Shown here in pieces: positions 1 to 64,000 of a DNA stretch of 64,000 nt; the stretch's first letter is position 1; the number at the start of each line of letters is the position of its first letter. The position numbers and the translations under genes are program-made. The DNA comes from Leptotrichia wadei (GTDB taxonomy: Bacteria > Fusobacteriota > Fusobacteriia > Fusobacteriales > Leptotrichiaceae), in contig NZ_AP019841.1 in the NCBI RefSeq assembly GCF_007990445.1, forward strand, positions 1,426,001 through 1,490,000, read 5' to 3'. The notes under the pieces were generated by a model. That model worked only from the letters and a program-made list of their open reading frames with translations, did not search any database and had not been told where the DNA came from.

Positions 1-1
1 A

Positions 2-303
2 GTTGGAAATAAAACTAAATTTGATGATGAAGAAGCTAAGAAAGCTAATGAAATCGAAATTGTTTCTGGAAAAAAAGGGAAAATGAGAAAGCATCTAAAA
101 ATAAAAGAAAAAAAGCAAAAAAAAAAAGACGATAAAAGAGTAAGAAAAATGAAAAAATACTAAAAAAACAAGCAAAAAGAAAACGAGGTTAAAAATCTAA
201 TAACACAGAAACTAAAAAAACTACTACAAAAAGTAGCGGAAATAAAAAGAAAAAAAGACTGGGATAGAATAGTGAGAACATATGGAGTAGGAGGTAAAAA
301 GTG
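2..303 (+). pseudogene. C-terminal remnant of a prophage tail protein
   Basis: An open frame enters from the left edge and ends at a stop at 161-163. It encodes a Lys/Glu-rich tail (FDDEEAKKANEIEIVSGKKG followed by poly-Lys stretches). A second frame carries the more phage-like end WDRIVRTYGVGG and stops at 301-303. The simplest reading is one gene C-terminus broken by at least one indel in the A-rich stretch between about 160 and 240. Its place just before the baseplate spike gene suggests the late-control D/XkdQ type of tail protein. That identity is inference from gene order only. The 5' part lies outside the window. Confidence 0.4.
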
Positions 304-881
304 AGAAAAAAACAGGAGATCATATAGAATCAATGATAAGTGGAAGATTTGATAATTTGAATACTTTTGCAATAGCTAAAATTGTTGAAGTAGATAACTC
401 TAACATGAGCTGTAGTATACAAATGTTAGATATTCCTGAACTTTTTGGCACACGTGATGAAGTTGAAATAATTGAAAATGTTCCAATTGCTCCGATTTTT
501 TGGGGGTGTAAATGCAAAGTAAATGCTCCATTGGCTGCGAATGATAAGGTTTTAGTAGCTTTTTGCCAACATGATACATTTAATGCAAGAAACGCTTCTG
601 AACCTTGCGAGCCGAACTCTAGTGCAAAATTTGATATAAATAATGCCGTTGTAGTTGGACAAATAACAAGTGATGCAGAAAAGAACATATCTAACGACTT
701 CTATATCACTTATGGTGGAACGCTTGTAACAATAAATGATAGCGGTGTCAATATAAAAGGTGGTTCAATCAGTATAAGTGGGCCTGTTAAAGTTGACGGA
801 AGTTTAGAAGTTAGTGGAGACGCTACAATTGGTGGAAAGTCATTTTTAACTCATACAAATGGTGGATTACCATTGGATTAG
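301..881 (+). pseudogene. Phage baseplate spike protein, Gp138-like, frameshifted near the start
   Basis: This encodes a baseplate spike or puncturing-tip protein of a contractile tail. The body read from ATG 333 is 182 aa. An OB-like N-terminal part (Gp138_N type) is followed by a Gly/Ser-rich beta repeat (GVNIKGGSISISGPVKVDG) ending in a SPit-like T-H-T-N-G-G segment. A GTG at 301 lies just after the Shine-Dalgarno GGAGG and would start MRKKTGDHIESM, but the A run at 306-312 is one base short, so the natural start is out of frame. The ATG at 333 has no good ribosome binding site, so expression is doubtful. It is followed 9 bp later by a GP46-like gene, as in Mu/PBSX-like phages. Confidence 0.65.
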
Positions 882-890
882 GAGGATATC

Positions 891-1268
891 ATGGAGAGTG
901 TAGAAAGTTGGCTAACAGAAAAAAATGATGATAAAGAAATAGATGTTGCAATCGGTAAAAATATTATATTAAGTTCAGAATTAGAAAAAATAAGATTACG
1001 TTTGGAAAATAAATTAAGGTTATTTTTTAACGAATGGTTTTTGCATAAGAATGAAGGTATTTATTGGCTTAAAAGAAATGAAAATAATGGACAAATAGGA
1101 AATTTATTAGAAAAATTTAATATAGAGGCCCAGGTCAAAGAAACGATTTTGTCGGATGAAGATGTGGCAGAAATAACAAAGTTTGAAAGTGATTTTGAAA
1201 ATAGAAATGGAAACTATAATTTTAAAGTGGAAATGTTATTGAAAAATGGAAAGACTTTAGCGTTTTAG
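891..1268 (+). CDS. Phage baseplate wedge protein, GP46 / gp25-like family
   Basis: This 125-aa protein starts at ATG 891 behind GGAGGATATC and appears intact. It matches the size and style of the GP46/DUF2634 and gp25-like baseplate proteins: a short acidic N-terminus, a central W-F-L-H-x-N-E-G-I-Y-W segment, and a hydrophilic C-terminus. These proteins form the inner wedge that links the baseplate hub to the sheath. It lies between the spike gene and the J-like gene, the canonical order. It is one of the few undamaged genes in the remnant, but it cannot make a tail alone. The family call rests on context as much as on sequence. Confidence 0.6.
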   Translation: MESVESWLTEKNDDKEIDVAIGKNIILSSELEKIRLRLENKLRLFFNEWFLHKNEGIYWLKRNENNGQIGNLLEKFNIEAQVKETILSDEDVAEITKFESDFENRNGNYNFKVEMLLKNGKTLAF

Positions 1269-1280
1269 AAAGGAGGAACG

Positions 1281-2457
1281 ATGGATTTCGGAGTAACAGA
1301 AAAGGGATTTGTGTTAAAAAGTTTTACAGATATTATGAAAGATATAGAAAATAGGTACAAAGCAAGATTACAAGATAATAATTATATTTTAGATTTTAAT
1401 ACTCCTGAAGGGATTCATTCTGAAGCGATAGGCTATGAATTATCACAAATATGGGAAGAATTGTTAGAATTTAATAATCAAATGAATCTAAATACAGCAA
1501 CAGGAATATATTTAGATTTCTTTGGAACTTTACTGAGAACTCCACGGGAAGCAGGGCTTATGCAACCGGACAGGTTAAAATAATAGGAGAAAAGAATAGA
1601 GTTATACCAGCACAAACAATTATTAAATATGCTGAAAAGAATATAGACTATTATCAAACGTTGCGTTGGATAAATTAGATAATAATGAGTATTACGGAAT
1701 AGGATTTATTCAGGCTCTTGAAATCGGAGAAGAAAGCAATATCACAAGTGATGTTACTTTTACGACTGAATATGAAGGAGTTGCTAAAATTACAAATGAT
1801 GCGGATGTAACTGGTGGTGCAAATAATGAGAGTGATAGTCTTTATAGGGAAAGACTTAAAAGAAAGGAAACAGTTGAACAAACCGCTACACATGCAGCAT
1901 TATATAACGGATTAATGGCTTTGGAAAATATTAAAATGTGTTGATATTAGATCCTGAAACTGAGCCAGCTACTGAAGCTGGAACAGTTAAAATATTTTAG
2001 AAGGAACACCGGATGACAAAATTTTGAAACTATTTTAGATTTGAAAGCAGATGGCATATTGACTCTCGCAGATTCTAATGCACAAACTTTTGAAAAAAAA
2101 ATAAAAAGAGGTGTATTTGAAAGAAAAATAATATATAACATCATAAAATATAGTACGTTATTAATAAAAGTTGAAGTTTTGGAAACAAAAAATTTAGATG
2201 AAAAAGATAGTCGTTGGACAAAACAAATACAACAGGAAATTTTAAATTATATTAATAATCTAAAAACAGGAGAATCTATTAGTTATTTAAAGACATATTC
2301 AGAAGTGTTAGGAATTGACGATATAAGAAAAATAAATTTGAAAATGGGATTAACAGAATCCGATGTTGAAATACAAAATTTCGACAAAACATTTACAGTC
2401 CCAGTTGGTCAAAAATTTCAAATAAACGAAAATAATATCGAGGTAATTTATGTTTAA
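1281..2457 (+). pseudogene. Baseplate J-like protein (Mu gp47 family), multiply frameshifted
   Basis: The gene starts at ATG 1281 behind AAAGGAGGAACG. The first piece (1281-1583) encodes MDFGVTEKGFVLKSFTDIMK and the typical J N-terminus with GIHSEAIGYEL. The coding frame then changes near 1560, 1660, 1937, 1995 and 2027. Later pieces carry recognisable J segments: ATGQVKIIGEKNRVIPAQT, then GGANNESDSLYRERLKRKET at about 1810-1870, then a final piece from 2041 to 2457 ending in VGQKFQINENNIEVIYV. Together they cover a family-length protein of about 390 aa. Baseplate J trimers form the outer wedge of contractile tails. With five frame changes no functional product is possible. Confidence 0.75.
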
Positions 2458-3003
2458 GAGTAGCGAAGAGTATACAGATGAAATAATAAGTAGATTTCCA
2501 CATATGTACAGAAGAGACAGGGGAAGCAATAATTATTTTTGTTAAATTTATATTTAGAAGAAGTAAGACAAGCAAGTAAAGGAATATATGAACTTTTGAA
2601 ATCTTTAAACATTATGGAGGCGGAAGGTTACGTATTGGACAAATTTGGAACATCTTTTAATTTGAAAAGGGACACGAACGAAAAAGATGAAAATTATAGA
2701 AAAGAATACTTGCTGAAATTTCAAGGAAAAGTAAAATGCAACTTTTGAAACAATCTTAAACGTGCTCAAGATTATAATTGAAAATTATGAGCAAAATATT
2801 TTTATTTTAAAGAAGGGATTATAAAAGATAAAGTTAAAAACATAGATTTTAAAGTTAAAATGGAAGTTTTAACGGAAATTTTGAAACACAATTTTATAAA
2901 GAAAAGCAGGAAGCATTTACATTATATTGAATAAAAGACTGTCTGCATATATAAAAGAGTATCTTAAATATCTTGCTCGAAATAAGAGCGAAAGGTGGAA
3001 ATA
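2450..3003 (+). pseudogene. Phage tail protein (Gp48/DUF2313-like position), frameshifted
   Basis: ATG 2450 overlaps the last 8 bp of the J gene. It reads MFKSSEEYTDEIISRFPHMY before running out of frame at about 2540. The next frame continues LYLEEVRQASKGIYELLKSL and ends near 2748. Further fragments (IIENYEQNIFILK, then LSAYIKEYLKYLARNKSERW) reach a stop near 3003. The position directly after the J gene is that of Mu gp48/YmfQ-type tail proteins, and the helical N-terminus fits. The family is inferred from order. At least three indels break it. Confidence 0.45.
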
Positions 3004-3180
3004 ACTGTTGATTTTAAATATAAGGTGCAAACAGCTAATTATATTTCAAATGGGGCCTTTGTTGGAGCGAAAAGAATTTTAAAATAGAGGATAGCTTTTA
3101 TGATGAGATTTTGCAACAAAAAAGTTATGAGAGTAATTTAGCAAGAATAAATGTAATTACACAAGAAGGAGTAAGATAGA
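2995..3180 (+). pseudogene. Small prophage protein, frameshifted
   Basis: A GTG at 2995 opens MEITVDFKYKVQTANYISNG and ends at a stop near 3087. The frame is picked up directly by KIEDSFYDEILQQKSYESNL up to the stop at 3178-3180. If repaired this gives about 61 aa. I do not recognise the family. It lies between a tail protein and the tail-fibre gene, so a minor tail or chaperone role is possible but unproven. Confidence 0.35.
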
Positions 3181-4249
3181 TGTTAAAAAAAATAAAGGAT
3201 TGGATAGGAACGAATTTAGATGTTTACAAAGTTGAAAGTGCAAACGATGTTGGTGCTGGATTGGTTAGGCATATTTGAAAGGTGAAGAAACAGCAACTCA
3301 AGTTGGGACAACATTGTCAGCACAAGTCATGAATGATTTACAAAAAGGGTTGGTGCATACTCTAGATACAATTAGAACTGTTGGAACTAACAAAGATATC
3401 TACGAAGTTGCATTGACTGGAATCGAAGAATTTGGTGTATTTGACGGATTAAAATTGTTAATTAGAATTGATGGAGAAAATCAGTTTGAGGATGTATTTT
3501 TAAAATTAGGTGGTGCAGAATATCAGATCTATCAATTAAAAAATAATATGTTAGATAAGATTGACAAAGGGATTTTGAAAGACAAAAAGGAATATTTGCT
3601 CAACTTCAAAAACAATTCTTTTGTTTTATCAGATAGCACTTTGTACGGATCACAAAAAGGAACGGCATTGGAAGGAAATCGGTTAGCTGAAATTCTAGGA
3701 TTACAATTCGGCGGAAACATACAGGACATTGGCAATAAAACGAAAGGTAAGTTTTATTATGATAATGTTATGAAATTCTATTACGAATGTATTGAAGACA
3801 ACAGTCTGACATACAACGATTCAGGGAAATTCAGGGCGATAAGTAATAAACCAATTTCCGATAAAGTGGAAAATTTATCCAAAGTTCAGCAAGCGAGACT
3901 TTACGTTCATGCAGAAGCAATTGGTGCTGGAAGAACTACATGTAATATTGTAGAAAAAGTTGGGAATATTGTAACCATCATCTTTGACAGTGGTAATGCA
4001 TTAAGTGGGATTAATGATGGTACTGTCATTTTCCAAGTTCCAGACGGATTTAAGCCCAAGACATTTCTTTCGGTTAATGCATCACAGTACAACGTCTCCA
4101 ACGGAGCGGTTTACATTGAACCTAATGGGATTGGTAAATGGAAAGGCGCAACGGTTAATTCTGCTAGTATTATTTTTCGGTTAGCTATATTGTTTAATAA
4201 AGTCAATAAAATCAATAAATATTTTTCAAAATTCTGTATAAATTCATAA
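3181..4249 (+). pseudogene. Phage tail fibre-like protein, frameshifted near residue 32
   Basis: ATG 3181 encodes MLKKIKDWIGTNLDVYKVES and stops at about 3279. One lost T in the run at about 3273-3276 would join it to the long downstream frame (KGEETATQVGTTLSAQVMND and onward) that ends at 4249. The downstream part is about 320 aa. It has a helical N-terminus, a middle region rich in Asp/Asn/Gly, and a beta-rich C-terminus (VFQVPDGFKPKTFLSVNAS) typical of distal receptor-binding tips. The last 15 residues turn Lys/Asn-rich, which suggests the natural end is also altered. Function is inferred from position and composition. Confidence 0.5.
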
Positions 4250-4300
4250 GTTAGCACAGAATAAAATCAAAAAAAAAAATAATAAAATAGGAGTGATAAA

Positions 4301-5098
4301 ATGGCAGTAATTTACATTTATTTAATCGCAACAATGGAGTGTATAGCACGACCGACAGTTACAACAGCAGAGGAATTTAAAAAAAATCCGAACTTGTTTT
4401 ATCCTGACTGGAATGAAGAAACTATGAAATTCTCAACATCTTTACTTTCAAATCCAACTTTGGACAAAAAAACTGGAGAGTTGAGAGAAATGACAGAAGT
4501 GGAGAAAATAAAAGCTGGTAAAACAGTTTTAAGCGATGGAAATTATTTGGATGAGGTTAGTGAAACAATAGTTACAATCGCAAAACCAAATGACTGGAGT
4601 ATCTGGGATAAAAATGGCAATACTTGGAAAGTCGATAATGATTTACTGAATAAAAAATTAAAAGAGTTAAGGGAAAAAGCATTAAAAGACTTAGCAGAAG
4701 CTAAATTAAATTTTTTAAATCAATCTCTCGAAATCGAAAAAGATGGTAAAAAATACACATTTGAAAATAACGAAAGAAATAGAAACAGCTTATCGTTAAA
4801 AATGTCGCTAATGTGGACTTTGGAACAAGATAAAATCGAGAAAGTAAAAGTGCAAAATGATAAAAAATGGTTGAGTTTATTGAATTGGACAGCCCCCGAA
4901 TTAAAAGTTTTGGCTAAAAAAATTCAGGATATTTTAGAAATTGCTGACATGGCAGAGCAAATGGCAGTAGTTGGAATCAGCAGATACACTATTGAACAAA
5001 TGTTGGATTTAAACGTAAAAGATTTTTTCAAAATTAAGAGGAGTGATTTGAATGAATATAGAAAAATTGATATGCACAGAAATAGAATTGGATGGTAA
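4301..5098 (+). CDS. Prophage protein, possible tail fibre assembly/DUF4376-like
   Basis: This encodes 265 aa from ATG 4301, behind AGGAGTGATAAA. The N-terminal half is a small beta-rich domain (VTTAEEFKKNPNLFYPDWNE, then WSIWDKNGNTWKVDND). The second half is helical and Lys/Glu-rich, with a DUF4376-like segment around KDLAEAKLNFLNQ. Proteins of this layout follow tail fibre genes and are often fibre-assembly factors. The last 16 residues overlap the Shine-Dalgarno and start of the next small ORF, which hints that the original stop was near 5050 and a late frameshift extended the frame. Family confidence is moderate to low. Confidence 0.4.
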   Translation: MAVIYIYLIATMECIARPTVTTAEEFKKNPNLFYPDWNEETMKFSTSLLSNPTLDKKTGELREMTEVEKIKAGKTVLSDGNYLDEVSETIVTIAKPNDWSIWDKNGNTWKVDNDLLNKKLKELREKALKDLAEAKLNFLNQSLEIEKDGKKYTFENNERNRNSLSLKMSLMWTLEQDKIEKVKVQNDKKWLSLLNWTAPELKVLAKKIQDILEIADMAEQMAVVGISRYTIEQMLDLNVKDFFKIKRSDLNEYRKIDMHRNRIGW

Positions 5099-5177
5099 AA
5101 AATATAAAGTTGTTGGAGTAAAATTTGAAGAAGACAACATAATATTGAATGTTGAAGAAATAAAGGAAGTGATGTAG
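5052..5177 (+). CDS. Small prophage protein (41 aa)
   Basis: ATG 5052 sits seven bases after AGGAG and opens MNIEKLICTEIELDGKKYKV, ending at TAG 5175-5177. The next gene starts at the following base. The ribosome binding site and tight packing support translation. It has no recognisable domain. It overlaps the 3' end of the preceding frame by 47 bp, probably because that frame is artificially extended. Confidence 0.4.
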   Translation: MNIEKLICTEIELDGKKYKVVGVKFEEDNIILNVEEIKEVM

Positions 5178-5701
5178 ATGAATAGATTTGAAAAATATTT
5201 GATTATTTACTAAAAGTTGAAGGTGGATACTCAAATGATAAATATGATGCTGGAGGAAAAACAAAATACGGAATAACTGAAGAAGATGCAAGAGACTTTG
5301 GATATAAGGGAGATATGCAAGATTTAACAATAGATTTTGCAAAAAATATATATCTAAAAAAATATTACTTAGGAAACATGCTAGATAAAGTTGTAAATGA
5401 CAAAGTGGCTTTATCTATATGCGACTGGGCTGTAAACAGCGGCAGAAATGGAACAAAAAACGCACAGATTGCTATAAACCAATTGACAAATGCAAATCTT
5501 GATGTGGACGGAATAATCGGAAACAAAACATTGGAAGCATTAAATTCGGCAGATCCTGAAAAATTTTTGGAAGTTTATCATAATTTACAAAGAATTTATT
5601 ACAAAGGAAAAGTTGAAGCTGACAGAACACAAGAAAGATTTTTTGACAGGTTGGTTAAACAGAGTTCAGAGAAAGGAGGAGTATTTGAAAGATTGGGATA
5701 A
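5178..5701 (+). pseudogene. Endolysin, glycoside hydrolase 108-like, frameshifted at codon 9
   Basis: ATG 5178 reads MNRFEKYLIIY and stops. One missing T at about 5202 would give KYFDYLLKVEGGYSNDKYDA and continue to 5701. The repaired product is about 174 aa. It has the N-terminal E-G-G-Y motif with the catalytic Glu, GGKTKYGIT, and a C-terminal half with the peptidoglycan-binding style LDVDGIIGNKTLEALN. GH108 enzymes cut the glycan strand during phage lysis. A start-proximal frameshift makes it non-functional unless another start is used; a truncated 128-aa frame from 5315 lacks the catalytic Glu. Confidence 0.7.
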
Positions 5702-6114
5702 GGAAAATGTAGGGACTGAAAATAAGAAATATTGAAGTAATGAAAGCTGCAATTGAAAACAGTCCGTATGATTTTAGAATTACGAGTGGAGCAAGAACAA
5801 CAGAAGAACAAAAAGCATTATTTGCGTTAGGAAGAACTAAACCAGGGAAAATTGTAACATATGCCAATGGTGTTACTTCAAAATCTAATCATCAAATTAA
5901 AAGTGATGGATTTGGACATGCAGTTGATATATTTTTAACAGGAGTTTATGAAAACGGAAGTTATCGAAAATTTTCAGAACAGGAAGGTTACGATGTTAAA
6001 AGATTGAAAGATGTTGCAGATCATATCTTGGCAGTTGCAAAATCCAAAAACATTAACATCGGATGGGGTGGAAACTGGAAAAAGAAAGATACGCCACATT
6101 TTGAACTAAAATAA
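5685..6114 (+). pseudogene. Phage lysis peptidase, M15-type (VanY/L-alanyl-D-glutamate peptidase-like), frameshifted
   Basis: A TTG at 5685 behind AAAGGAGGAGTAT starts MKDWDKENVGTENKKY, which then stops. A one-base change near 5730 would join it to the downstream frame beginning MKAAIENSPYDFRITSGART at 5740 and ending at 6114. The downstream part has the M15 zinc-site pattern: S-x-H near SNHQIKSDGFGHAVDIF and the late W-G-G-x-W and D-T-P-H-F-E. The fold and metal ligands therefore remain, but the natural start is lost. Together with the preceding glycosidase it would have formed a two-enzyme lysis set. Confidence 0.65.
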
Positions 6115-6261
6115 TGTGCAAATGGCTTGAATACAAGCTGAATTTGAACGTTAAAAATAATTTTGGATAAATAGGTTGGCTAGCAAGATAAAGTTTGTTG
6201 TATAGCTTGCTGGATAGCTTAAAATTGATGTTAATTAAAATAAGAAAAGGGAGAGATAAAA

Positions 6262-6576
6262 ATGGATAAACAGTTACAAGTAATTTTAATAGGGATGTTA
6301 GTGGATTTCACTAGAAAAGAAATACTAGAAAAGGAGATAATCTTTGGGGCTAAAAAAGGAATAGAAAACTAGAAGCTGTTAAAAATAACTTTTGGAAAGT
6401 TTAAGGAATTTGTAAAAAAGGCACAGGAGATAAACAACCCATACATTCCTGATGATATTGAGAGCTTTACTGAAGATTTATTACTGAAAGGTGCTGAAGC
6501 ACTTGAAAAAACTGTAAATGTGGATGAAATAATACACAAAATACTTGGAGAAGAAAAAACAGCAATAGGAATATAA
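6262..6576 (+). pseudogene. Small prophage protein with in-frame TAG
   Basis: ATG 6262 behind GGGAGAGATAAAA reads MDKQLQVILIGMLVDFTRKE up to TAG at 6370-6372. The same frame continues from 6373 (KLLKITFGKFKEFVKKAQEI) to TAA 6574-6576. The uninterrupted length would be 104 aa, mostly helical and acidic at the end. It directly precedes the holin, so it may be a lysis-module accessory protein. I cannot name the family. The loss is a stop codon, not an indel. Confidence 0.4.
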
Positions 6577-6588
6577 GGAGCATAATTA

Positions 6589-6962
6589 ATGATAGAGGAC
6601 TTAAAAGTAATAATAGACAATCACGGACTTTTCTTATACTTTTCTTTTCAGGAGTGCTGTTTGGAGTAGTGGCACAGAAGATGGTAGACAATCAGCCAGT
6701 AAAACCATATGTTAAGCGTATAGCCGTCGCTGGAATGACAATGGCGATTGCTCTATCCCTTAATAAAGTGGTGGGTCATTTCAACGCTGGGTTTCTGTAT
6801 CCGTGGAGTCCTGTCTTGGGATTTTTCGGAGAAGCTCTGCTAGAAACAGTAAATCAGAAAAGATATGGTATAAGCACTGGATTTTTGGAACTTTTACTGG
6901 AAAAGTTTGGATTTGTGAAGAAACGGAGTGATAAAAATGAAAACATATCACAGAAGTCGTAA
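6589..6962 (+). pseudogene. Phage holin-like membrane protein, frameshifted
   Basis: ATG 6589 follows the preceding gene by 12 bp and reads MIEDLKVIIDNHGLFLYFSF before leaving frame near 6640. The correct frame resumes with GVLFGVVAQKMVDNQPVKPY and ends at 6962. The repaired protein is about 124 aa with three hydrophobic segments (around LFGVV, GMTMAIALSL and the Pro/Gly-rich LYPWSPVLGFF). Size, membrane segments and position next to two lytic enzymes fit a holin, which would release the endolysins at the membrane. Confidence 0.5.
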
Positions 6963-7149
6963 ATTTCTTATAGTAATGTTAGGGTTAGTTTTTTTAAACT
7001 CAGTTCTGACATTAAAATTAAGAGGATATCAAAGAAAAGAAAATTTGACAATGATAAAAACAGAATTAAGGAATAAATATCCTGAGCAGCTTTTTAGTTA
7101 CATAGAAGAAAATCAAAAGAGAGGATTTGTATCTTTTGATTGGGACTAA
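6937..7149 (+). CDS. Small single-pass membrane protein of the lysis module
   Basis: ATG 6937 lies 9 bases after GGAG inside the end of the holin frame. It encodes 70 aa: MKTYHRSRKFLIVMLGLVFL gives a basic N-terminus and one membrane segment, followed by a charged helix (RNKYPEQLFSYIEENQKRGF). This resembles a spanin-type or lysis accessory protein, without family proof. A further frame after the stop (about 7151-7279) encodes IVGFDRFGVFEETDETVKAN and a poly-Lys end, so the original gene may have been longer and is now broken. Confidence 0.35.
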   Translation: MKTYHRSRKFLIVMLGLVFLNSVLTLKLRGYQRKENLTMIKTELRNKYPEQLFSYIEENQKRGFVSFDWD

Positions 7150-7266
7150 TGCAATAGTCTTAATCATGATAGTGGGATTTGATCGTTTCGGAGTTTTTGA
7201 AGAAACAGATGAGACTGTAAAAGCTAATAAGAAAAAAATAAAAAAAAAGAATAGGAATATTTATAT

Positions 7267-7296
7267 AGGGCAGTCGTAAAGATTGCCCTGTCTTTT
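7267..7296 (+). terminator. Intrinsic terminator at the end of the prophage lysis module
   Basis: AGGGCA (7267-7272) pairs with TGCCCT (7284-7289) around an 11-nt loop and is followed by GTCTTTT. It marks the likely 3' end of the late prophage transcript. Confidence 0.7.
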
Positions 7297-7297
7297 A

Positions 7298-7326
7298 TTG
7301 ACTAACTAAGAAAGTAGTGATATAAT
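7298..7326 (+). promoter_or_regulatory. Near-consensus sigma-70 promoter
   Basis: TTGACT (7298-7303), a 17-bp spacer and TATAAT (7321-7326). It begins immediately after the prophage terminator and faces the RNA unit that ends at about 7562. The start site is predicted near 7333. Confidence 0.65.
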
Positions 7327-7355
7327 TAGTTATCAACCTATCTGGAGGATCTCTA

Positions 7356-7430
7356 TTGAAAATAATCATAAATGTAGTAGTATACTCTGCATTTTTATCG
7401 ATGCATATGAAAAAGGAAGTACTTTTATGA
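7356..7430 (+). CDS. Possible 24-aa leader peptide
   Basis: TTG 7356 lies seven bases after GGAGG and encodes MKIIINVVVYSAFLSMHMKK plus four residues. The stop TGA at 7428 overlaps an ATG that opens a further 12-codon frame. An alternative frame from about 7394 reads IDAYEKGSTFMKMIFNLGNG, so this may instead be a decayed small gene. I see no family. The good ribosome binding site and strong promoter are the only support. Confidence 0.25.
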   Translation: MKIIINVVVYSAFLSMHMKKEVLL

Positions 7431-7450
7431 AGATGATTTTTAATTTAGGG

Positions 7451-7508
7451 AATGGTGCGGTATGAGGGAGTTTCAGGTAGAAAAGTTGACAGCACCATTA
7501 ATCCCTCA
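7451..7508 (+). ncRNA. Candidate structured RNA (pseudoknot or two-state element)
   Basis: AATGGTGC (7451-7458) pairs perfectly with GCACCATT (7492-7499). TGAGGGA (7463-7469), inside that loop, pairs perfectly with TCCCTCA (7502-7508) outside it. The two stems interlock, so they either form an H-type pseudoknot or exclude each other. The element lies between the promoter at 7298 and the terminator at 7537. No family is recognised. Confidence 0.35.
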
Positions 7509-7536
7509 CCAGTAAATAAGAATTTTAATATATATT

Positions 7537-7560
7537 AGACAGTTGATTGACTGTCTTTTT
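7537..7560 (+). terminator. Intrinsic terminator
   Basis: AGACAG (7537-7542) and CTGTCT (7551-7556) flank an 8-nt loop and are followed by TTTT. It closes the transcript started at about 7333. Confidence 0.7.
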
Positions 7561-7564
7561 GTAG

Positions 7565-7592
7565 TTGTAAAAGTAAAAGAATGATGTAAAAT
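7565..7592 (+). promoter_or_regulatory. Putative promoter of the P-loop ATPase pseudogene
   Basis: TTGTAA (7565-7570), a 16-bp spacer and TAAAAT (7587-7592), about 25 bp before the first possible start codon. It is a moderate match to the sigma-70 consensus. Confidence 0.4.
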
Positions 7593-7616
7593 AATAAAGA
7601 AAATGAAATAAAGGAG

Positions 7617-9078
7617 TTGGTCAAAATTTGTATCAATAAGATAAGTGAGGATATTGTAAAAGATTTTAAAATAGATGGGAAAAATGAAGATTTAAAATAT
7701 TATGAGGACGTTTTCAATGTGAATGATTTTATTAAACAAGAAAAATTTTAATTTTAGGATATAAAGGCACAGGAAAAACATATTTTTAAAAAAAAGTAAG
7801 AGAAATTAAAGAAGAAAATAATTTTAAAATTATTAATTGCAATATGGAAAAGTTTTATCTTATTTTGAATAAATTAGATAAAACTAAGATAGAAAATATA
7901 AGAAAAGAATTAGATATGATTTGGAAATTTATGATTTTTATTGAAATCTTTAAGAGAATAAAAGATGAAAAATGAATGGAGAAAATAGAAAAATCTTAAG
8001 TTAATAAATAAATTTTTGCAAAAAAATAGTTTTCTTTTGAACCTATCTTCTGATAAGATAATAAGTAAAATTATAGAAAGAGAAATCGAAACACAAATTG
8101 AAACCAATTTACTTGAAAAATTATTTTCTACTATAAAAAATAGATTTAATTTAAAAGAACAGAAAAGTTCTGTAAAAGCAGAATACTATGATTTTTTGGA
8201 AGATTTTGAAGAAAAAACATCATCAATTTTGAGTGAATGTACATTTGGAATAGGAATTTTTTTGATGAATTGGATTCTAAGTTTGAAAAGGTACTGAAAA
8301 TGAAAGAATATTACTTTCGTTATTAGAAGAAACCAAAAGATTAAATTATGAATATGAAAATCTCGATATTTTTGTATGTTTGAGAACAGAAATATTTGAA
8401 TTGTTAAATTCTCCTGATTTAAACAAAATAAAAGAAGATAAATCAATTACCTTTAAATGGGATAGACGGACCTTATTAAAAGTAATAAAAAAGAGACTTG
8501 GAGAAGACAATGAATCTGACTCTGAGTTTATAAAAAAATATTTTGAAAGTAACAAAAAAAGAATAAATTTAAAAAACAATAAAAAGAAAATAGAAATTTT
8601 TAAATATATATTAAACAAAACGAGATACAGACCAAGAGATGTAGTTGCATTCTTTAAATATGTTTTTGAAAATAATCCAGAAATCCCTATAATTAATGAA
8701 ACGTTGGATAAAGAATATGGTTATTCCAATTATTTGTATCAAGAAATCAAAAATGAATTATCCGGATTTTATGATAATAGAAAAATAGAGGATATATTCA
8801 ATAAAATAAAAAAATTCAATAAGAGTGCTTTTATCATTAAAGATTTTTTAAAAGAAAATAGAATAGATAAGAAGCAAAAAGAGTTTTATTTGAATTTTTT
8901 TAAGAAATTATACGATTTAGGTATTATAAATATTGTGCAAATACAAAATGGACATAAGGAAAATATTTTAAATTATAATATTGATGGTTCATATTTATTA
9001 GATGAAAAATGTTTTGTAGCAATAAACTACGGATTAAGAAATCATCTAAAATTATATAATCCAGATAGCAATAATTAA
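7617..9078 (+). pseudogene. P-loop ATPase, Sll1717-like, broken by several indels and stops
   Basis: The early part reads ISEDIVKDFKIDGKNEDLKY and then DVFNVNDFIKQEK, followed after a frame change by the Walker A segment LGYKGTGKTYF near 7755-7790. Frames shift again near 7785, and stops occur near 7975-8010. The largest remaining piece, 8380-9078 (232 aa), carries CLRTEIFELLNSPDLNKIKE-type sequence, WDRRTLLKVIKKRL, TRYRPRDVVAFFKY and a C-terminal winged-helix-like end. This order fits the Sll1717-type P-loop ATPases, mostly of unknown function and often in accessory or defence-like regions. The ATPase core is destroyed, so only a fragment could be made. Confidence 0.55.
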
Positions 9079-9152
9079 AAAATGCCTTGCAATTCTAAGC
9101 GGCTGCTGAATCACAAGGCGATATACTAAAAGTATTTATCAGTTTTATTTAT
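9077..9152 (-). ncRNA. Candidate short sRNA, about 75 nt
   Basis: A consensus minus-strand promoter (9159-9186) is followed within about 75 nt by an intrinsic terminator. GCCTTG and CAAGGC (9084-9089 with 9114-9119) enclose a 24-nt loop containing CAGCAGCCGC, and six T follow on the minus strand (9077-9082). No open frame fits, so the product is probably an untranslated RNA. The terminator tail overlaps the stop codon of the convergent ATPase pseudogene. Family unknown. Confidence 0.5.
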
Positions 9153-9158
9153 GTTTTA

Positions 9159-9186
9159 ATTATAGCATATTTTCTTAAAATGTCAA
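9159..9186 (-). promoter_or_regulatory. Consensus promoter for the minus-strand sRNA
   Basis: On the minus strand TTGACA (9186-9181), a 16-bp spacer and TATAAT (9164-9159). Both boxes are perfect. It starts right behind the terminator of the 46-aa ORF. Confidence 0.65.
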
Positions 9187-9195
9187 CCAAAAAAC

Positions 9196-9215
9196 AAGAG
9201 CCAATTAAGGCTCTT
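9196..9215 (-). terminator. Intrinsic terminator of the 46-aa ORF
   Basis: AAGAGCC (9196-9202) and GGCTCTT (9209-9215) form a 7-bp stem with a 6-nt loop that includes the stop codon. The minus strand continues with a T-rich tail (GTTTTTTGG). Confidence 0.7.
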
Positions 9216-9345
9216 CTTCAATTTCTTTTATTATATTTTCAATTTCAATTTTTAATTCTTTTAACTCTTTAAGATCCATTTCTTTTAGAACTTTTATTTT
9301 AAGTTCATTTAAATTTTTAATTTCTTTTTCTTTGATTTTTTTCAT
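9205..9345 (-). CDS. Small charged helical protein (46 aa), unknown
   Basis: On the minus strand ATG 9345 follows GGAGTTAAA, a good ribosome binding site, and opens MKKIKEKEIKNLNELKIKVL. It ends EIEEEP at a TAA inside the terminator stem. The protein is nearly all Lys, Glu, Leu and Ile and would form one long amphipathic helix or coiled coil. Its own binding site and terminator support a real gene. The promoter is less clear; TTGCTA with TACTAC upstream is weak. A divergent short RNA starts about 45 bp upstream. No family is recognised. Confidence 0.5.
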   Translation of the reverse strand: MKKIKEKEIKNLNELKIKVLKEMDLKELKELKIEIENIIKEIEEEP

Positions 9346-9355
9346 TTTAACTCCA

Positions 9356-9384
9356 TTGCCTTTTCAATTTATCTGTGATAAAAT
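9356..9384 (+). promoter_or_regulatory. Promoter of the plus-strand short RNA
   Basis: TTGCCT (9356-9361), a 17-bp spacer and TAAAAT (9379-9384). It overlaps the region just upstream of the divergent 46-aa ORF, so the two could be co-regulated or exclusive. Confidence 0.45.
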
Positions 9385-9390
9385 GAAAGT

Positions 9391-9444
9391 GTAGTAAATA
9401 TGTTTATAACTCTAGCAATACTGCGAATATTGTTAGAGTTTTTT
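9391..9444 (+). ncRNA. Candidate short hairpin RNA, about 55 nt
   Basis: After the promoter at 9356-9384 the predicted RNA is almost only a 13-bp hairpin. Its arms lie at 9408-9420 and 9428-9440, with one G-T wobble and a 7-nt loop CTGCGAA, followed by TTTT. No coding frame fits. It is antisense to the probable 5' leader of the 46-aa ORF, which would allow control of that gene. It could also be only a terminator. Confidence 0.4.
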
Positions 9445-9562
9445 AGTGCAAAATTACAATATACGCACAATATACAAATTAAACAAGAAATATTGATTTT
9501 ATAGGTATTTGAATACTGTTAAAAATTCTCAAAAAGATAATTGTATTTGTATTATTTTATAT

Positions 9563-9594
9563 ACCCTTGGAAACACTGGTTTTCAGGGGTTTTT
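9563..9594 (+). terminator. Strong intrinsic terminator hairpin
   Basis: A 12-bp stem with two G-T wobbles (ACCCTTGGAAAC at 9563-9574 with GTTTTCAGGGGT at 9579-9590) and a 4-nt loop is followed by a T run. No gene on the plus strand ends nearby. The stretch 9445-9560 shows nothing recognisable. Confidence 0.5.
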
Positions 9595-9653
9595 ATTTTA
9601 CGAAATTTTATTAAAGCTATTGAATATTTTTTTAACAAAAAGATAGCAAGAAG

Positions 9654-9677
9654 TCTCCGACTTCTATAAGTGGGAGA
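9654..9677 (+). repeat. Left-end hairpin of the IS605-type element
   Basis: TCTCCGACTT and AAGTGGGAGA pair around CTAT with a single G-G mismatch. Subterminal imperfect hairpins of this kind are the TnpA recognition structures of IS200/IS605 ends. The sequence mirrors the right-end hairpin core. Confidence 0.65.
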
Positions 9678-9694
9678 TGAATTGCTTTTTTTTA

Positions 9695-9723
9695 TTGAAA
9701 AAAGGATACATCCATGATATAAT
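9695..9723 (+). promoter_or_regulatory. Promoter of tnpB
   Basis: TTGAAA (9695-9700), exactly 17 bp, then TATAAT (9718-9723), lying inside the element about 95 bp before the tnpB start. Confidence 0.6.
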
Positions 9724-9817
9724 TTTTGTATAAAATATCGAAGAGAAGTTATAAATAATAAAATTTCTAAAGGAATAATTAGAAATAATATTCAAAATCA
9801 AAAGGAGGTGTAATTTT

Positions 9818-10915
9818 ATGAAATATAATTTAGCATTCAAATACAGAATTTATCCAAATAAAGAGCAGAAATTATTGATAAATAAGACTTTTGGATGTGT
9901 TCGTTTTGTTTACAATACGATTTTGTGTATCGCTAATAAAATTTATGAAGAAACTGGAAAAAATAAAATAATTACACCTGCCAGTTTGAAAAGTGAAAAT
10001 CAATTTTTAAAAGAAGTAGACAGCTTGGCACTTTCAAATGCTCAATTGAATGTAAAACGATCGTTTACAAATTTTTTTCAAAAGAGAGCAAAGTTTCCAA
10101 AGTTCAAATCTAAAAAAAATAGTGTCAAAAGTTATACGACAAATTGTGTGAACAATTCGATACGAATTGAAGAAAACAAATACTTGGTTTTGCCAAAATT
10201 GAAAAAAGTTAAATTAAAATATCATAGAGAAATACCGAAGGATTACAAGATAAAATCAGTAACATTGACAAACAGTAATGGAAATTACTATGTTTCTATT
10301 TTGACGGAATTTAAAAAGGAAATTCAAAAGGTAGCTAGTAATGATAAAGTAACAGGACTTGATTTTTCAATGTCTGAATTATTTGTCAGTTCTGAAAACC
10401 AAAGAGCTGATTATCCAAAATATTTTAGGATGTTGGAAGAAGAATTGAAAAAATTACAGAAATCATTATCGAGAAAAGTGAAATTTTCTAAAAATTGGTA
10501 TAAGCAAAAAGCGAAAATATCAAAATTGCATGAGTATATCAAGAATTGCCGAAGAGATTTTTTGCATAAATTGTCGAAAAAATTGTCTGAAACATATAAT
10601 GCTGTGGTTGTTGAGGATTTGAATATGAAAGGGATGAGTCAGGCATTAAATTTTGGTAAAAGTGTAGGAGATAATGGCTGGGGAATGTTTTTGAAAATGC
10701 TTGAGTATAAGTTGATGTTTTTAGGGAAACAATTTTTTAAGATAAATAAATGGTTTCCGTCATCGAAAACTTGTAGTAGATGTGGAAATATTAAAGAGGA
10801 ACTGAAATTATCAGAAAGAAGTTATAAATGTGAGTGCTGTGGGATTGAAATTGATAGAGATTACAATGCGGCACTGAATATAAAAAACATTGGAAAAGCG
10901 ATGTTGGAATATTAA
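9818..10915 (+). CDS. tnpB: TnpB RNA-guided endonuclease (IS605 OrfB family)
   Basis: This protein is 365 aa, starting at ATG 9818 behind AAAGGAGGTGTAATTTT. TnpB proteins are RNA-guided nucleases related to Cas12. They use an RNA from the element's right end to cut matching DNA and favour retention of the element. The N-terminus has the family segment KYRIYPNKEQKLLINKTFG. All RuvC parts are present: GLDFSMSELF (first Asp), VVVEDLNMKGM (Glu) and the late DRDYNAALNI (Asp). A four-Cys zinc finger, CSRCG...CECCG, lies just before the last motif. The length is slightly under the usual 370-400 aa because the linker around NFFQKRAKFPKFK is compact. No frameshift is seen, unlike the adjoining prophage, so it is probably active. 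Confidence 0.9.
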   Translation: MKYNLAFKYRIYPNKEQKLLINKTFGCVRFVYNTILCIANKIYEETGKNKIITPASLKSENQFLKEVDSLALSNAQLNVKRSFTNFFQKRAKFPKFKSKKNSVKSYTTNCVNNSIRIEENKYLVLPKLKKVKLKYHREIPKDYKIKSVTLTNSNGNYYVSILTEFKKEIQKVASNDKVTGLDFSMSELFVSSENQRADYPKYFRMLEEELKKLQKSLSRKVKFSKNWYKQKAKISKLHEYIKNCRRDFLHKLSKKLSETYNAVVVEDLNMKGMSQALNFGKSVGDNGWGMFLKMLEYKLMFLGKQFFKINKWFPSSKTCSRCGNIKEELKLSERSYKCECCGIEIDRDYNAALNIKNIGKAMLEY

Positions 10916-10916
10916 G

Positions 10917-11050
10917 AAAATAAAAGAAAACAGGGCAGGGACTGCCCGAAGAGCTTGGTAAATATATTTGGCTAACAAAAGCAGATACTTCCCAAGAAGC
11001 TCTCGCTTCTAAAAGCGGGAGTAGTTCACATTAAGATATACTATAATAAA
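10917..11050 (+). ncRNA. Predicted reRNA/omegaRNA of tnpB with guide
   Basis: The region after the tnpB stop has GGGCA-GGGAC-TGCCC (about 10935-10949) and the terminal hairpin CTCTCGCTT/AAGCGGGAG (11000-11008 with 11013-11021), ending TAGTTCAC at 11029. In characterised IS605 elements this end is the scaffold of the TnpB guide RNA, and the flanking host sequence is the guide. Here the guide would begin at 11030 (ATTAAGATATACTATAATAA). The RNA boundaries are inferred by family analogy. Confidence 0.6.
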
Positions 11051-11134
11051 ATAAAAACTAAATCTACAGATCATAAAACTTTAAGAAGCTAGATAAGCTA
11101 GATAAGCATATTTTTTTGAAAGAAGGGATAAATA

Positions 11135-11962
11135 ATGATAAAATTAATTGCAATTGACATGGATGGAACTTTGCTAAATGAAAAAAAACATATTGACAAG
11201 GCACAAAAGGAAGCTATTCACGAAGCGGTAGAAGCAGGAATAAAGATTGTACTTTGCACTGGCAGACCTTTATATGGAATTTTGCCATTTTATGAGGAAC
11301 TTGGATTATCAGAACTTGATTCAGAAGGATATGTTATTTTAAATAACGGCTGCTCTATTCATAAAACAAAAGACTGGGAACTGATTGACCAAGTAAATTT
11401 CACTTCTGATGATATTGATTATTTACATAAATTCTCTGAAGGTTATGATATAAATTTTACTTTGGTAAATGACTATTATTATTTCAACATAGGCAGAAAA
11501 CCTACAGATGAGCTTATTACAGATGCTGGATTTGTTTTTTCAGATATTACAAATATAAGTCTTAAAGAAGCAAAAAATGGAAAACATAAAATAATAAAAA
11601 TAATGTTCCTTGGAAATCCTAACATAATGGCAGATTTTCAAAAAGAAAATGAAAATATTTTAAAAGATAAATATAGCAGTGTGCTAAGCCAGCCTTATGT
11701 TTATGAAATACTGCCAAAGGGAAATAATAAAGGAACTGGATTGAAAAAACTTGCGAAAAAACTGGGAATTAAGCAGGAAGAAATAATGGCAATTGGAGAT
11801 GGAAATAACGATATTGAAATGTTTGAATATGCAAATTACAGTGTTGCAATGGAAAATAGTACAGAACTTGCCAAAAAGGCTGCAAAGTATCAAACTGACA
11901 GCAATGAAAATGATGGCGTAGCAAAAGCAATTAGAAAATATGCCTTGAACAATTCAAATTAA
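11135..11962 (+). CDS. HAD-IIB (Cof/YidA-type) phosphatase
   Basis: This encodes 275 aa from ATG 11135 behind GAAGGGATAAATA. It is a cytosolic haloacid dehalogenase-type phosphatase acting on sugar phosphates or similar small phospho-compounds. Motif I is D8-M-D10-G-T-L, motif II lies in CTGRP near residue 42, and motif IV is GDGNNDIEM near residue 225. The alpha/beta cap insert between motifs II and III is the C2B type that defines the Cof family. The gene stands alone, just downstream of the IS605 element and closed by a terminator. The exact substrate cannot be told from sequence. Confidence 0.85.
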   Translation: MIKLIAIDMDGTLLNEKKHIDKAQKEAIHEAVEAGIKIVLCTGRPLYGILPFYEELGLSELDSEGYVILNNGCSIHKTKDWELIDQVNFTSDDIDYLHKFSEGYDINFTLVNDYYYFNIGRKPTDELITDAGFVFSDITNISLKEAKNGKHKIIKIMFLGNPNIMADFQKENENILKDKYSSVLSQPYVYEILPKGNNKGTGLKKLAKKLGIKQEEIMAIGDGNNDIEMFEYANYSVAMENSTELAKKAAKYQTDSNENDGVAKAIRKYALNNSN

Positions 11963-12025
11963 TATTAGAATTATAATAAAATAAATTTCATTAAAAAAGA
12001 AATTAAAATAAAAATTATGAATATA

Positions 12026-12076
12026 ATATAACCAAAAAACAGTTAGTCATAAAAGTTTTAAGGTTATATTTTTTTA
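12026..12076 (+). terminator. Intrinsic terminator after the HAD gene
   Basis: ATATAACC (12026-12033) pairs with GGTTATAT (12062-12069). An inner AAAAC/GTTTT stem extends the fold, and a run of T follows. Confidence 0.65.
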
Positions 12077-12083
12077 TAACCCG

Positions 12084-12112
12084 TTGATATTTCAATTTTT
12101 TTATAGTACAAT
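12084..12112 (+). promoter_or_regulatory. Promoter of the mvaS-mvaA operon
   Basis: TTGATA (12084-12089), a 17-bp spacer and TACAAT (12107-12112), 73 bp before the preferred mvaS start. Confidence 0.6.
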
Positions 12113-12185
12113 ATATGAGAGTTATATTTAATAATAAAACTTAATGATTCTTTCAAAAAATATTAAAAAGAAAGGGCTAAATTTT

Positions 12186-13400
12186 ATGAAAATTAAGGAA
12201 ATAAAAGAAAAAATCAAAATTGGAATAGATAAAATTGGTTTTGCAATGCCAAAATATTTTCTCGATATACGGGATCTGGCACTTGGACGGAATGAAAATG
12301 AAAATAAGTTTGTAAAGGGGCTTATGCAAAGTGAAATGAGCATTTCAACAGTTACAGAGGATATTGTGTCTCTTGGAGCTTCTGCCGCTGCACAGATTCT
12401 TGACGAGGAAGATAAAAAAAATATTGATATGGTTATTGTTGGAACAGAATCTGGAGTTGATCAAAGCAAGGCATCTGCTGTTTTTATTCATCATCTATTG
12501 AATATTCAGCCATTTGCACGATGTATCGAAATTAAGGAAGCCTGCTATGGTGCAACTGCCGCACTGAGTTTTGCAAAAAATTATATTGAAAAAAATAACG
12601 ACGCTTCTGTTCTTGTAATTGCTTCAGATATTGCAAGATATGGAATTGACACTCCTGGGGAATCTACACAAGGTGCAGGAAGTATAGCAATGTTAATAAA
12701 AAAAGATCCAGCAATCGCCGTAATAAATGATGAAAACGTATGTCAGACACGTGACATAATGGACTTTTGGCGTCCAAACTACTCGGATTTTCCATACGTA
12801 GATGGACATTTTTCAACAAAGCAGTATCTTGACTGCCTTACAACGACATTTGAAGAATATAAAAAAAGGTATAATCAGAGTTTAGATGATTTTGATGCCT
12901 TCTGTTTTCATCTTCCATTTCCAAAACTTGGATTAAAGGCAATTAATTCAATTTTAGAGAAAAACATTGAAAAAGAAATAAAAAATGACTTTCTAGAAAA
13001 ATTTCACGCTTCAATAATCTATGGAAAACGAGTTGGAAATATCTATACTGGCTCTCTTTATCTAAGTTTGCTGTCATTGCTTGAAAATTGCGTGAATTTA
13101 AATGGTGGTGACAAAATTGGGATGTACAGTTATGGAAGTGGCGCTGTTTGTGAATTTTTTAATCTAACTCTTGTAGAGGGATTTAAAAATCACTTGCGAT
13201 GTGATAGGTTAAATGACTTTGAAAATAGAAAACAATTGTCAATGGAAGAATATGAGAATATGTTTTTTGAAAAAATAGTTTTAGATGAGGAAGGAAACTG
13301 TGATTTTTCAAATAATAAATTTATTCAGGAAAGTGATAATTCATTTGTTCTTGCAAAAATTGAAAATCATAAAAGAGTTTATAAAAAATTAAATGAATAA
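12186..13400 (+). CDS. mvaS: Hydroxymethylglutaryl-CoA synthase
   Basis: This enzyme condenses acetyl-CoA with acetoacetyl-CoA to HMG-CoA, the entry to the mevalonate route to isoprenoids. The product is 404 aa, the usual bacterial length. C120 in EIKEACYGATAAL is the acyl-carrying nucleophile. E88 in GTESGVDQSK and the His in FCFHLPFPKLG complete the catalytic set known from Enterococcus MvaS. I start at ATG 12186, close after AAAGGG. An in-frame ATG at 12144 would add 14 residues, but it has no ribosome binding site and the extra residues are not family-like. mvaA follows 44 bp later, which gives an operon of the first two committed steps. Confidence 0.92.
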   Translation: MKIKEIKEKIKIGIDKIGFAMPKYFLDIRDLALGRNENENKFVKGLMQSEMSISTVTEDIVSLGASAAAQILDEEDKKNIDMVIVGTESGVDQSKASAVFIHHLLNIQPFARCIEIKEACYGATAALSFAKNYIEKNNDASVLVIASDIARYGIDTPGESTQGAGSIAMLIKKDPAIAVINDENVCQTRDIMDFWRPNYSDFPYVDGHFSTKQYLDCLTTTFEEYKKRYNQSLDDFDAFCFHLPFPKLGLKAINSILEKNIEKEIKNDFLEKFHASIIYGKRVGNIYTGSLYLSLLSLLENCVNLNGGDKIGMYSYGSGAVCEFFNLTLVEGFKNHLRCDRLNDFENRKQLSMEEYENMFFEKIVLDEEGNCDFSNNKFIQESDNSFVLAKIENHKRVYKKLNE

Positions 13401-13444
13401 ATTAAAATTATTATGAAGCGACTGAAAGGAATTAATCTTAAACT

Positions 13445-14737
13445 ATGAAAAATGAAAATAAAGAAAAAATAAAAAAATTAAACTGGCTTGGATTTCAAAA
13501 AAAGGAACGGCTTGAAAGAATACAGATGTTAAAGGAAAATGGCTTTTTAAGTGATGAATTTGAACAAATTTTGAAAAAGAACGAAAACTTGCCGCTTGAA
13601 ACTTCAAATCAGATGGCTGAAAATGGAATTGGAACATTTGCTTTACCGTTTAGCATTGCTCCAAATTTTATCGTTGATGGAAAAGACTATGCTGTTCCAA
13701 TGGTTACAGAAGAGCCTTCTGTTGTAGCCGGATGCAGTTATGCAGCTAAAATTATTGGAAAATCTGGCGGTTTTACGACAGAAATTTTGAACAGAAAAAT
13801 GATTGGACAAGTTGCATTGTATGAGATTCTGGACTTTGACAATGCTATTTCAATGGTTTTGGAAAATAAAAATAAACTTTTGAAAATTGCCAATGATGCT
13901 TATCCGTCAATTGTGGCACGTGGCGGCGGCGCAATTGATATTGAAGTTAGAAATATTGATGAATTTTTGGTTGTTTATCTGATTGCCGATGTGAAGGAGG
14001 CTATGGGGGCAAATATTTTAAACACAATGCTTGAGGCTATAAAAACTCCGCTTGAAAACATTACAAACGGAAAAAGCCTAATGGCAATTTTATCAAATTA
14101 TGCGACTGAATCTCTCGTAAAAGCCAAATGTGAAGTAAATATAAAACTTCTTAGCAGCTCAATGGAAAAGTCTATTGAAACTGCAAAAAAAATCGAACTT
14201 GCAAGCAAATTTGCAAAACTTGATGTTTACCGTGCAACAACTCATAATAAAGGGATTTTCAATGGAATTGACGCTGTGGTAATTGCAACTGGAAATGACT
14301 GGCGTGCGATTGAAGCTGGCGGAAATGCATTTGCTGCAAAAAATAGCAAATATGAAGGGCTTACAACTTGGACTTTTGATGAAAGTGAAAATAAATTAAA
14401 GGGCGAACTTACTCTTCCAATGCCGATCGCAAGTGTAGGCGGCTCAATAGGGCTAAATCCAAGTGTAAAAGCTGCATTTAATATTTTGGGGAATCCCAAT
14501 GCGAAAACTTTGGCAAGTATTATCACTTCTGTTGGACTTGCTCAAAATTTTGCTGCAATAAAGGCACTCGTTACAACTGGAATACAGCATGGACATATGA
14601 AATTGCAAGCTCGTTCTCTGGCATTGCTTGCTGGTGCTAAAGGAAAGGAAATTGACATTGCCGTAGAAAAACTTTTGGAAAGCGGAAAAAGTATTAATTT
14701 GGAAAATGTAAAGGAAATTTTGGAAAAAATAAAATAA
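13445..14737 (+). CDS. mvaA: Hydroxymethylglutaryl-CoA reductase, class II
   Basis: This enzyme reduces HMG-CoA to mevalonate. It is 430 aa and lacks the membrane domain of class I enzymes. Class II signatures are MVTEEPSVVAG near residue 90 (catalytic Glu), HNKGIFNGIDAV (Lys), ATGND (Asp) and GIQHGHMKLQ near the C-terminus (His), matching the Pseudomonas mevalonii catalytic four. DVKEAMGANILNTMLE is the nucleotide-binding part; cofactor preference cannot be fixed from sequence. It is the second gene after mvaS. The later mevalonate genes (mvaK1, mvaD, mvaK2) are not in the window. Confidence 0.92.
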   Translation: MKNENKEKIKKLNWLGFQKKERLERIQMLKENGFLSDEFEQILKKNENLPLETSNQMAENGIGTFALPFSIAPNFIVDGKDYAVPMVTEEPSVVAGCSYAAKIIGKSGGFTTEILNRKMIGQVALYEILDFDNAISMVLENKNKLLKIANDAYPSIVARGGGAIDIEVRNIDEFLVVYLIADVKEAMGANILNTMLEAIKTPLENITNGKSLMAILSNYATESLVKAKCEVNIKLLSSSMEKSIETAKKIELASKFAKLDVYRATTHNKGIFNGIDAVVIATGNDWRAIEAGGNAFAAKNSKYEGLTTWTFDESENKLKGELTLPMPIASVGGSIGLNPSVKAAFNILGNPNAKTLASIITSVGLAQNFAAIKALVTTGIQHGHMKLQARSLALLAGAKGKEIDIAVEKLLESGKSINLENVKEILEKIK

Positions 14738-14750
14738 GTAAAAAAAGAAA

Positions 14751-14778
14751 GAGGTAGTTAATCGCTACCTCCATTTTT
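14751..14778. terminator. Bidirectional terminator between mvaA and groL
   Basis: GAGGTAG (14751-14757) and CTACCTC (14765-14771) flank a 7-nt loop. The plus strand continues CATTTTTTA and the minus strand TTTCTTTTTTT, so it can stop both converging transcripts. Confidence 0.75.
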
Positions 14779-14798
14779 TAATATTATAACCTAAATTA

Positions 14799-16436
<1,638 letters not shown>

Positions 16437-16499
16437 CTAAATTTTGTAAATTTTTTATTATGAAATTTATTATTTATATTTTTAGATTTACCAAATTCA

Positions 16500-16763
16500 T
16501 TATTCAACAATTGCTAAAACATTATCTTTTTCTAAAATCAAGTAACTTTCATCTCCATCTTTAACTTCTGTTCCAGAATATTTTTCAAAAATTACTTTAT
16601 TCCCAACTTTAATATCCTCAACTTTTGCCCCAATCGCCAAAACTTCTCCTATTATCGGCTTTTCCTTAGAAGCAGTCCCTGGCAACACGATTCCACTTTT
16701 TGTAACTTCTTCCTGTTCTGTCTGTTTTATTAAAACTCTTTCTCCCAATGGTTTAATTATCAT
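16500..16763 (-). CDS. groS: Co-chaperonin GroES
   Basis: This is the heptameric lid of the GroEL chamber, 87 aa. It begins MIIKPLGERVLIKQTEQEEV and contains the mobile-loop region TKSGIVLPGTASKEKP that docks on GroEL. The family's G-x-G-x turn region is replaced by GEVLAIGAKVEDIKVGNKV, within the normal range. ATG 16763 follows GGAGGACAAA. It is the first gene of the operon; the heat-shock operator lies 80 bp upstream. Confidence 0.96.
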   Translation of the reverse strand: MIIKPLGERVLIKQTEQEEVTKSGIVLPGTASKEKPIIGEVLAIGAKVEDIKVGNKVIFEKYSGTEVKDGDESYLILEKDNVLAIVE

Positions 16764-16842
16764 TTTGTCCTCCTAAAGTCATTTATTTTCATCTTTTTAT
16801 ATTTTTTTAAATAAAAATTTCCGAATTTATATTTTGAAAATT

Positions 16843-16869
16843 TTAGCACTCTATAACTTTAAGTGCTAA
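16843..16869 (-). promoter_or_regulatory. CIRCE operator (HrcA binding site)
   Basis: TTAGCACTC, nine bases, then AAGTGCTAA. This matches the CIRCE consensus TTAGCACTC-N9-GAGTGCTAA except for one base. It lies between the groESL promoter and groS, so HrcA repression is expected. hrcA itself is not in the window. Confidence 0.93.
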
Positions 16870-16873
16870 CAAT

Positions 16874-16902
16874 ATAATAATACATTTTTGAAGATTTTGC
16901 AA
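16874..16902 (-). promoter_or_regulatory. Promoter of groESL
   Basis: On the minus strand TTGCAA (16902-16897), a 17-bp spacer and TATTAT (16879-16874). The CIRCE operator starts 5 bp after the -10 box and so covers the start site. Confidence 0.65.
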
Positions 16903-17074
16903 GCCTTTTTTTTAAAATTTTTATTTTTATTTTGTATTTTATAATAAAATGCCCATAATTCCTGAAACTATTAAAAAAATTTTTAATTTTTTGCTTAAAA
17001 TATCCACAAAGAATTCTCCTGTTACTTTATATAAAAAATAATTTTTAAAAATAAGTACAAAAACTGTAAAAGTA

Positions 17075-17083
17075 TGGTATAAT
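17075..17083 (+). promoter_or_regulatory. Extended -10 promoter of the DEAD-box gene
   Basis: TG (17075-17076), one base, then TATAAT (17078-17083). There is no clear -35 box, as is common for extended -10 promoters. It lies 76 bp before the start codon. Confidence 0.45.
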
Positions 17084-17158
17084 AATATATACAAAAATTT
17101 TTTTAAATAATAAGTATAAATTAAAATATAAAAGTAAAGGAAGGTAAAATAAAAAATA

Positions 17159-18880
17159 ATGCAAAAATTTGAAGATTTTGGATTAAGTATAGAAATGCTT
17201 AATGCTTTGAGTAAAAAAGGATTTGAGGAGCCAAGTGAAATACAAAAACTGGTAATCCCTGAATTACTAAAGGAAAGAACACATTTAATAGGACAGGCGC
17301 AAACAGGAACAGGAAAGACTGCCGCATTTGGTATCCCAATTTTAGAAACAATTGAAGCGGATAAAACAGTTAGAGCCTTAATTTTAGCACCGACAAGAGA
17401 ACTTGCCAATCAAGTTGCTGATGAAATTTATTCATTAAAGGGTGAAAAGGACTTAAAGGTTCTTGCAGTTTATGGTGGAGCTTCTATTGAAAATCAAATA
17501 AAAAAATTAAAGTCTGGAGTTGACATTGTCGTTGGAACACCTGGGCGTGTTATGGACTTAATGAGAAAGAAAATCTTAAAAGTTGATCAACTAGACTATT
17601 TTGTTCTAGATGAAGCTGATGAAATGCTTAACATGGGATTTTTAGAAGATATTGAAGCAATTTTGGAAAAAACTAATGATGAGAAAAAAATGCTATTCTT
17701 TTCCGCTACAATTCCAAAAGCAATTATGGCTATTGCTAAAAAATTTATGCCAGAACATAAATTATTAAAAGTTGCCAAAAAAGAACTTACAACTAATTTG
17801 ACTGAACAAATTTATTATGAAGTTAAACAAGAAGATAAGTTTGAAGCATTGTGCAGAGTTTTAGATTATGAACAAGATTTTTATGGAATTGTATTCTGCC
17901 GTACAAAATCAGAAGTTGATGATGTTACAAATAAATTGAAAGCTAGAAACTATGATGCTGAATGTATTCACGGAGATATTACTCAAGCTCTTAGACAAAA
18001 GGCTCTTGATTTATTCAAGAAAAAAATATTGACAATATTAGTTGCGACAGATGTTGCTGCACGTGGAATTGATGTAAGCAACCTGACACATGTTATAAAC
18101 TACTCTATCCCGCAAGAAGCTGAATCTTACGTTCACAGAATTGGAAGAACAGGACGTGCTGGACAAAAAGGTGTAGCAATAACTTTCGTAACTCCAAGAG
18201 AAGCAAGCAAACTTGCTCAAATTAAACGTATTACAAAAACAGAAATCAAAAGAGAACATATTCCAAATGTTGAAGAAATTTTAGAAGCTAAAAAAGAAGC
18301 GCTGCTTGCTTATGTGGATGAAATTATAATGGAAAACGACTTTGACACATATTCAGAACTTGCCCAAAGGCTTATGGATGGAAGAGATGCCAAGCAGGTT
18401 CTAGCCTCTGTATTAAGACACGTTTATGAAGATGAATTCTTGCCTGAAAACTATAATGAAATAACAGATGTAAAAGTTAAAATTGATGATAAGACAAGAT
18501 TATTTATTGCTCTTGGAAGTAAAGACGGCTATAATGTTGGAAGATTGCTTGACTTGTTAAACAAAAAGGCAAAAACTCCAGGAAGAAAAGTAAAAGATGT
18601 AAAAATTATGGATAAATACTCTTTCATAACAGTGCCATTACAAGAAGCAGAATACATAATGAGAGCTTTGAATTCCAAAAAAGATGCAAAACCGCTTGTT
18701 GAAGAAGCTACTGGAAGTAGAAACGGCGGTGGAGAAAAATCTGGTAAAAAATCAGACAGAAGAAGAGACAGAAAGGGAAGAAAAAAATCTTCTGACAAAA
18801 AATCTGGTAAATCTGGTAAAAAATCAGATAAATCTTCTAAAGGTAAAAAAGATAAAAAAACAAGAAAAGTAAAAAAATAA
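17159..18880 (+). CDS. DEAD-box RNA helicase (CshA/DeaD-like)
   Basis: This is an ATP-dependent RNA unwinding enzyme for ribosome assembly and mRNA turnover, 573 aa. The order of motifs is complete: the Q motif region FEEPSEIQ, AQTGTGKTAA (residues 47-56), PTRELANQ, TPGRVMDL, VLDEADEML, SAT, FCRTKSEVDDV, ATDVAARGIDV and HRIGRTGRAGQKG. A DbpA-type RNA-binding domain follows (TRLFIALGSKDGYNVGRLLD to EAEYIMRALN). The last about 65 residues are a Lys/Arg/Ser-rich tail made of near repeats of KSGKKSDK, likely a non-specific RNA binder. The start follows GGAAGG. It stands alone between its own promoter and terminator. Confidence 0.93.
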   Translation: MQKFEDFGLSIEMLNALSKKGFEEPSEIQKLVIPELLKERTHLIGQAQTGTGKTAAFGIPILETIEADKTVRALILAPTRELANQVADEIYSLKGEKDLKVLAVYGGASIENQIKKLKSGVDIVVGTPGRVMDLMRKKILKVDQLDYFVLDEADEMLNMGFLEDIEAILEKTNDEKKMLFFSATIPKAIMAIAKKFMPEHKLLKVAKKELTTNLTEQIYYEVKQEDKFEALCRVLDYEQDFYGIVFCRTKSEVDDVTNKLKARNYDAECIHGDITQALRQKALDLFKKKILTILVATDVAARGIDVSNLTHVINYSIPQEAESYVHRIGRTGRAGQKGVAITFVTPREASKLAQIKRITKTEIKREHIPNVEEILEAKKEALLAYVDEIIMENDFDTYSELAQRLMDGRDAKQVLASVLRHVYEDEFLPENYNEITDVKVKIDDKTRLFIALGSKDGYNVGRLLDLLNKKAKTPGRKVKDVKIMDKYSFITVPLQEAEYIMRALNSKKDAKPLVEEATGSRNGGGEKSGKKSDRRRDRKGRKKSSDKKSGKSGKKSDKSSKGKKDKKTRKVKK

Positions 18881-18893
18881 TATAAAAAACAAA

Positions 18894-18928
18894 AAAACTC
18901 AGAAGATAAACTTATTTTCCGAGTTTTT
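18894..18928 (+). terminator. Terminator after the DEAD-box gene
   Basis: AAAACTC and GAGTTTT close an outer stem. GAAGATAA and TTATTTTC form the inner one, and a T run follows from 18924. Confidence 0.65.
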
Positions 18929-18958
18929 TATTTTTTCTAAATATTTAAATTACTTTTA

Positions 18959-19915
18959 CTAATTTCCATTATTTGGATTAGTCCTGTATTCCTTCAGCAA
19001 TTCATCATTTTCCATAATAAACGGCTTAGCCACAGGCTGTCCCCATGCAGTATCATATTTATTCATCAAATAGTCGTTAAGTTCTGTCCGATTGTTAAAT
19101 TTTAAAACCTGATAAGGCTGTTGAAATGCCAATTTTTCAACGAACAATAACTTTCCATCCTTTTCAGGAATTAAAATCCCAACATGCCCTATAAACAGGA
19201 TATTTTCTTCAGGATCATCATTAAAATGGAAAAATACAGAAATCATTGATATTTTACTATTTTTATCAAACTTAATTCCCCGCTCTTTCCAGGCATTTTT
19301 CACATTTTCAGCATGAACTCTCACATCCTTAGTCATCTTTGTCGGAATTTCTGAAAATAAATTAATAAATTTATTCTCTTCATTTTGAGAAAACAGCTTA
19401 AACGGCATATTCTTCAATGATTCTATATCCATAAAAAGCATTTCCCCAGTTTTTACAACTGGCTTTTCCATTTTTATATAATTTTTCATCAATGTGAATG
19501 CTGTTATCCGACAGTTAAATCCAGGAAAATTTTTATTCTTTTTGTCCCAAATTTTCTGTATCGCCACTTCATCATAAATTGGATTTATATTTTTAGAATT
19601 AATAAATCCTGACTTTATCAAATCTTTATTTTCAGTCGCTTCATTATAGTAATTTACACTTTTAAAAAAAAGATCTATATTATTAGAATCAACCCCTGCA
19701 TTTTCCAAGCTTTCCTTAATCTCATCCTGAGCCATCTTATCTGCTATATTTGAATAATTTATGCTTTTTAAATATTCCTTTTCTGTTTTTGAATTTTTTA
19801 TATTTTCAACAGCACTCTGTTTTTTTATATTGCTCTTTTCAACACTATTTTCATTGGAACAGCTTAATACAAATATAATTGCTGCTAAAATCAATAACAT
19901 TTTTTTACTTTTCAT
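18959..19915 (-). CDS. Lipoprotein, DUF4300 family
   Basis: This protein has 318 aa. The N-terminus MKSKKMLLILAAIIFVLSCS is a lipoprotein signal with a C at residue 19 in a L-S-C box, so it should sit on the outer face of a membrane. The mature part has the DUF4300 hallmarks: INYSNIADKMAQDEIKESLE, a Phe-Gly-Phe-Asn-Cys-Arg-Ile-Thr-like segment (FPGFNCRITAF) near residue 140, and GHVGILI near residue 245. The function of the family is not known. ATG 19915 follows AAAGGTGATTAA. A second minus-strand envelope gene lies 50 bp upstream, so they may share a transcript. Confidence 0.75.
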   Translation of the reverse strand: MKSKKMLLILAAIIFVLSCSNENSVEKSNIKKQSAVENIKNSKTEKEYLKSINYSNIADKMAQDEIKESLENAGVDSNNIDLFFKSVNYYNEATENKDLIKSGFINSKNINPIYDEVAIQKIWDKKNKNFPGFNCRITAFTLMKNYIKMEKPVVKTGEMLFMDIESLKNMPFKLFSQNEENKFINLFSEIPTKMTKDVRVHAENVKNAWKERGIKFDKNSKISMISVFFHFNDDPEENILFIGHVGILIPEKDGKLLFVEKLAFQQPYQVLKFNNRTELNDYLMNKYDTAWGQPVAKPFIMENDELLKEYRTNPNNGN

Positions 19916-19965
19916 TTAATCACCTTTTAATAAATATTTTTTATTTTACAATTTAATATTTGAAA

Positions 19966-20520
19966 TTAAGATTTATTATTTACATTAAAACTTTTGCTAT
20001 TATTTGTAAAATAATTTTTTTTATTTTGTGAAACTGAGATTTTCAAATCTTCCATATCATTTTGAGCTGTCTTATTATCAGAATCTTTATCTTCAGCTAA
20101 TTCCAAATACAAATATTTTCCATCTTTCGCTTCCACATTTTCATCATCTATCTTATCACTTGTATATATTTTAGAAACTTCTCTATTCACTTTTGTTTCA
20201 GTTGTATTAACGATTGGTTCATCATTTTTATCTTCTGTATTTTTTTTAGAAATATTTTTTTGGGTAACTGTAACTACATTTTTTGACAATTTTTCATTTT
20301 TGATGGACTTATCAAATTCAATAACTACAGCTTTTACTTTTTTACCTGAACCTTTGTTCTCAGTTACTGTCGTTACATTTTTTACATTATTTACACTCAG
20401 ATTTCCCTTGTCTGCAATTTTTATATCAATATGATTATCCTTACTTTCTGTCAGTATCACAAGCCCAACTAGCATAATCAAAGCTCCAAGCACTGCATTT
20501 CCTAAACTTTTCATTTTCAT
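19966..20520 (-). CDS. Membrane-anchored hypothetical protein
   Basis: This 184-aa protein starts at ATG 20520 behind AGGAGGAAATGTT. One N-terminal membrane segment (LGNAVLGALIMLVGLVILTE) is followed by a polar domain very rich in Lys, Asp, Asn, Thr and Val. Short similar phrases recur (VKNVTTVTENKGSG, then NVVTVTQKNISKKN), which suggests a decayed internal repeat. I do not recognise a family. It lies upstream of the DUF4300 lipoprotein on the same strand. Confidence 0.5.
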   Translation of the reverse strand: MKMKSLGNAVLGALIMLVGLVILTESKDNHIDIKIADKGNLSVNNVKNVTTVTENKGSGKKVKAVVIEFDKSIKNEKLSKNVVTVTQKNISKKNTEDKNDEPIVNTTETKVNREVSKIYTSDKIDDENVEAKDGKYLYLELAEDKDSDNKTAQNDMEDLKISVSQNKKNYFTNNSKSFNVNNKS

Positions 20521-20676
20521 AACATTTCCTCCTATTCTTGAAATATTTTATATTTAATTACCTTATTAATTTATTTTTCTATTATACATCACATTTTTGT
20601 CAAAATTTTGTTTTTTTCCTAAAAAAACCTTTTAATTTCCCAGTATTTTACAGAGAATCAAAAATTTTATTATAAA

Positions 20677-20720
20677 ATAAAAGGAATTACCTTAAACCAG
20701 TTAAAATAAATTCCTTTTAT
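20677..20720 (-). terminator. Terminator after the Gln/Asn-rich membrane protein gene
   Basis: A perfect 12-bp stem, ATAAAAGGAATT (20677-20688) with AATTCCTTTTAT (20709-20720). The rest of the 294-bp gap 20521-20814 holds only AT-rich sequence and the upstream region of the 184-aa gene. Confidence 0.55.
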
Positions 20721-20814
20721 CATTTCAGTTATTAAGACTTTAATATTTAAACTATAACCATCAAAATTTATTATATGAAATAATTTTACAAATTATAAAC
20801 TAAACAAGTCTATT

Positions 20815-21672
20815 TTACTTTTTTTGAAACTCATCGACTTTTTTCATAAGACTGTCCCATAATTTATTTCCTTCTTGAACTGCCTGTTGTCCCAATTCGC
20901 TATTTTTAACATCATTTATGCTCTTTTCAATACCCTTCAACGCACTAAGCATTTTTTCAACATCAATTTGTTTTGAAGAATACAATTCTTTACCCTTTTG
21001 AAGCAATTTTGGACATTCCTTGTCAAATGCCGCATCTCCAGTTGGATTACATTTTGTATTTTTAAATAAGTTACTAGATTTTTTTACATTGTCCAAAGCC
21101 TTTTCGCCATTTCTAATTCCTTCGCCTGTATCCTTTTTTTCAAAACTTTTCTTTAACATATCCATCAAACTTGATGTATTTCTTTCACTATCTGCAAACA
21201 TTTTATCAATTCTAGCTTGTTCCCTTTTTACATTTTCCTGAACTTGTGCATCATTCGGGTTTGAAATTATGTTATTTTGAATAACTGGTGTTCCTTGATT
21301 TTGTCGATTCTGATCCTGCTGGTTTTGATCCTGATTTTGGTTTTGGTTTTGATTCTGATCAGTTGTTATATTTGCCATTGTCCCTTCAGATTGCTGTTGA
21401 GCGCTCATATTATCTGAATTTTCATTATTATATAAATAAATATTATAAAATCCTCCTCCTAAAAGAGCTATAAGTGATAAATAAAACAAGCCTTCAATAA
21501 CTTTATCATTCGTCGTTTTGGCATCTCTTACTTTTCCAATAGCCTCATTTTTCCCAAGTCCTTGTTCTTCCATATATTCTTTCATCAATTTCCTATTTTC
21601 AATTCCCTTTTTCACATAAGGAATTCCTGTCGCAATAACGACAACTAATGCAAATATTACAAATAACATCAT
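20815..21672 (-). CDS. Membrane protein with Gln/Asn/Asp repeat, unknown
   Basis: This encodes 285 aa, starting at ATG 21672 behind AAGGAGCAGTT. There is a membrane segment at residues 2-19 and a second near 63-80. A low-complexity linker of alternating Q, N and D (about residues 104-127) follows, then a helical soluble domain with two Cys (NTKCNPTGDAAFDKECPKLL) that could form a disulfide. The soluble part would lie outside the membrane if both segments span it. I see no named family. The repeat is encoded by tandem CAN-AAN codons and could vary in length by slippage. Confidence 0.6.
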   Translation of the reverse strand: MMLFVIFALVVVIATGIPYVKKGIENRKLMKEYMEEQGLGKNEAIGKVRDAKTTNDKVIEGLFYLSLIALLGGGFYNIYLYNNENSDNMSAQQQSEGTMANITTDQNQNQNQNQDQNQQDQNRQNQGTPVIQNNIISNPNDAQVQENVKREQARIDKMFADSERNTSSLMDMLKKSFEKKDTGEGIRNGEKALDNVKKSSNLFKNTKCNPTGDAAFDKECPKLLQKGKELYSSKQIDVEKMLSALKGIEKSINDVKNSELGQQAVQEGNKLWDSLMKKVDEFQKK

Positions 21673-21826
21673 AACTGCTCCTTCTTTTACTTTTTTTTAA
21701 ATTTTTTATACTAAACTCCATTTAACTATATTTTTATTTATTTACCAAAAAAATCATTCTTTTGTTAAAAACATTTATGACAATTCTACTTTATTTAAAT
21801 GAAGAATATTATAAAATTTAAGATTT

Positions 21827-22249
21827 TTAATCAAAAAAGATACAAATCCATATACAGCAAGGGTTCTTGCTTGTATAACTGACTCTATGCCTTTCTTCCT
21901 TTTTTATTAACACTGTATCTCCTTTTCCTAATTGTAGTTTCATATCATTAGTATTTTTTATGTTTTTTATTATATTTTCATTTGCATTAAAATTTTTATC
22001 TTCACAGCTTCTATTTCTATAATATTCAATTTCAGCATTCCCCTGAATCAAAATTACAAATTCATTTTTATCAGATTCCTGCCAACCTGTCACTTGTCCA
22101 GTCGAAATAATTTTCTCAATTTTCACATTCTCATTTTCAGTCAAAATTTTTACAACTTCTTTTCTCTCAGATAAATCCTTTAAATCAAAAATATTTATCT
22201 TTTCCATTTTATTTCCATTTTCAATTTCATTTATTTCACTTGTCCCCAT
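21827..22249 (-). CDS. Cupin-domain protein
   Basis: This encodes 140 aa, starting at ATG 22249 eight bases behind GGGGGAG; an internal ATG at 22207 has a poorer site. The core is a single cupin beta-barrel: TGWQESDKNEFVILIQGNAE (first cupin motif region, with Glu in place of the usual His pair) and LGKGDTVLIKKEERHRV (second motif with its His). Similar small cupins bind a metal or a small ligand, but the incomplete first motif makes metal catalysis uncertain. The C-terminus CCIWICIFFD is unusually Cys/Ile-rich. It stands between two envelope protein genes. Confidence 0.7.
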   Translation of the reverse strand: MGTSEINEIENGNKMEKINIFDLKDLSERKEVVKILTENENVKIEKIISTGQVTGWQESDKNEFVILIQGNAEIEYYRNRSCEDKNFNANENIIKNIKNTNDMKLQLGKGDTVLIKKEERHRVSYTSKNPCCIWICIFFD

Positions 22250-22336
22250 TTATTTCTCCCCCTTTTACATAAAACCTTATTTTAAAAATTTACGATAAAA
22301 AATTTGACTTTCTCATATAATTTAAATAAATTTAAC

Positions 22337-23014
22337 CTATTTATTTTTCTTTTCACCTTCTGAAATATCAATAAATTTATATTCCTTGTTACCCTTTGCA
22401 GCTACAGTCTTTTTCTTCTTTTCCAGTTCCAAAACACGTTTTGCTATCTTATCTTGCTTTTCAATCAAGTCATCCAGTTTATAATGTAAATCTTCAATTA
22501 TAATTTCATTTTTTAAATTAACTTTATAATCATTTTCAGATTTTCTTCTATCCATTTTCTTTTTTTTATTTTGATTAAAAACAATAAGTGAACAAAAAAT
22601 CAATACTACAAACGACAAAATCACATTCATTATAACAAATGAATATGGATTAAACTTATCTGCTAAAAGAAAAACAACATCTATTAAAGTCCACGCCAAC
22701 AAAAATATCCCCATAAAAGCAATGAATTTCCCGCTTCCCACAAAATTTAAAACTTTATATGAAAACTGTTTCTTCTCACTTTCTTCTTCCTTTATAACTT
22801 TTGAAACTTTTTGTTCCAGCAGCATGTGTATGATTTCTTCCCTTTTCATCTCATCATCCACATTTTTTAACATATTTTTTAATACTTCTTCTTTTTTAAC
22901 TTTAGATTCATTTTCTAAATTATCTTTATTTAATTCCACATCCTTTTTTACCCTACTGGAAGCTACATTTCTATTTATCACTCTTCCATTTTGTTCTTCA
23001 ATCCTGCTTTTCAA
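22337..23014 (-). CDS. DUF1003 family membrane protein
   Basis: This encodes 225 aa from a TTG at 23014, chosen because AGGAGGGAAG lies eight bases before it. A charged N-terminal region of about 90 residues is followed by a GSGKFIAFMGIFLLAWTLID membrane segment. Next come FNPYSFVIMNVILSFVVLIF, the basic N-Q-N-K-K-K-K-M-D-R-R loop, and DYKVNLKNEIIIEDLHYKL. These are the ordered hallmarks of DUF1003: two membrane helices, DPyPF-like, QNR-like and DYxVNLKAE-like. A C-terminal coiled coil ends the protein. Function of the family is unknown. Confidence 0.75.
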   Translation of the reverse strand: MKSRIEEQNGRVINRNVASSRVKKDVELNKDNLENESKVKKEEVLKNMLKNVDDEMKREEIIHMLLEQKVSKVIKEEESEKKQFSYKVLNFVGSGKFIAFMGIFLLAWTLIDVVFLLADKFNPYSFVIMNVILSFVVLIFCSLIVFNQNKKKKMDRRKSENDYKVNLKNEIIIEDLHYKLDDLIEKQDKIAKRVLELEKKKKTVAAKGNKEYKFIDISEGEKKNK

Positions 23015-23271
23015 TTCTGACTTCCCTCCTCATCGAATTTTAAATCATCCAATAAATTAAATGATATTAATATTTAAATACATTATTCCATTTAAATTCA
23101 ATCTTAAACTAGTTTTATTATTATAATACCATTTTCAAGAGAAAAATACAAGCATTACATAAAAATAAAATTTTCCAATTTTGAAATCTCGAAAATATTA
23201 AATAATTTTTTTAATAATCAATAAAGTTAAAAACAAAAAGATTAAAAATTTATTTTTGAATTTATCAATAA

Positions 23272-24657
23272 TCATAATCTTTCTAATTCTTTAGCTATAT
23301 TTTTAAGATCATTATAAAGTGAAGAATTTTCATAGGCTTTTTTTCTCATTTCACTTTCTCCCCAAAGTTTTTCAATTTTATCTTTGTTTAAATAATCAGA
23401 CGGCACATCTCCTAAATATTGCAAAGAATTTATTTCATGCTGCTTATTTGAACTGCTTGAATAACTTTTATTTACGAGTCCAAAAAGTTCTATTTCATAA
23501 CTTAAATTTAGTTTTTCAACCGACTTAGTTATACTTTCTTGAAATTTAAATTCTTTTCTCACTATTTGCGCATCATTATTTATAATGTTTTTTACTTCAG
23601 ATAAATTTCTTATTTGGCTAGGATATGTGAAAACTTGGTAATTATCTGTAACTCTACAATTTATTTTGACTTCAGCTTCGCTAGAATTTGTAAGAACTCC
23701 AATTCCTGATAAATAATCATTTAAATAACTATAAACTTTAGTATCATTACAGCCAAAAATATGATATTTTACATAGGCTTCCCCAAAATATTCTTTAATT
23801 TTGCTTTCTGTATCTCTAAAATTAGGTACAATTTTTTGCGCTTTCCTAAAAGTATATATTGCTTCCCTATAATCCTTTTTAGTTCGAGCGTAAGAAATTT
23901 TAACTAAAGCACTTTGATAAAGTTCATTTGCTTCTTGATAATCAGCCTTTTCCTTTAATTCTATAGCTTTTGTATATACGTTTTTGTAATTTCTTTCATA
24001 TTTTCCATAAACTTTTTGTGCTGCTTCATTTAATTTTTGCGCATCACGATATTCTCCAACTTTTTCTTTTATATTAGCATATTCTATAAATTTATCAGCT
24101 TTAACTTGAGATATTTTTTTTAATACAGATTCATATTTTAATATTTTGCTTTTAGATACATTTTTTATTTCATTTAAATTTTTAGTATAATTAATAATAT
24201 TACCATAGTATTTATCAAGTGTTGAAATAATATCTCCAAAATCTTTACTTTCCAAGTTTCTTGATTCTATACGTTTATCTATAATTTTATAAATTTCACT
24301 TAAAAGCTCATCGCCATCATATTTTGACAAAAAATCAGTAAAATTTGAAGATTGAGAATAAGTATCAAACAATACATAAATTCCATAAAGTCCTTCATAA
24401 CCATCTTGTTTTTCCCTCAAATCACTACTTCCAGCTTCTGTCTTATAACGATTTACAATATTAGAAAATTTTTCCATAATTTCATTTTTAACATTCGGTT
24501 TAATTTTTTCAACTTTGTTTGGATGTTTCTCAAAATAACTTAAAGTAAGAGATACACTTTTTATATATTCTCCATTATTATATGCCCTTTGTGCATCTTC
24601 TAATTCACATGCCACAACGGAAAATAACAACAATAAAATTAAAAATATTTTTTTCAT
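23272..24657 (-). CDS. Large lipoprotein with TPR-like helices
   Basis: This encodes about 461 aa. ATG 24657 opens MKKIFLILLLLFSVVACELE, a clear lipoprotein signal with Cys at 17; a GTG three codons upstream is possible but less fitting. The mature protein starts with helix pairs like tetratricopeptide repeats (AQRAYNNGEYIKSVSLTLSY; later AIELKEKADYQEANELYQSA and REAIYTFRKAQKIVPNFRDT). It ends in a beta-containing region with two Cys (FGCND and KINCRV). It is probably an outer-membrane-facing assembly or scaffold lipoprotein. No exact family is recognised. It diverges from thrC. Confidence 0.6.
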   Translation of the reverse strand: MKKIFLILLLLFSVVACELEDAQRAYNNGEYIKSVSLTLSYFEKHPNKVEKIKPNVKNEIMEKFSNIVNRYKTEAGSSDLREKQDGYEGLYGIYVLFDTYSQSSNFTDFLSKYDGDELLSEIYKIIDKRIESRNLESKDFGDIISTLDKYYGNIINYTKNLNEIKNVSKSKILKYESVLKKISQVKADKFIEYANIKEKVGEYRDAQKLNEAAQKVYGKYERNYKNVYTKAIELKEKADYQEANELYQSALVKISYARTKKDYREAIYTFRKAQKIVPNFRDTESKIKEYFGEAYVKYHIFGCNDTKVYSYLNDYLSGIGVLTNSSEAEVKINCRVTDNYQVFTYPSQIRNLSEVKNIINNDAQIVRKEFKFQESITKSVEKLNLSYEIELFGLVNKSYSSSSNKQHEINSLQYLGDVPSDYLNKDKIEKLWGESEMRKKAYENSSLYNDLKNIAKELERL

Positions 24658-24771
24658 AAAAAACACACCCTTCCATCTTAATTTAATAAATACTTATTCT
24701 ATCTTTCATTTAAATTATACAATAAATTTATTAAAAGAAAATGAGAATATTATGTTTTTTCTTCACTAATC

Positions 24772-24800
24772 TTGCATATTATAAAAAATAATAGTATAAT
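24772..24800 (+). promoter_or_regulatory. Promoter of thrC
   Basis: TTGCAT (24772-24777), 17 bp, TATAAT (24795-24800), 50 bp before the thrC start. Confidence 0.65.
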
Positions 24801-24849
24801 TACTCTATATAAAAAATGATAAAAAAAGAAAAATAGAAAGAGGTATATT

Positions 24850-26352
24850 ATGAACTATAAAAGTACAAGAGAAATTAATCCCAATAATGTAAAAAGTTCC
24901 ACTTTTGGGGCACTTCATGGACTTTGCGAAGATGGAGGATTGTATATTCCAGAAAAATTGCCAAATGTGAAATTGACTTACGAAGAATTGAAAGACTTGT
25001 CTTATCAAGAAATTTCAGAAAAAATTATAAAATTATTTTTTACAGAATTTTCAGATGAAGAAATAAAAACTGCTATAAATAATGCTTATAACAGCACAAC
25101 TTTTAACGACAAAAACATTGTTCCAGTTCACAAATTAAATGATAAAGTGAGCTTTGGAGAATTATTTCACGGAAGAACATTGGCGTTTAAAGATTTGGCT
25201 TTATCACTTTTCCCATATTTACTTCTTTTGAGTAAGGAAAAACAAAAAGAAGACAAAAAAATCTTAATTTTGGCAGCGACTTCTGGAGATACTGGAAAAG
25301 CAGCACTTGAAGGATTTAAAGATGTTGATGGAATTAACATTGTCGTTTTTTATCCAAAAAATGGAGTTAGTCCAATGCAGGAAGAGCAAATGAGAAAACA
25401 GCTTGGAAACAATGTGGAAATCGTTGCAATTAACGGAAATTTTGACGATGCTCAAAGCGCTATAAAAGTGATTTTTTCAAGCGATGAATTTAAAAAATAT
25501 GCAAATGAACACGATGTTATGTTTTCAAGTGCAAATTCAATAAATATTGGAAGACTATTCCCGCAAGTTATATATTATGTGACAACTTATGTAAATTTAG
25601 TAAATGCTGGAACAATTAAAGCTGGGGAAGAATTTAATGTAGTAGTTCCAACTGGAAATTTTGGAAATATTTTAGCAGGGTTTATTGCAAAAAAACTTGG
25701 AATACCAATCAAAAAATTTATTTCAGCTTCAAACAAAAACAAAGTTTTAGCTGACTTTTTCCAAACAGGAACATATAACAAAAACAGAGACTTTTATGCA
25801 ACAAATTCGCCATCAATGGACATTCTTCTTTCATCAAACTTTGAAAGATACTTATATTATGCGTTAAATGAAGACAGCAAGAGAGTAAGTGAATTAATTA
25901 AAAACTTGCTTTCAGGTGGAGAATTATCGGTAAGCGACAAAGAACTAAAAAATATTCAAAATGAATTTTACGGAGAATTTGCAAATGATGATGAAACTGT
26001 AAGTGCAATTAAGGAAATTTATGAAAATTATCACTATTTAATGGATCCACATACGGCAGTTGCTTATTCTGTTTATGAAAAATTAGACGAAAAACATTTA
26101 GATAAAAATATTCACACAGTAGTAATGTCAACAGCCCATCCATTTAAATTCCCGACTCCAATTGCAAAAGCACTAGGATTGGATGATACAAAAGAGCCAT
26201 ATACAATTTTGGATGAAGTTTCAGAAATTACTGGAGTAAAATTCCCTGAAAAATTAACTGAAGTTAGAAATTCTGAAATTAGATTTTCAGATGTGATTGA
26301 TAAGGCTGATATTCAGGATTTTGTAAAAAAATATATAAAAGATTTAAAATAA
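24850..26352 (+). CDS. thrC: Threonine synthase
   Basis: This pyridoxal-phosphate enzyme converts O-phosphohomoserine to threonine, the last step of that pathway. It is 500 aa, the length of the longer fungal/proteobacterial-type branch. The N-terminus YKSTREINPNNVKSSTFGAL is typical. K114 in GRTLAFKDLALSLFP binds the cofactor. ILAATSGDTGKAALEGF holds the phosphate and substrate, and VPTGNFGNILAG binds the cofactor phosphate. ATG 24850 follows AGAGGT. It is a single-gene unit with its own promoter and terminator; no other thr genes are nearby. Confidence 0.95.
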   Translation: MNYKSTREINPNNVKSSTFGALHGLCEDGGLYIPEKLPNVKLTYEELKDLSYQEISEKIIKLFFTEFSDEEIKTAINNAYNSTTFNDKNIVPVHKLNDKVSFGELFHGRTLAFKDLALSLFPYLLLLSKEKQKEDKKILILAATSGDTGKAALEGFKDVDGINIVVFYPKNGVSPMQEEQMRKQLGNNVEIVAINGNFDDAQSAIKVIFSSDEFKKYANEHDVMFSSANSINIGRLFPQVIYYVTTYVNLVNAGTIKAGEEFNVVVPTGNFGNILAGFIAKKLGIPIKKFISASNKNKVLADFFQTGTYNKNRDFYATNSPSMDILLSSNFERYLYYALNEDSKRVSELIKNLLSGGELSVSDKELKNIQNEFYGEFANDDETVSAIKEIYENYHYLMDPHTAVAYSVYEKLDEKHLDKNIHTVVMSTAHPFKFPTPIAKALGLDDTKEPYTILDEVSEITGVKFPEKLTEVRNSEIRFSDVIDKADIQDFVKKYIKDLK

Positions 26353-26425
26353 AATATTAATTAATTATTCAATAAATCCAATGTTTAGATTGAAAATTAT
26401 TGAAAAAATAATATTAAATATAAAA

Positions 26426-26457
26426 AGAGTCGTAATTTAAACGGCTCTATTTTTTTT
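26426..26457 (+). terminator. Terminator of thrC
   Basis: AGAGTCGT (26426-26433) and ACGGCTCT (26441-26448), one G-T wobble, followed by a run of T from 26450. Confidence 0.75.
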
Positions 26458-26525
26458 GAAATATTATATAACAAGGGGCTTAAACCCCTTGCTAAAACCT
26501 AATATTTAAATAAGTATTATTAAAT

Positions 26526-27164
26526 TTATGCTTTTTCAGCCATCATATCCTTAACTTTCATAAGCCTTGTAATACTTGATCTTTCATTTTCATCAAGTTT
26601 CATCTGGATATAACGGATTGTTTCTTCAAGTTGTGGAATTGTCATATATTCCAGTGCATTTACACGACGTCTTGTCTTTTCCACTTCATCTGCCATAAGC
26701 TGACAAGCCTTTTCTATTTCCGCCAGTTCAAGCAAATCTTTCATTACTTGATTTAAGCCGTCAACAGCATCATCTAGGTCAGCAGAAGTTTGAGCATATC
26801 CATAAGGATAGTTTACTTCCCTACTTTCCATATCCTTATTAAAAGTCATTTGAGGCACAATTACACTCATTACATTTTTAGTTTCTATATTTACAGAAAG
26901 TTTATCTTCTGAATAGGCAATGGCATTTTCCAGCATTTCATCAGACATTACTCCCCTTGCAAGAAGAAAATCCTTAAATGAATCTTGTAACTTTCCTTCA
27001 ACTTCTACACGTAACTTTCTATTTTGTTTTACCAAAATAATAAATTGCCGCATAAGTTCATCTTGCTTGTCCTTTAACAGTTTATGTCCACTTTTAGCAG
27101 TTTTTAGACGTGTCTTTAAACGGCTTAACTCCATTCTTGTAGGATTTACATTTAATCTTGCCAT
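26526..27164 (-). CDS. ntpD: V-type ATPase subunit D
   Basis: This is the central rotor shaft subunit that links the A3B3 head to the c-ring, 212 aa. The N-terminus [20 protein letters not shown] is the strong family signature, and the whole protein is two long helices with a short beta part (around [13 protein letters not shown]). It is the last gene of the operon and starts 3 bp after ntpB ends. The expected H and J genes of the Enterococcus operon do not follow. Confidence 0.95.
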
Positions 27165-27167
27165 AGT

Positions 27168-28547
27168 CTATTCATCTCCTGCAGGTAAATATTTTTCCAA
27201 ATATTCATCTCTAATTCTTTTCAACTCTGTTCTTGGTAATATTTTTAGTAAATCCCATCCTAAATTTAATGTATCTTCAATAGTTCTGTTATTATCAAAC
27301 CCTTGAGCCACATATTGTTCCTCAAATGCTGTTGTAAATTTAACAAATGCTTTATCAGTTTCAGACAATGCTGATTCTCCCAAAATTACAGCCAGTTCTT
27401 TAGCTTCTTTACCAGCTGCATAAGCCGCAAATAATTGGTTCATTGTATCCGCATGATCTTCCCTTGTCTTCCCTTTTCCAATTCCTTTATCCTTCAATCT
27501 TGAAAGCGACGGCAAAACATCAATTGGAGGCATCAAATTTTGTTTATATAAATCTCTTGATAAGATTATTTGCCCTTCTGTAATATATCCAGTCAAATCT
27601 GGAATTGGGTGAGTCTTATCATCTTCAGGCATTGTTAAAATAGGTATTTGCGTAATTGATCCTTCACGCCCTTTAATTCTTCCCGCTCTTTCATAAATTG
27701 TTGACAAGTCAGTATATAAGTATCCTGGATATCCTCTTCTTCCTGGAACCTCTTTTCTTGCCGCCGACACTTCACGCAATGCTTCACAATAGTTAGTCAA
27801 GTCAGTCAAAATTACAAGTACATGCATTCCTTTTTCAAATGCCAAATATTCTGCACAAGTAAGTGCCATTTTTGGTGTAGACAGACGCTCAATTGCTGGA
27901 TCATTAGCCAAATTCATAAACAATACTGCTCTATCTATTGCCCCAGTTTTTATAAAATCTTCCGTAAATGTTTGAGCTTCTTCAAATGTAATCCCAATCG
28001 CTCCAAATACTACCGCAAATTTAGAATCTGTTCCCAAAACTTTTGCTTGTCTTGCGATTTGAAGTGCTAATTCTGCATGTGGAAGTCCTGAACCAGAGAA
28101 TATTGGTAATTTTTGTCCTCTAACAAGAGTATTTAGCCCATCAATTGCAGAAACTCCAGTTTGGATAAATTCTGACGGATAATCACGGGCAACTGGATTT
28201 ATAGCTGTTCCGTTAATATCCAATGTCTTTTCAGGAATAATTTTTGGTCCATTGTCTTTTGGACGTCCAAGTCCATCAAATACACGTCCAATCATATCTT
28301 CAGACACTCCAAGCGAAAGCGGTCTACCAAGAAATCTAACTTTTGAATCTTTCAGGTTAATTCCAGCTGAATTTTCAAATAATTGAACGACAGCCTTATC
28401 TCCATTTACTTCAAGCACACGCCCACGACGAAGTTCTCCCTTCTGAGTTTCAATTTCAACAAGTTCTTCATATTTGATTCCTTCAACACCTTCAACCATC
28501 ATCAATGGTCCTACAACTTCCTTAATAGTTTTATATTCCTTAAGCAT
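27168..28547 (-). CDS. ntpB: V-type ATPase subunit B
   Basis: This is the non-catalytic nucleotide-site subunit of the A3B3 head, 459 aa. Family segments are [18 protein letters not shown] at the start, [15 protein letters not shown] in place of a Walker A (as expected for B), and [20 protein letters not shown]. The start overlaps the end of ntpA by 8 bp, so translation is likely coupled. Full length, no anomaly. Confidence 0.96.
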
Positions 28548-30312
28548 TTGCTACACCTCCTTTATTTACAAGTTCATCTATTCCTTTTTCCAATTCCTTT
28601 GCCACTTCATCAATTTTATTTAATTCAGCTTCAGGCAAATATTTTGCTCTTGCAATTCTTTCTCTCACTGGCATTGCTACAATTTCATTTAAATAAGCGC
28701 CATTTTCAAGCCCTCTTAACCCTTCATCATAAAATTTCAATACTAAATCAAGCATTTTATCCTGTTTTTCAAGCGAAGTATAAGTATCTGACTCCATAAA
28801 CGCATTTTGCTGCAAATAATCTTCTCTTATTGATTTTGCAACTTCCAGTTTAAGCTGATCCTTTTCTGATAAAGTATCTTTACCAACTAATCTAACAATT
28901 TCCTGCAAACTGTTTTCCTCTTGCAGCAATGACATTGCACGAGCTCTATTTCTAGAAAACTCAGGTCCTACATTTTGATTCATCCAATTATCAACTTTTG
29001 CTTGATACAATGAATAAGAATTTAACCAGTTAATCGCAGGGAAATGACGTCTATATGCTAAATTAGCATCTAGTCCCCAGAACACCTTAACAATACGAAG
29101 TGTAGCCTGTGATACCGGCTCTGAAATATCCCCACCTGGAGGTGAAACTGCTCCAATAACTGTCAATGCTCCTTCTCTTCCATCTTGTCCAAGACAAATT
29201 ACTTTTCCTGCTCTTTCATAAAATTCTGCGGCTCTTGAACCTAAATAAGCTGGGTATCCTTCATCTCCTGGCATTTCTTCAAGCCGTCCAGACATTTCCC
29301 TAAGTGCTTCCGCCCATCTTGAAGTAGAATCAGCCATTATTGCCACAGAATATCCCATATCTCTAAAATATTCTGCAATTGTAATCCCTGTATAAATACT
29401 TGCCTCTCTGGCTGCAACCGGCATATTTGAAGTATTTGCTATAAGTACAGTTCTCTTCATTAATGATTGTCCAGTTTTTGGGTCAATTATTTCTGGAAAT
29501 TCCATAAGAACGTCTGTCATCTCATTTCCACGTTCTCCACACCCTACATAAACTATAATTTCAGCATCTGCCCATTTAGCCATTTGGTGTTGCACAACTG
29601 TTTTTCCAGATCCAAAAGGTCCTGGTACACAAGCAGTCCCACCTTTAGTTACAGGGAAAAATGTATCAATTACCCTTTGTCCTGTAATTAATGGAGCTTC
29701 TGGATTTAATTTCTGTTTATATTTTCTTCCACGTCTTACTGGCCATTTTTGCATCATTTGAACTTCTACATCACCTTTTTCAGTTTTAATAACTGCAATT
29801 GTATCAACTACTGTATAACTTCCACTTTTAATAGTTTTCAAAGTCCCTTTAATTCCAGCTGGCACCATAATTTTATGATTTACAACAGAAGTTTCCTGAA
29901 CTGTTCCTAAGACGTCACCAGTTTCAACTATCGCTCCAGCTGATAAAACAGGTTCAAATTCCCATTTTTTTTCTCTATTTAAAGGCTTAACCTCTACTCC
30001 TTTATCCAAAAAGTCCCCTGCTATTTCCTGATATTCCTTTAACGGACGTTGAATCCCATCAAACATCGCTTCAATAAGCCCAGGACCCAATTCAACACTT
30101 AAAGGCTCTCCAGTTGTGAAAACCTCTTCTCCTGGTCCAATTCCCGATGTTTCTTCATATACTTGAATAGAAGCCTGGTCGCCTCTCATTTCAATAATTT
30201 CACCTATCAATTTTTTCTCCGAAACTCTTACCACGTCATACACATTGGCATTTTCCATACCTTCTGCAACAACAAGAGGCCCAGATACTTTTATTATTTT
30301 TCCTGTTTTCAA
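28540..30312 (-). CDS. ntpA: V-type ATPase catalytic subunit A
   Basis: This is the catalytic subunit that couples ATP turnover to ion transport, 590 aa. Walker A is [11 protein letters not shown] at residues 231-241. The bulge domain around residues 110-200, characteristic of A against F-type beta, is present. [19 protein letters not shown] carries the catalytic Glu, and the arginine-finger partner lies in B. The start is TTG 30312 behind AAAGGAGAAATTCA; TTG is notable for so central a gene and may help balance subunits. Confidence 0.96.
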
Positions 30313-30329
30313 TGAATTTCTCCTTTCAT

Positions 30330-30647
30330 CTAAAATATGTTCGATCCTATTGCCTTTTCAACGTATTCGTCTATCTTTTTAAGTCCAATTCCTAGACTTC
30401 CCTGATTATTCGGAATCAAAATAACAGCTGGAAGCACTTCACGATTGTATCTTTCAATAGTATTTTCAACTAATGTGGCAATTTGCTCTGTTACAAAGAT
30501 AATGCCATAGTCATTGCTTGCCATTTCATCAATTGTACTTCTGGCTTCTTCCTTTGTAATGACTGGATACACATCAATTCCCAATGCCTTAAATGATAAA
30601 ATAGAATCCTTATCTCCAACTACACCTATTTTATGCATAAGTTTCAC
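30330..30647 (-). CDS. ntpG: V-type ATPase subunit F (NtpG)
   Basis: This small rotor subunit binds the shaft subunit D, 105 aa. It opens [20 protein letters not shown] and has [10 protein letters not shown], the Rossmann-like pattern of the F family. It overlaps the end of ntpC by 17 bp and precedes ntpA by 17 bp, in the conserved C-F-A order. An internal start at MHKIG is equally possible. Confidence 0.92.
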
Positions 30648-31629
30648 GCAACCTTTCCCTTATTTTATCCGAACTTATGTTGTTAATCTTGCTTACCATT
30701 ATCATTCTGACTGCATTGATTTCACGCTCTTTTGCAACTAAATATGTAAATAATGGCTCTGGTCCGAATACAACATATTTTGATTCTTTATTTAATTCCA
30801 TTAAATAATTATCAGAAATTTTCTCAAGTTCCGATAATCTTTTTGTCTCATTAAATGTTTCTAACCCTTTTGCCAGATACATTCCCAATTTTTCTTTCTT
30901 GAACTTATTCAAAATAGTATCTATATTATCATTTATTGAAGCGACAATTTTATTTTTTGAAATTGTTCCACCTTCAAAAATAACAGTTTCCAAGAATCTC
31001 GCATCACGATTTTGCTTTTGAACTCTAAGCAAAGTTATCATATTCTGAAAGTCAATCAATCCTTCAACATAATCAGTAATAACTTTTACATCAATCTCTT
31101 TTGCTAAACGTGATAAATTTCTAAAGTAATGCTTGTCTACAAGTATATCAATTCTTTGCGGATTATGATTTTCTTCAAAATCTTTTTGAACTTCAACAAT
31201 TGCCTCTATTATTTCCCTTGGCAAATCATTACTTTGCAGCTCAAATTTTGTTTTAAATTTTCCAGCATCAATCGTTCCAGCCTGCATAAGCAAATTTGAA
31301 AAATCTTTTCCTGTTATTTTACTTTTTAATAATACTTTCAAGTTATGATAATCATACTTCAAAGATAAAATATCAACAATCGTAGTGTTTTTAACCATTT
31401 TTCTCACAATTGAAAATACCCGCTCTGTTTCCCTTTTCAGTATTGTTTCATAATCTTGACTACCATGAATATCAGCCATATCTTGAGAATATTCTGTTTC
31501 TCCCAATAATTTTAGCACTTCTTCGGGAGTTTCGGCTTCTATCATTCTTTCCAGTCTATTTCTAGTTAAAAGCCTCTTTTCCAGTACCCTAATAGTTACG
31601 ACACTCTGTCCGTAATCCATTCTATCCAT
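30631..31629 (-). CDS. ntpC: V-type ATPase subunit C
   Basis: This encodes 332 aa, the usual size. It is the funnel-shaped connector between the rotor shaft and the membrane ring. It begins MDRMDYGQSVVTIRVLEKRL and has the internal helical repeat typical of NtpC/AtpC (LLKSKITGKDFSNLL; ALMx-type arginine-rich segments). The ATG at 31629 is preceded by GGGAG. It is separated from ntpE by 235 bp, the only large gap of the operon. Confidence 0.92.
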   Translation of the reverse strand: MDRMDYGQSVVTIRVLEKRLLTRNRLERMIEAETPEEVLKLLGETEYSQDMADIHGSQDYETILKRETERVFSIVRKMVKNTTIVDILSLKYDYHNLKVLLKSKITGKDFSNLLMQAGTIDAGKFKTKFELQSNDLPREIIEAIVEVQKDFEENHNPQRIDILVDKHYFRNLSRLAKEIDVKVITDYVEGLIDFQNMITLLRVQKQNRDARFLETVIFEGGTISKNKIVASINDNIDTILNKFKKEKLGMYLAKGLETFNETKRLSELEKISDNYLMELNKESKYVVFGPEPLFTYLVAKEREINAVRMIMVSKINNISSDKIRERLRETYA

Positions 31630-31864
31630 CTTTTTCTCCCTTTACTGATTCATTTTTTAGTCGCATGTACAAAGTTATAATTTTTACTGATACAGCATTT
31701 AATTTTTTATTTTTTTTATCATTTAAATGTTATTATTTTTCAGCTTTTTAATTTTTACTTTTACAATTAACTCTCAATTTATTTTTATGTTAGACCTATT
31801 TTTTAATTTATACTAAAAATATTAATTTTTTATTATTCAGCTTTCTAGTTATAAAATAAACCTG
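31630..31864 (-). other. 235-bp intra-operon gap between ntpE and ntpC
   Basis: All other neighbours in this operon touch, overlap or lie within about 70 bp. Here I see only AT-rich sequence without a frame of size, without a clear terminator and without a convincing promoter. A processing site, weak secondary promoter or lost small gene is possible. Nothing is proven. Confidence 0.4.
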
Positions 31865-32416
31865 TTATGAAAATAAAAGTTTTGAAATTTCAACTTCCAG
31901 TTCATCCCTCATAAAGTCCAATTTCACTTCAAAAGTGTAATTTTCCTGAATCCCATTTTCTTCAATAATAAATCCTGAAGTTACAAACTCATTTCCCTTT
32001 ACTTTTGCACCTGGAAATTCCTTTTTAACTTTTCCCACAAATTCTTTTTTTACAATTAGCTCTTTCCCAGTTATAGTTTTTTTATCAATATTTTTATTCA
32101 AATAATTAATATATTTTTTTTCATCCATATTAACAAGTTTTGTTTTTAATTTATCTATAACTTTATCAATTACAGCCTGCTTTGCTTCCAGTTTTTTATT
32201 TCTAGCCTTTAAATTAGCGCTTGACTTAATTCTTTCAGAAAGAAGTTCACGATCTCTTCTTGCATTTTCAAGAACAGTTTCTTTTTTTGCATTAATTTTT
32301 TTTATTTCAAGATCATATTTATGTTGCGCCTTTTCCTGTGCATCTTTTACAATTTTGTCTGCCTGTGCTTTAGCATCAGCTAATATTTTTGATGTTAAAT
32401 TATCTAAATTAGACAT
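31865..32416 (-). CDS. ntpE: V-type ATPase subunit E
   Basis: This is the peripheral-stalk subunit that pairs with the F/G-like stalk protein to hold the head against rotation, 183 aa. A long Lys/Ala/Glu helix comes first (LTSKILADAKAQADKIVKDA). The C-terminal globular part includes GKELIVKKEFVGKVKKEFPG and ends at the head-binding domain. ATG 32416 follows AAGGAGAAAAT. Family length is normal. Confidence 0.92.
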   Translation of the reverse strand: MSNLDNLTSKILADAKAQADKIVKDAQEKAQHKYDLEIKKINAKKETVLENARRDRELLSERIKSSANLKARNKKLEAKQAVIDKVIDKLKTKLVNMDEKKYINYLNKNIDKKTITGKELIVKKEFVGKVKKEFPGAKVKGNEFVTSGFIIEENGIQENYTFEVKLDFMRDELEVEISKLLFS

Positions 32417-32479
32417 ATTTTCTCCTTCTTTGCTTTTTATGTCATATTTAATTCTTTTTATTTCCTTTATAAAATAAAA

Positions 32480-32977
<498 letters not shown>

Positions 32978-33022
32978 TTATTAATAATTTTATTAAACTT
33001 AATTTTCTTGAAAATCAAAAAA

Positions 33023-34996
33023 CTAATCATCAAGATTTATATATTTATTTTCTGTTCTAAAATCTTTAAACGGCTTTCCTCCGCCTTCATAAAACTTACC
33101 AAAATATTCAACATACATAAGTCTTGAAGTATGAACATAAGCTCCAAGGAAAGACAAGAACATATTAAATAAATGTCCACCTAGCAATATTACTGGAATA
33201 AATATCATTCCAACCCAGCTTCCGCTAATCATTCCAGCGATCATATTTATAGCCGACGCAATAAATCCACCAGAAAGTCCCAAAGCCATAAGTCTTGAAT
33301 AAGACACAAAATCTCCAACATAACTTGAGATTCCGTAAAGGCTATAAAGCCCTCCTCCAAGTTTTGCTCCAACTCCCTTAGCATCACGTCCACCAGTAAG
33401 TACGATTCCAACCATTCCAACAATCATAATCCACATTGACACACTTGTTACAGCAGGCGATAAATTTTTCATTTTAAATACTAAATAAGCCATTCCGCCC
33501 ATAAGTGCCATATACCAGAATAACACGTCATAAACAGCATCCAATGCCTTACCATCTCTAATAAGCATATACGCCTTTATTGCCAATCCAATAAATATAT
33601 GAACTACTCCAAATACAATCGAACCAATTAATAAAGTATTATATTCTTTTGATGGATTTATAAGCCGCCACATTCCAGGTATTTCTGCTCCAAAATATGA
33701 ACCATATAAAATTCCCCAGAAAATAACTGAAAAACTTAGATAAAAGAAAAATTTAACCGATTTTCTCATTTGTGAACTTAAGTTTACCACTTTCAAGACA
33801 AACATTGTTGCAAGCAGCAAAACGAGTCCATATCCTACATCTGCTCCCATCATTCCAAAAAACAAAATATAAAATGGTGTAAACAGCGGTGTCGGATCAA
33901 TTTCATTATATCTAGGATAAGCATACATCCCTGTTAAATTTTCAAATACACTCGCAACTTTTCCATTTTTCAATTTTATCGGCACTGTCGCATCATCTTT
34001 TTCCGCTTCTTCAAACGTCAAATAATAACTGCTTCCAGTTTCACCTTTTACAACTTTTTCAAAGTCCTGAACTTTTTCCGTAGGAATCCATCCCTTTATT
34101 AAAACAGTATTTTCAGTTTGTGCCAATTTTTCTGATTCTACAATACGTAGCTTTTTATTTTGCATATATTCATAAACCGCCTGTAAATCAGTCAAATCTT
34201 CACTATAAGTCTTAATTTGAGCCTTCAGTTTACGTTTTTGCTTTTTCAGCTCACCTATTTCCTTTTGCAATTCATTTTTATAGTCTTGCGGAACTGCATC
34301 AATATCAAGATTTTCCACACCAAAACTGCTATTTCTAAAAACTTCAGACAATTTTTCCTTTTCACTTTCATCTATACTTGAAATTACAAGATAATAAACT
34401 TCATCTTTTACTATTTTAAGTTCTTCATAATAAGTTTTATCAAGTTTAGAAATGCCTTCAATAAATTCACCCTTTAATTTTAACGGTATCGTTCCAAGAA
34501 ATGTATTTACCTTTTTCAATTTCTTTAATTCCATAGGATTTACATCTAGCCGTTCCCACAAATCAATCTCATCATATCGTGCATATTTTTTAGAAATTTC
34601 AGATTTTATTTGTGAATACTTCACTCCAATTGAATTTAATTCTGAAGTAACTTTTTTCCAGTCATAAGTCAGTACTTTTTTAGACAATGTATCAAAAGTA
34701 TAATTTTCATTTCCATGAATAATATCCCTTAAACGTGTCTTTCTTTCATCATACTTCTTAATAAGAGAAATTGCACTGCTTAACTGATAAAGTCTTTCAT
34801 CGATATGTGTCAATTCTTCATTATTTACATATTTTGAAACACCTTCAACCGCATCCTTATCTATTTCTCCATTTTCATCACGCAACTTAATGTCTACAAA
34901 ATTTACTTCCTTAAATTTTTGAAGTGCCTTTAATACTTTAGCTCTCTGTTCTGCGAAAACAACCAATTCAAATTTGCTCATTTTAACTATTGCCAT
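33023..34996 (-). CDS. ntpI: V-type ATPase subunit I (stator membrane subunit a)
   Basis: This subunit forms the half-channels and the stator arm, 657 aa. The first about 330 residues are soluble and helical (MSKFELVVFAEQRAKVLKAL at the start). The second half has about seven membrane helices (for example ILFFGMMGADVGYGLVLLLA) with GDFVSYSRLMALGLSG, which holds the essential Arg facing the ring. The ATG at 34996 shares one base with the stop of the preceding gene, so translation is coupled. Confidence 0.95.
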   Translation of the reverse strand: MAIVKMSKFELVVFAEQRAKVLKALQKFKEVNFVDIKLRDENGEIDKDAVEGVSKYVNNEELTHIDERLYQLSSAISLIKKYDERKTRLRDIIHGNENYTFDTLSKKVLTYDWKKVTSELNSIGVKYSQIKSEISKKYARYDEIDLWERLDVNPMELKKLKKVNTFLGTIPLKLKGEFIEGISKLDKTYYEELKIVKDEVYYLVISSIDESEKEKLSEVFRNSSFGVENLDIDAVPQDYKNELQKEIGELKKQKRKLKAQIKTYSEDLTDLQAVYEYMQNKKLRIVESEKLAQTENTVLIKGWIPTEKVQDFEKVVKGETGSSYYLTFEEAEKDDATVPIKLKNGKVASVFENLTGMYAYPRYNEIDPTPLFTPFYILFFGMMGADVGYGLVLLLATMFVLKVVNLSSQMRKSVKFFFYLSFSVIFWGILYGSYFGAEIPGMWRLINPSKEYNTLLIGSIVFGVVHIFIGLAIKAYMLIRDGKALDAVYDVLFWYMALMGGMAYLVFKMKNLSPAVTSVSMWIMIVGMVGIVLTGGRDAKGVGAKLGGGLYSLYGISSYVGDFVSYSRLMALGLSGGFIASAINMIAGMISGSWVGMIFIPVILLGGHLFNMFLSFLGAYVHTSRLMYVEYFGKFYEGGGKPFKDFRTENKYINLDD

Positions 34997-35307
34997 TATT
35001 TCACAATCCTCTCTGCCAACAAATTGACAACTTCATCTATTTTTTTCTCATCAATATTCAGAATACTGTTAATATTCTCTTCTTCACTACTTAAAAGAGA
35101 GTTTACTTTTTTTTCAGCTTCTTCTATTGAATGTTTTTCCAGATTTTGTGCTTCAATTTTAGCTTCAGAAATTATTTTATCGCCATCATCTTTTATCTTC
35201 TGATCAACATCCTTCAAAATATTCTTTGCTTTTTCATTTGCATCAGCAATAATCTGATCTGACTCCACTTCAGCACTTTTAATCTTTTCCAAAACTTCTT
35301 TTGCCAA
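34996..35307 (-). CDS. ntpF: V-type ATPase stalk subunit (NtpF/G-H-like)
   Basis: This encodes 103 aa, nearly all Lys/Glu/Ala heptads (KIKSAEVESDQIIADANEKA), the peripheral-stalk partner of subunit E. It is the first gene of the operon. It starts at a TTG (35307) behind a near-perfect AAGGAGGTTATATC; no ATG is available nearby in frame. The rare start with a very strong binding site could set stalk dosage. The match is by composition, length and operon position. Confidence 0.85.
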   Translation of the reverse strand: MAKEVLEKIKSAEVESDQIIADANEKAKNILKDVDQKIKDDGDKIISEAKIEAQNLEKHSIEEAEKKVNSLLSSEEENINSILNIDEKKIDEVVNLLAERIVK

Positions 35308-35378
35308 GATATAACCTCCTTCACAAATTATTTTTTTAACTAATCATAATACCCATTAATAGATAAGATTTTTCAAGT

Positions 35379-35392
35379 TGACTGATTAGTCA
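35379..35392 (-). promoter_or_regulatory. Possible operator downstream of the V-ATPase promoter
   Basis: TGACT-GATT-AGTCA, a 5-bp inverted repeat at 35379-35392. It lies about 12 bp after the predicted -10 box and so near the start site. A GATTAGT half-like copy recurs at about 35339-35346 on the other strand. The regulator is unknown. Confidence 0.35.
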
Positions 35393-35403
35393 TTATATCT
35401 ATT

Positions 35404-35432
35404 ATGTTACCAATTTTTTTAATTATTGTCAA
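35404..35432 (-). promoter_or_regulatory. Promoter of the V-ATPase operon
   Basis: On the minus strand TTGACA (35432-35427), a 17-bp spacer and TAACAT (35409-35404). A second TATAAT lies at about 35394-35399, without its own -35 box. Confidence 0.5.
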
Positions 35433-35510
35433 GTTTTTATTCCTATATTTATACTACTTCCTTAAATAAAAAAAATATAACACAATTAATTATGCTATAT
35501 TTTTTTAGCA

Positions 35511-35930
35511 CTATTTTCCCAAATCTATATATGTAGGATCACTTGGAAAAGAAAAACCTTGTTCCTTTGCTTTTTGTTCCTGAATTTTTAAATTATCACT
35601 ATTAATAAATTCATTATCTAATCTTGCAACATCTTTTTTTAATTCTTTTAATTTATTCTCTTCTTTTTGTATTTTTTTCCCTAAACTTGCAACATCATAT
35701 CCAACAAAAGATCTTAATAATGCCACTGACGTTATAATCACAATATAAAACATAACCGTTTTTATAAGTTTTTTATCTAGCCCTGCAGTTCTGGAAAGTT
35801 TTCTTCTAACTTCTGTAGGAGCTACTACTTTTTTTCTTCTTGCCTCTTCGTGTGATCTTGCTGTATTTGTAATTTTGGGAACATCTAATATTTCCATTCG
35901 CATTTTTTTATTTTTAGATACACTATTCAT
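35511..35930 (-). CDS. FtsL-like septum protein
   Basis: This encodes 139 aa from ATG 35930. A TTG at 35954 overlapping rsmH would add 8 residues; the two nearby GGAG stretches do not decide. A basic cytosolic N-terminus of about 60 residues precedes one membrane helix (LIKTVMFYIVIITSVALLRS) and a short coiled coil (GKKIQKEENKLKELKKDVAR). The end, AKEQGFSFPSDPTYIDL, is like the conserved tail of FtsL/DivIC-type proteins. These form the FtsQLB complex that activates septal wall synthesis. The position right after rsmH is the classical ftsL slot, which raises confidence although the sequence itself is weakly conserved. Confidence 0.65.
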   Translation of the reverse strand: MNSVSKNKKMRMEILDVPKITNTARSHEEARRKKVVAPTEVRRKLSRTAGLDKKLIKTVMFYIVIITSVALLRSFVGYDVASLGKKIQKEENKLKELKKDVARLDNEFINSDNLKIQEQKAKEQGFSFPSDPTYIDLGK

Positions 35931-35937
35931 ACTCCTT

Positions 35938-36864
35938 TTATTCACTCCTTTCAAAAATTCTCAATTTTGCCGAATGTGCCCTGTTATTCTCTTCCAGCTC
36001 TGATGTTTTAGCAACAATTGGCTTTCTTGTAATTATCTTTCCTAAACTTTTCTTGTTACACACGCAAATCGGTATATCCTTTGGACAAGTGCAAGGATCT
36101 TCATATTCACGAAATTTTTCCTTTACAATCCTATCTTCCAAAGAATGAAAAGTAATTACCAAAAGTCTGCCGTTTTTATTAAGCAATTTTACCGCCTTAT
36201 CCAACGTTTCACTTAATACTTCAAGTTCTTTATTTACAAAAATTCTAATAGCCTGAAACGTTCTTTTAGCAGGATGTCTTTTCATACTTTTCCCTATCGA
36301 CCGTATAACAATATCTGCAAGTTCTGTCGTAGTTTCAATAGGTTTATTTTTCCTATATTCCACAATTTTCTTTGCAATCTTTCGAGATTTTGGCTCTTCA
36401 CCATATTTGTAAATAATATCAGCAATCTCTTTTTCAGAAAAATCATTGACAACTTCATAAGCACTTATTTTCAAATTACTGTCCATCCGCATATCCAGCC
36501 TTGCCTCAAATCTATATGAAAAACCTCTTTTAGCATTATCTAGCTGATTTGAAGAAACTCCTATATCCATCAGTATTCGATCCACCTTTTCAAATCCTGC
36601 AAGATAAACAACTGTATCAACATTTCTAAAATTATCCTGAAATATTTGAAGCTTATTACCAAATTTCTCCAGCCTTTTCTTGGCAAATTCAATAGCCTGA
36701 ATATCCTGATCAATTGCAATAACATCTGAATTTTCAGAAGAATTTTCCAGAATACCTTGTGTATGTCCACCGCCGCCAAGCGTACAATCAACATAAACCG
36801 CATCCCCATCTGTTATTATATTGTCCATCACTTCATCAAACAGCACAGGTTTATGATATTCCAT
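35938..36864 (-). CDS. rsmH: 16S rRNA (cytosine-1402 N4) methyltransferase RsmH
   Basis: This SAM-dependent enzyme methylates C1402 in the ribosomal decoding centre (MraW). It is 308 aa from ATG 36864 behind AAGGAGAAATTT; upstream in-frame codons are not family-like. The start EYHKPVLFDEVMDNI, the SAM site VDCTLGGGGHTQGIL, ILMDIGVSSNQLDNAKRGFS and the LLVITFHSLEDRIVKEKF segment are diagnostic. A Cys cluster near the end (DPCTCPKDIPICVCNKK) matches the family zinc-like motif. It is the first gene of a two-gene unit with the ftsL-like gene; mraZ and the rest of the dcw cluster are absent here. Confidence 0.95.
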   Translation of the reverse strand: MEYHKPVLFDEVMDNIITDGDAVYVDCTLGGGGHTQGILENSSENSDVIAIDQDIQAIEFAKKRLEKFGNKLQIFQDNFRNVDTVVYLAGFEKVDRILMDIGVSSNQLDNAKRGFSYRFEARLDMRMDSNLKISAYEVVNDFSEKEIADIIYKYGEEPKSRKIAKKIVEYRKNKPIETTTELADIVIRSIGKSMKRHPAKRTFQAIRIFVNKELEVLSETLDKAVKLLNKNGRLLVITFHSLEDRIVKEKFREYEDPCTCPKDIPICVCNKKSLGKIITRKPIVAKTSELEENNRAHSAKLRIFERSE

Positions 36865-37044
36865 AAATTTCTCCTTTCTAATATTTTTAAATTTCAAATT
36901 TTTTACGTATCACAATTAAATTAGTAATTTACAGTCTAATTAATTATCAGATTATTTTATTTCTTTTACAATTACTGAGATATTTTACCACACTTTTCTT
37001 ATTTTTTCCATATAACTTTTTAAATTTTTTATTTTTCAATTTTT

Positions 37045-37605
37045 TTAAAGCACAATTTCCTTTGCAATTCTCTCAACCACTTCTTTTCCCAAAAGTTCAC
37101 CGATAATCGCAAGTGAAAAGTCCATTGCAGTTCCAGCGCTTCGGCTAGTTATAATATTCCCATCCACAACAGCTCTTTCCTTCTTTAATATCGCCTTCCC
37201 CTTCAGCAAATCATCTTCACAGGCTGGAAAGCAAACCGCATTTTTCCCTTCTAGAATCCCAAGACTTGCCAATACTGTTGGAGCAGCGCAAATAGCGGCA
37301 ACTCTTTTATTTTCAGTATCTTTTGAAAATTTCAAAACATTATCCAAAAGAAGCTGTGATTTAAAATAATTGCCTGTCCCTGGTCCACCAGGCATTACAA
37401 GCATATCATATTCTGAAAAATCAATTTCTCCAATAACTTTATCAGCCAATATTTTCACTTTTCTTGCACTTTCCACAAGATTATCATCTGTAATTGAAAC
37501 CGTATCCACAGCAATTCCAGCCCTTTGAAGCAAATCAACTGGCGTTATTGCCTCAACTTCTTCAAATCCATCCGCCAAAAATACTGCAACTTTTTTTTCT
37601 TTCAT
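37045..37605 (-). CDS. DJ-1/PfpI family protein
   Basis: This encodes 186 aa from ATG 37605 behind GGAGTGGAAAATATT; a GTG at 37617 is possible but overlaps the binding site. The DJ-1 triad pieces are E18 in ADGFEEVEA and the nucleophile C106 in VAAICAAPT on the elbow turn, with numbering equal to human DJ-1. MPGGPGTGNY lies between them. Members act on methylglyoxal or glycated groups, or as oxidative-stress chaperones; the activity is debated and cannot be told here. It is monocistronic. Confidence 0.88.
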   Translation of the reverse strand: MKEKKVAVFLADGFEEVEAITPVDLLQRAGIAVDTVSITDDNLVESARKVKILADKVIGEIDFSEYDMLVMPGGPGTGNYFKSQLLLDNVLKFSKDTENKRVAAICAAPTVLASLGILEGKNAVCFPACEDDLLKGKAILKKERAVVDGNIITSRSAGTAMDFSLAIIGELLGKEVVERIAKEIVL

Positions 37606-37724
37606 AATATTTTCCACTCCTTTATTGTGTTATTTAATTTAATTAATGACAAAAAATTCCACTCTTTGCCAAAAAAATTTATATTAAATAAAAAAATAAC
37701 GTTGACAACTTTTATTTTAAAAAT

Positions 37725-37738
37725 AAGCAATATTGCTT
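37725..37738. repeat. Perfect 14-bp palindrome
   Basis: AAGCAATATTGCTT lies upstream of the DJ-1 gene, in the 282-bp gap 37618-37899, about 120 bp before its start. It could be an operator. The rest of the gap is AT-rich without a frame. Confidence 0.35.
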
Positions 37739-37860
37739 CCCATTAGAGTAAGATATTTATAAATCCTATTTAACAAAAAATCTTGATCCTTGTTCAGAAA
37801 ATAAATAAAATATAGTTTTTATTTTTCAAATAGAATTTATCATAAAATTATAAAGACAAA

Positions 37861-37890
37861 AAAGGCTAATAAATAATATCACTAGCCTTT
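37861..37890 (-). terminator. Terminator of ptsI
   Basis: AAAGGCTA (37861-37868) and TAGCCTTT (37883-37890), with the minus strand running on into a T run. Confidence 0.75.
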
Positions 37891-37899
37891 TTTAATTTA

Positions 37900-39606
37900 T
37901 TAAACTAATTTTGCTATAACATCTTCAGGTGTGTCTTGTTGCAAAATTAAATCTCTAAATTTTTGAGCATCAGCATAACTGCTATTTCTAATTATTTTCT
38001 TAACAGTTAAACCAGATGAAGCACTCATACTAAATGAATCAAGTCCCATTCCTAAAAGCAACTTAGTAGCTCTCTTATCTCCTGCAAACTCTCCACACAT
38101 ACTTACACTAATGTGAGCTCCATGTGCAGCATCAATTACCTTTTGAATAGCTTCCAATACAGCAGGGTTAAATGAATTATATAAAGTTGAAACCATTTCA
38201 TTTCCTCTATCTACTGCTAAGAAGTATTGTGTCAAGTCATTTGTTCCGATTGAGAAAAAGTCAACTTCTTTTGCAAATTTATAAGCAACAATAGCTGTTG
38301 AAGGAGTTTCAACCATTATTCCTACTTTTATATTTCTATCATAAATTTTTCCGATTTCATCAAGTTCTTTTTTACATTCTTCCAAAATAGCGTTTGCTTT
38401 TCTAATTTCATTAATTGAACTTATCATTGGATACATAATTTTAATTTGTCCATATTGAGATGCTCTTAAAATCGCTCTCAATTGAGTTTTGAACATATCT
38501 TTATTTTCCAATGAAATTCTGATTGCTCTATATCCCAAGAATGGATTTAATTCTTTTGGCAAGTCTAAGTATGGTAATTCTTTATCTCCACCAATGTCCA
38601 TTGTTCTTATTGTTACAGGTTTTCCTTGCATTTTTTCAGCAACTACTCTATATGCTTGATATTGTTCTTCTTCTGTTGGGAAGTGATCAGAGTTCATAAA
38701 TAGGAATTCTGTTCTATATAATCCAATTCCAGTTGCTCCAGATTCGATTACAGCATCAACATCATTAGGACTTCCAATATTTCCCCAAATGTCGACTTTT
38801 CTTCCATCAACAGTAACTGCATCTTCATGAATTAATTTTCTTAATTCTTCTTTTTCTTTTTTTAACACTTCTTGTTTTTTAACATATTCGCTAATCAATT
38901 CTTCAGATGGTTCCAGATATAATTCCCCAGTTTCTCCATCCATAACAACAAGTTCTCCATCCTTAACTTCTGTCAAAATTCCTTTTACTCCAACTACTGC
39001 CGGTAATTCAAGCGATCTTGCCATAATTGCAGAATGGGCTGTTTTTCCTCCAACTTCTGTAATAAATCCAATACAGTTTTCCAAATCCAATTGAGCAGTA
39101 TCAGATGGAGTCAAGTCTTCAGTTACAACAATTGTCCCTGGTTCCAAGTTGCTCAAGTCATGAATTTTCATACCTAGCAAGTTTTTAAGCCATCTTTTAC
39201 CTATATCTTTTAAATCAGCAGCTCTTTCTCTTAAATATGGATCATCCAATTGTGAAATCATATCACAATATTCATTAATTCCATCGTGTAATGCTTTTGC
39301 GGCTGGAAGCCCATCTCCTTTAATTTTATCTTCAACTTCCGAAATTAAATCATCATCTTCAAGAAGCATAATATGACCATCAAAAATTGCTGCTTTATCT
39401 TCTCCCATTTTCTCTTTTACTTTTTCTCTAATTGCAATTAACTGCATTTTAGATTTTTTCAATCCATTTTCCAATTTTGCAAGTTCAGCTTCAATTGTTG
39501 AATTTTCATCCTTAGTTTCCGGTACAACAATTTCCTCTGTTATAAAAAGTAATACTTTACCTATAGATACTCCTTCAGAAGCACCAATTCCTGTCATTCT
39601 TTTCAT
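37900..39606 (-). CDS. ptsI: Phosphoenolpyruvate-protein phosphotransferase (PTS enzyme I)
   Basis: This transfers phosphate from PEP to HPr for all PTS sugars, 568 aa, normal length. H191 in GGKTAHSAIMARSLELPAVV is the phospho-accepting His. The C-terminal TIM barrel has GLYRTEFLFM, VTIRTMDIGGDKELPYL, and the active-site Cys in SVSMCGEFAGD. ATG 39606 follows GAGGAGAAAAAC. ptsH is not adjacent, so the two general PTS proteins are unlinked here. Confidence 0.96.
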   Translation of the reverse strand: MKRMTGIGASEGVSIGKVLLFITEEIVVPETKDENSTIEAELAKLENGLKKSKMQLIAIREKVKEKMGEDKAAIFDGHIMLLEDDDLISEVEDKIKGDGLPAAKALHDGINEYCDMISQLDDPYLRERAADLKDIGKRWLKNLLGMKIHDLSNLEPGTIVVTEDLTPSDTAQLDLENCIGFITEVGGKTAHSAIMARSLELPAVVGVKGILTEVKDGELVVMDGETGELYLEPSEELISEYVKKQEVLKKEKEELRKLIHEDAVTVDGRKVDIWGNIGSPNDVDAVIESGATGIGLYRTEFLFMNSDHFPTEEEQYQAYRVVAEKMQGKPVTIRTMDIGGDKELPYLDLPKELNPFLGYRAIRISLENKDMFKTQLRAILRASQYGQIKIMYPMISSINEIRKANAILEECKKELDEIGKIYDRNIKVGIMVETPSTAIVAYKFAKEVDFFSIGTNDLTQYFLAVDRGNEMVSTLYNSFNPAVLEAIQKVIDAAHGAHISVSMCGEFAGDKRATKLLLGMGLDSFSMSASSGLTVKKIIRNSSYADAQKFRDLILQQDTPEDVIAKLV

Positions 39607-39701
39607 GTTTTTCTCCTCTATATATATAATTTTTTTTTACAAACAAATTTTAATGCAATTTTTTTAAAATTAAACTAACTTTAAACTTAATAAACATAAA
39701 T

Positions 39702-40472
39702 TTACTTATAATACTTACTTCTATTAGCCTTTATATGATCCCTCAAAACTTTAACAATTTCTCCCTTTCCAAACTTTGTCGCCATATCCATTGGAGTACC
39801 GCCATGCTTATCAGTAAGTGTCGGATTAGCTCCATATTTTAACAGCATCTTTACAATTTCCACATTTGCCTTCAATGTTGCATCTTCAAGCGGAGTCCAG
39901 CCATCCACCGTACTTCCAATATTAGCAAGCCTGGAATCCTTTTTTAACAATGTTTCCACTGCTTCTTCATTTCCATAGTATGCAGCCGTTCCCACAGTCG
40001 TTCTATTAAAAATTGGATGTCTTTCATATAAATTTGCCCCATTTTCAATCAGAAGTTTCAGTATTTCCTGATTTCTTGCTTCAATAGCAACAATAATCGG
40101 AGTATACCCATCCTTGCTTTTAGAGTTGACATCGACTAATTCAGCTCCTCCACCGGCAATTAGCGATGATTCGTTCAAATCTACTCCATATACTCCTGCA
40201 GGTCTATTTATATATTCTTCTAGCAATCCTTTACGGTTCTTAATATTTTTTTCAATTGCAAGATAAAACTGAACATATTTGTTATTATGCTTTCGAATAG
40301 CATCAAGCAATGATTTTATCTGCCTTTCTTTCGTATCCTCTTCCTTTTTTTTCGTTACCAGATTTTCTCCAGTGTCATATTTAAAAGTTATTGGAAACAT
40401 TATTTGACTAAAAAGCAATAAAATTATACCCAAGATCATTTTATTCCTTTTAAATAAAAAAAACTTACTCAC
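39702..40472 (-). CDS. Secreted ankyrin-repeat protein
   Basis: This encodes 256 aa from a GTG at 40472 behind GAGGTATAAAAA. A basic N-terminus and hydrophobic stretch (MILGIILLLFSQIMF) indicate export or membrane anchoring. From about residue 120 there are ankyrin repeats: GYTPIIVAIEARNQEILKLL, then a less regular one with TVGTAAYYGNEEAVETLL, then GWTPLEDATLKANVEIVKML and GGTPMDMATKFGKGEIVKVL. Such exported ankyrin proteins bind partner proteins in the envelope; some bacterial ones are immunity-type or catalase-protecting proteins. A specific role cannot be given. Confidence 0.8.
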   Translation of the reverse strand: MSKFFLFKRNKMILGIILLLFSQIMFPITFKYDTGENLVTKKKEEDTKERQIKSLLDAIRKHNNKYVQFYLAIEKNIKNRKGLLEEYINRPAGVYGVDLNESSLIAGGGAELVDVNSKSKDGYTPIIVAIEARNQEILKLLIENGANLYERHPIFNRTTVGTAAYYGNEEAVETLLKKDSRLANIGSTVDGWTPLEDATLKANVEIVKMLLKYGANPTLTDKHGGTPMDMATKFGKGEIVKVLRDHIKANRSKYYK

Positions 40473-40762
40473 TTTTTATACCTCACTAATAGTATTATAC
40501 CATATCATTTTAAAAGTGCAAATTTTTTTTCCATATTTTCATAATTTTTTTATATTTTTATTATTCTTATACTCTGTTAATTGTAAAACTGCCCATTTTC
40601 AAATAAATAAAATTCTGCTTTTATCTCTAGTATTATTATTTTTTCATTTATTCAATCAGTTTATCACGTATTTATTAGATGCTTTTCCTGATTTAATTTT
40701 TGTATTTTTTCTACTGATGAAAATACTTTAATATCTATATTTATAAATTCTTTTAAAAAAAT

Positions 40763-41179
40763 TTATTTTTTCCGTATTTTATCATATCGTTTTGCCATTT
40801 CTATTGCCTTTTTTTCTATATTTTCTAATTTTTTCTCTTTAGATTCAGTATTTACTTTCGTATCCCATTCCTTCTGATTCAAACGCAACTTTTCCCTTTC
40901 CTTGTCAGATAACTCTCCTAAAAGTAAATTATAAAGTTTTGCAACTTCTGATTTCCATGCTTCTATCATTTGTCCATCTACATCCACAGGCAAGGCATCT
41001 CTTCTCGTATCTTCCATTCTTTGCTTCATATAATCTTCATAACTGATTTTTAAAATATCTGGCTTTTTTGAAACTGTTGCTGTATTTGGCTTTTTACTTT
41101 TTTTATTTTCTTTTCCATACTTTGAACAATTCATTATTCCTAATGCTAAAACTGCTATTATTAAGATTATCTTTTTCAT
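40763..41179 (-). CDS. Lipoprotein with LprI/DUF1311-like domain
   Basis: This encodes 138 aa from ATG 41179 behind AGGAGGTAATTTTAAAG. The signal MKKIILIIAVLALGIMNCSK has its lipobox Cys at 18. The mature part is helical, with YNLLLGELSDKEREKLRLNQKEWDT, the pattern of the LprI-like DUF1311 domain (a lysozyme-inhibitor-like family in some bacteria). The conserved Cys pairs of that domain are missing, so inhibitor function is uncertain. It lies between the ankyrin gene and ftsH with its own -10 box TATAAT. Confidence 0.55.
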   Translation of the reverse strand: MKKIILIIAVLALGIMNCSKYGKENKKSKKPNTATVSKKPDILKISYEDYMKQRMEDTRRDALPVDVDGQMIEAWKSEVAKLYNLLLGELSDKEREKLRLNQKEWDTKVNTESKEKKLENIEKKAIEMAKRYDKIRKK

Positions 41180-41239
41180 CTTTAAAATTACCTCCTTACA
41201 TATTTGTATTATACTATATATTTTAAACAAAAAAAAGAG

Positions 41240-41266
41240 AAATAACAAAGTTTATCAATGTTATTT
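41240..41266 (-). terminator. Terminator of the ftsH operon
   Basis: AAATAACA (41240-41247) and TGTTATTT (41259-41266). The minus strand then reads CTCTTTTTTTTG. Confidence 0.7.
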
Positions 41267-41290
41267 CCCAATATTTTAAATTTTTATATT

Positions 41291-43681
41291 CTACTCCATA
41301 AAACTAGGCAATTTAAAATTATTTTTTTTCTTTTTATTATTACCTGCCTGATTTGAAGAATCATCATTTTCATCTTTATTTCCATCACTTCCAGAACCGC
41401 CATTATTATCAGAAGAATCATCAGAATTATTATTATCTTTATCTTTTTTATCTTTGTCTTTATTTTCATCATCATTTTTACTATTTTCTGTTCCTTCTGA
41501 ATCAGAATCACCTTCCGATGACCAGTCTGATTTTCCAGTAATTTCTCTTACAGCTTCAGCTAGTTTTTTAGTTTTATTTTTTTCTTCCAGCTTTTTAGCA
41601 TCTTCTTCCACTTTATTTTCTGTTTCATTTTCAAGTTCTAATTCCTGCTTAGCATCTTCTGCTGCTTTTTCGCTCTCAGATTTTTGAATTTCTTTATTTT
41701 TAACTTCTTCTGTTTTAAAGCTTTGAGTTTTTTCATCTTTGTCAGAATTTTCAGATTCCTTCAAAATTTGCTCAGCTGTTTCACCTTTAATGATTCGTCT
41801 AACTTCATCTCCAGTAATAGTTTCCTTTTTCAGCAATAATGCCACTACTTCTTCTAATTTGCTCCAGTTATCCTGTAAAGTATTTAAAGTATTTAAATAT
41901 TCTTCAGTTAGTATTTTTCTTATTTCAAGATCAATTTCCCTAACTGTTTCATCACTTTTGTTTGGAGCAAATGAATATTCATCATCTGAATTTTCAAAGT
42001 TAATTGGTCCTAATTTTTTACTCATTCCGACACTTTCAACATAAGCTCTTGCGACTTTTGTAGCACGCTTTATATCAGAATAAGCACCTGTACTTATATC
42101 TTCCAATCCGATTTCTTCAGCGGCACGCCCACCAAACAGCACTTTTATTTCAGCCAGCATCTGTTTACTTGTAGTTACTAATTTTTCTTCAGGAAGCGGC
42201 ATCATAAATCCACCAGCTTCACCTCTAGGAATTATTGTAACCTTATGAACAGGATCAGCTCCTGGTGTTAATTCAGTCATAATAGCATGTCCAGCTTCGT
42301 GATAAGCCAATAATTTCTTTTCTTCAGGTTTAATAATTTTACCTTTTTGTCCAAGTCCCATTCCAATTTTATCTACAGCTTCATCCAGATCAGCCATTTT
42401 TATCGTATCACTGGCTCTTCTTGCTGCCAAAATAGCCGCTTCATTTAACAAGTTAGCCAAATCAGCTCCGACAAATCCTGGAGTTATTTTAGCAATATCC
42501 TCAAGTCTTACATCTTTAGCAAGCTTTTTATTTCTCGAATGAACTTTCAATATCGCAATACGTCCTTGTAAATCAGGCGCATCAACTGTCACACGTCTAT
42601 CAAAACGTCCAGCACGCAATAACGCAGGGTCAAGCACATCTTCCCTATTTGTTGCTGCAAGCACGATAACTTTTGTATCAGTTTCAAATCCATCCATTTC
42701 AACAAGCAGCTGATTCAATGTTTGTTCTCTTTCATCATTGCTTCCACTATTTTTTCCAACACTTCTTCTTCTACCAATAGCATCAATTTCATCAATAAAT
42801 ATAATTGATGGGCTAGATTCCTTAGCTTTTTCAAACAAGTCCCTTACACGTGAAGCACCAACCCCAACAAACATTTCCACAAATTCCGAACCTGAAATGC
42901 TAAAGAACGAAGCTCCAGATTCACCAGCAACCGCCTTTGCAAGCAATGTTTTCCCTGTTCCAGGTCTTCCTAACAAAAGCACGCCTTTCGGCACTCTTGC
43001 CCCAGCTTTTGTATATTTTTCAGGATTTTTCAAAAAGTCAACAACTTCCCGTAATTCTTCTTTCGCTCCATCAACACCTGCAACATCATCAAATTTTACA
43101 TCAGGCTTTTTATCAATTTTATTAACTCTAGATTTTCCAAATCCGAAAATGTTTCCAGGTCCTCCACCTTGTGAACCTCCAACCATTTTTTTAGCTAAAT
43201 AAACCATAAGAGCTATCATTATAATCATCGGTAAAAATTGCCCTAAAAGTAGCAAGAAGAAACTTCCTCCCGATGGCTGCAATGAATTTAACTTCACTTT
43301 CTTACGTTCAATCGCATTAATGATAATCGGTTCATTTCCGACTCTATCTGTTATTTTCTTTGTGAAATAAAGGGTATCTTTTCCATTTTCATGAGACTGT
43401 GCAATCAATTTATCATCTTTTTCATTTATTTCAGCAAATTCCCCAGCTTGTGTCCTATTTACAAATTCTGTATATGAAATTTCCTTTTTAGCTTGAAAAT
43501 AAGTTTGTATATCCTGATGGAATATCGCTGTAAAAGTGAATAGCAACACTACGAAAATAAAGAACAGAAATCCTGAAAATGGAGATTTATTTCCATCATC
43601 CTGTCTATTATTTTTTCTATTGTTATCCTTCCGCAATTCTTCCAACCGCTTTCTAATATCGTTTTTATCTTTCTCTGCCAT
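41291..43681 (-). CDS. ftsH: ATP-dependent zinc metalloprotease FtsH with long acidic tail
   Basis: This is a membrane-bound AAA+ protease that removes misfolded membrane proteins and short-lived regulators, 796 aa. Two membrane helices (about residues 37-54 and 140-162) flank the periplasmic loop. Walker A is GRPGTGKT near 238-245, Walker B is [11 protein letters not shown], and the SRH region is [19 protein letters not shown]. The zinc site is H461-E-A-G-H465. I start at ATG 43681 behind GGGAGGAAAA. Usual length is 610-680 aa. Here about 150 extra C-terminal residues, rich in Glu, Asp, Lys, Asn, Ser and Gly, follow residue 645. The gene overlaps tilS by 17 bp. Confidence 0.95.
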
Positions 43682-45203
43682 TTTTCCTCCCAATTACTAA
43701 TAATTTACTTTTACTCCCGTTTCCTAATTTTTTTATTTCTTTTTCTATCTCATTTTCCTGAATTTTTTCCAAAAATTTTGAAAATTTTATATCCGAAATT
43801 GCTAAAATTTCTGTCACTTCATTAGTATTTCCATTTTCCAATTTTACATCATCACTTGAAAACTCTAAATTATTTTGAATTCCAGAAACCTTAACTCCTA
43901 CAATCGGAACAAAATCTCTTTCCCCCTTTGGAACTTTTTCATCAATCAAGATTTTCTTCACCTTTTTATGTCCTAAATTTTTCAAAGAAATTCTATCTCC
44001 ATCTTTTCTATTTCTGACAAAAAATTCCCCATTTTCTATTCTATCATCAATTTTAAAAATAGCATATTCTGCATTTTCATCCTTTTTAAAATTTTCAATA
44101 TTTTCATATAGGGTTATTTTGTAATTATACCATTTAATACTTTGATTTTCCTTTAAAATTATGGTTTTATCAGATAATATTCTATTTTTATCACTTTCTA
44201 GATCTTCTTTTGTATTTCTATTTAAAATCTTTACAATTTCCAGTTTCCCATAAACATTTTGCAAAATTTTATTTTCTCCTAAATAAAATTCCTTTGTCCC
44301 TGCATTTTTCAATTCTCCATTTTTATTAAAAAAACTCCTAAAAATCTGATCAATCTTTTCCCTTGAAACTTGCACATTATTTTTTTTCAGAAAAAAACTC
44401 AATTCATCCTTTTGATTAACCTCATTTTTCTTTAGAATTTTAAAATTTCCCTTTTCTAAATTTTTCTCATTTTCAAATTTTTCCGCTCCAGCAAAATTTC
44501 TTTCATTAATTTCCACAATCAAAGATTCCACTTTTCTTCTAAAATCTGGATTAACCCTTTCAAAGCAAGGAAAAATTTCATTTCTAATAAAATTTCTCGT
44601 ATAATCATTTTCATTATTTGTATAATCAACTAAATATTCCCAATTCCGACTTTTCAGAAAATACAAAATTTCACTTTTTTCAAATCCTAAAATTGGTCTT
44701 ACTATATTCTCACGCACTTCTGGAATACCCTTTAACCCATTCATAGACGTTCCACGTAAAAGCCGAAAAATAAAAGTTTCCACATTGTCATCCATATTAT
44801 GACCTGTTGCAATTTTATTATACCCAATATTTTTCCTAACTTCCTCAATCGCTTCATACCGTAATTCCCTAGCCGCTAATTCCAATGATTTCTTATTTTC
44901 TTTTGAATATTTTTTTACATCCACACTTTGAATATAACAGTCAACATCGTTTTCAGATGCAAACTTTTTTACAAATTTCAAATCATTCTCAACATCAGCC
45001 CGCAAATTATGATTGACATAAACAAGTGAAATTTCCATCGAAATTCGACTTTTTAAAAATTTTAGAAAATTATAAAGAAAAACCGAATCAGGCCCTCCAG
45101 AAAATGCAATAAGAACTTTATCTCCTTCTGAAATCAATTTTTTTTCAATAACTTCTATTGATCTCTTCAATATTTTCTTTTCTATTTTTTTTACTTTTTC
45201 CAT
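43665..45203 (-). CDS. tilS: tRNA(Ile)-lysidine synthase
   Basis: This enzyme converts C34 of the CAU-anticodon isoleucine tRNA to lysidine so it reads AUA, essential in AT-rich genomes. The PP-loop ATP site is [17 protein letters not shown], with further conserved [20 protein letters not shown]. The length is about 512 aa; the C-terminal domain carries [20 protein letters not shown] typical of TilS. The start is uncertain: ATG 45203 ([10 protein letters not shown]) is preferred by family spacing to the P-loop, with ATG 45236 and TTG 45278 also in frame. It is directly coupled to ftsH, a common bacterial pair. Confidence 0.9.
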
Positions 45204-45329
45204 TAAATTTATTCCCAATTTTTTATTTTTTTCCATTAAATCTATATGTCCAATATTTTTACTCTTACAAATAGCCAAACTCCTTGTTTTACACTACTTA
45301 ATTTAACTATAATTTTAATTTAATTAGAT

Positions 45330-46280
45330 TTATTTTAATTGCCCGCTCTCACGACGTTTTTTCAAATGTTCCTCATGTGTCTTTGAATAATATGTTTTTC
45401 CCTTATATGTAAAGAAAAATAAATCATCTGTCTTCTCAGCATTTAACACAGCCTTAAAAGTTTCAATTGGAGGATTTCCAATTGGTGTTGGAGGCAATCC
45501 TTTGACTTTATACGAATTATACGCTGTATTCTGTAATTTTAAATCATTTCTCGTAGCCTGTCTTCCCAACTCATATTTTAACGTAGCATCTGACTCCAGC
45601 TTCATCCCAATTTCTAATCTTTTCAAAAATATTCCGGCAACTTTAGGCTTATCCGCTTCATCAGGCACTTCTGCTTCCACAATAGAAGCCAATTTTAAAT
45701 CATCGTAAAATTTCTTCTTGTCAGGATATTTTTCAGGCGGAAATTTTTTCAAAAACTCATCAAGAATAGTTCTAATAACTTGTTTTGTTGTAACATTTTC
45801 AGAAAAAATATAAGTTTCAGGATAGAAATATCCTTCAAAATTATTATTTTCATGCGGATATGGAAAATCAACCTCGCTCAAAGCTTTATTAATTTCCTCA
45901 GTATTTCCCAATTCAAGCGCTTCCATCCGAGCAAACACTTGCTTTGATGTAAATCCTTCAGGAATTGTAAGTCTTATTCCATTAGTTTCACTATTCTTTA
46001 TTTTTTTTATAATTTCATATTTTGAATATTTCCCATTAAATTTATAAGTTCCCACTTTTAACTTTATATTTCCACCATTTAATTTTAGATATATTCTATC
46101 CATAATTCCATAATTCAATTTTAAGTCTTTATAAATTTGTATAAAATTTGTCCCTTTTTTTACATTTACATTAACATTTTTATACTCCCTTTTTGCAAAA
46201 AAGAAGTTAAAAAAGAGTGACAGACACATAAACAATATTAAAAATATTATGACATAAGTAATTTTCAATGTATTTTTCAT
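45330..46280 (-). CDS. mltG: Endolytic murein transglycosylase MltG (YceG-like)
   Basis: This membrane-anchored enzyme cuts nascent glycan strands and helps set their length, 316 aa from ATG 46280 behind GGGAGAAAAAA. One N-terminal membrane helix (YVIIFLILFMCLSLFFNFFF) precedes a LysM-like small domain. The catalytic region is LTIPEGFTSKQV, EGYFYPETYIF, then LASIVEAEVPDEADKP with the catalytic Glu in A-S-I-V-E, and LPPTPIGNPP near the end. It is the second gene of the unit running from the lipocalin-like gene to ftsH. Confidence 0.93.
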   Translation of the reverse strand: MKNTLKITYVIIFLILFMCLSLFFNFFFAKREYKNVNVNVKKGTNFIQIYKDLKLNYGIMDRIYLKLNGGNIKLKVGTYKFNGKYSKYEIIKKIKNSETNGIRLTIPEGFTSKQVFARMEALELGNTEEINKALSEVDFPYPHENNNFEGYFYPETYIFSENVTTKQVIRTILDEFLKKFPPEKYPDKKKFYDDLKLASIVEAEVPDEADKPKVAGIFLKRLEIGMKLESDATLKYELGRQATRNDLKLQNTAYNSYKVKGLPPTPIGNPPIETFKAVLNAEKTDDLFFFTYKGKTYYSKTHEEHLKKRRESGQLK

Positions 46281-46361
46281 TTTTTTCTCCCAAATATTCA
46301 GTATTTTTATTTGTAAAAATCTACAAATTTCAATTAATGTGAACTTTTTCAATTAATTTTT

Positions 46362-47456
46362 TCATTTTTTTGTATCTTTACCATTATTTTCTATTTTATT
46401 TTTATTTTTTAAATTTTTATTTTTTAAATCCTCATCATTAAGCTCAATAACTTCTACACTTTTAGTTCCATCCTTAGTTTCAAACCTTGTCATTCCCTCT
46501 TTTCTCATTCTTCTCTCAAATTCCCTTTTTGCACCAATTGTATCAATTTGAAACACACTTGCAGGATTTTCACTCAATCTTCTTTCCAAATCATCCGTTC
46601 TATTTTTTAATTCAGCTTTTTTCCTTTCATTCTCAAGTTCCCGAATACTTTTCATATTTACATCATAATCAAGATTCTTAAGATTACTTTTATTATCCAC
46701 AATTTTTTCAAACTCATCCAATTCATCATTTTCAAGTGAAATTTTATTATTATTCGGATAACGTGAAAGAACTCTTGTAACTCCATTATAATATCTTATA
46801 ATCATATAGCGATAATTTTTATCAAAGAATATAATTTCATTCCTATTATTTTTAAAATATTTCTTTTCAATATCCAAATACACATTCCCTTTTTTTTCTT
46901 CGATCCACCCTCTCTGCATTTCTTCATTCCATTTATCAGTCTGCGGATCAAAATAACTTTTAATTATTCTATATCCATTTTCCTCCTGCAAAAAATCATA
47001 TCTTACATTTTTCAAGTTTTTCTCCGAATTATCATCTGTTTTTATCAAATACCACGTTCCATAACTCTTTGCCGTTTGAAATTTTATAATCGGATTAACT
47101 TTATCATCTATTTTTTTTATAAATCGTTCAATTCTATTAGTTTTTTTCAACTTTTTCTGTTGTTTTTCCTCTTCCTCATCCTGAATCCGATCCAAATAAA
47201 TCAAATCCCCATCTTCATCATCTGTTTTTTCCAAATCTTCATTTTCAAAATCAGTATTACTATCTTTATTAATAATAATATCAATTTTTATCGCCTCATC
47301 CTCAACTCTATTTCCACTAATTTTCTTTTCGCCACTTTTATTTTCACTAACAGCTTTTCTGCTCCCGCCAGCAAACATTGACAATGAAAATATCCAGAAA
47401 CAGACTGCGATGTAAAATTTTACTTTCCTATATTGATTAAATTTCTGCTTATCCAA
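46362..47456 (-). CDS. Exported protein with lipocalin-like domain
   Basis: This encodes about 364 aa. I place the start at TTG 47456 (eight bases behind AAAAAGG); a GTG at 47465 is also in frame. A membrane or signal segment (FYIAVCFWIFSLSMFAGGSR) is followed by an acidic linker. A domain of about 100 residues then has the lipocalin pattern: YGTWYLIK (the G-x-W motif), YRIIKSYFDPQTDKWNEEM, and later KNYRYMIIRYYNGVTRVLSR. Bacterial lipocalins of the Blc type carry lipids or membrane-stress ligands. The C-terminal third is helical and Lys/Glu-rich. Being first in a unit with mltG suggests an envelope role. The lipocalin call is by motif reading only. Confidence 0.5.
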   Translation of the reverse strand: MDKQKFNQYRKVKFYIAVCFWIFSLSMFAGGSRKAVSENKSGEKKISGNRVEDEAIKIDIIINKDSNTDFENEDLEKTDDEDGDLIYLDRIQDEEEEKQQKKLKKTNRIERFIKKIDDKVNPIIKFQTAKSYGTWYLIKTDDNSEKNLKNVRYDFLQEENGYRIIKSYFDPQTDKWNEEMQRGWIEEKKGNVYLDIEKKYFKNNRNEIIFFDKNYRYMIIRYYNGVTRVLSRYPNNNKISLENDELDEFEKIVDNKSNLKNLDYDVNMKSIRELENERKKAELKNRTDDLERRLSENPASVFQIDTIGAKREFERRMRKEGMTRFETKDGTKSVEVIELNDEDLKNKNLKNKNKIENNGKDTKK

Positions 47457-47843
47457 AGTATTCACCTTTTTTTCATTTTTTTATTATAATAAAACTTCTT
47501 TATACTAAATCCTGTTTGAAATAAATATCTTCACATTAGGAAATCGAAATCCTTTACTAAAATTTAGATAGAAAAAGCGTAAATTCCAAACCCTAAAGTT
47601 ACAATAATTTTTTCAAACTTTAGTTTTATTATTCCAGTTTTTTCTAATTATATCACACATTTTTCAAATTTCAAATTAAATATTTTATATTATATTTTCC
47701 AATTTACAAGACTTAATCTCAAATACTGGCTTTTATTATATTTATTTATTTGGTAACAATGGAATTTTCCACTAAATCTAATTTAAAAAATAAAAATTAT
47801 ATTTTATATTAGTCCGCCGTTTAATAATTGTTTATATAACAAA
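47457..47843. other. Non-coding AT-rich gap
   Basis: There is no frame with a ribosome binding site on either strand. A TATAAT-like box near 47483-47488 on the minus strand may serve the lipocalin-like gene. No repeats of note are seen. Confidence 0.5.
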
Positions 47844-47871
47844 AAAACTGTCCTAAAATTAAAACAGTTTT
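47844..47871 (-). terminator. Terminator of purD
   Basis: AAAACTGT (47844-47851) and ACAGTTTT (47864-47871), followed on the minus strand by TTTTTTTG. Confidence 0.75.
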
Positions 47872-47886
47872 TTCTTCCCGATTATT

Positions 47887-49149
47887 TTACTTAATTCTAC
47901 CTATATCCTTTCTAAAATACATTCCATCAAATTTAATTTTATTCAACAATTTATAAGCATTTTCCTTAGCTTCATCCAATGTCTTTCCAAATGCAACAGC
48001 ATTTAATACTCTTCCACCATTAGTTTTGAATTTTCCATCTTCAAATTTTGCTCCTGCGATAAATACTAATTCATCATCTGCAGCATTTTCAATTCCAGTT
48101 ATAACATCATCTTTTTTGTAACTTTCTGGATATCCTCCTGCAGCTCCTACAACACAACAAGCATGAAGTGGTTTCCAAGTAACATTTAATTCCGATAATT
48201 TTTTATCAAATGAATATTCTACTAATTCTAACAAATCATTTTCCAATAATGGTAGAACTGCTTGAGTTTCAGGGTCTCCTAATCTCATATTGTATTCAAG
48301 CAAGTAAACACCTTTTGCCGTAATCATTAGTCCAAAGAAAATTACACCTTCAAAATCCATTCCTTCAGCTTGCATTCCCTTTAAAGTCGGATTCATAATG
48401 TCATTTTTAAAACTTTCAAAAACTTCATCTGTCACATAAGGATTAGGACTTATAACTCCCATTCCACCTGTGTTTAATCCTGTTTCATTTTCTCCAATTT
48501 TTTTGTGATCTTTTGCTGATAACAATGGTACAATAACTTTGCTATCTGTAAATGAAAGTATTGAAGCTTCTACTCCATCCAAAAATTCTTCAATTACAAC
48601 TTGATTTCCAGCATCTCCAAATTTTTCATCAATCATTATATCATCAACCGCTTTTATCGCCTCATCAAGATTTTGAGCAATAATTACACCTTTCCCAGCC
48701 GCAAGACCACTAGCTTTTACAACTACAGGAAAATCTTTCCAATTATTCAAAAATTCTTTCGCTTTTTCAGCATTATCAAAGATTTCATAAACAGCAGTTT
48801 TTATCCCATATTTTTTCATAAAATCTTTAGAATAAGCCTTGCTTCCTTCAAGAATTGCCGCTTGTTTATTAGGCCCAAAAATTTTCAACCCATTTTTATG
48901 AAATTCATCAACAATACCAGCTACTAATAATTCTTCACTTCCAACAAATGTCAAATCAATATTATTTTCCTTAGCAAATTTAACATACTCATCTATATTA
49001 TTCGATAAATTCACATTTTCAGCTTTTGGCAATAACTCCGCTCCCGCATTCCCTGGTGCTATAAATATTTTCTCCACCTTTTCATTTTGAGATATTTTCC
49101 AAGCAATTGCATGTTCTCTTCCACCTGCTCCTACGATTAATACTTTCAT
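47887..49149 (-). CDS. purD: Phosphoribosylamine-glycine ligase
   Basis: This enzyme adds glycine to phosphoribosylamine, step two of purine synthesis, 420 aa. It has the ATP-grasp fold: MKVLIVGAGGREHAIAWKIS at the N-terminus, VKASGLAAGKGVIIAQN for ATP, EEFLDGVEASILSF, and GDPETQAVLP with the metal-binding acidic residues. ATG 49149 follows AAGGAGGAGACAAGGAA. It is a single gene here, with purH 10 kb away and the rest of the pathway outside the window. Confidence 0.95.
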   Translation of the reverse strand: MKVLIVGAGGREHAIAWKISQNEKVEKIFIAPGNAGAELLPKAENVNLSNNIDEYVKFAKENNIDLTFVGSEELLVAGIVDEFHKNGLKIFGPNKQAAILEGSKAYSKDFMKKYGIKTAVYEIFDNAEKAKEFLNNWKDFPVVVKASGLAAGKGVIIAQNLDEAIKAVDDIMIDEKFGDAGNQVVIEEFLDGVEASILSFTDSKVIVPLLSAKDHKKIGENETGLNTGGMGVISPNPYVTDEVFESFKNDIMNPTLKGMQAEGMDFEGVIFFGLMITAKGVYLLEYNMRLGDPETQAVLPLLENDLLELVEYSFDKKLSELNVTWKPLHACCVVGAAGGYPESYKKDDVITGIENAADDELVFIAGAKFEDGKFKTNGGRVLNAVAFGKTLDEAKENAYKLLNKIKFDGMYFRKDIGRIK

Positions 49150-49301
49150 TTCCTTGTCTCCTCCTTGAATATTTATATTTCTGATTTACTTTATATCTTT
49201 TTTATAAATATATTTTATCATATTTTCTTGCAATATTACATCATTATTTTACATTATTATTTACTTTCATTTAAAATTATTCAAATGTTTTTAATTAACT
49301 A

Positions 49302-49329
49302 TTGACTTTTATTTTAAATATGATATACT
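49302..49329 (+). promoter_or_regulatory. Promoter of the convergent antisense RNA
   Basis: TTGACT (49302-49307), a 16-bp spacer, TATACT (49324-49329). It faces the 3' end of the 40-aa peptide gene. Confidence 0.6.
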
Positions 49330-49335
49330 ATTATT

Positions 49336-49392
49336 GTAATTAAATTCAATAATAGTCAAAGCCCTTTGTTATTGGGGCTTATTTTTTTTATC
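49336..49392 (+). ncRNA. Candidate antisense antitoxin RNA
   Basis: From the promoter at 49302-49329 a transcript of about 55 nt is predicted. It ends in AAGCCC/GGGCTT (about 49359-49364 with 49375-49380) and a run of eight T. It lies across the stop codon and 3' untranslated end of the convergent 40-aa hydrophobic peptide gene. That convergent 3' overlap is the arrangement of Fst/par-type and related type I antitoxin RNAs. The role is inferred. Confidence 0.5.
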
Positions 49393-49491
49393 TTTTTTTT
49401 CATTTTTCCAGTTGATGTATTTTAATGTCCAAGTTATAATTGCTAATATTATAATTATTATAGACAATACTAACATTATTTTTTCAAACAT
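49369..49491 (-). CDS. 40-aa hydrophobic peptide, type I toxin-like
   Basis: ATG 49491 lies eight bases behind GAGGAG. The product is MFEKIMLVLSIIIIILAIIT followed by W-T-L-K-Y-I-N-W and a Lys-rich end KKDKKNKPQ. It has one membrane helix and a positive tail, which is the layout of Fst/TxpA/Hol-Tox type I toxins that damage the membrane. Checking each codon against the sequence confirms the frame. A short antisense RNA with its own promoter overlaps its 3' end, and a broken homologous copy lies 75 bp upstream. Family membership is by architecture; I do not recognise an exact relative. Confidence 0.55.
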   Translation of the reverse strand: MFEKIMLVLSIIIIILAIITWTLKYINWKNEKKDKKNKPQ

Positions 49492-49565
49492 ATTTTTTAC
49501 TCCTCTTTTAAATTAATAAATGTAGTGAAAAGGCCAGAGGGTTTGTTGAACCATAGCCCTTTTTG

Positions 49566-49677
49566 TTATTGGTCCTTATTTTTCTTGTGCTTTTGGTATT
49601 CTCTATACACTTCTAAAGCGAATTGCAAGATACTACAAATTGCAGCAAGTAAAAATATTTTTTCAATAATAGTCATT
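49566..49677 (-). pseudogene. Frameshifted second copy of the small hydrophobic peptide gene
   Basis: ATG 49677 behind AAAGGAGATAAAA opens MTIIEKIFLLAAICSILQF and then, through one extra C at about 49620, runs into TAG at 49603-49605 after 24 codons. The other frame would continue EVYREYQKHKKNKDQ to a TAA at 49566-49568. The repaired end KKNKDQ and the following CAATAACAAA-GGGCT match copy 1 (KKNKPQ, same 3' sequence), so the two are tandem duplicates. The 24-aa form keeps the hydrophobic helix and might still be made. Confidence 0.5.
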
Positions 49678-49707
49678 TTTATCTCCTTTCCATTTCACTA
49701 CAAATTT

Positions 49708-49737
49708 ATAATATCATAAAAATTATACCCAAATCAA
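49708..49737 (-). promoter_or_regulatory. Promoter of the small-peptide locus
   Basis: On the minus strand TTGATT (49737-49732), an 18-bp spacer and TATTAT (49713-49708). The 5' leader begins with GTAGTGAAATGG; a near copy, GTAGTGAAAAGG, occurs on the other strand at about 49522-49533, so the second copy is flanked by inverted repeats. Confidence 0.45.
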
Positions 49738-49765
49738 TAAAAAACATTAAATTTATAAAATTTTC

Positions 49766-49794
49766 TTGCTCCCTAACTTCAAATATGTTATCCT
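49766..49794 (+). promoter_or_regulatory. Promoter of sfsA
   Basis: TTGCTC (49766-49771), a 17-bp spacer and TATCCT (49789-49794), 33 bp before the sfsA start. Confidence 0.5.
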
Positions 49795-49826
49795 AAAATC
49801 AAAAATACTAAAAAAAGGAAAAATAT

Positions 49827-50564
49827 ATGAAAAAAAACAAAATTCTTTATACGATAAACTATGACAAAATTGTGAATTTTAAGGAAAGAGTAACTCGATT
49901 TACTGTTAGATTTGAATTTAAAGATTCTGAAAATGAAGAATATTCAGGAGAAGACTTTGCTCATTTGCACGATACTGGAAGATTGACGGAATTATTGATT
50001 GATGGTGCAGAATTGTTGATAAAAAAGGCAAATAATAAAAATCGTAAAACTAAATGGGATATTATCGCAGTAAAAGTTCATGGAGAGATTATTCTTATAA
50101 ATACGGCTTTTCATCGATATATTACAGAAGCCATATTTCACGATAATGAAATTTCTCCATTTGGAGAACCCTCGTATATAAAACCTGAAATTAAGCATAA
50201 TAATAGTAAACTAGATTTCTATTTAGAAACTGAAAAAGAAAAAATTTTTATTGAAGTAAAAGGTTGTACTTTAGTAAACGGAAAAATTGCTCAATTTCCT
50301 GGCTCTCCTTCAATTCGTGCCTTAAAGCATTTGAGGGAACTTATGGAACTTAAAAAAGAAGGATTTCGGACAGCAGTTTTTATTTTAATATTCAGAAAAT
50401 CTGAAATTTTTGCACCCGAACATATTGTCGACAGAGAATTTTCTGAAACTTTTTATGAAGTGATAGAAAATGGTGTTGAAATTTATCCGATGCTTTTAGA
50501 ATATAGGGAAGATGGGAATGTTTATTTTGTTAAGAAAATTGGGATAATGGAGAAGAGATTTTAG
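49827..50564 (+). CDS. sfsA: SfsA family protein (sugar fermentation stimulation homolog)
   Basis: This encodes 245 aa with ATG 49827 behind AAGGAAAAATAT. SfsA proteins have an N-terminal OB-like part and a C-terminal nuclease-like fold and bind nucleic acid. Family signatures are AHLHDTGRLTELL (usual N-T-G-R-M-x-E-L-L), KLDFYLETEKEKIFIEVKGC with the D...E-V-K nuclease-like triad, and FPGSPSIRALKHLRELMELK. The usual Asn before TGR is Asp here, a small variation. It is a single gene with its own promoter and terminator. Confidence 0.9.
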   Translation: MKKNKILYTINYDKIVNFKERVTRFTVRFEFKDSENEEYSGEDFAHLHDTGRLTELLIDGAELLIKKANNKNRKTKWDIIAVKVHGEIILINTAFHRYITEAIFHDNEISPFGEPSYIKPEIKHNNSKLDFYLETEKEKIFIEVKGCTLVNGKIAQFPGSPSIRALKHLRELMELKKEGFRTAVFILIFRKSEIFAPEHIVDREFSETFYEVIENGVEIYPMLLEYREDGNVYFVKKIGIMEKRF

Positions 50565-50583
50565 TAATTTTCTAGAATCTCTT
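50553..50583 (+). terminator. Terminator of sfsA
   Basis: AAGAGATT (50553-50560) and AATCTCTT (50576-50583), overlapping the stop codon and followed by a T-rich stretch. Confidence 0.55.
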
Positions 50584-50678
50584 TTCCCTCTTATTTCTTA
50601 ATCTGAAATATTTAATTTTTTGTTTAATTATAAAGAAATTTAATATTGCCTCAACTTAATTTACAAAAATTATAAACT

Positions 50679-51803
50679 TTATTTATCTAATTTTTGATGT
50701 CGTGGACAATCTATCAAAAAACAGTCATATAAAAATTTAGGATAAATTTTTACTTCTGGTTTATAATCTGTTTTCAAAATTTTCTCATACTCCGCCTTCA
50801 AATTCTTTATTTGCCTTTTTATCTCCCTAATTTCTTCTTTTTTCTCAGATTTTGTCCACTCTCTTTTAAATTCTCCATTTTTAACATCCTCTATTTCTTC
50901 ATTTTTAAATTTCAATGCTTTCTCAAAAGATTTTTCTAATTTATCAAATTTATTTAATCGCTTTAATGAATAAAAATAAATTGGTAGTTCCTCATATGGT
51001 ACTTGGCAATCCTTTTGAGCGTCTATTTTTAAATAAATTTCTACAAGTTTTTTATAATTCTCAGATAAATAATACAGACTTTCTAAATCACTACAAAAAA
51101 AATAATTATTATCAATATTTTCTAACATTAATTCATTAATTTGAGCCTCAATATTTACAAATTCCTTCAACTGAACCTTATTCGCAATATAAATATACTT
51201 TATCTTAGCAAAATCTTCTTTTTCAAATTCAAAATCTTTTTTTATTAATTCTTCTAAAATTATTTTCGCCTCTTTATATTTTCCATTAATCATCAGCAAA
51301 TTTGCATATTCAAACTTATAAATTGGATTATTTTCTAATTCACAAGCTCTTTTATACATTTCTTCCGACTTATCATATTTCCCAGCACCATAATAATCCG
51401 CCCCAAGCCCATAATAAGCCTTTGAATTATTTGGATTAAATGCAACAGCCTTTCTCAAAGTTCTAATTGCTCTCTTACTGCCATATCTCTGATCATCATA
51501 ATAAAAACCTAAATTAGTATAAATCCGTGATTTTTCCTCATTAGTCAATTCATTTTCATATTTTTTAATAAATTCATTCAATAATTTATAAATATCATCC
51601 CATTGATAAGTTAATTCATTGTAAACTGCCGCTAATTGACAAATAACTTCAACATTTTTGGGATTTTCTTTCAATTTATTTTCCAAAAATATTTTATACT
51701 CTTCATAAACAGAATCATAATCACTATTATTTCTAATTTTTTCTTGAATATATTTTATCCATTCTTTTACCGTTTTTCTTTCTAAATTTTTTTGTTTTTC
51801 CAA
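50679..51803 (-). CDS. TPR protein, third of three tandem paralogs
   Basis: This encodes 374 aa from a TTG at 51803 that sits five bases behind AGGAGGAAAA, giving MEKQKNLERKTVKEWIKYIQ. It is made of helix pairs of tetratricopeptide type (RTLRKAVAFNPNNSKAYYGL, then GADYYGAGKYDKSEEMYKRA). It shares with its two upstream neighbours the start pattern with the Y-K-x-x-L-E-x-K stretch and the end C-F-L-I-D-C-P-R-H-Q-K-L. It has no signal peptide, so it is cytosolic. It begins 8 bp after the previous gene, so the three form one transcript. Role unknown; binding of partner proteins is likely. Confidence 0.65.
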   Translation of the reverse strand: MEKQKNLERKTVKEWIKYIQEKIRNNSDYDSVYEEYKIFLENKLKENPKNVEVICQLAAVYNELTYQWDDIYKLLNEFIKKYENELTNEEKSRIYTNLGFYYDDQRYGSKRAIRTLRKAVAFNPNNSKAYYGLGADYYGAGKYDKSEEMYKRACELENNPIYKFEYANLLMINGKYKEAKIILEELIKKDFEFEKEDFAKIKYIYIANKVQLKEFVNIEAQINELMLENIDNNYFFCSDLESLYYLSENYKKLVEIYLKIDAQKDCQVPYEELPIYFYSLKRLNKFDKLEKSFEKALKFKNEEIEDVKNGEFKREWTKSEKKEEIREIKRQIKNLKAEYEKILKTDYKPEVKIYPKFLYDCFLIDCPRHQKLDK

Positions 51804-51811
51804 TTTTCCTC

Positions 51812-52948
51812 CTAACCTAACTTTTGATGTATTGGACAATCAACTAAATAGCAAGTTTTATACATTTTTTCTAAATTTATTTTTGTATTTTGAGGCTTAT
51901 AATTACTATTCATTATCTTTTTATATATCTCCAAAATCTTTTTTATTTCATTCTTTTCTTCTTCAATAAATTCATCAATCTCTTCTTCATTCCAGTATTT
52001 TTTGTCATAAATTTCTCCAACTTCAATTTTTTCAATATACTTATTATGTTTTTGAATCAATTCTGACAATTTGTTTTCTGCTTTCTTAAAATTTCTTAAT
52101 TTTTTTAAACTGTAAAAATAAAATGAAAAACCCATATTATAATAAAAACGTTCTTCCCAGTCAAGTTCATCTATCTCTTTTTCAAAAACCAAGACACACC
52201 TATCGTATTCTTCAAATAAATAATATAAGTCTATAAGTTCTTCAAATAAAATTTGCTCATCATAATAATATTTCTCTAACGACACTTTCTCTAACAATTT
52301 ATCCAGAATTGGCTCAGCCAATTTTTTATCATTGGTATAATGTAAGCACAGTGCCAATGCATATAAAATTCCTGCACTTTCAGGTTCCTTTTCATAACAT
52401 CTCAATAACATTTCTTTCGCTTTTTCAAAATAACCACAATAAAACAACGTTATCCCATAATTATAATCATCTTCTATTTCCTTCTCATCTGAAAATTTTT
52501 CCATTTCCTGAAAACATTCAAGTGCCTTTTTGTATTTTTTTCTTTTTAAATAATATTCTCCCAATACTTCCCATACAACCACTGATTGTTTCCCCATTTT
52601 AATTAATTTTGTCAAATAATACTTACACATTTTATCATCATAAGCATCTTTTTCATATAAATCAGCCAAATCCTGATAAATAATAGCCTTCTCATCATCA
52701 TTTAAATCTTTTGAATATTTTTTCAAAAACTCCTCTAATACATTCACACTCGTTTTTCCATCTTGATACACCGTAAAATAAGCTATCGCTAATTGACATA
52801 CCTTTTCTACATCTCGCGGATTTTTCAAAAGATATTTCTCTAAATAATCCTTATATTCAATAAATGCATGCTTATAATTATCATAACTATCATTTTTTTG
52901 AATTTCATCCTGAATATATCTCGCCCACTCTTCTTTTGTTTGTTTCAT
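51812..52948 (-). CDS. TPR protein, second of three tandem paralogs
   Basis: This encodes 378 aa from ATG 52948 behind AAAGGAATAAAATT, opening MKQTKEEWARYIQDEIQKND. TPR-like helices cover most of the length (YLKRKKYKKALECFQEMEKF; NYGITLFYCGYFEKAKEMLL). The C-terminus CYLVDCPIHQKLG carries the same Cys-x-x-x-x-Cys-Pro-x-His pattern as its paralogs. It overlaps nothing and is separated by 8-23 bp from both neighbours. No family name is recognised. Confidence 0.65.
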   Translation of the reverse strand: MKQTKEEWARYIQDEIQKNDSYDNYKHAFIEYKDYLEKYLLKNPRDVEKVCQLAIAYFTVYQDGKTSVNVLEEFLKKYSKDLNDDEKAIIYQDLADLYEKDAYDDKMCKYYLTKLIKMGKQSVVVWEVLGEYYLKRKKYKKALECFQEMEKFSDEKEIEDDYNYGITLFYCGYFEKAKEMLLRCYEKEPESAGILYALALCLHYTNDKKLAEPILDKLLEKVSLEKYYYDEQILFEELIDLYYLFEEYDRCVLVFEKEIDELDWEERFYYNMGFSFYFYSLKKLRNFKKAENKLSELIQKHNKYIEKIEVGEIYDKKYWNEEEIDEFIEEEKNEIKKILEIYKKIMNSNYKPQNTKINLEKMYKTCYLVDCPIHQKLG

Positions 52949-52971
52949 AATTTTATTCCTTTCGTATTTCT

Positions 52972-54132
52972 TCAATCCTCATCAATTACCAAATGTTGTG
53001 GACAATCTGCCATCCAGCATTCATATTTAAAAAACATTGTTATTTCCATCTTAGGCTTAAAATCTGTATTTAATATTTTTTCCGATACTAAATTAATATT
53101 CGCCAATCTCTTTTTTTCATCTTCTATCATTTCCAAAAGCTCTTCTTCCGTTGTATCTTTCTGATATTCTTCATCAGTCTTCATTTCTTCAATATTTTGT
53201 AAAATTTCTTTTTCAGCTTTTTTCACTATTTTATTTATTTTTTCAAATTTTCTTAATTGCTTTAAGGAATAAAGATACGGTGCTATGGAATTCGCTTCTA
53301 AATAAAAATTACTTTTATCTGCATATTTACAATATTTTTCATAATTATCGCATAAATAAAATAAATCTTTTATTACATCTTCATCAAACGTGTGAAAACC
53401 TTCATACGTCAACCAATTCAAATATTTTTCATAATCTGTTTTCTCCAGCATTTCAAACTCTTTTATTTTTTCCAAAAGTTTTTCTATATTTTCAGTATCT
53501 TTATTTCCTAAATAAATTTTACAAAGGACCCTGTAAAAATGATATTTAATGTTGTTTGAGTCTCCCATTAACAAATTATCTAAAATTTTTTCAGCTTTTT
53601 TATATTCTTTATTTTGAATTAAAATCAGTGCATATCCATAACTATATTTCGCTTCATCACTCATTTTGCAGGCAATTTCTATATTTTCAAGAGATTTTTG
53701 ATACATTTTAACATGAAAACAAATACCTGCAAGTCTGTAATAAATGTCTGCATTATTTGAATTAATTTTTATTGCTTTTTCAAGATAATCAATAGCCTTT
53801 TCTTCCATACATCCCCTATCTTCACACAAATAAGCCAAATCAGCATACATTCTAAACTTTTCATCTTCTGTTAAAATATCAAAATTCCTTTTCAAAAATG
53901 TTTCTAAAATTTCTATACCGTCGCATTTCCTGCTCAAATAGCAAACTCCCGCCAACTGACAAACGACTGAAACATCCTCAGGATTTTTTACAGTTTCCTT
54001 TAACAAGTATTTCCTATAATTTTCAAGTGCAACATCATATTCTGTTCTGTCTTCATTTTCCAATTTTTCCCATATTTTATAAATATATTTTTTCATACCT
54101 TCATTCAATTTAACTTCAATATCCAATTTCAT
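52972..54132 (-). CDS. TPR protein, first of three tandem paralogs
   Basis: This encodes 386 aa from ATG 54132, although GGGAG lies directly before it and a TTG at 54126 has better spacing. The start is more divergent (MKLDIEVKLNEGMKKYIYKI), but the rest aligns with the two downstream genes: KNPEDVSVVCQLAGVCYLS against NPRDVEKVCQLAIAYF and NPKNVEVICQLAAVY. TPR units follow (AIDYLEKAIKINSNNADIYY). It ends CWMADCPQHLVIDED, with the same C-x-x-x-x-C-P-x-H motif. Its position is first in the three-gene unit. Confidence 0.65.
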   Translation of the reverse strand: MKLDIEVKLNEGMKKYIYKIWEKLENEDRTEYDVALENYRKYLLKETVKNPEDVSVVCQLAGVCYLSRKCDGIEILETFLKRNFDILTEDEKFRMYADLAYLCEDRGCMEEKAIDYLEKAIKINSNNADIYYRLAGICFHVKMYQKSLENIEIACKMSDEAKYSYGYALILIQNKEYKKAEKILDNLLMGDSNNIKYHFYRVLCKIYLGNKDTENIEKLLEKIKEFEMLEKTDYEKYLNWLTYEGFHTFDEDVIKDLFYLCDNYEKYCKYADKSNFYLEANSIAPYLYSLKQLRKFEKINKIVKKAEKEILQNIEEMKTDEEYQKDTTEEELLEMIEDEKKRLANINLVSEKILNTDFKPKMEITMFFKYECWMADCPQHLVIDED

Positions 54133-54181
54133 CTCCCAATTTTTATTTTACACTTATTATAACATCTTTTCCCAAAACAAA

Positions 54182-54210
54182 AAAGGCTACAATAAAATTC
54201 CGTAACCTTT
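54182..54210 (-). terminator. Terminator of the YARHG-domain gene
   Basis: AAAGGCTAC (54182-54190) and GTAACCTTT (54202-54210) with one G-T wobble, then a T run on the minus strand. It separates this gene from the TPR unit. Confidence 0.65.
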
Positions 54211-54227
54211 TTCTATCTTTAAATTAT

Positions 54228-55412
54228 CTACTTCCCATTCTTCCTATCATTTATAACTTTATCCACATCTTTAACATACTCATAATCAGCTTCTCCCAAT
54301 TTCACATCTTTTCCAGTTGGCACATACCACAAAAATTTTGAAAAATAGTCTTTCAATTTTTTGTCCGAAAAATCATAACCTGCCATCGCATAAGGATAGT
54401 TTCTCATTATTTTCAATTCTTCATCTGGAATATTTTTTATTTCATCTTTATCTAAATACCTTATCGCATAGGCATCATCTGTCAAATCATCCTTAAATTT
54501 AAAACCTTTTTCCGTTTTATCAGGAAATACATAATTAACTCTCAAGCCTTTTATTTCTGTCAATTCAAATTCTTCTTCAGGCTTGAAATTATTTGTTTTA
54601 AAATATAAATAACCTTTTTTCAATCTGGCATAAAGAATTTTGTATGGCTCATTTGTTTCATAATTTTCTTTGTAAGCATAATCAACATTTCCTTCTCCAG
54701 CCAATTGCCATTTTATTTCTTTCCCATCTTTTGTCTTTATCACAGGCATCGCAATAAGAGCATCTCCTGGCTCAACAATCACTTCAAAATCATCCACCTT
54801 CTGATTTTTCCATTTTGAAATAGTTGACCAAACATAGTTGAAATCAACAGTTCCAACACCACTGCTTCCATCATAATGATAACTGTGCTCAACTACATTT
54901 TCTCCCTTTTTAAAATTAGCCTTAAAATAGTAAACATAACTCTTTTTGTAATATTCATATTCTTTTAGTATCTTTTCTTCATCATATTCCTTAAAATATT
55001 TTTTAACTTCTTCCAGTTGTTTTACATCTTTCGGTGCAAAATCAGTCAATCTATACGCTTTTGTACTCACATTTTGTCCATTGACAGAAGTTTTAAAATC
55101 CTTGAAATGATCTCTTTCATCCCATGCTTCATTCCCACCTTCAGGCGTAATAAATCCAATATATCTCTCCCCAGCTTCAGGACTATCAAACACAAATCTA
55201 ACAGTTACCACCATTTCATTATCTATCGTCCCATACTCCGACTTAAATTTTTCCAATTTAAAACGAAGCCTCTCACTCTTTATCGAAACATTCGACACAT
55301 TCATCGGCACAATATGCCCACCTTCCGACCCAAATTCCCAGTCATTCGCCAATAAGTTCGCACCAAAAATCATAACTAGAGCAAATAATAACAGTATTCT
55401 GATTTTTTTCAT
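54228..55412 (-). CDS. Exported protein with C-terminal YARHG domain
   Basis: This encodes 394 aa from ATG 55412. A signal peptide (MKKIRILLLFALVMIFGANL, cleavage likely after ANLLA) sends it across the membrane. The body is beta-rich, with many Tyr, Lys and Asp (for example YVYYFKANFKKGENVVEHSY). It resembles the DUF4424-type exported domains in style, without proof. Near residue 335 it has MRNYPYAMAGYDFSDKKLKD followed by YFSKFLWYVPTG, which matches the YARHG domain (R-N-x-x-Y-A-x-x-G-x-x-F, Y-F, W-Y-x-P). YARHG domains are extracellular, of unknown function, often in host-associated bacteria. Confidence 0.7.
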   Translation of the reverse strand: MKKIRILLLFALVMIFGANLLANDWEFGSEGGHIVPMNVSNVSIKSERLRFKLEKFKSEYGTIDNEMVVTVRFVFDSPEAGERYIGFITPEGGNEAWDERDHFKDFKTSVNGQNVSTKAYRLTDFAPKDVKQLEEVKKYFKEYDEEKILKEYEYYKKSYVYYFKANFKKGENVVEHSYHYDGSSGVGTVDFNYVWSTISKWKNQKVDDFEVIVEPGDALIAMPVIKTKDGKEIKWQLAGEGNVDYAYKENYETNEPYKILYARLKKGYLYFKTNNFKPEEEFELTEIKGLRVNYVFPDKTEKGFKFKDDLTDDAYAIRYLDKDEIKNIPDEELKIMRNYPYAMAGYDFSDKKLKDYFSKFLWYVPTGKDVKLGEADYEYVKDVDKVINDRKNGK

Positions 55413-55626
55413 GACTACCAACTCTCTTTCTTTTATTTTTATATTTCATTAAAATTATACCTTATTTTTAATTTTTCTCCAATATATTTATTCTTATTTT
55501 TAAGAAACTTGAAAAAAATTAGAATATTTTTTATAACTTTAAATTTTAAAAAGAAACGATAATTAAACATTATTTAAAAAGTTTAAAATTTTTTTTGTTT
55601 CAGTAATTTTTTAATTAATCAATATT

Positions 55627-56313
55627 TTATTTCCCAAATAATGCTAAAAAAATATCTTTTGAATTTTCATTTCCAATAACATAGACACCTTCTTTTAGTA
55701 TTTTAACATATGTTATTTTAACTATTGGTTCATTTGACATTTCAAGTTTTTCAGTAATCTTATACACATTTTCTCCTATTTTTTCTACATCAGTTGATAA
55801 TAATCTTAATTTGTATTCGGCTTTTTCTTTTTCATAATATTCTTTATATTTTTCATCTTTCCCATCATTAATTATTTTTTCAAAGTCTTTTTTATCTTTT
55901 TCAACTATAAACAATCTTTGTAAAAATAAATTTTTCTTTTCTTTGTCATATAATTCTGAGATTACATTACTGTACTCATATTCTCTAGGTTCTTTTACTT
56001 TTCTAAATTCAAGTTTTTCAGGCATTAATATCGAAATATTTTCAAAAATTTCTTTATTTTTTCTTTTACTCAAAATTGTATTCTGAATATAATTTTTTTC
56101 TTCTATTTCTTTTTTCAATTTTAGTTTTTCATCTCTTTCAATTTGTTTTGGAGTTCTAGACTTTGGTTCAGAACATACTCCAAACTCACTACATGAAATT
56201 GCTACAACCCACGGTACTGCATATCCCACACCAGCTGCCACTCCTAATGCAACACAAGAATTTAATCCAAATATCCCTAGCAACATTAAAAATAAAATTT
56301 TAAACTTTCTCAT
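55627..56313 (-). CDS. Lipoprotein, unknown
   Basis: This encodes 228 aa from ATG 56313 behind GAGGGAGAATGGT. The signal MRKFKILFLMLLGIFGLNSC has its lipobox Cys at 20. Next comes a Gly/Ala/Val-rich stretch with two more Cys (ISCSEFGVCSEPKS). The rest is a charged helix and a small beta domain (KIGENVYKITEKLEMSNEPI). I do not recognise a family. Its neighbours are other small exported or membrane proteins on the same strand. Confidence 0.6.
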   Translation of the reverse strand: MRKFKILFLMLLGIFGLNSCVALGVAAGVGYAVPWVVAISCSEFGVCSEPKSRTPKQIERDEKLKLKKEIEEKNYIQNTILSKRKNKEIFENISILMPEKLEFRKVKEPREYEYSNVISELYDKEKKNLFLQRLFIVEKDKKDFEKIINDGKDEKYKEYYEKEKAEYKLRLLSTDVEKIGENVYKITEKLEMSNEPIVKITYVKILKEGVYVIGNENSKDIFLALFGK

Positions 56314-56427
56314 ACCATTCTCCCTCTCTCTATTTTAAAATTTAATCTCATTTAAATTATACCCTATTTTCTTTAAAAAACCGAATCATTCCTTTAGAAT
56401 CCATAGGTATTCCTGATTACCTCAAAC

Positions 56428-56808
56428 CTAAGATTTTACAATTTTTACTGTATTTACATCCACATTGGGATAATCAATTCCATTAATATAAACCGTATTT
56501 TTATCCCTTGCCACACCTTTTTCCAAAATCTCAAATGTTTTTATATCTACTTCATTATCTCCATTTTGTTTTTTCACCGTTTCTCCATCATAATAAATAG
56601 TTCCTTTATCTCTTGCATACCCATCTTTTAATATTTTAAAACTTTCCACATCAGGTAAAAATTTATTGTACTGACTGACTACCCCATTTACATATTTCAC
56701 GACAAGTTTATCATCCCAATAAACTTTGCCATCTTTAATCGTATATTCTGCAAATCCAATATTTCCAATTAAAATAATTAATCCTAACATCCTAAAAAAT
56801 TTTTTCAT
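56428..56808 (-). CDS. Exported DKNYY-family protein
   Basis: This encodes 126 aa from ATG 56808, nine bases behind AAGGAGG; a GTG two codons earlier is possible. After a signal peptide (MKKFFRMLGLIILIGNIGFA) there are short beta repeats of the DKNYY type: FKILKDGYARDKGTIYYDGE and FEILEKGVARDKNTVYINGI. The family is exported and of unknown function, common in Leptotrichia/Fusobacterium-like genomes. Only two full repeats are present, so it is a short member. Confidence 0.75.
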   Translation of the reverse strand: MKKFFRMLGLIILIGNIGFAEYTIKDGKVYWDDKLVVKYVNGVVSQYNKFLPDVESFKILKDGYARDKGTIYYDGETVKKQNGDNEVDIKTFEILEKGVARDKNTVYINGIDYPNVDVNTVKIVKS

Positions 56809-56851
56809 AAACACAATCCTCCTTCATCAAAAATCATTTAATAAACAGAAA

Positions 56852-56872
56852 AAGACTGAAATAATCAGTCTT
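56852..56872 (-). terminator. Hairpin between two minus-strand genes
   Basis: AAGACTGA (56852-56859) and TCAGTCTT (56865-56872), only a weak T tract after it. It may attenuate transcription into the DKNYY gene. Confidence 0.4.
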
Positions 56873-56882
56873 ATCCAATAAA

Positions 56883-57191
56883 TTAATCTAAAAATGTTGT
56901 ATTTTTTACTTTCCACTGTTCCAGTTTTATGTGCACCCAAAAACCGTATATTCCAAATGTCACTACTATTAACAATAACCATTTTATCCAATTTCCAAAT
57001 AATCCTACTGCAGTTCCGTTGAATTTTAGCCTTCTTCCTTCTATAACAGTATGGTTTATTTTCCAGCCATAAATCATGCACAAAGCCCAAGGATAACAAA
57101 TTCCAAACGTACACCAAGTTAAAAGACTTCCTAAAATGATCCAGCCAACATAACTTAACAGTCCCCCATCAAAATAACTTCTATTTTCCAT
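56883..57191 (-). CDS. DUF898/YjgN-like small membrane protein
   Basis: This encodes 102 aa from ATG 57191 behind AAGGAGAGATT. The opening RSYFDGGLLSYVGWIILGSL, the C-T-F-G-I-C-Y-P-W-A segment, HTVIEGRRLKFNGTAVGLFG and GIYGFWVHIKLEQW are characteristic of short DUF898 proteins (YjgN). There are three membrane segments. It is probably an inner-membrane protein of unknown function. An alternative frame overlapping it (56827-57117) is a shadow. Confidence 0.75.
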   Translation of the reverse strand: MENRSYFDGGLLSYVGWIILGSLLTWCTFGICYPWALCMIYGWKINHTVIEGRRLKFNGTAVGLFGNWIKWLLLIVVTFGIYGFWVHIKLEQWKVKNTTFLD

Positions 57192-57240
57192 AATCTCTCC
57201 TTATAATAGATCTGTTCGACAACTTAATTTTTTTACAAAA

Positions 57241-57714
57241 TTATCTATTTTCTCTCAGATAACTGATAAGTTCTTGTTTATTATATTCATCTTTTTCTTT
57301 CAATATCTTTAATGAAATCGAAAAAAGTTTAAATGCTTCAGCAATCCATTTTGTTTTATCAGAAATATAAATCATCGCTTTTTCAAACATATTTTCTGCA
57401 GTTTCTATCAATTCTAGTTGTTCTTCATTTACCATATTTAAAATATTTCCATTATTATCCATAAATTCATATTTTTTCTTAAAATCATATTTGATTATTT
57501 CATTTCCATTCATCATCGCAATGATATTGCCTTCGATTACAACTTCGTTTTCCTCTTGAAATAAACTTAAAAAATCACTTTCTTGCACATCTAATAATTT
57601 CTCTAGTCTTGGAAGATTTTCCACTGTCGAATTTTTATCAAAAAAGATTTCATCAACAAATCCTTCTTTCCAAATCTTTAATTTTACTTCAGTTTCATCA
57701 TTTTTTAAAATCAT
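57241..57714 (-). CDS. Cytosolic hypothetical protein (157 aa)
   Basis: ATG 57714 follows AAGGATTAAT. The protein is acidic and mixed alpha/beta: MILKNDETEVKLKIWKEGFV at the start, a beta stretch VVIEGNIIAMMNGNEIIKYD, and a long helix to the end. It has no signal peptide or membrane segment. I do not recognise a family. It has its own promoter and is followed by the DUF898 gene 49 bp on, so they may be co-transcribed. Confidence 0.5.
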   Translation of the reverse strand: MILKNDETEVKLKIWKEGFVDEIFFDKNSTVENLPRLEKLLDVQESDFLSLFQEENEVVIEGNIIAMMNGNEIIKYDFKKKYEFMDNNGNILNMVNEEQLELIETAENMFEKAMIYISDKTKWIAEAFKLFSISLKILKEKDEYNKQELISYLRENR

Positions 57715-57784
57715 ATTAATCCTTCTTTTCTACCTGTAAAAATTTTAATTTGAGAATATTCTAAATTTAATCTCATCAATGTAA

Positions 57785-57813
57785 TTTATATCACATTATT
57801 AATATATTGTCAA
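57785..57813 (-). promoter_or_regulatory. Promoter of the 157-aa protein gene
   Basis: On the minus strand TTGACA (57813-57808), a 17-bp spacer and TATAAA (57790-57785). Confidence 0.6.
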
Positions 57814-57827
57814 TTATAATAAAAAAA

Positions 57828-57845
57828 AAGAGTTTAAAAACTCTT
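57828..57845 (-). terminator. Terminator of the tRNA-Lys gene
   Basis: AAGAGTTT and AAACTCTT with a 2-nt loop, then nine T on the minus strand. Confidence 0.75.
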
Positions 57846-57865
57846 GTAAAACATAACTTTTATAA

Positions 57866-57942
57866 TGGTGGGACCGGTGGGGATCGAACCCACAACCTAC
57901 CGATTAAGAGTCGGTTGCTCTGACCAGTTGAGCTACGGTCCC
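57866..57942 (-). tRNA. tRNA-Lys (anticodon CUU)
   Basis: On the minus strand a full cloverleaf of 77 nt: acceptor GGGACCG/CGGTCCC, D arm with AGCTCAACTGGTCAGAGC, anticodon stem ACCGA/TCGGT with loop CTCTTAA (CTT at its centre), and T arm GTGGG-TTCGATC-CCCAC. Discriminator A and the CCA end are encoded (57869-57866). It stands alone with its own promoter and terminator. Confidence 0.95.
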
Positions 57943-57974
57943 GGATTGTTTATAACTTTTTTAACAACATAATT

Positions 57975-58003
57975 ATAATATCATAATATCATATATTTGT
58001 CAA
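57975..58003 (-). promoter_or_regulatory. Promoter of tRNA-Lys
   Basis: On the minus strand TTGACA (58003-57998), a 17-bp spacer and TATTAT (57980-57975), 33 bp before the mature tRNA. Confidence 0.65.
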
Positions 58004-58185
58004 GACTTTAATTTTATAAATTTTAAAAAGGTGTATTGAGTGATTGCATAATCAAGATGATAAAATATTGGGATATACGAATTTATAAAAATATGCTATA
58101 ATAAAAGTATAATACCTGTTAAATGAGGTTTTATAAAATTATGGAGATGATAGACAAATCATAAAAAGAAAGAAGGTTTAAAATT

Positions 58186-58743
58186 ATGAAAAAATTTATT
58201 TTAATGTTAATGTTTGTTTTGGGAACATTTACTTTTTCTGAAACTACAATTAGTGAAGTAGAAAGTTTTTTCACCCCAAAAGCACAAATTTATGTTTCAA
58301 ATCAAAAAGATTGGTTTTCAGGGATGGATCCAGCATCAGATAATGATGAAATAATATGGGAAAAACTTAATTATTTTATTAATGTAGTTCCAATTGGAAA
58401 CAAATATAGAGTTTCATACACACCATTTGACAATGTAAAATCTTATAATAAAGAAAAATATCCAATATTAAATTATAAAATTGAAAAAAAATATTATGTA
58501 AATAGCAAAAAAAATCAAAATACACCAGTTACGGATTCGTATGAAATTAGGGTTGAATTTGGAGTAATTAATACTGGAACAGAAATAAAAAAAGGTAATA
58601 AATACGAAAGAACTGACTTCCAAATGCTTTCAGAAAATGAATTAAATGCTTTATTAAAATCTAAAAATGCAAAAAGGCTTAATTCTGAAACAGAAAAAAA
58701 TACAAAAATATATTTAGATTGGTTACAACACAATGCCAATTAA
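58186..58743 (+). CDS. Exported hypothetical protein (185 aa)
   Basis: ATG 58186 follows GAAGGTTTAAAATT. A signal peptide (MKKFILMLMFVLGTFTFSET) precedes a beta-rich domain with many Tyr, Asn and Lys (VVPIGNKYRVSYTPFDNVKS; YEIRVEFGVINTGTEIKKGN). I do not recognise a family. Two -10-like boxes (TATAAT near 58094 and 58106) lie about 80-90 bp upstream. It is the only plus-strand gene between sfsA and the right-edge gene, and is closed by a terminator. Confidence 0.6.
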   Translation: MKKFILMLMFVLGTFTFSETTISEVESFFTPKAQIYVSNQKDWFSGMDPASDNDEIIWEKLNYFINVVPIGNKYRVSYTPFDNVKSYNKEKYPILNYKIEKKYYVNSKKNQNTPVTDSYEIRVEFGVINTGTEIKKGNKYERTDFQMLSENELNALLKSKNAKRLNSETEKNTKIYLDWLQHNAN

Positions 58744-58751
58744 TGAATTGC

Positions 58752-58774
58752 AGAGTAGAATTTTTTTCTACTCT
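58752..58774 (+). terminator. Terminator of the 185-aa exported protein gene
   Basis: AGAGTAG (58752-58758) and CTACTCT (58768-58774) with a T-rich loop, followed by TAATTTTTA. Confidence 0.6.
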
Positions 58775-58918
58775 TAATTTTTATTGCAATTTCAAATCCA
58801 CTTATACTTAATACTATTCTCCGTTTAAAAAGTAAATATTTATTTTAATTATTTAAAATTTAATCTAATAAAAAGATTTATAATGCATTCGTTATTCAAA
58901 TAGAGTTTAATATAAAAA

Positions 58919-58960
58919 TGCCACACCTAAATTTTAATCTCTAAAACTATTGGTGTAGCA
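58919..58960 (-). terminator. Terminator of purH
   Basis: TGCCACACC (58919-58927) and GGTGTAGCA (58952-58960) pair with one mismatch. The minus strand then reads TTTTTATA. Confidence 0.6.
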
Positions 58961-58988
58961 CATTCAATCTTATTTTTCTGTTAAAAAA

Positions 58989-60512
58989 TTAATGTTTAAA
59001 ATGTCTAATTCCTGTAAATACCATTGTAATTCCATGTTCGTTACAAGCATCGATAGATTCTTGATCTCTCATTGATCCACCTGGTTGTACAATCGCTTTA
59101 ATTCCTGTTTTTGCAGCTGTATCTACGCAATCTCTGAATGGGAAGAAAGCATCTGATGCTAATACTGCTCCTGTCAAGTCTTTTCCAACTTTTTCTTGAG
59201 CATGTTGCAATGCGTGTTCTGTTGACCAAATTCTGTTAGTTTGACCAGTTCCTACACCAATTGCCATTCCATCTTTAACGACTACAATTGCATTTGATTT
59301 TACATATTTTACAACTTTCATTCCTAATTCCATATCAGCTTTTTCTTTTTCAGTAGGTTGTTTTTCAGTAACAACATTTATTTCATCAATCATTTTATTA
59401 TTTGTTCCTTGAACCAAAATTCCGCCGTCAACTTTTACATAATCGAATTTATCTTGAGGTTTTGGAGTTTTACATTCGATAACTCTCAAGTTTTTCTTAG
59501 TTTTCAAGATTCCCAATGCTTCATCTGTAAATGAAGGTGCAATTACAATTTCCAAGAAGATTTTTTTCAATTCTTCGGCAGTTTCTTTATTAACTTCTCT
59601 GTTTAGTGCAACAATTCCACCAAAAATTGATACTGGGTCGCAATCGTGAGCTTTTTTATACGCTGTGAAAATATCATCTGCAACAGCTACACCACAAGGA
59701 GTTGAGTGTTTTATCGCACAAGCTGCTGGACCATCGAATTCTCCAACCACTTTCCAAGCAATATCCATATCTCTAATATTGTTAAATGATAATTCTTTTC
59801 CATTCAATTGCTTAGTATCTTTCATGCTTCCATTTTCAGTAGTTGAAACATAATAAGCTGAAGATTGATGAGGATTTTCCCCGTATCTCAAGTCAAATTT
59901 TTTCTCATAAGAAACATTCAAATATTTAGGATAATCTTCTTCTAACAAGAACGCAGAAATTGCCGCATCGTAAGCTGATGTCAAGTTAAATACTTTTCCA
60001 GCCAATCTTTTTTTAGTTTCATAAGAAACTTGTCCATCTTTTTCCATTTCTTCCATAACTACTGAATAGTCTTCAGTTTCGCAAATAACTGTCACATCTT
60101 TAAAAGATTTTGCAGCCGAACGAAGCATTGTAGGTCCACCTATATCAATAAATTCGATTTTTTCATCAAAAGTTTTGTCAGTTTGAACTTCTCTAAAGAA
60201 CGGATAAAGATTAACAACAACATAATCAATTGTTTCAATTCCTTCTTTTGCAATCGTATCCATGTGCTCTTTATTATCTCTAATCGCCAAAATTCCACCA
60301 TGAATATTCGGATGCAAAGTTTTTACTCTCCCATCCAGCATTTCTTTAAAATTCGTAACTTCTGAAACATCAATCACAGAAAGACCATTTTCCTTCAAAT
60401 ATCTATAAGTCCCTCCTGTTGAAATAATTTCCACACCTTTTTTATCCAAAAACTGTGCAAATTCTAAAATTCCTGTCTTATCAAAAACGCTTATTAATGC
60501 TCTTTTTTTCAT
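58989..60512 (-). CDS. purH: Bifunctional AICAR formyltransferase / IMP cyclohydrolase
   Basis: This catalyses the last two steps of IMP synthesis, 507 aa from ATG 60512 behind AAAGGAAGAAGTAAA. The N-terminal MGS-like cyclohydrolase domain has [30 protein letters not shown] and [13 protein letters not shown]. The formyltransferase half has [29 protein letters not shown] (the Lys-His pair) and the end [15 protein letters not shown] with the late [14 protein letters not shown]. It follows a lipoprotein gene by 36 bp, an unusual partner. Confidence 0.96.
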
Positions 60513-60548
60513 TTTACTTCTTCCTTTCAATTTTTTATATTTTTATGA

Positions 60549-61118
60549 TTAAAATGGTACTATTGCATTAAAAAATTCTTCATTCTCTTCTTCCGATAAA
60601 ACCCAATTACTTCCAATTTTTCTAAATACAACATTCAAATTTTTTTCTCTATATTTTAAATTTTCTTTTGATAATTCATTGACCAAAATATTTTTAACTT
60701 TTTTAGAAATGCTTTTTTTGTATCCGTTAACATCATTTCCTGCTATTTCTTCTTTTTCAAAAAAGGCATTCATTTCATTATTTAATTTAGAAAATGCTTT
60801 TTCAAAATCAGGTGTTCTCATAGTTATATTAATAACTATTTTATCATTATTTTCATTCACATTATTAATTTTATAATCTAAAGTTTGCATTGCTTTTTGT
60901 ATACTTTCACAAGCATCTTTTCCTGCTATTTCTTTTAACTCAGGTTCACATTGATTTCCAATTTTATTTTTAAATTTACTTATATATTTTTCTAAAACTT
61001 TTACTGCTGGATAGCTATTAAACTTTTTATTTTCAGATTCATAGATACTTTTTTCTTTTTTAGAACATAATCCAATCAAAACTAAAGCCAATAATATATA
61101 AAATATAATCTTTTTCAT
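60549..61118 (-). CDS. Lipoprotein upstream of purH, unknown
   Basis: This encodes 189 aa. The signal MKKIIFYILLALVLIGLCSK has its lipobox Cys at 18. The mature part is helical and charged, with two Cys (NQCEPELKEIAGKDACESIQ) and a beta-like end (LNVVFRKIGSNWVLSEEENE). The layout, a helical part and then a strand-rich part with N-W-V-L, resembles DUF5105/DUF4878-like lipoproteins, without certainty. ATG 61118 follows AAAGGAATAAAAAA. The gene lies only 36 bp upstream of purH. Confidence 0.55.
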   Translation of the reverse strand: MKKIIFYILLALVLIGLCSKKEKSIYESENKKFNSYPAVKVLEKYISKFKNKIGNQCEPELKEIAGKDACESIQKAMQTLDYKINNVNENNDKIVINITMRTPDFEKAFSKLNNEMNAFFEKEEIAGNDVNGYKKSISKKVKNILVNELSKENLKYREKNLNVVFRKIGSNWVLSEEENEEFFNAIVPF

Positions 61119-61136
61119 CTTTTTTTATTCCTTTCG

Positions 61137-61202
61137 TCAATAAAATATGTTTTTTACAATATTCCCAGTTATATCAAAAATACTAATCAAAACTTTTTTC
61201 AT
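61137..61202 (-). CDS. Possible 21-aa leader peptide
   Basis: ATG 61202 lies ten bases behind GGAGGA and encodes MKKVLISIFDITGNIVKNIF plus Y, ending 18 bp before the lipoprotein start. The beginning resembles the first residues of PurH ([14 protein letters not shown]) encoded just downstream. It could be a leader peptide, a decayed partial copy, or chance. Confidence 0.3.
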   Translation of the reverse strand: MKKVLISIFDITGNIVKNIFY

Positions 61203-61468
61203 TCGGTATCATTCCTCCAATACATTTTGTTAATTTATTTTATCATAAAGTATTATATTTATCAAGGTTGCCAAAAATATTAACTTTTAAAAATTATGAA
61301 CTTAAAATTATTATACAATAATTTATAAAATTAACTCCAATTTAATTTCTTTATAATCGATAGATTCTATAATAAAATGCAACAAATTTTAAAAGTAAAA
61401 TAGAACTCATGATAATTTCGTGTTAAAATGTTAGTAACCACAAAAACATTAACGAAAGGAAATATATC

Positions 61469-61760
61469 ATGAGTCATAAATATTTTACCATAAATGAAAG
61501 AAATAAACTAGAGGTTTTGCTAAAAGAAAATTACAAAATTGTATAGTTAATTTTACCATATATTATTTAGAGGTTTACACAAAAATTTTTACACACCCTT
61601 TGCTGCTGCTAGTTATGGCATTAAACATATTACAACTATTCCAAAAGAAAAAAAGATAGTATCTAGAAGGAGAGTATGTCCTTTTATCATATAAATATTC
61701 AAAAAATACTCAAGTACCAATATGATTTATTGTCTAAATACTTTTTATTCAAATCATTTT
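61469..61760 (+). mobile_element. IS30-family transposase remnant
   Basis: ATG 61469 behind GAAAGGAAATATATC reads MSHKYFTINERNKLEVLLKE and stops after 25 codons. This is the typical start of IS30-family transposases (HTH with S-H-K-x-x-T-I-N-E-R). Later fragments such as PKEKKIVSRRRVCPF near 61640-61690 suggest internal deletion. An imperfect inverted repeat (TTTCGTGTTAAAATGTT at about 61409 with AACATTAACGAAA at about 61446) may be part of the left end. The rest of the gap 61203-61780 shows nothing else. Confidence 0.55.
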
Positions 61761-61780
61761 ATAAAATTTAATAGACAAAT

Positions 61781-63010
61781 TTATTTTTCATTCTTTTTTA
61801 TTTTCTTAAAATACTCCTTCGCCGCCATCTCAAACTTATTCTCCCCAAATTCATAAAACTTAATTTTTTCATTCATGTAAACCTGATTAACATAATGATT
61901 TTCATAGTTATGAGGATATTTATAATCTTTTTTCCCAACTTTTGTAAGATGAGTTGGCACATCTTGAATTTTTTCATTCTCAATATGGCTAAGTGCTGAA
62001 TTTATCGCATTATAAGCTGAATTACTCTTTGGAGAAATTGCCAAATAAATTGCAACTTCCGAAAGAATTATTCTTGCTTCTGGCATTCCAATCTCCTTTA
62101 CCGCATTAAGTCCAGACACCGCAATTGGTAACGCCTGTGGATTTGCAAGTCCGATATCTTCAGAAGCCAAAATTACAAGCCTTCTAGCAATATACAAAAT
62201 ATCTTCACCACCAGAGAGCATTTTTGCCATCCAATAAATCGCCGCATCAGGGTCACTCCCACGAATACTTTTTATCATCGCAGAAACCGTATTATACTTG
62301 TCTTCCGTCTTGTGATAAGACTTTTTCGTATTCAACACTTCCTTCACTTCATCAAGCGTAAAATCCACCCCAACATTCGCAATCAATTCCAAAATATTTA
62401 TAGCCTGTCTCGCATCTCCTTCAATAATTTCTGAAATATATTTTAAAATCTCATCTGAAATTCCAATTTTCTCTTTTTCATTAATATTTTTTAAAATTTT
62501 AAGCAAATCTTTTTCACTCAATTTTTTAAATTCAAATGCCATACATCGTGACAACAACGCATTATTCAAATTATAATAAGGATTTTCAGTCGTAGCACCA
62601 ATTAAAATAATATTCCCATTTTCCAAATCCTGCAAAAGTGAATCCTGCTGCAACTTATTAAATCTATGAATCTCATCCAAAAACAAAAGTGTCTGCTGTC
62701 CGTTCGTACGAAATCTGTTGTGTGCCTTATCAGAAATGTCCTTTATATCAGTCACAGACGCCTTTATCGCATTCAAATATTCATAATGATAATTCATTTT
62801 TTCAGCAACAATTTCCGCAAGAGTCGTCTTCCCCGTCCCAGGTGCTCCCCAAAAAATCGCATTCATAAAATTTCCACGCTCAATAATCTTCCTCAAAATT
62901 CCATTTTTCCCAACCAATTTTTCCTGACCATAAAAATCATCCAAACTTTTCGGACGATATCTAAATGCAAGTGGCTTCTTATTTTCATATACTTCATCAA
63001 ATAAATTCAT
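61781..63010 (-). CDS. rarA: Replication-associated recombination protein RarA (MgsA)
   Basis: This AAA+ ATPase acts at stalled replication forks, 409 aa from ATG 63010 behind GGGAG. The start PLAFRYRPKSLDDFYGQEKL is diagnostic. Walker A is GAPGTGKTT at residues 55-63, Walker B is LLFLDEIHRFNKLQQD, and sensor 1 is IGATTENPYYNLNNALLSRC. The C-terminal tetramer domain has IRGSDPDAAIYWMAKMLSGG and RRLVILASEDIGLANPQAL. It is full length and monocistronic. Confidence 0.95.
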   Translation of the reverse strand: MNLFDEVYENKKPLAFRYRPKSLDDFYGQEKLVGKNGILRKIIERGNFMNAIFWGAPGTGKTTLAEIVAEKMNYHYEYLNAIKASVTDIKDISDKAHNRFRTNGQQTLLFLDEIHRFNKLQQDSLLQDLENGNIILIGATTENPYYNLNNALLSRCMAFEFKKLSEKDLLKILKNINEKEKIGISDEILKYISEIIEGDARQAINILELIANVGVDFTLDEVKEVLNTKKSYHKTEDKYNTVSAMIKSIRGSDPDAAIYWMAKMLSGGEDILYIARRLVILASEDIGLANPQALPIAVSGLNAVKEIGMPEARIILSEVAIYLAISPKSNSAYNAINSALSHIENEKIQDVPTHLTKVGKKDYKYPHNYENHYVNQVYMNEKIKFYEFGENKFEMAAKEYFKKIKKNEK

Positions 63011-63215
63011 TTTTTTACTCCCTTTTACTTTTCAAATTACAATAATTAAATAAAACACTTTTATTCTAAAATTATTGTATTTTACTATACAATCTATTTT
63101 ATAAATTCAAAACTATTTTGTAATAATCAAATAATTTACTTTTTTTACAATTCATATTATAATATATTCACTTAGTTAAAACAATAAAATTATTTATAAA
63201 TAAAAAGGAGGGATA

Positions 63216-64000
63216 ATGAAGATGGGAAATCGCAAAAAAAAGAAATTACCAATTGGAATATCTGATTTTAAAGAGATTATCGAAAATAACTACTACTATT
63301 TTGATAAAACAAAATTTATAGAAAATATTTTAGAAGATGGCTCTAAAGTTAAATTATTTACTCGTCCGAGAAGATTTGGAAAAACCTTAAATATTTCGAT
63401 GTTAAAATACTTTTTTGACATTAAAAATAAAGACGAAAATAGAAAATTATTCGAAAATTTAGAAATTTCTAAAAGTGAATATTTTGAAAAACAGGGGAAT
63501 TTCTTTGTAATCTCTATTTCTTTTAAAAATTATGATGCAGAAAGCTGGGAAAGTGGATTTAATACGATTAAAAATGAAATAAAATTGCTGTATAACGAAT
63601 TTTATTTGATAAGAGATAATTTAAATCAAAGTGACTTGGCAGATTTTGATGCTATTTGGCTGAAAAAAGATAATGCTGACTGGATTAATTCTTTATTTAA
63701 TTTGACTAGATATTTGTATGAAATCTCTGGAAAAAAAGTTGTTGTTTTGATAGATGAATACGACCAGCCAATAATTGATTCCTACATAAAAGGAAATTAT
63801 GAGAAATGTATTGCGTTTTTTAAAGCATTTTATGGAAAAGTTTTGAAAGATAATAATTATTTGGAAATGGGAATTTTAACTGGAATATTACGAGTTGCAA
63901 AGGAAAATGTCTTTTCGGGATTGAATAATTTGGAAGTTCACACAATTTTAGATGATGAATTTACAGAATACTTTGGAATTATGGAAAATGAAGTTGAAAA
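63216..64000 (+). CDS. AAA-ATPase-like / DUF1703 protein, cut by window edge
   Basis: ATG 63216 follows AAAGGAGGGATA (a second ATG lies at 63222). The frame is open to the last base, 261 codons. The start LPIGISDFKEIIENNYYYFD, the P-loop-like TRPRRFGKTLNISMLKYFFD and the Walker B-like VVVLIDEYDQPIIDSYIKGN are the ordered marks of the AAA-ATPase-like family. These usually end in a DUF1703/PD-(D/E)XK nuclease domain beyond the edge here. They occur in many copies in anaerobes, and their function is not established. Confidence 0.8.
   Translation, partial: MKMGNRKKKKLPIGISDFKEIIENNYYYFDKTKFIENILEDGSKVKLFTRPRRFGKTLNISMLKYFFDIKNKDENRKLFENLEISKSEYFEKQGNFFVISISFKNYDAESWESGFNTIKNEIKLLYNEFYLIRDNLNQSDLADFDAIWLKKDNADWINSLFNLTRYLYEISGKKVVVLIDEYDQPIIDSYIKGNYEKCIAFFKAFYGKVLKDNNYLEMGILTGILRVAKENVFSGLNNLEVHTILDDEFTEYFGIMENEVE

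Follow-up and report, generated by a model that had tools for sequence, protein, structure and literature searches.

A candidate small RNA gene at the end of a Leptotrichia wadei prophage, with a hairpin core that recurs in the terS leaders of other phages

The window, a 64,000-nt stretch of DNA from Leptotrichia wadei (genome G000), opens inside a prophage. The prophage spans 46 kb (G000:C1:1389581-1435600), is inserted next to rpsI and contributes its right end to the initial 9.6 kb of the window. It has an integrase at the left end and a set of terS, terL, portal, capsid, tail and lysis genes (translations read by eye). A minus-strand locus predicted to encode a small RNA fills its accessory slot beside attR. 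The features of the region are:

8016 to 9078, plus strand: convergent accessory gene, frame broken in the assembly; the only match of its product is PHROG 13260, of unknown function
9077 to 9082, minus strand: T6 tract that completes the intrinsic terminator and overlaps the convergent gene's stop codon
9077 to 9152, minus strand: predicted small RNA of ~75 nt, its start placed ~7 nt after the -10 element
9083 to 9139, minus strand: 57-nt core common to the terS leaders of three other phages (57/57 against the G013 phage)
9084 to 9119, minus strand: main hairpin of 36 nt, made of 12 bp plus AGC/GCU, an AGCC tip and a 2-nt bulge (60/60 cells paired in four sequences)
9122 to 9134, minus strand: small upstream hairpin of 5 bp, ATACT-TTT-AGTAT, in which one of the four copies has lost the top pair
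9159 to 9186, minus strand: sigma-70 promoter TTGACA-16-TATAAT with an extended -10 (12/12 consensus matches, TG before the -10)
9205 to 9345, minus strand: 46-aa prophage ORF adjoining attR, with its own terminator at 9196-9215
9563 to 9598, no strand: attR region, where similarity between the prophage and the circular copies ends; the start of the prophage is 46 kb upstream, next to rpsI

The -35 TTGACA (9186-9181) and the -10 TATAAT (9164-9159) of the minus strand are separated by a spacer of 16 nt. The main hairpin (9119-9084) has GCCTTG/CAAGGC as its outer arms and is followed by an A at 9083 and then by the T run. All parts named by the initial annotation (a perfect TTGACA-16-TATAAT, about 75 nt, a GCCTTG/CAAGGC hairpin and six T) were present on this strand. 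The locus contained no credible ORF, as had been claimed; a 20-codon GTG frame, read by eye, crosses the hairpin without a ribosome site and extends past the terminator. The locus has what an intrinsically terminated small RNA gene would have, namely its own promoter at a suitable distance and a GC-containing hairpin followed by a T run, with no coding frame.

The promoter was the single exact TTGACA-15..19-TATAAT in the 64-kb window, where 0.18 were expected per window (first-order Markov simulation with the dinucleotide content of the window). The combination of promoter, hairpin and T run appeared 0.0 times in 40 such simulations and once in the observed sequence. The promoter, terminator and spacing are more than chance. 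The predicted fold of the RNA was -21.5 kcal/mol (z of -3.8 or -4.7 in two shuffle runs) and was more stable than 199 of 200 shuffles. Promoter, terminator and simulation all agree with the earlier proposal of a stand-alone gene for a predicted RNA, and the locus is likely a small RNA gene that would be transcribed from its own promoter to its own terminator. Rfam release 15 returned no family above the gathering threshold (best sub-threshold score 17.7 bits against a cut-off of 60), in line with the suggestion that the RNA has no Rfam-type family. The 24-nt terminator loop had been described as much richer in G/C than its surroundings. G/C content is raised locally only (39% in the checked 56-nt stretch against 29.7% for the whole prophage), and the supposed loop is mostly paired.

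The 46-aa ORF had homologues in eight other genomes of the genus and, including G000, in nine of 33 genomes of the family; at the nine loci read, it was followed by its own terminator-like stretch and then by other sequence, never by the RNA element or its core. The convergent accessory gene was split into several frames (window 7617-9078), with break points that differ among its three copies, a pattern that could reflect either sequencing indels or decay. A P-loop motif was seen by eye in the copy on contig C2, and no relatives of this gene were found in viral contigs. The position of this accessory gene next to the locus at the prophage end was counted in favour of a prophage small RNA gene, and of the mimic reading set out below. 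Immediately outside attR, at window 9818-10915, was an IS605-type tnpB (OrfB_IS605, Cas12f1-like TNB domain).

The RNA was present as well on two further contigs of the same genome, C2 (31 kb) and C3 (30 kb). Both contigs are circularly permuted deletion derivatives of the 46-kb prophage, lacking 15242-29947 in C2 and 22104-38278 in C3 (coordinates of the joined prophage region). A plasmid origin was rejected for this reason, and because they derive from the same prophage the two contigs are no independent evidence for the element. Integrase, att and RNA were kept on both (L050-L053), and the terminase and capsid genes were absent. They may be real defective circles or assembly artefacts, as there are many indels. 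A plasmid copy-control RNA was likewise set aside, since C2 and C3 are phage-derived and the neighbours, read by eye, are not replication genes. The initial annotation had proposed a search for relatives in Fusobacteriota and their plasmids; the further copies within the genome proved to be the same phage, and the real relatives are in the terS leaders of phages.

The 57-nt core (9139 to 9083) recurred in three other phages: those of G013 (57/57 identical) and G010 (94% over 62 nt), and the viral contig IMGVR_UViG_2806310704_000003 (92% over 62 nt). In all three it was directly upstream of terS and in the same sense, past a late promoter and a short terminator, so that the element has the leader terminator before it and the terS ribosome site after it. 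In the G010 phage, a sigma-region-4-like protein is the late regulator. Both the G010 and G013 terS belong to Terminase_2; the large subunits are Terminase_6 (G010) and Terminase_3 (G013). The IMG/VR phage and G010 were 96% identical over 4.1 kb around the terS region. Against the whole prophage, the G013 stretch had only the core in common besides one marginal 34-nt match (E 9e-4), and the IMG/VR stretch had the core alone. The G010 stretch also had other early-region DNA in common with the prophage, so the core is not the sole link there. The upstream flank of the window copy, including the promoter, is outside the conserved core, and flanks differ among the phages. The free-standing, promoter-bearing form was found in one prophage only, and all four copies sit at operon boundaries. 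We infer that the core is a portable 57-nt hairpin cassette in phages of one bacterial genus.

Pairing in the main stem was kept throughout the four copies. All 60 pair cells were retained and every main-stem substitution leaves a pair; in three pairs one side varies by way of G-U, and there is one series from G-C to G-U to A-U. Bulge and tip did not vary, the one exception to the letter-by-letter agreement of the tip being an A/G difference at a paired column. Loss of loop and stem in relatives had been named as evidence against the RNA; four independent copies keep both. A shuffle control for covariation was not significant, the same values being reached in 244 of 500 shuffles of the four sequences. 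The G-U intermediates would favour an RNA over a DNA palindrome, weakly so with four sequences. Ten bases of the universal 16S rRNA 530 loop are identical to the tip CAGCAGCCGC and its AGCC loop, a likeness that is possibly coincidence. Five other CCAGCAGCCGC sites in the genome possibly correspond to rRNA genes.

The four copies were used to build a covariance model, which was run over 96 genomes of the order. Eight genomes gave matches at E <= 0.1, of which those in G000, G010 and G013 were genuine; six weak matches, all without the tip, were set aside (one each in G062, G001, G048, G016 and G091, plus one more in G010). Altogether, covariance and pattern searches placed the element in three of 13 genomes of the genus plus one viral contig, and in none of 83 other genomes of the order. 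Among these genomes, the covariance search proposed by the initial annotation recovered the element within the host genus only. Over 61 viral sources (L058, L061-L120) the model found a single contig, present twice. A stem-only pattern gave 25 stretches in viral contigs, 24 with unrelated loops. Among 98 viral loci, 42 leaders were inspected by eye, and the search for the exact 11-nt tip covered every locus collected by then. Ten terS relatives were considered and the leaders of six inspected, two with the element and four without (L174, L175, L176 and L177 were not included). A scan for the core in general genome contigs, from which records near this genome may be absent, found nothing. An RNA anti-CRISPR is a mimic of a CRISPR repeat and would be similar to the repeat array of the host; no such similarity was seen, the genome holding no multi-copy match to the hairpin part at blastn sensitivity.

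Four terS relatives (L171, L172, L173 and L178) lacked the element: in their leaders the terS ribosome site followed directly on a matching late promoter and terminator. Over 1,913 bp starting at terS (terS-terL), L171 and the IMG/VR phage had 97.5% identity. These relatives bear on a DNA site upstream of terS, whether for cos/pac packaging or for binding of another protein, an explanation that is highly unlikely and already largely refuted. A GC-rich palindrome between the late regulator and terS in three phages would suit such a site, and in those phages the element is next to the terminase genes; in this prophage, however, it is ~25 kb from terS/terL. The element was found with two terminase types, Terminase_6 and Terminase_3, and is absent from L171 in spite of the near-identical terS-terL region, on which grounds a packaging site was rejected. 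Gain and loss without a change of terminase excludes a cos/pac function, and changes that keep G-U pairs do not preserve a DNA palindrome. From these comparisons the element can be taken as a dispensable insertion and not as a cos/pac site. Improbable to a slightly greater degree is a put-like antiterminator RNA acting in cis on polymerase. The available part of one account gives HK022 putRNA as ~70 nt with two stem-loops (PMC9378689), and the phage leaders here have two successive hairpins in ~57 nt; two stem-loops within ~70 nt are thus present, in the predicted fold. Yet the element is downstream of the leader terminator, a position that argues against read-through, it is followed by T6 in this prophage, and relatives do without it. 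The likeness to putRNA, judged from size, hairpins and position, is that of a phage leader RNA of similar size with two stem-loops. As far as the available part of that account goes (PMC9378689), the two differ in their location with respect to terminators, which is the opposite; the element also has a free-standing form that carries a T6 of its own, and close relatives can dispense with it.

A closer rival, although somewhat unlikely, is a passive cassette: a portable intergenic terminator or stable 3' end shuffled between operon boundaries, which here would end a short transcript or insulate convergent units, the RNA having no function in trans. Four of four copies at operon boundaries, copies that come and go between near-identical leaders, and the T6 directly after the hairpin in this prophage all agree with it. 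It does not account for a tip, bulge and 5' part as strictly conserved as the stem, which is beyond the needs of a terminator, or for a perfect promoter that faces the hairpin and has no other product. In the G013 phage, moreover, the hairpin is followed directly by ACTATTATTTTT, a poor terminator, and the real terminator of the operon is just upstream. Considerably more doubtful is a base-pairing small RNA whose GC-rich tip (CAGCAGCCGCUUAG) would pair with a host or phage mRNA, as the initial annotation had supposed in proposing selection of the loop for a target. The tip is indeed GC-rich and invariant, and target prediction gave one perfect 12-nt complement elsewhere in the genome (G000:C1:383249-383260, L230), within a host gene of the GmrSD_N type (type IV restriction-like), where it covers codons 12-16. 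This complement was lost in nine of nine GmrSD_N homologues, and G010, one of the genomes with the element, yielded no GmrSD_N homologue; the gene was rejected as a target because the complement is not conserved, and pairing of the loop with a target was not supported. The pattern is also frequent by codon usage, with 159 near matches (<=2 mismatches) against 16 in the reversed control.

The reading preferred here, tentatively and at less than even confidence, is that the locus may be a constitutive prophage small RNA mimicking a late-operon leader in trans. The body of the RNA is in the same sense as the late leader of the other phages and is therefore not plainly antisense, and a mimic is preferred for this reason. 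The best-supported part is a small prophage RNA that would be constitutively transcribed; we infer the mimic role. From its strong unregulated promoter the RNA would be made throughout lysogeny. It would then act in trans as a mimic, or decoy, of the late-operon leader of other phages by binding whatever recognises the hairpin on late transcripts, and such sequestration might disturb late expression of a competing phage that bears the element. A more specific version, that the prophage captured the late-leader hairpin of its competitors behind a strong constitutive promoter so that the decoy disables the late genes of superinfecting relatives, is rather unlikely. If the decoy reading were true, phages without the hairpin in the terS leader would be escape forms. 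L173 is a second prophage of the same genome with a related terS; its leader has no element, so this strain offers no demonstrated target phage. Two other modes of action were rejected: antisense action on the terS leader, for which the predicted duplex gain was too small (-2.2 and -4.8 kcal/mol), and ribosome-site sequestration by the leader, which was inconsistent between leaders.

Few prophage small RNAs have a known role. The observation at this locus is real, and the candidate prophage small RNA is new, with an unusual relation to the late leaders of other phages. The same hairpin exists in one case as a free-standing RNA gene and in three cases as an insert that a terS leader may or may not have, with element-free relatives that are nearly identical around it. 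This natural series of leaders with and without the hairpin allows a direct test of its effect on late expression and of interference by the free-standing copy.

Prophage regulatory small RNAs named in the available part of one survey include DicF (53 nt), OOP (77 nt), SprY, StxS and sas (PMC12197685). The present RNA resembles these broadly, as a short non-coding RNA inside a prophage. As described there (PMC12197685), they have known targets or roles; the present RNA has no Rfam match and a body in common with the terS leaders of other phages. STnc6030 of BTP1, in the same part of that survey, is a prophage superinfection-exclusion RNA antisense to its target (PMC12197685). The likeness is that of a prophage RNA directed against other phages, here only proposed; unlike the antisense STnc6030, the present RNA is in the same sense as the leader and could act only as a mimic.

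A literature search, with most subscription journals outside its reach, found no report of a comparable terS-leader RNA. Other non-coding stretches were seen in the loci collected. At ~1490-1640 of L028 and L029 (G011, G016), a strong TTGACA-TATAAT was followed by a conserved GC-containing non-coding stretch of ~100 nt with a T run at its end; it had no Rfam match and would seem to be a further unnamed small RNA in this genus. A conserved block of ~75 nt with GTAAACTG ... CAGTTTAGAG, also without an Rfam match, was directly upstream of terS in L082, L083, L084 and L087 (~5890-5985). Finally, tRNA genes were directly upstream of terS in two loci, one in L065 (5885-5967) and three in L066 (1436-1701), which shows that the space ahead of terS can accommodate RNA genes of other kinds.

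Follow-up and report, generated by a model that had tools for sequence, protein, structure and literature searches.

A par/Fst-like candidate type I toxin-antitoxin locus with two small membrane peptides in Leptotrichia

In a 64,000-nucleotide stretch of the Leptotrichia wadei chromosome, hereafter the window, we examined a compact locus that very probably represents a type I toxin-antitoxin system of par/Fst-like design, enlarged to encode two small membrane peptides. The case rests on conservation, co-variation, pairing potential and relics in the sequence. An initial annotation had proposed a type I toxin-antitoxin-like locus in which a convergent antisense RNA overlaps ORF1. Such a locus is well supported, but the best-supported regulatory target is ORF2 rather than ORF1: a direct repeat that co-evolves at its two sites is predicted to pair the antisense RNA with the ORF2 start. 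The predicted elements are collected in Table 1.

Table 1. Coordinates of the features at the locus, numbered from the first nucleotide of the window
Feature	Position	Strand	Basis
Antisense promoter TTGACT-16-TATACT, extended -10 (TG before -10)	49302-49329	+	sequence scan
Predicted antisense antitoxin RNA, about 54 nt	49336-49389	+	prediction and conservation
Direct repeat copy 2, antisense RNA recognition segment, TTCAATAATAGTCA	49345-49358	+	comparison and pairing
Antisense intrinsic terminator, hairpin 49359-49380 then eight T; overlaps ORF1 stop	49359-49390	+	
Antisense terminator loop UUUGUUAUUGG; also matches sequence after ORF2	within 49359-49390	+	
ORF1, hydrophobic peptide of 40 codons with a Lys tail; putative second toxin	49369-49491	-	
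ORF1 Shine-Dalgarno GAGGAG, eight bases 5′ of ATG	49500-49505	-	
Hairpin region behind ORF2, holding anti-SD CCCUC and UUUCACUAC arm	49522-49560	-	
Anti-SD CCCUC, predicted partner of ORF2 Shine-Dalgarno	49537-49541	-	
Sequence at and just past ORF2 stop, CCAATAACAAA; complementary to antisense terminator loop	49562-49572	-	
ORF2, hydrophobic peptide of 36 codons; likely the main toxin and the target of the antisense RNA	49566-49676	-	
Direct repeat copy 1, ORF2 start-codon region, TGACTATTATTGAA	49662-49675	-	
ORF2 Shine-Dalgarno GGAG (within AAAGGAG), predicted paired with anti-SD CCCUC	49683-49686	-	
5′ UTR arm GUAGUGAAA of predicted long-range helix with 49522-49530	49693-49701	-	
Two-peptide operon promoter TTGATT-18-TATTAT	49708-49737	-	scan and conservation

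Two peptide ORFs and their conservation

ORF1 with its Shine-Dalgarno sequence, the antisense promoter and the antisense hairpin followed by eight T's are all present as the initial annotation had described them, and the antisense terminator and predicted RNA do overlap the ORF1 stop and 3′ end. The hydrophobic helix and Lys-rich tail reported for ORF1 were borne out as well: the peptides have a hydrophobic segment and a basic tail. What had been taken for a "tandem, frameshifted copy" is instead the intact ORF2 (MTIIEKIFLLAAICSILQFALEVYREYQKHKKNKDQ), which is in frame in all six genomes that carry it. Convergent promoters for the toxin mRNA and the antisense RNA were both found and are conserved, and four of the six genomes have an operon promoter that matches TTGACA-17-TATAAT perfectly.

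We searched 33 genomes of the family and found the tandem ORF2-ORF1 pair in six of 13 Leptotrichia genomes. The antisense gene accompanies the pair in 6 of the 13 and on one provirus contig. Joint conservation of ORF1 and the antisense gene had been named beforehand as a check; the two occur together in the six genomes, with ORF1 changes biased to codon position 3, as they also are in ORF2. dS was computable for the G014-G011 pair, and dN/dS there was 0.07/0.32 for ORF2 and 0.16/1.45 for ORF1, ratios that are rough for such short sequences. A search of 98 genomes of the phylum produced a convincing ORF2 in no further genome; a match in G076 was judged to be chance, and one in G017 (L088) contains internal stops.

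Aligned as profiles, ORF1 and ORF2 show a weak similarity (hhalign probability 74, E 2.8e-5), and ORF1 may be a second peptide that is weakly related to ORF2. Neither peptide matched a toxin family in Pfam, NCBIfam or PHROGs at a meaningful score, and neither has a PXXXG motif or an Fst sequence match. The Fst Pfam model (PF13955) gave nothing over its cut-off in the 13 Leptotrichia genomes, and it is a weak probe, with 0 of 14 controls passing. The TxpA/RatA and BsrG/SR4 toxin families were likewise unmatched in Pfam, NCBIfam and PHROGs, apart from a sub-threshold YxzE match to ORF1. Two further matches to ORF1 were rejected as effects of composition, the helix being rich in Ile and the tail charged: Pfam Vpu (E 5.8e-6), which drops to E 0.0046 with the G008 orthologue, and an MPN207a-family protein in NCBIfam (E 2.3e-7, below cut-off). 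Solved structures offered no useful match to either peptide, nor did viral contigs searched with ORF1, or phages and plasmids searched with the locus DNA and the ORF2 protein. Rfam recognized only one tRNA in the whole window. The earlier statement that no sequence relative is known thus holds for characterized toxin families, but relatives exist across the genus.

Antisense pairing and the predicted mechanism

The predicted antisense RNA carries, in its 5′ part, 14 nt that exactly complement the opening codons of ORF2, and it does so in each of the genomes. Three haplotypes of this repeat occur: the window and its sister have TGACTATTATTGAA, G014 has TGACAATAATCGAA, and G011, G007 and G008 share TGAACATAATCGAA. 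Every substitution is mirrored at both sites, one of them coding and the other non-coding. Exact 14-nt complementarity arose in 23, 0 and 2 of 20,000 dinucleotide shuffles. Cognate duplexes between the antisense 5′ part and the ORF2 start have predicted energies of -14.9, -16.3 and -16.3 kcal/mol, against -2.4 to -10.5 kcal/mol for non-cognate haplotype pairs, and none of 2000 composition shuffles was as good as any cognate duplex. Pairing at the ORF1 start is no better than in shuffles (1258 to 1998 of 2000 as good). ORF1 has no repeat-type target at its start, and its 3′ end is overlapped in cis by the antisense RNA. A second contact is predicted between the terminator loop and the sequence after the ORF2 stop, at -24.7 to -25.3 kcal/mol in four genomes; it is weaker in the window and its sister (-12.6 to -15.6 kcal/mol). 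By these sequence comparisons, the antisense recognition sequence has co-evolved with its target at the ORF2 start. Gene conversion between the repeats could help explain their identity, but as a sole cause it fails to explain why one copy always lies on the start codon. As part of a wider reading, the recognition repeat may diversify such that co-resident copies and relics avoid cross-regulation, a tentative suggestion that we rate as slightly less likely than not.

A predicted pairing of the ORF2 5′ UTR (GUAGUGAAA...GGAG) with a segment behind ORF2, CCCUC...UUUCACUAC, would mask the Shine-Dalgarno sequence. In other genomes, GUAGAGAA pairs with UUCUCUAC, which amounts to one compensatory T-A to A-T change. 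Folds of the ORF2 unit are more stable than those of shuffles (z of -3.5, -2.5 and -4.0), and the long-range helix was equalled in stability by 7, 22 and 177 of 2000 shuffles. The Shine-Dalgarno sequence is masked in most genomes when the ORF2 unit is folded alone, and variably so in the full transcript. We rate this modeled fold as plausible only, since the probability of the helix varies among the six full bicistronic transcripts (0.99, 1.0, 0.70, 0.02, 0.06 and 0.58). The shared hairpin has a U-tract on the antisense strand only, leaving the toxin strand without one. The bidirectional terminator of par is absent from the locus; relatives have a separate mRNA terminator downstream.

These features suggest the following model. 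One minus-strand mRNA would carry ORF2 and then ORF1, and the short convergent plus-strand RNA would be the antitoxin. Its unstructured 5′ part would pair with the ORF2 start-codon region through the 14-nt repeat, its terminator loop would pair past the ORF2 stop, and the two contacts together would block ORF2 translation. The 3′ end of ORF1 is fully complementary to this RNA as well, and the bicistronic mRNA would be paired there and probably cleaved. Folding of the ORF2 5′ UTR and Shine-Dalgarno sequence onto CCCUC...UUUCxCUAC behind ORF2 is predicted to add further masking. Should the locus be lost, the RNA antitoxin would decay, the mRNA would be freed, and membrane damage by the peptides would follow. 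The parts of this model that we infer are transcription and toxicity, the decay of the RNA, what happens to ORF1, and selfish maintenance. In this model, ORF2 and ORF1 probably form a two-peptide operon that a single antisense RNA would control.

The role of ORF1 admits two other readings. In a sub-case of the two-peptide explanation, weighed without being exclusive of it, ORF2 is the sole toxin and ORF1 is a non-toxic immunity-like or modulating peptide, or a spacer. The direct repeat lies on ORF2 only and sister genera have a single toxin (see below), which fits this sub-case; but ORF1 has its own conserved Shine-Dalgarno sequence, is under purifying selection, shares the hydrophobic-plus-basic design and aligns weakly with the ORF2 profile, and we consider the sub-case rather unlikely. 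Conversely, ORF1 could be the sole toxin, controlled through 3′ overlap as in TxpA/RatA or BsrG/SR4, with the upstream ORF a decayed copy. The antisense RNA does overlap the ORF1 stop and 3′ end as this would need. However, ORF2 is intact and constrained in 6 of 6 genomes, and the recognition segment co-varies with the start of ORF2 and not with ORF1, making the proposal very improbable.

Relics, genomic sites and sister genera

Further copies came to light with a covariance model for the antisense gene. G002 has a copy at the chromosomal site that the locus occupies in the window (L007:1420-1600); its ORF2 start and ORF1 have been deleted, and the antisense promoter, repeat and terminator are kept. 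This copy is an apparent orphan antitoxin. Across much of the genus there is a shared relic in which the operon promoter is fused to the ORF1 3′ half and the antisense region. These toxin-less copies are L070 (G000:C1:1023664-1023749, in the window's own genome), L059, L069, L071, L061, L072, L062, L064 and L073. The relic lies beside a small conserved gene beginning MEDIIKKVNEFSKLAREREL, which we take to be DUF896-like. Its long conservation raises the question of a function for the remaining RNA. In G014, a toxin-less copy (L068) sits immediately upstream of an intact copy (L003) and has a different repeat haplotype. Loss of the toxin with retention of the antisense gene is the remnant that one would expect of a toxin-antitoxin locus.

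Intact loci occur at three kinds of site: beside purD, after rpsI-like ribosomal genes, and between phage tail and baseplate genes. Near the locus in the window, three consecutive related minus-strand genes of about 386 codons each (50679-54132) are TPR-like by appearance, and genes related to them are found on the flanks of the locus in G016 and G002 as well.

Two sister genera of the Leptotrichiaceae have what by sequence are canonical single-toxin par-like architectures. The locus in G022 (L065:1350-1610), to which a weak model hit pointed, encodes a single 33-aa peptide, MILHILLEVFISIISNLLVYFIILLIKRRNRRK. It has a start-codon repeat, a local 5′ hairpin and a bidirectional terminator, together with a convergent promoter, TTGACT-17-TATAAT. 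In G017 (L093:1460-1690), the peptide MSYIMTEVFINILSSLIVYFIIKLIEKNRDKN, a 58% identical relative, is accompanied by an exact 15-nt start-codon repeat, a bidirectional terminator and a 5′ hairpin. Since these loci are canonical par, par logic appears to be present in the Leptotrichiaceae, and the window locus reads as a two-peptide version of it.

The prophage baseplate context in several genomes, together with a weak match of one ORF2 variant to the holin family phrog_920 (E 0.0035), could instead point to a phage- or mobile-element-borne lysis or bacteriocin-like pair with an incidental antisense RNA. We find this highly unlikely: the antisense repeat co-evolves, other copies occupy chromosomal sites beside purD or rpsI, and a transporter or immunity gene is absent from the short flanks examined. 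As for element predictions as such, pattern counts gave 20 promoter-like sites where 12.9 ± 3.5 were expected, and two terminators where 0.5 were expected; such counts are weak by themselves in an AT-rich region, and it is conservation that establishes the elements. Chance ORFs and promoters in AT-rich intergenic DNA, a reading to which the only modest excess of promoter-like sites lends itself, can hardly account for the locus, being contradicted by conservation, constrained reading frames and mirrored substitutions.

Comparison with known systems

In TxpA/RatA and BsrG/SR4, an antisense RNA overlaps a small membrane peptide gene at its 3′ end, and start-region direct repeats are not known from these systems. 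The locus resembles them in the antisense overlap of the ORF1 3′ end; it differs in having a start-region repeat, and we found no sequence relation. The initial annotation had invoked an Fst/par and TxpA/RatA architecture, of which par/Fst was the good pointer, the predicted contacts being par-like start pairing plus a terminator loop and not only 3′ overlap.

In the par/Fst scheme, the antisense RNA pairs at the start codon and through the terminator loop (PMC7472228). Like par(pAD1)/Fst of Enterococcus and other Firmicutes, the locus would have a toxin mRNA and a short antisense RNA that converge, direct repeats over the toxin start codon, a second pairing at the terminator loop, repeats that differ between loci and match within a locus, a small hydrophobic peptide with a charged tail, and both mobile and chromosomal sites. 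Unlike par(pAD1)/Fst, it has two peptide ORFs instead of one, a single repeat instead of the DRa/DRb pair, a toxin strand without a terminating U-tract, no Fst match or PXXXG motif, and predicted masking from behind ORF2 where par uses a local 5′ stem-loop. By these comparisons, the locus is par-like in its mechanism and not a demonstrated member of the Fst family.

The yonT/yoyJ-SR6 system of Bacillus subtilis SPbeta is, according to its authors, different from other type I systems investigated (PMC5848175), and it was the only two-toxin, one-antitoxin type I case that we found described in the open-access literature. The sequence arrangement of our locus would fit it functionally: one predicted antisense RNA would act on two putative toxin genes of one operon by two mechanisms, a 3′ overlap with one and a start-region contact with the other. 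The toxins are unrelated, however, and SR6 is encoded between its two target genes; the antisense gene of the present locus sits at the far end, from where it would reach the first gene through the direct repeat. With aapA/IsoA of Helicobacter and hok/sok (PMC6733600), the locus may share a 5′-3′ interaction, predicted here, in which a downstream anti-Shine-Dalgarno sequence masks the toxin ribosome site. It differs from those systems in having the pairing partner between two ORFs and in the position of the antisense gene, and only some of the genomes are predicted to form the fold.

According to a 2025 paper, type I systems are on record only from Proteobacteria, Firmicutes, Tenericutes and, as a new addition, Cyanobacteria (PMC12390103). 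We found no report of one from Fusobacteriota in the open-access literature searched, outside which a report may exist. The locus would add a phylum to the type I systems, would show par logic working with unrelated peptides, and would have a two-toxin, one-antitoxin arrangement that is rare. Its matched repeats, differing between genomes, are a ready-made specificity test, and the toxin-deleted relics could show how a cassette decays or turns into anti-addiction RNAs.
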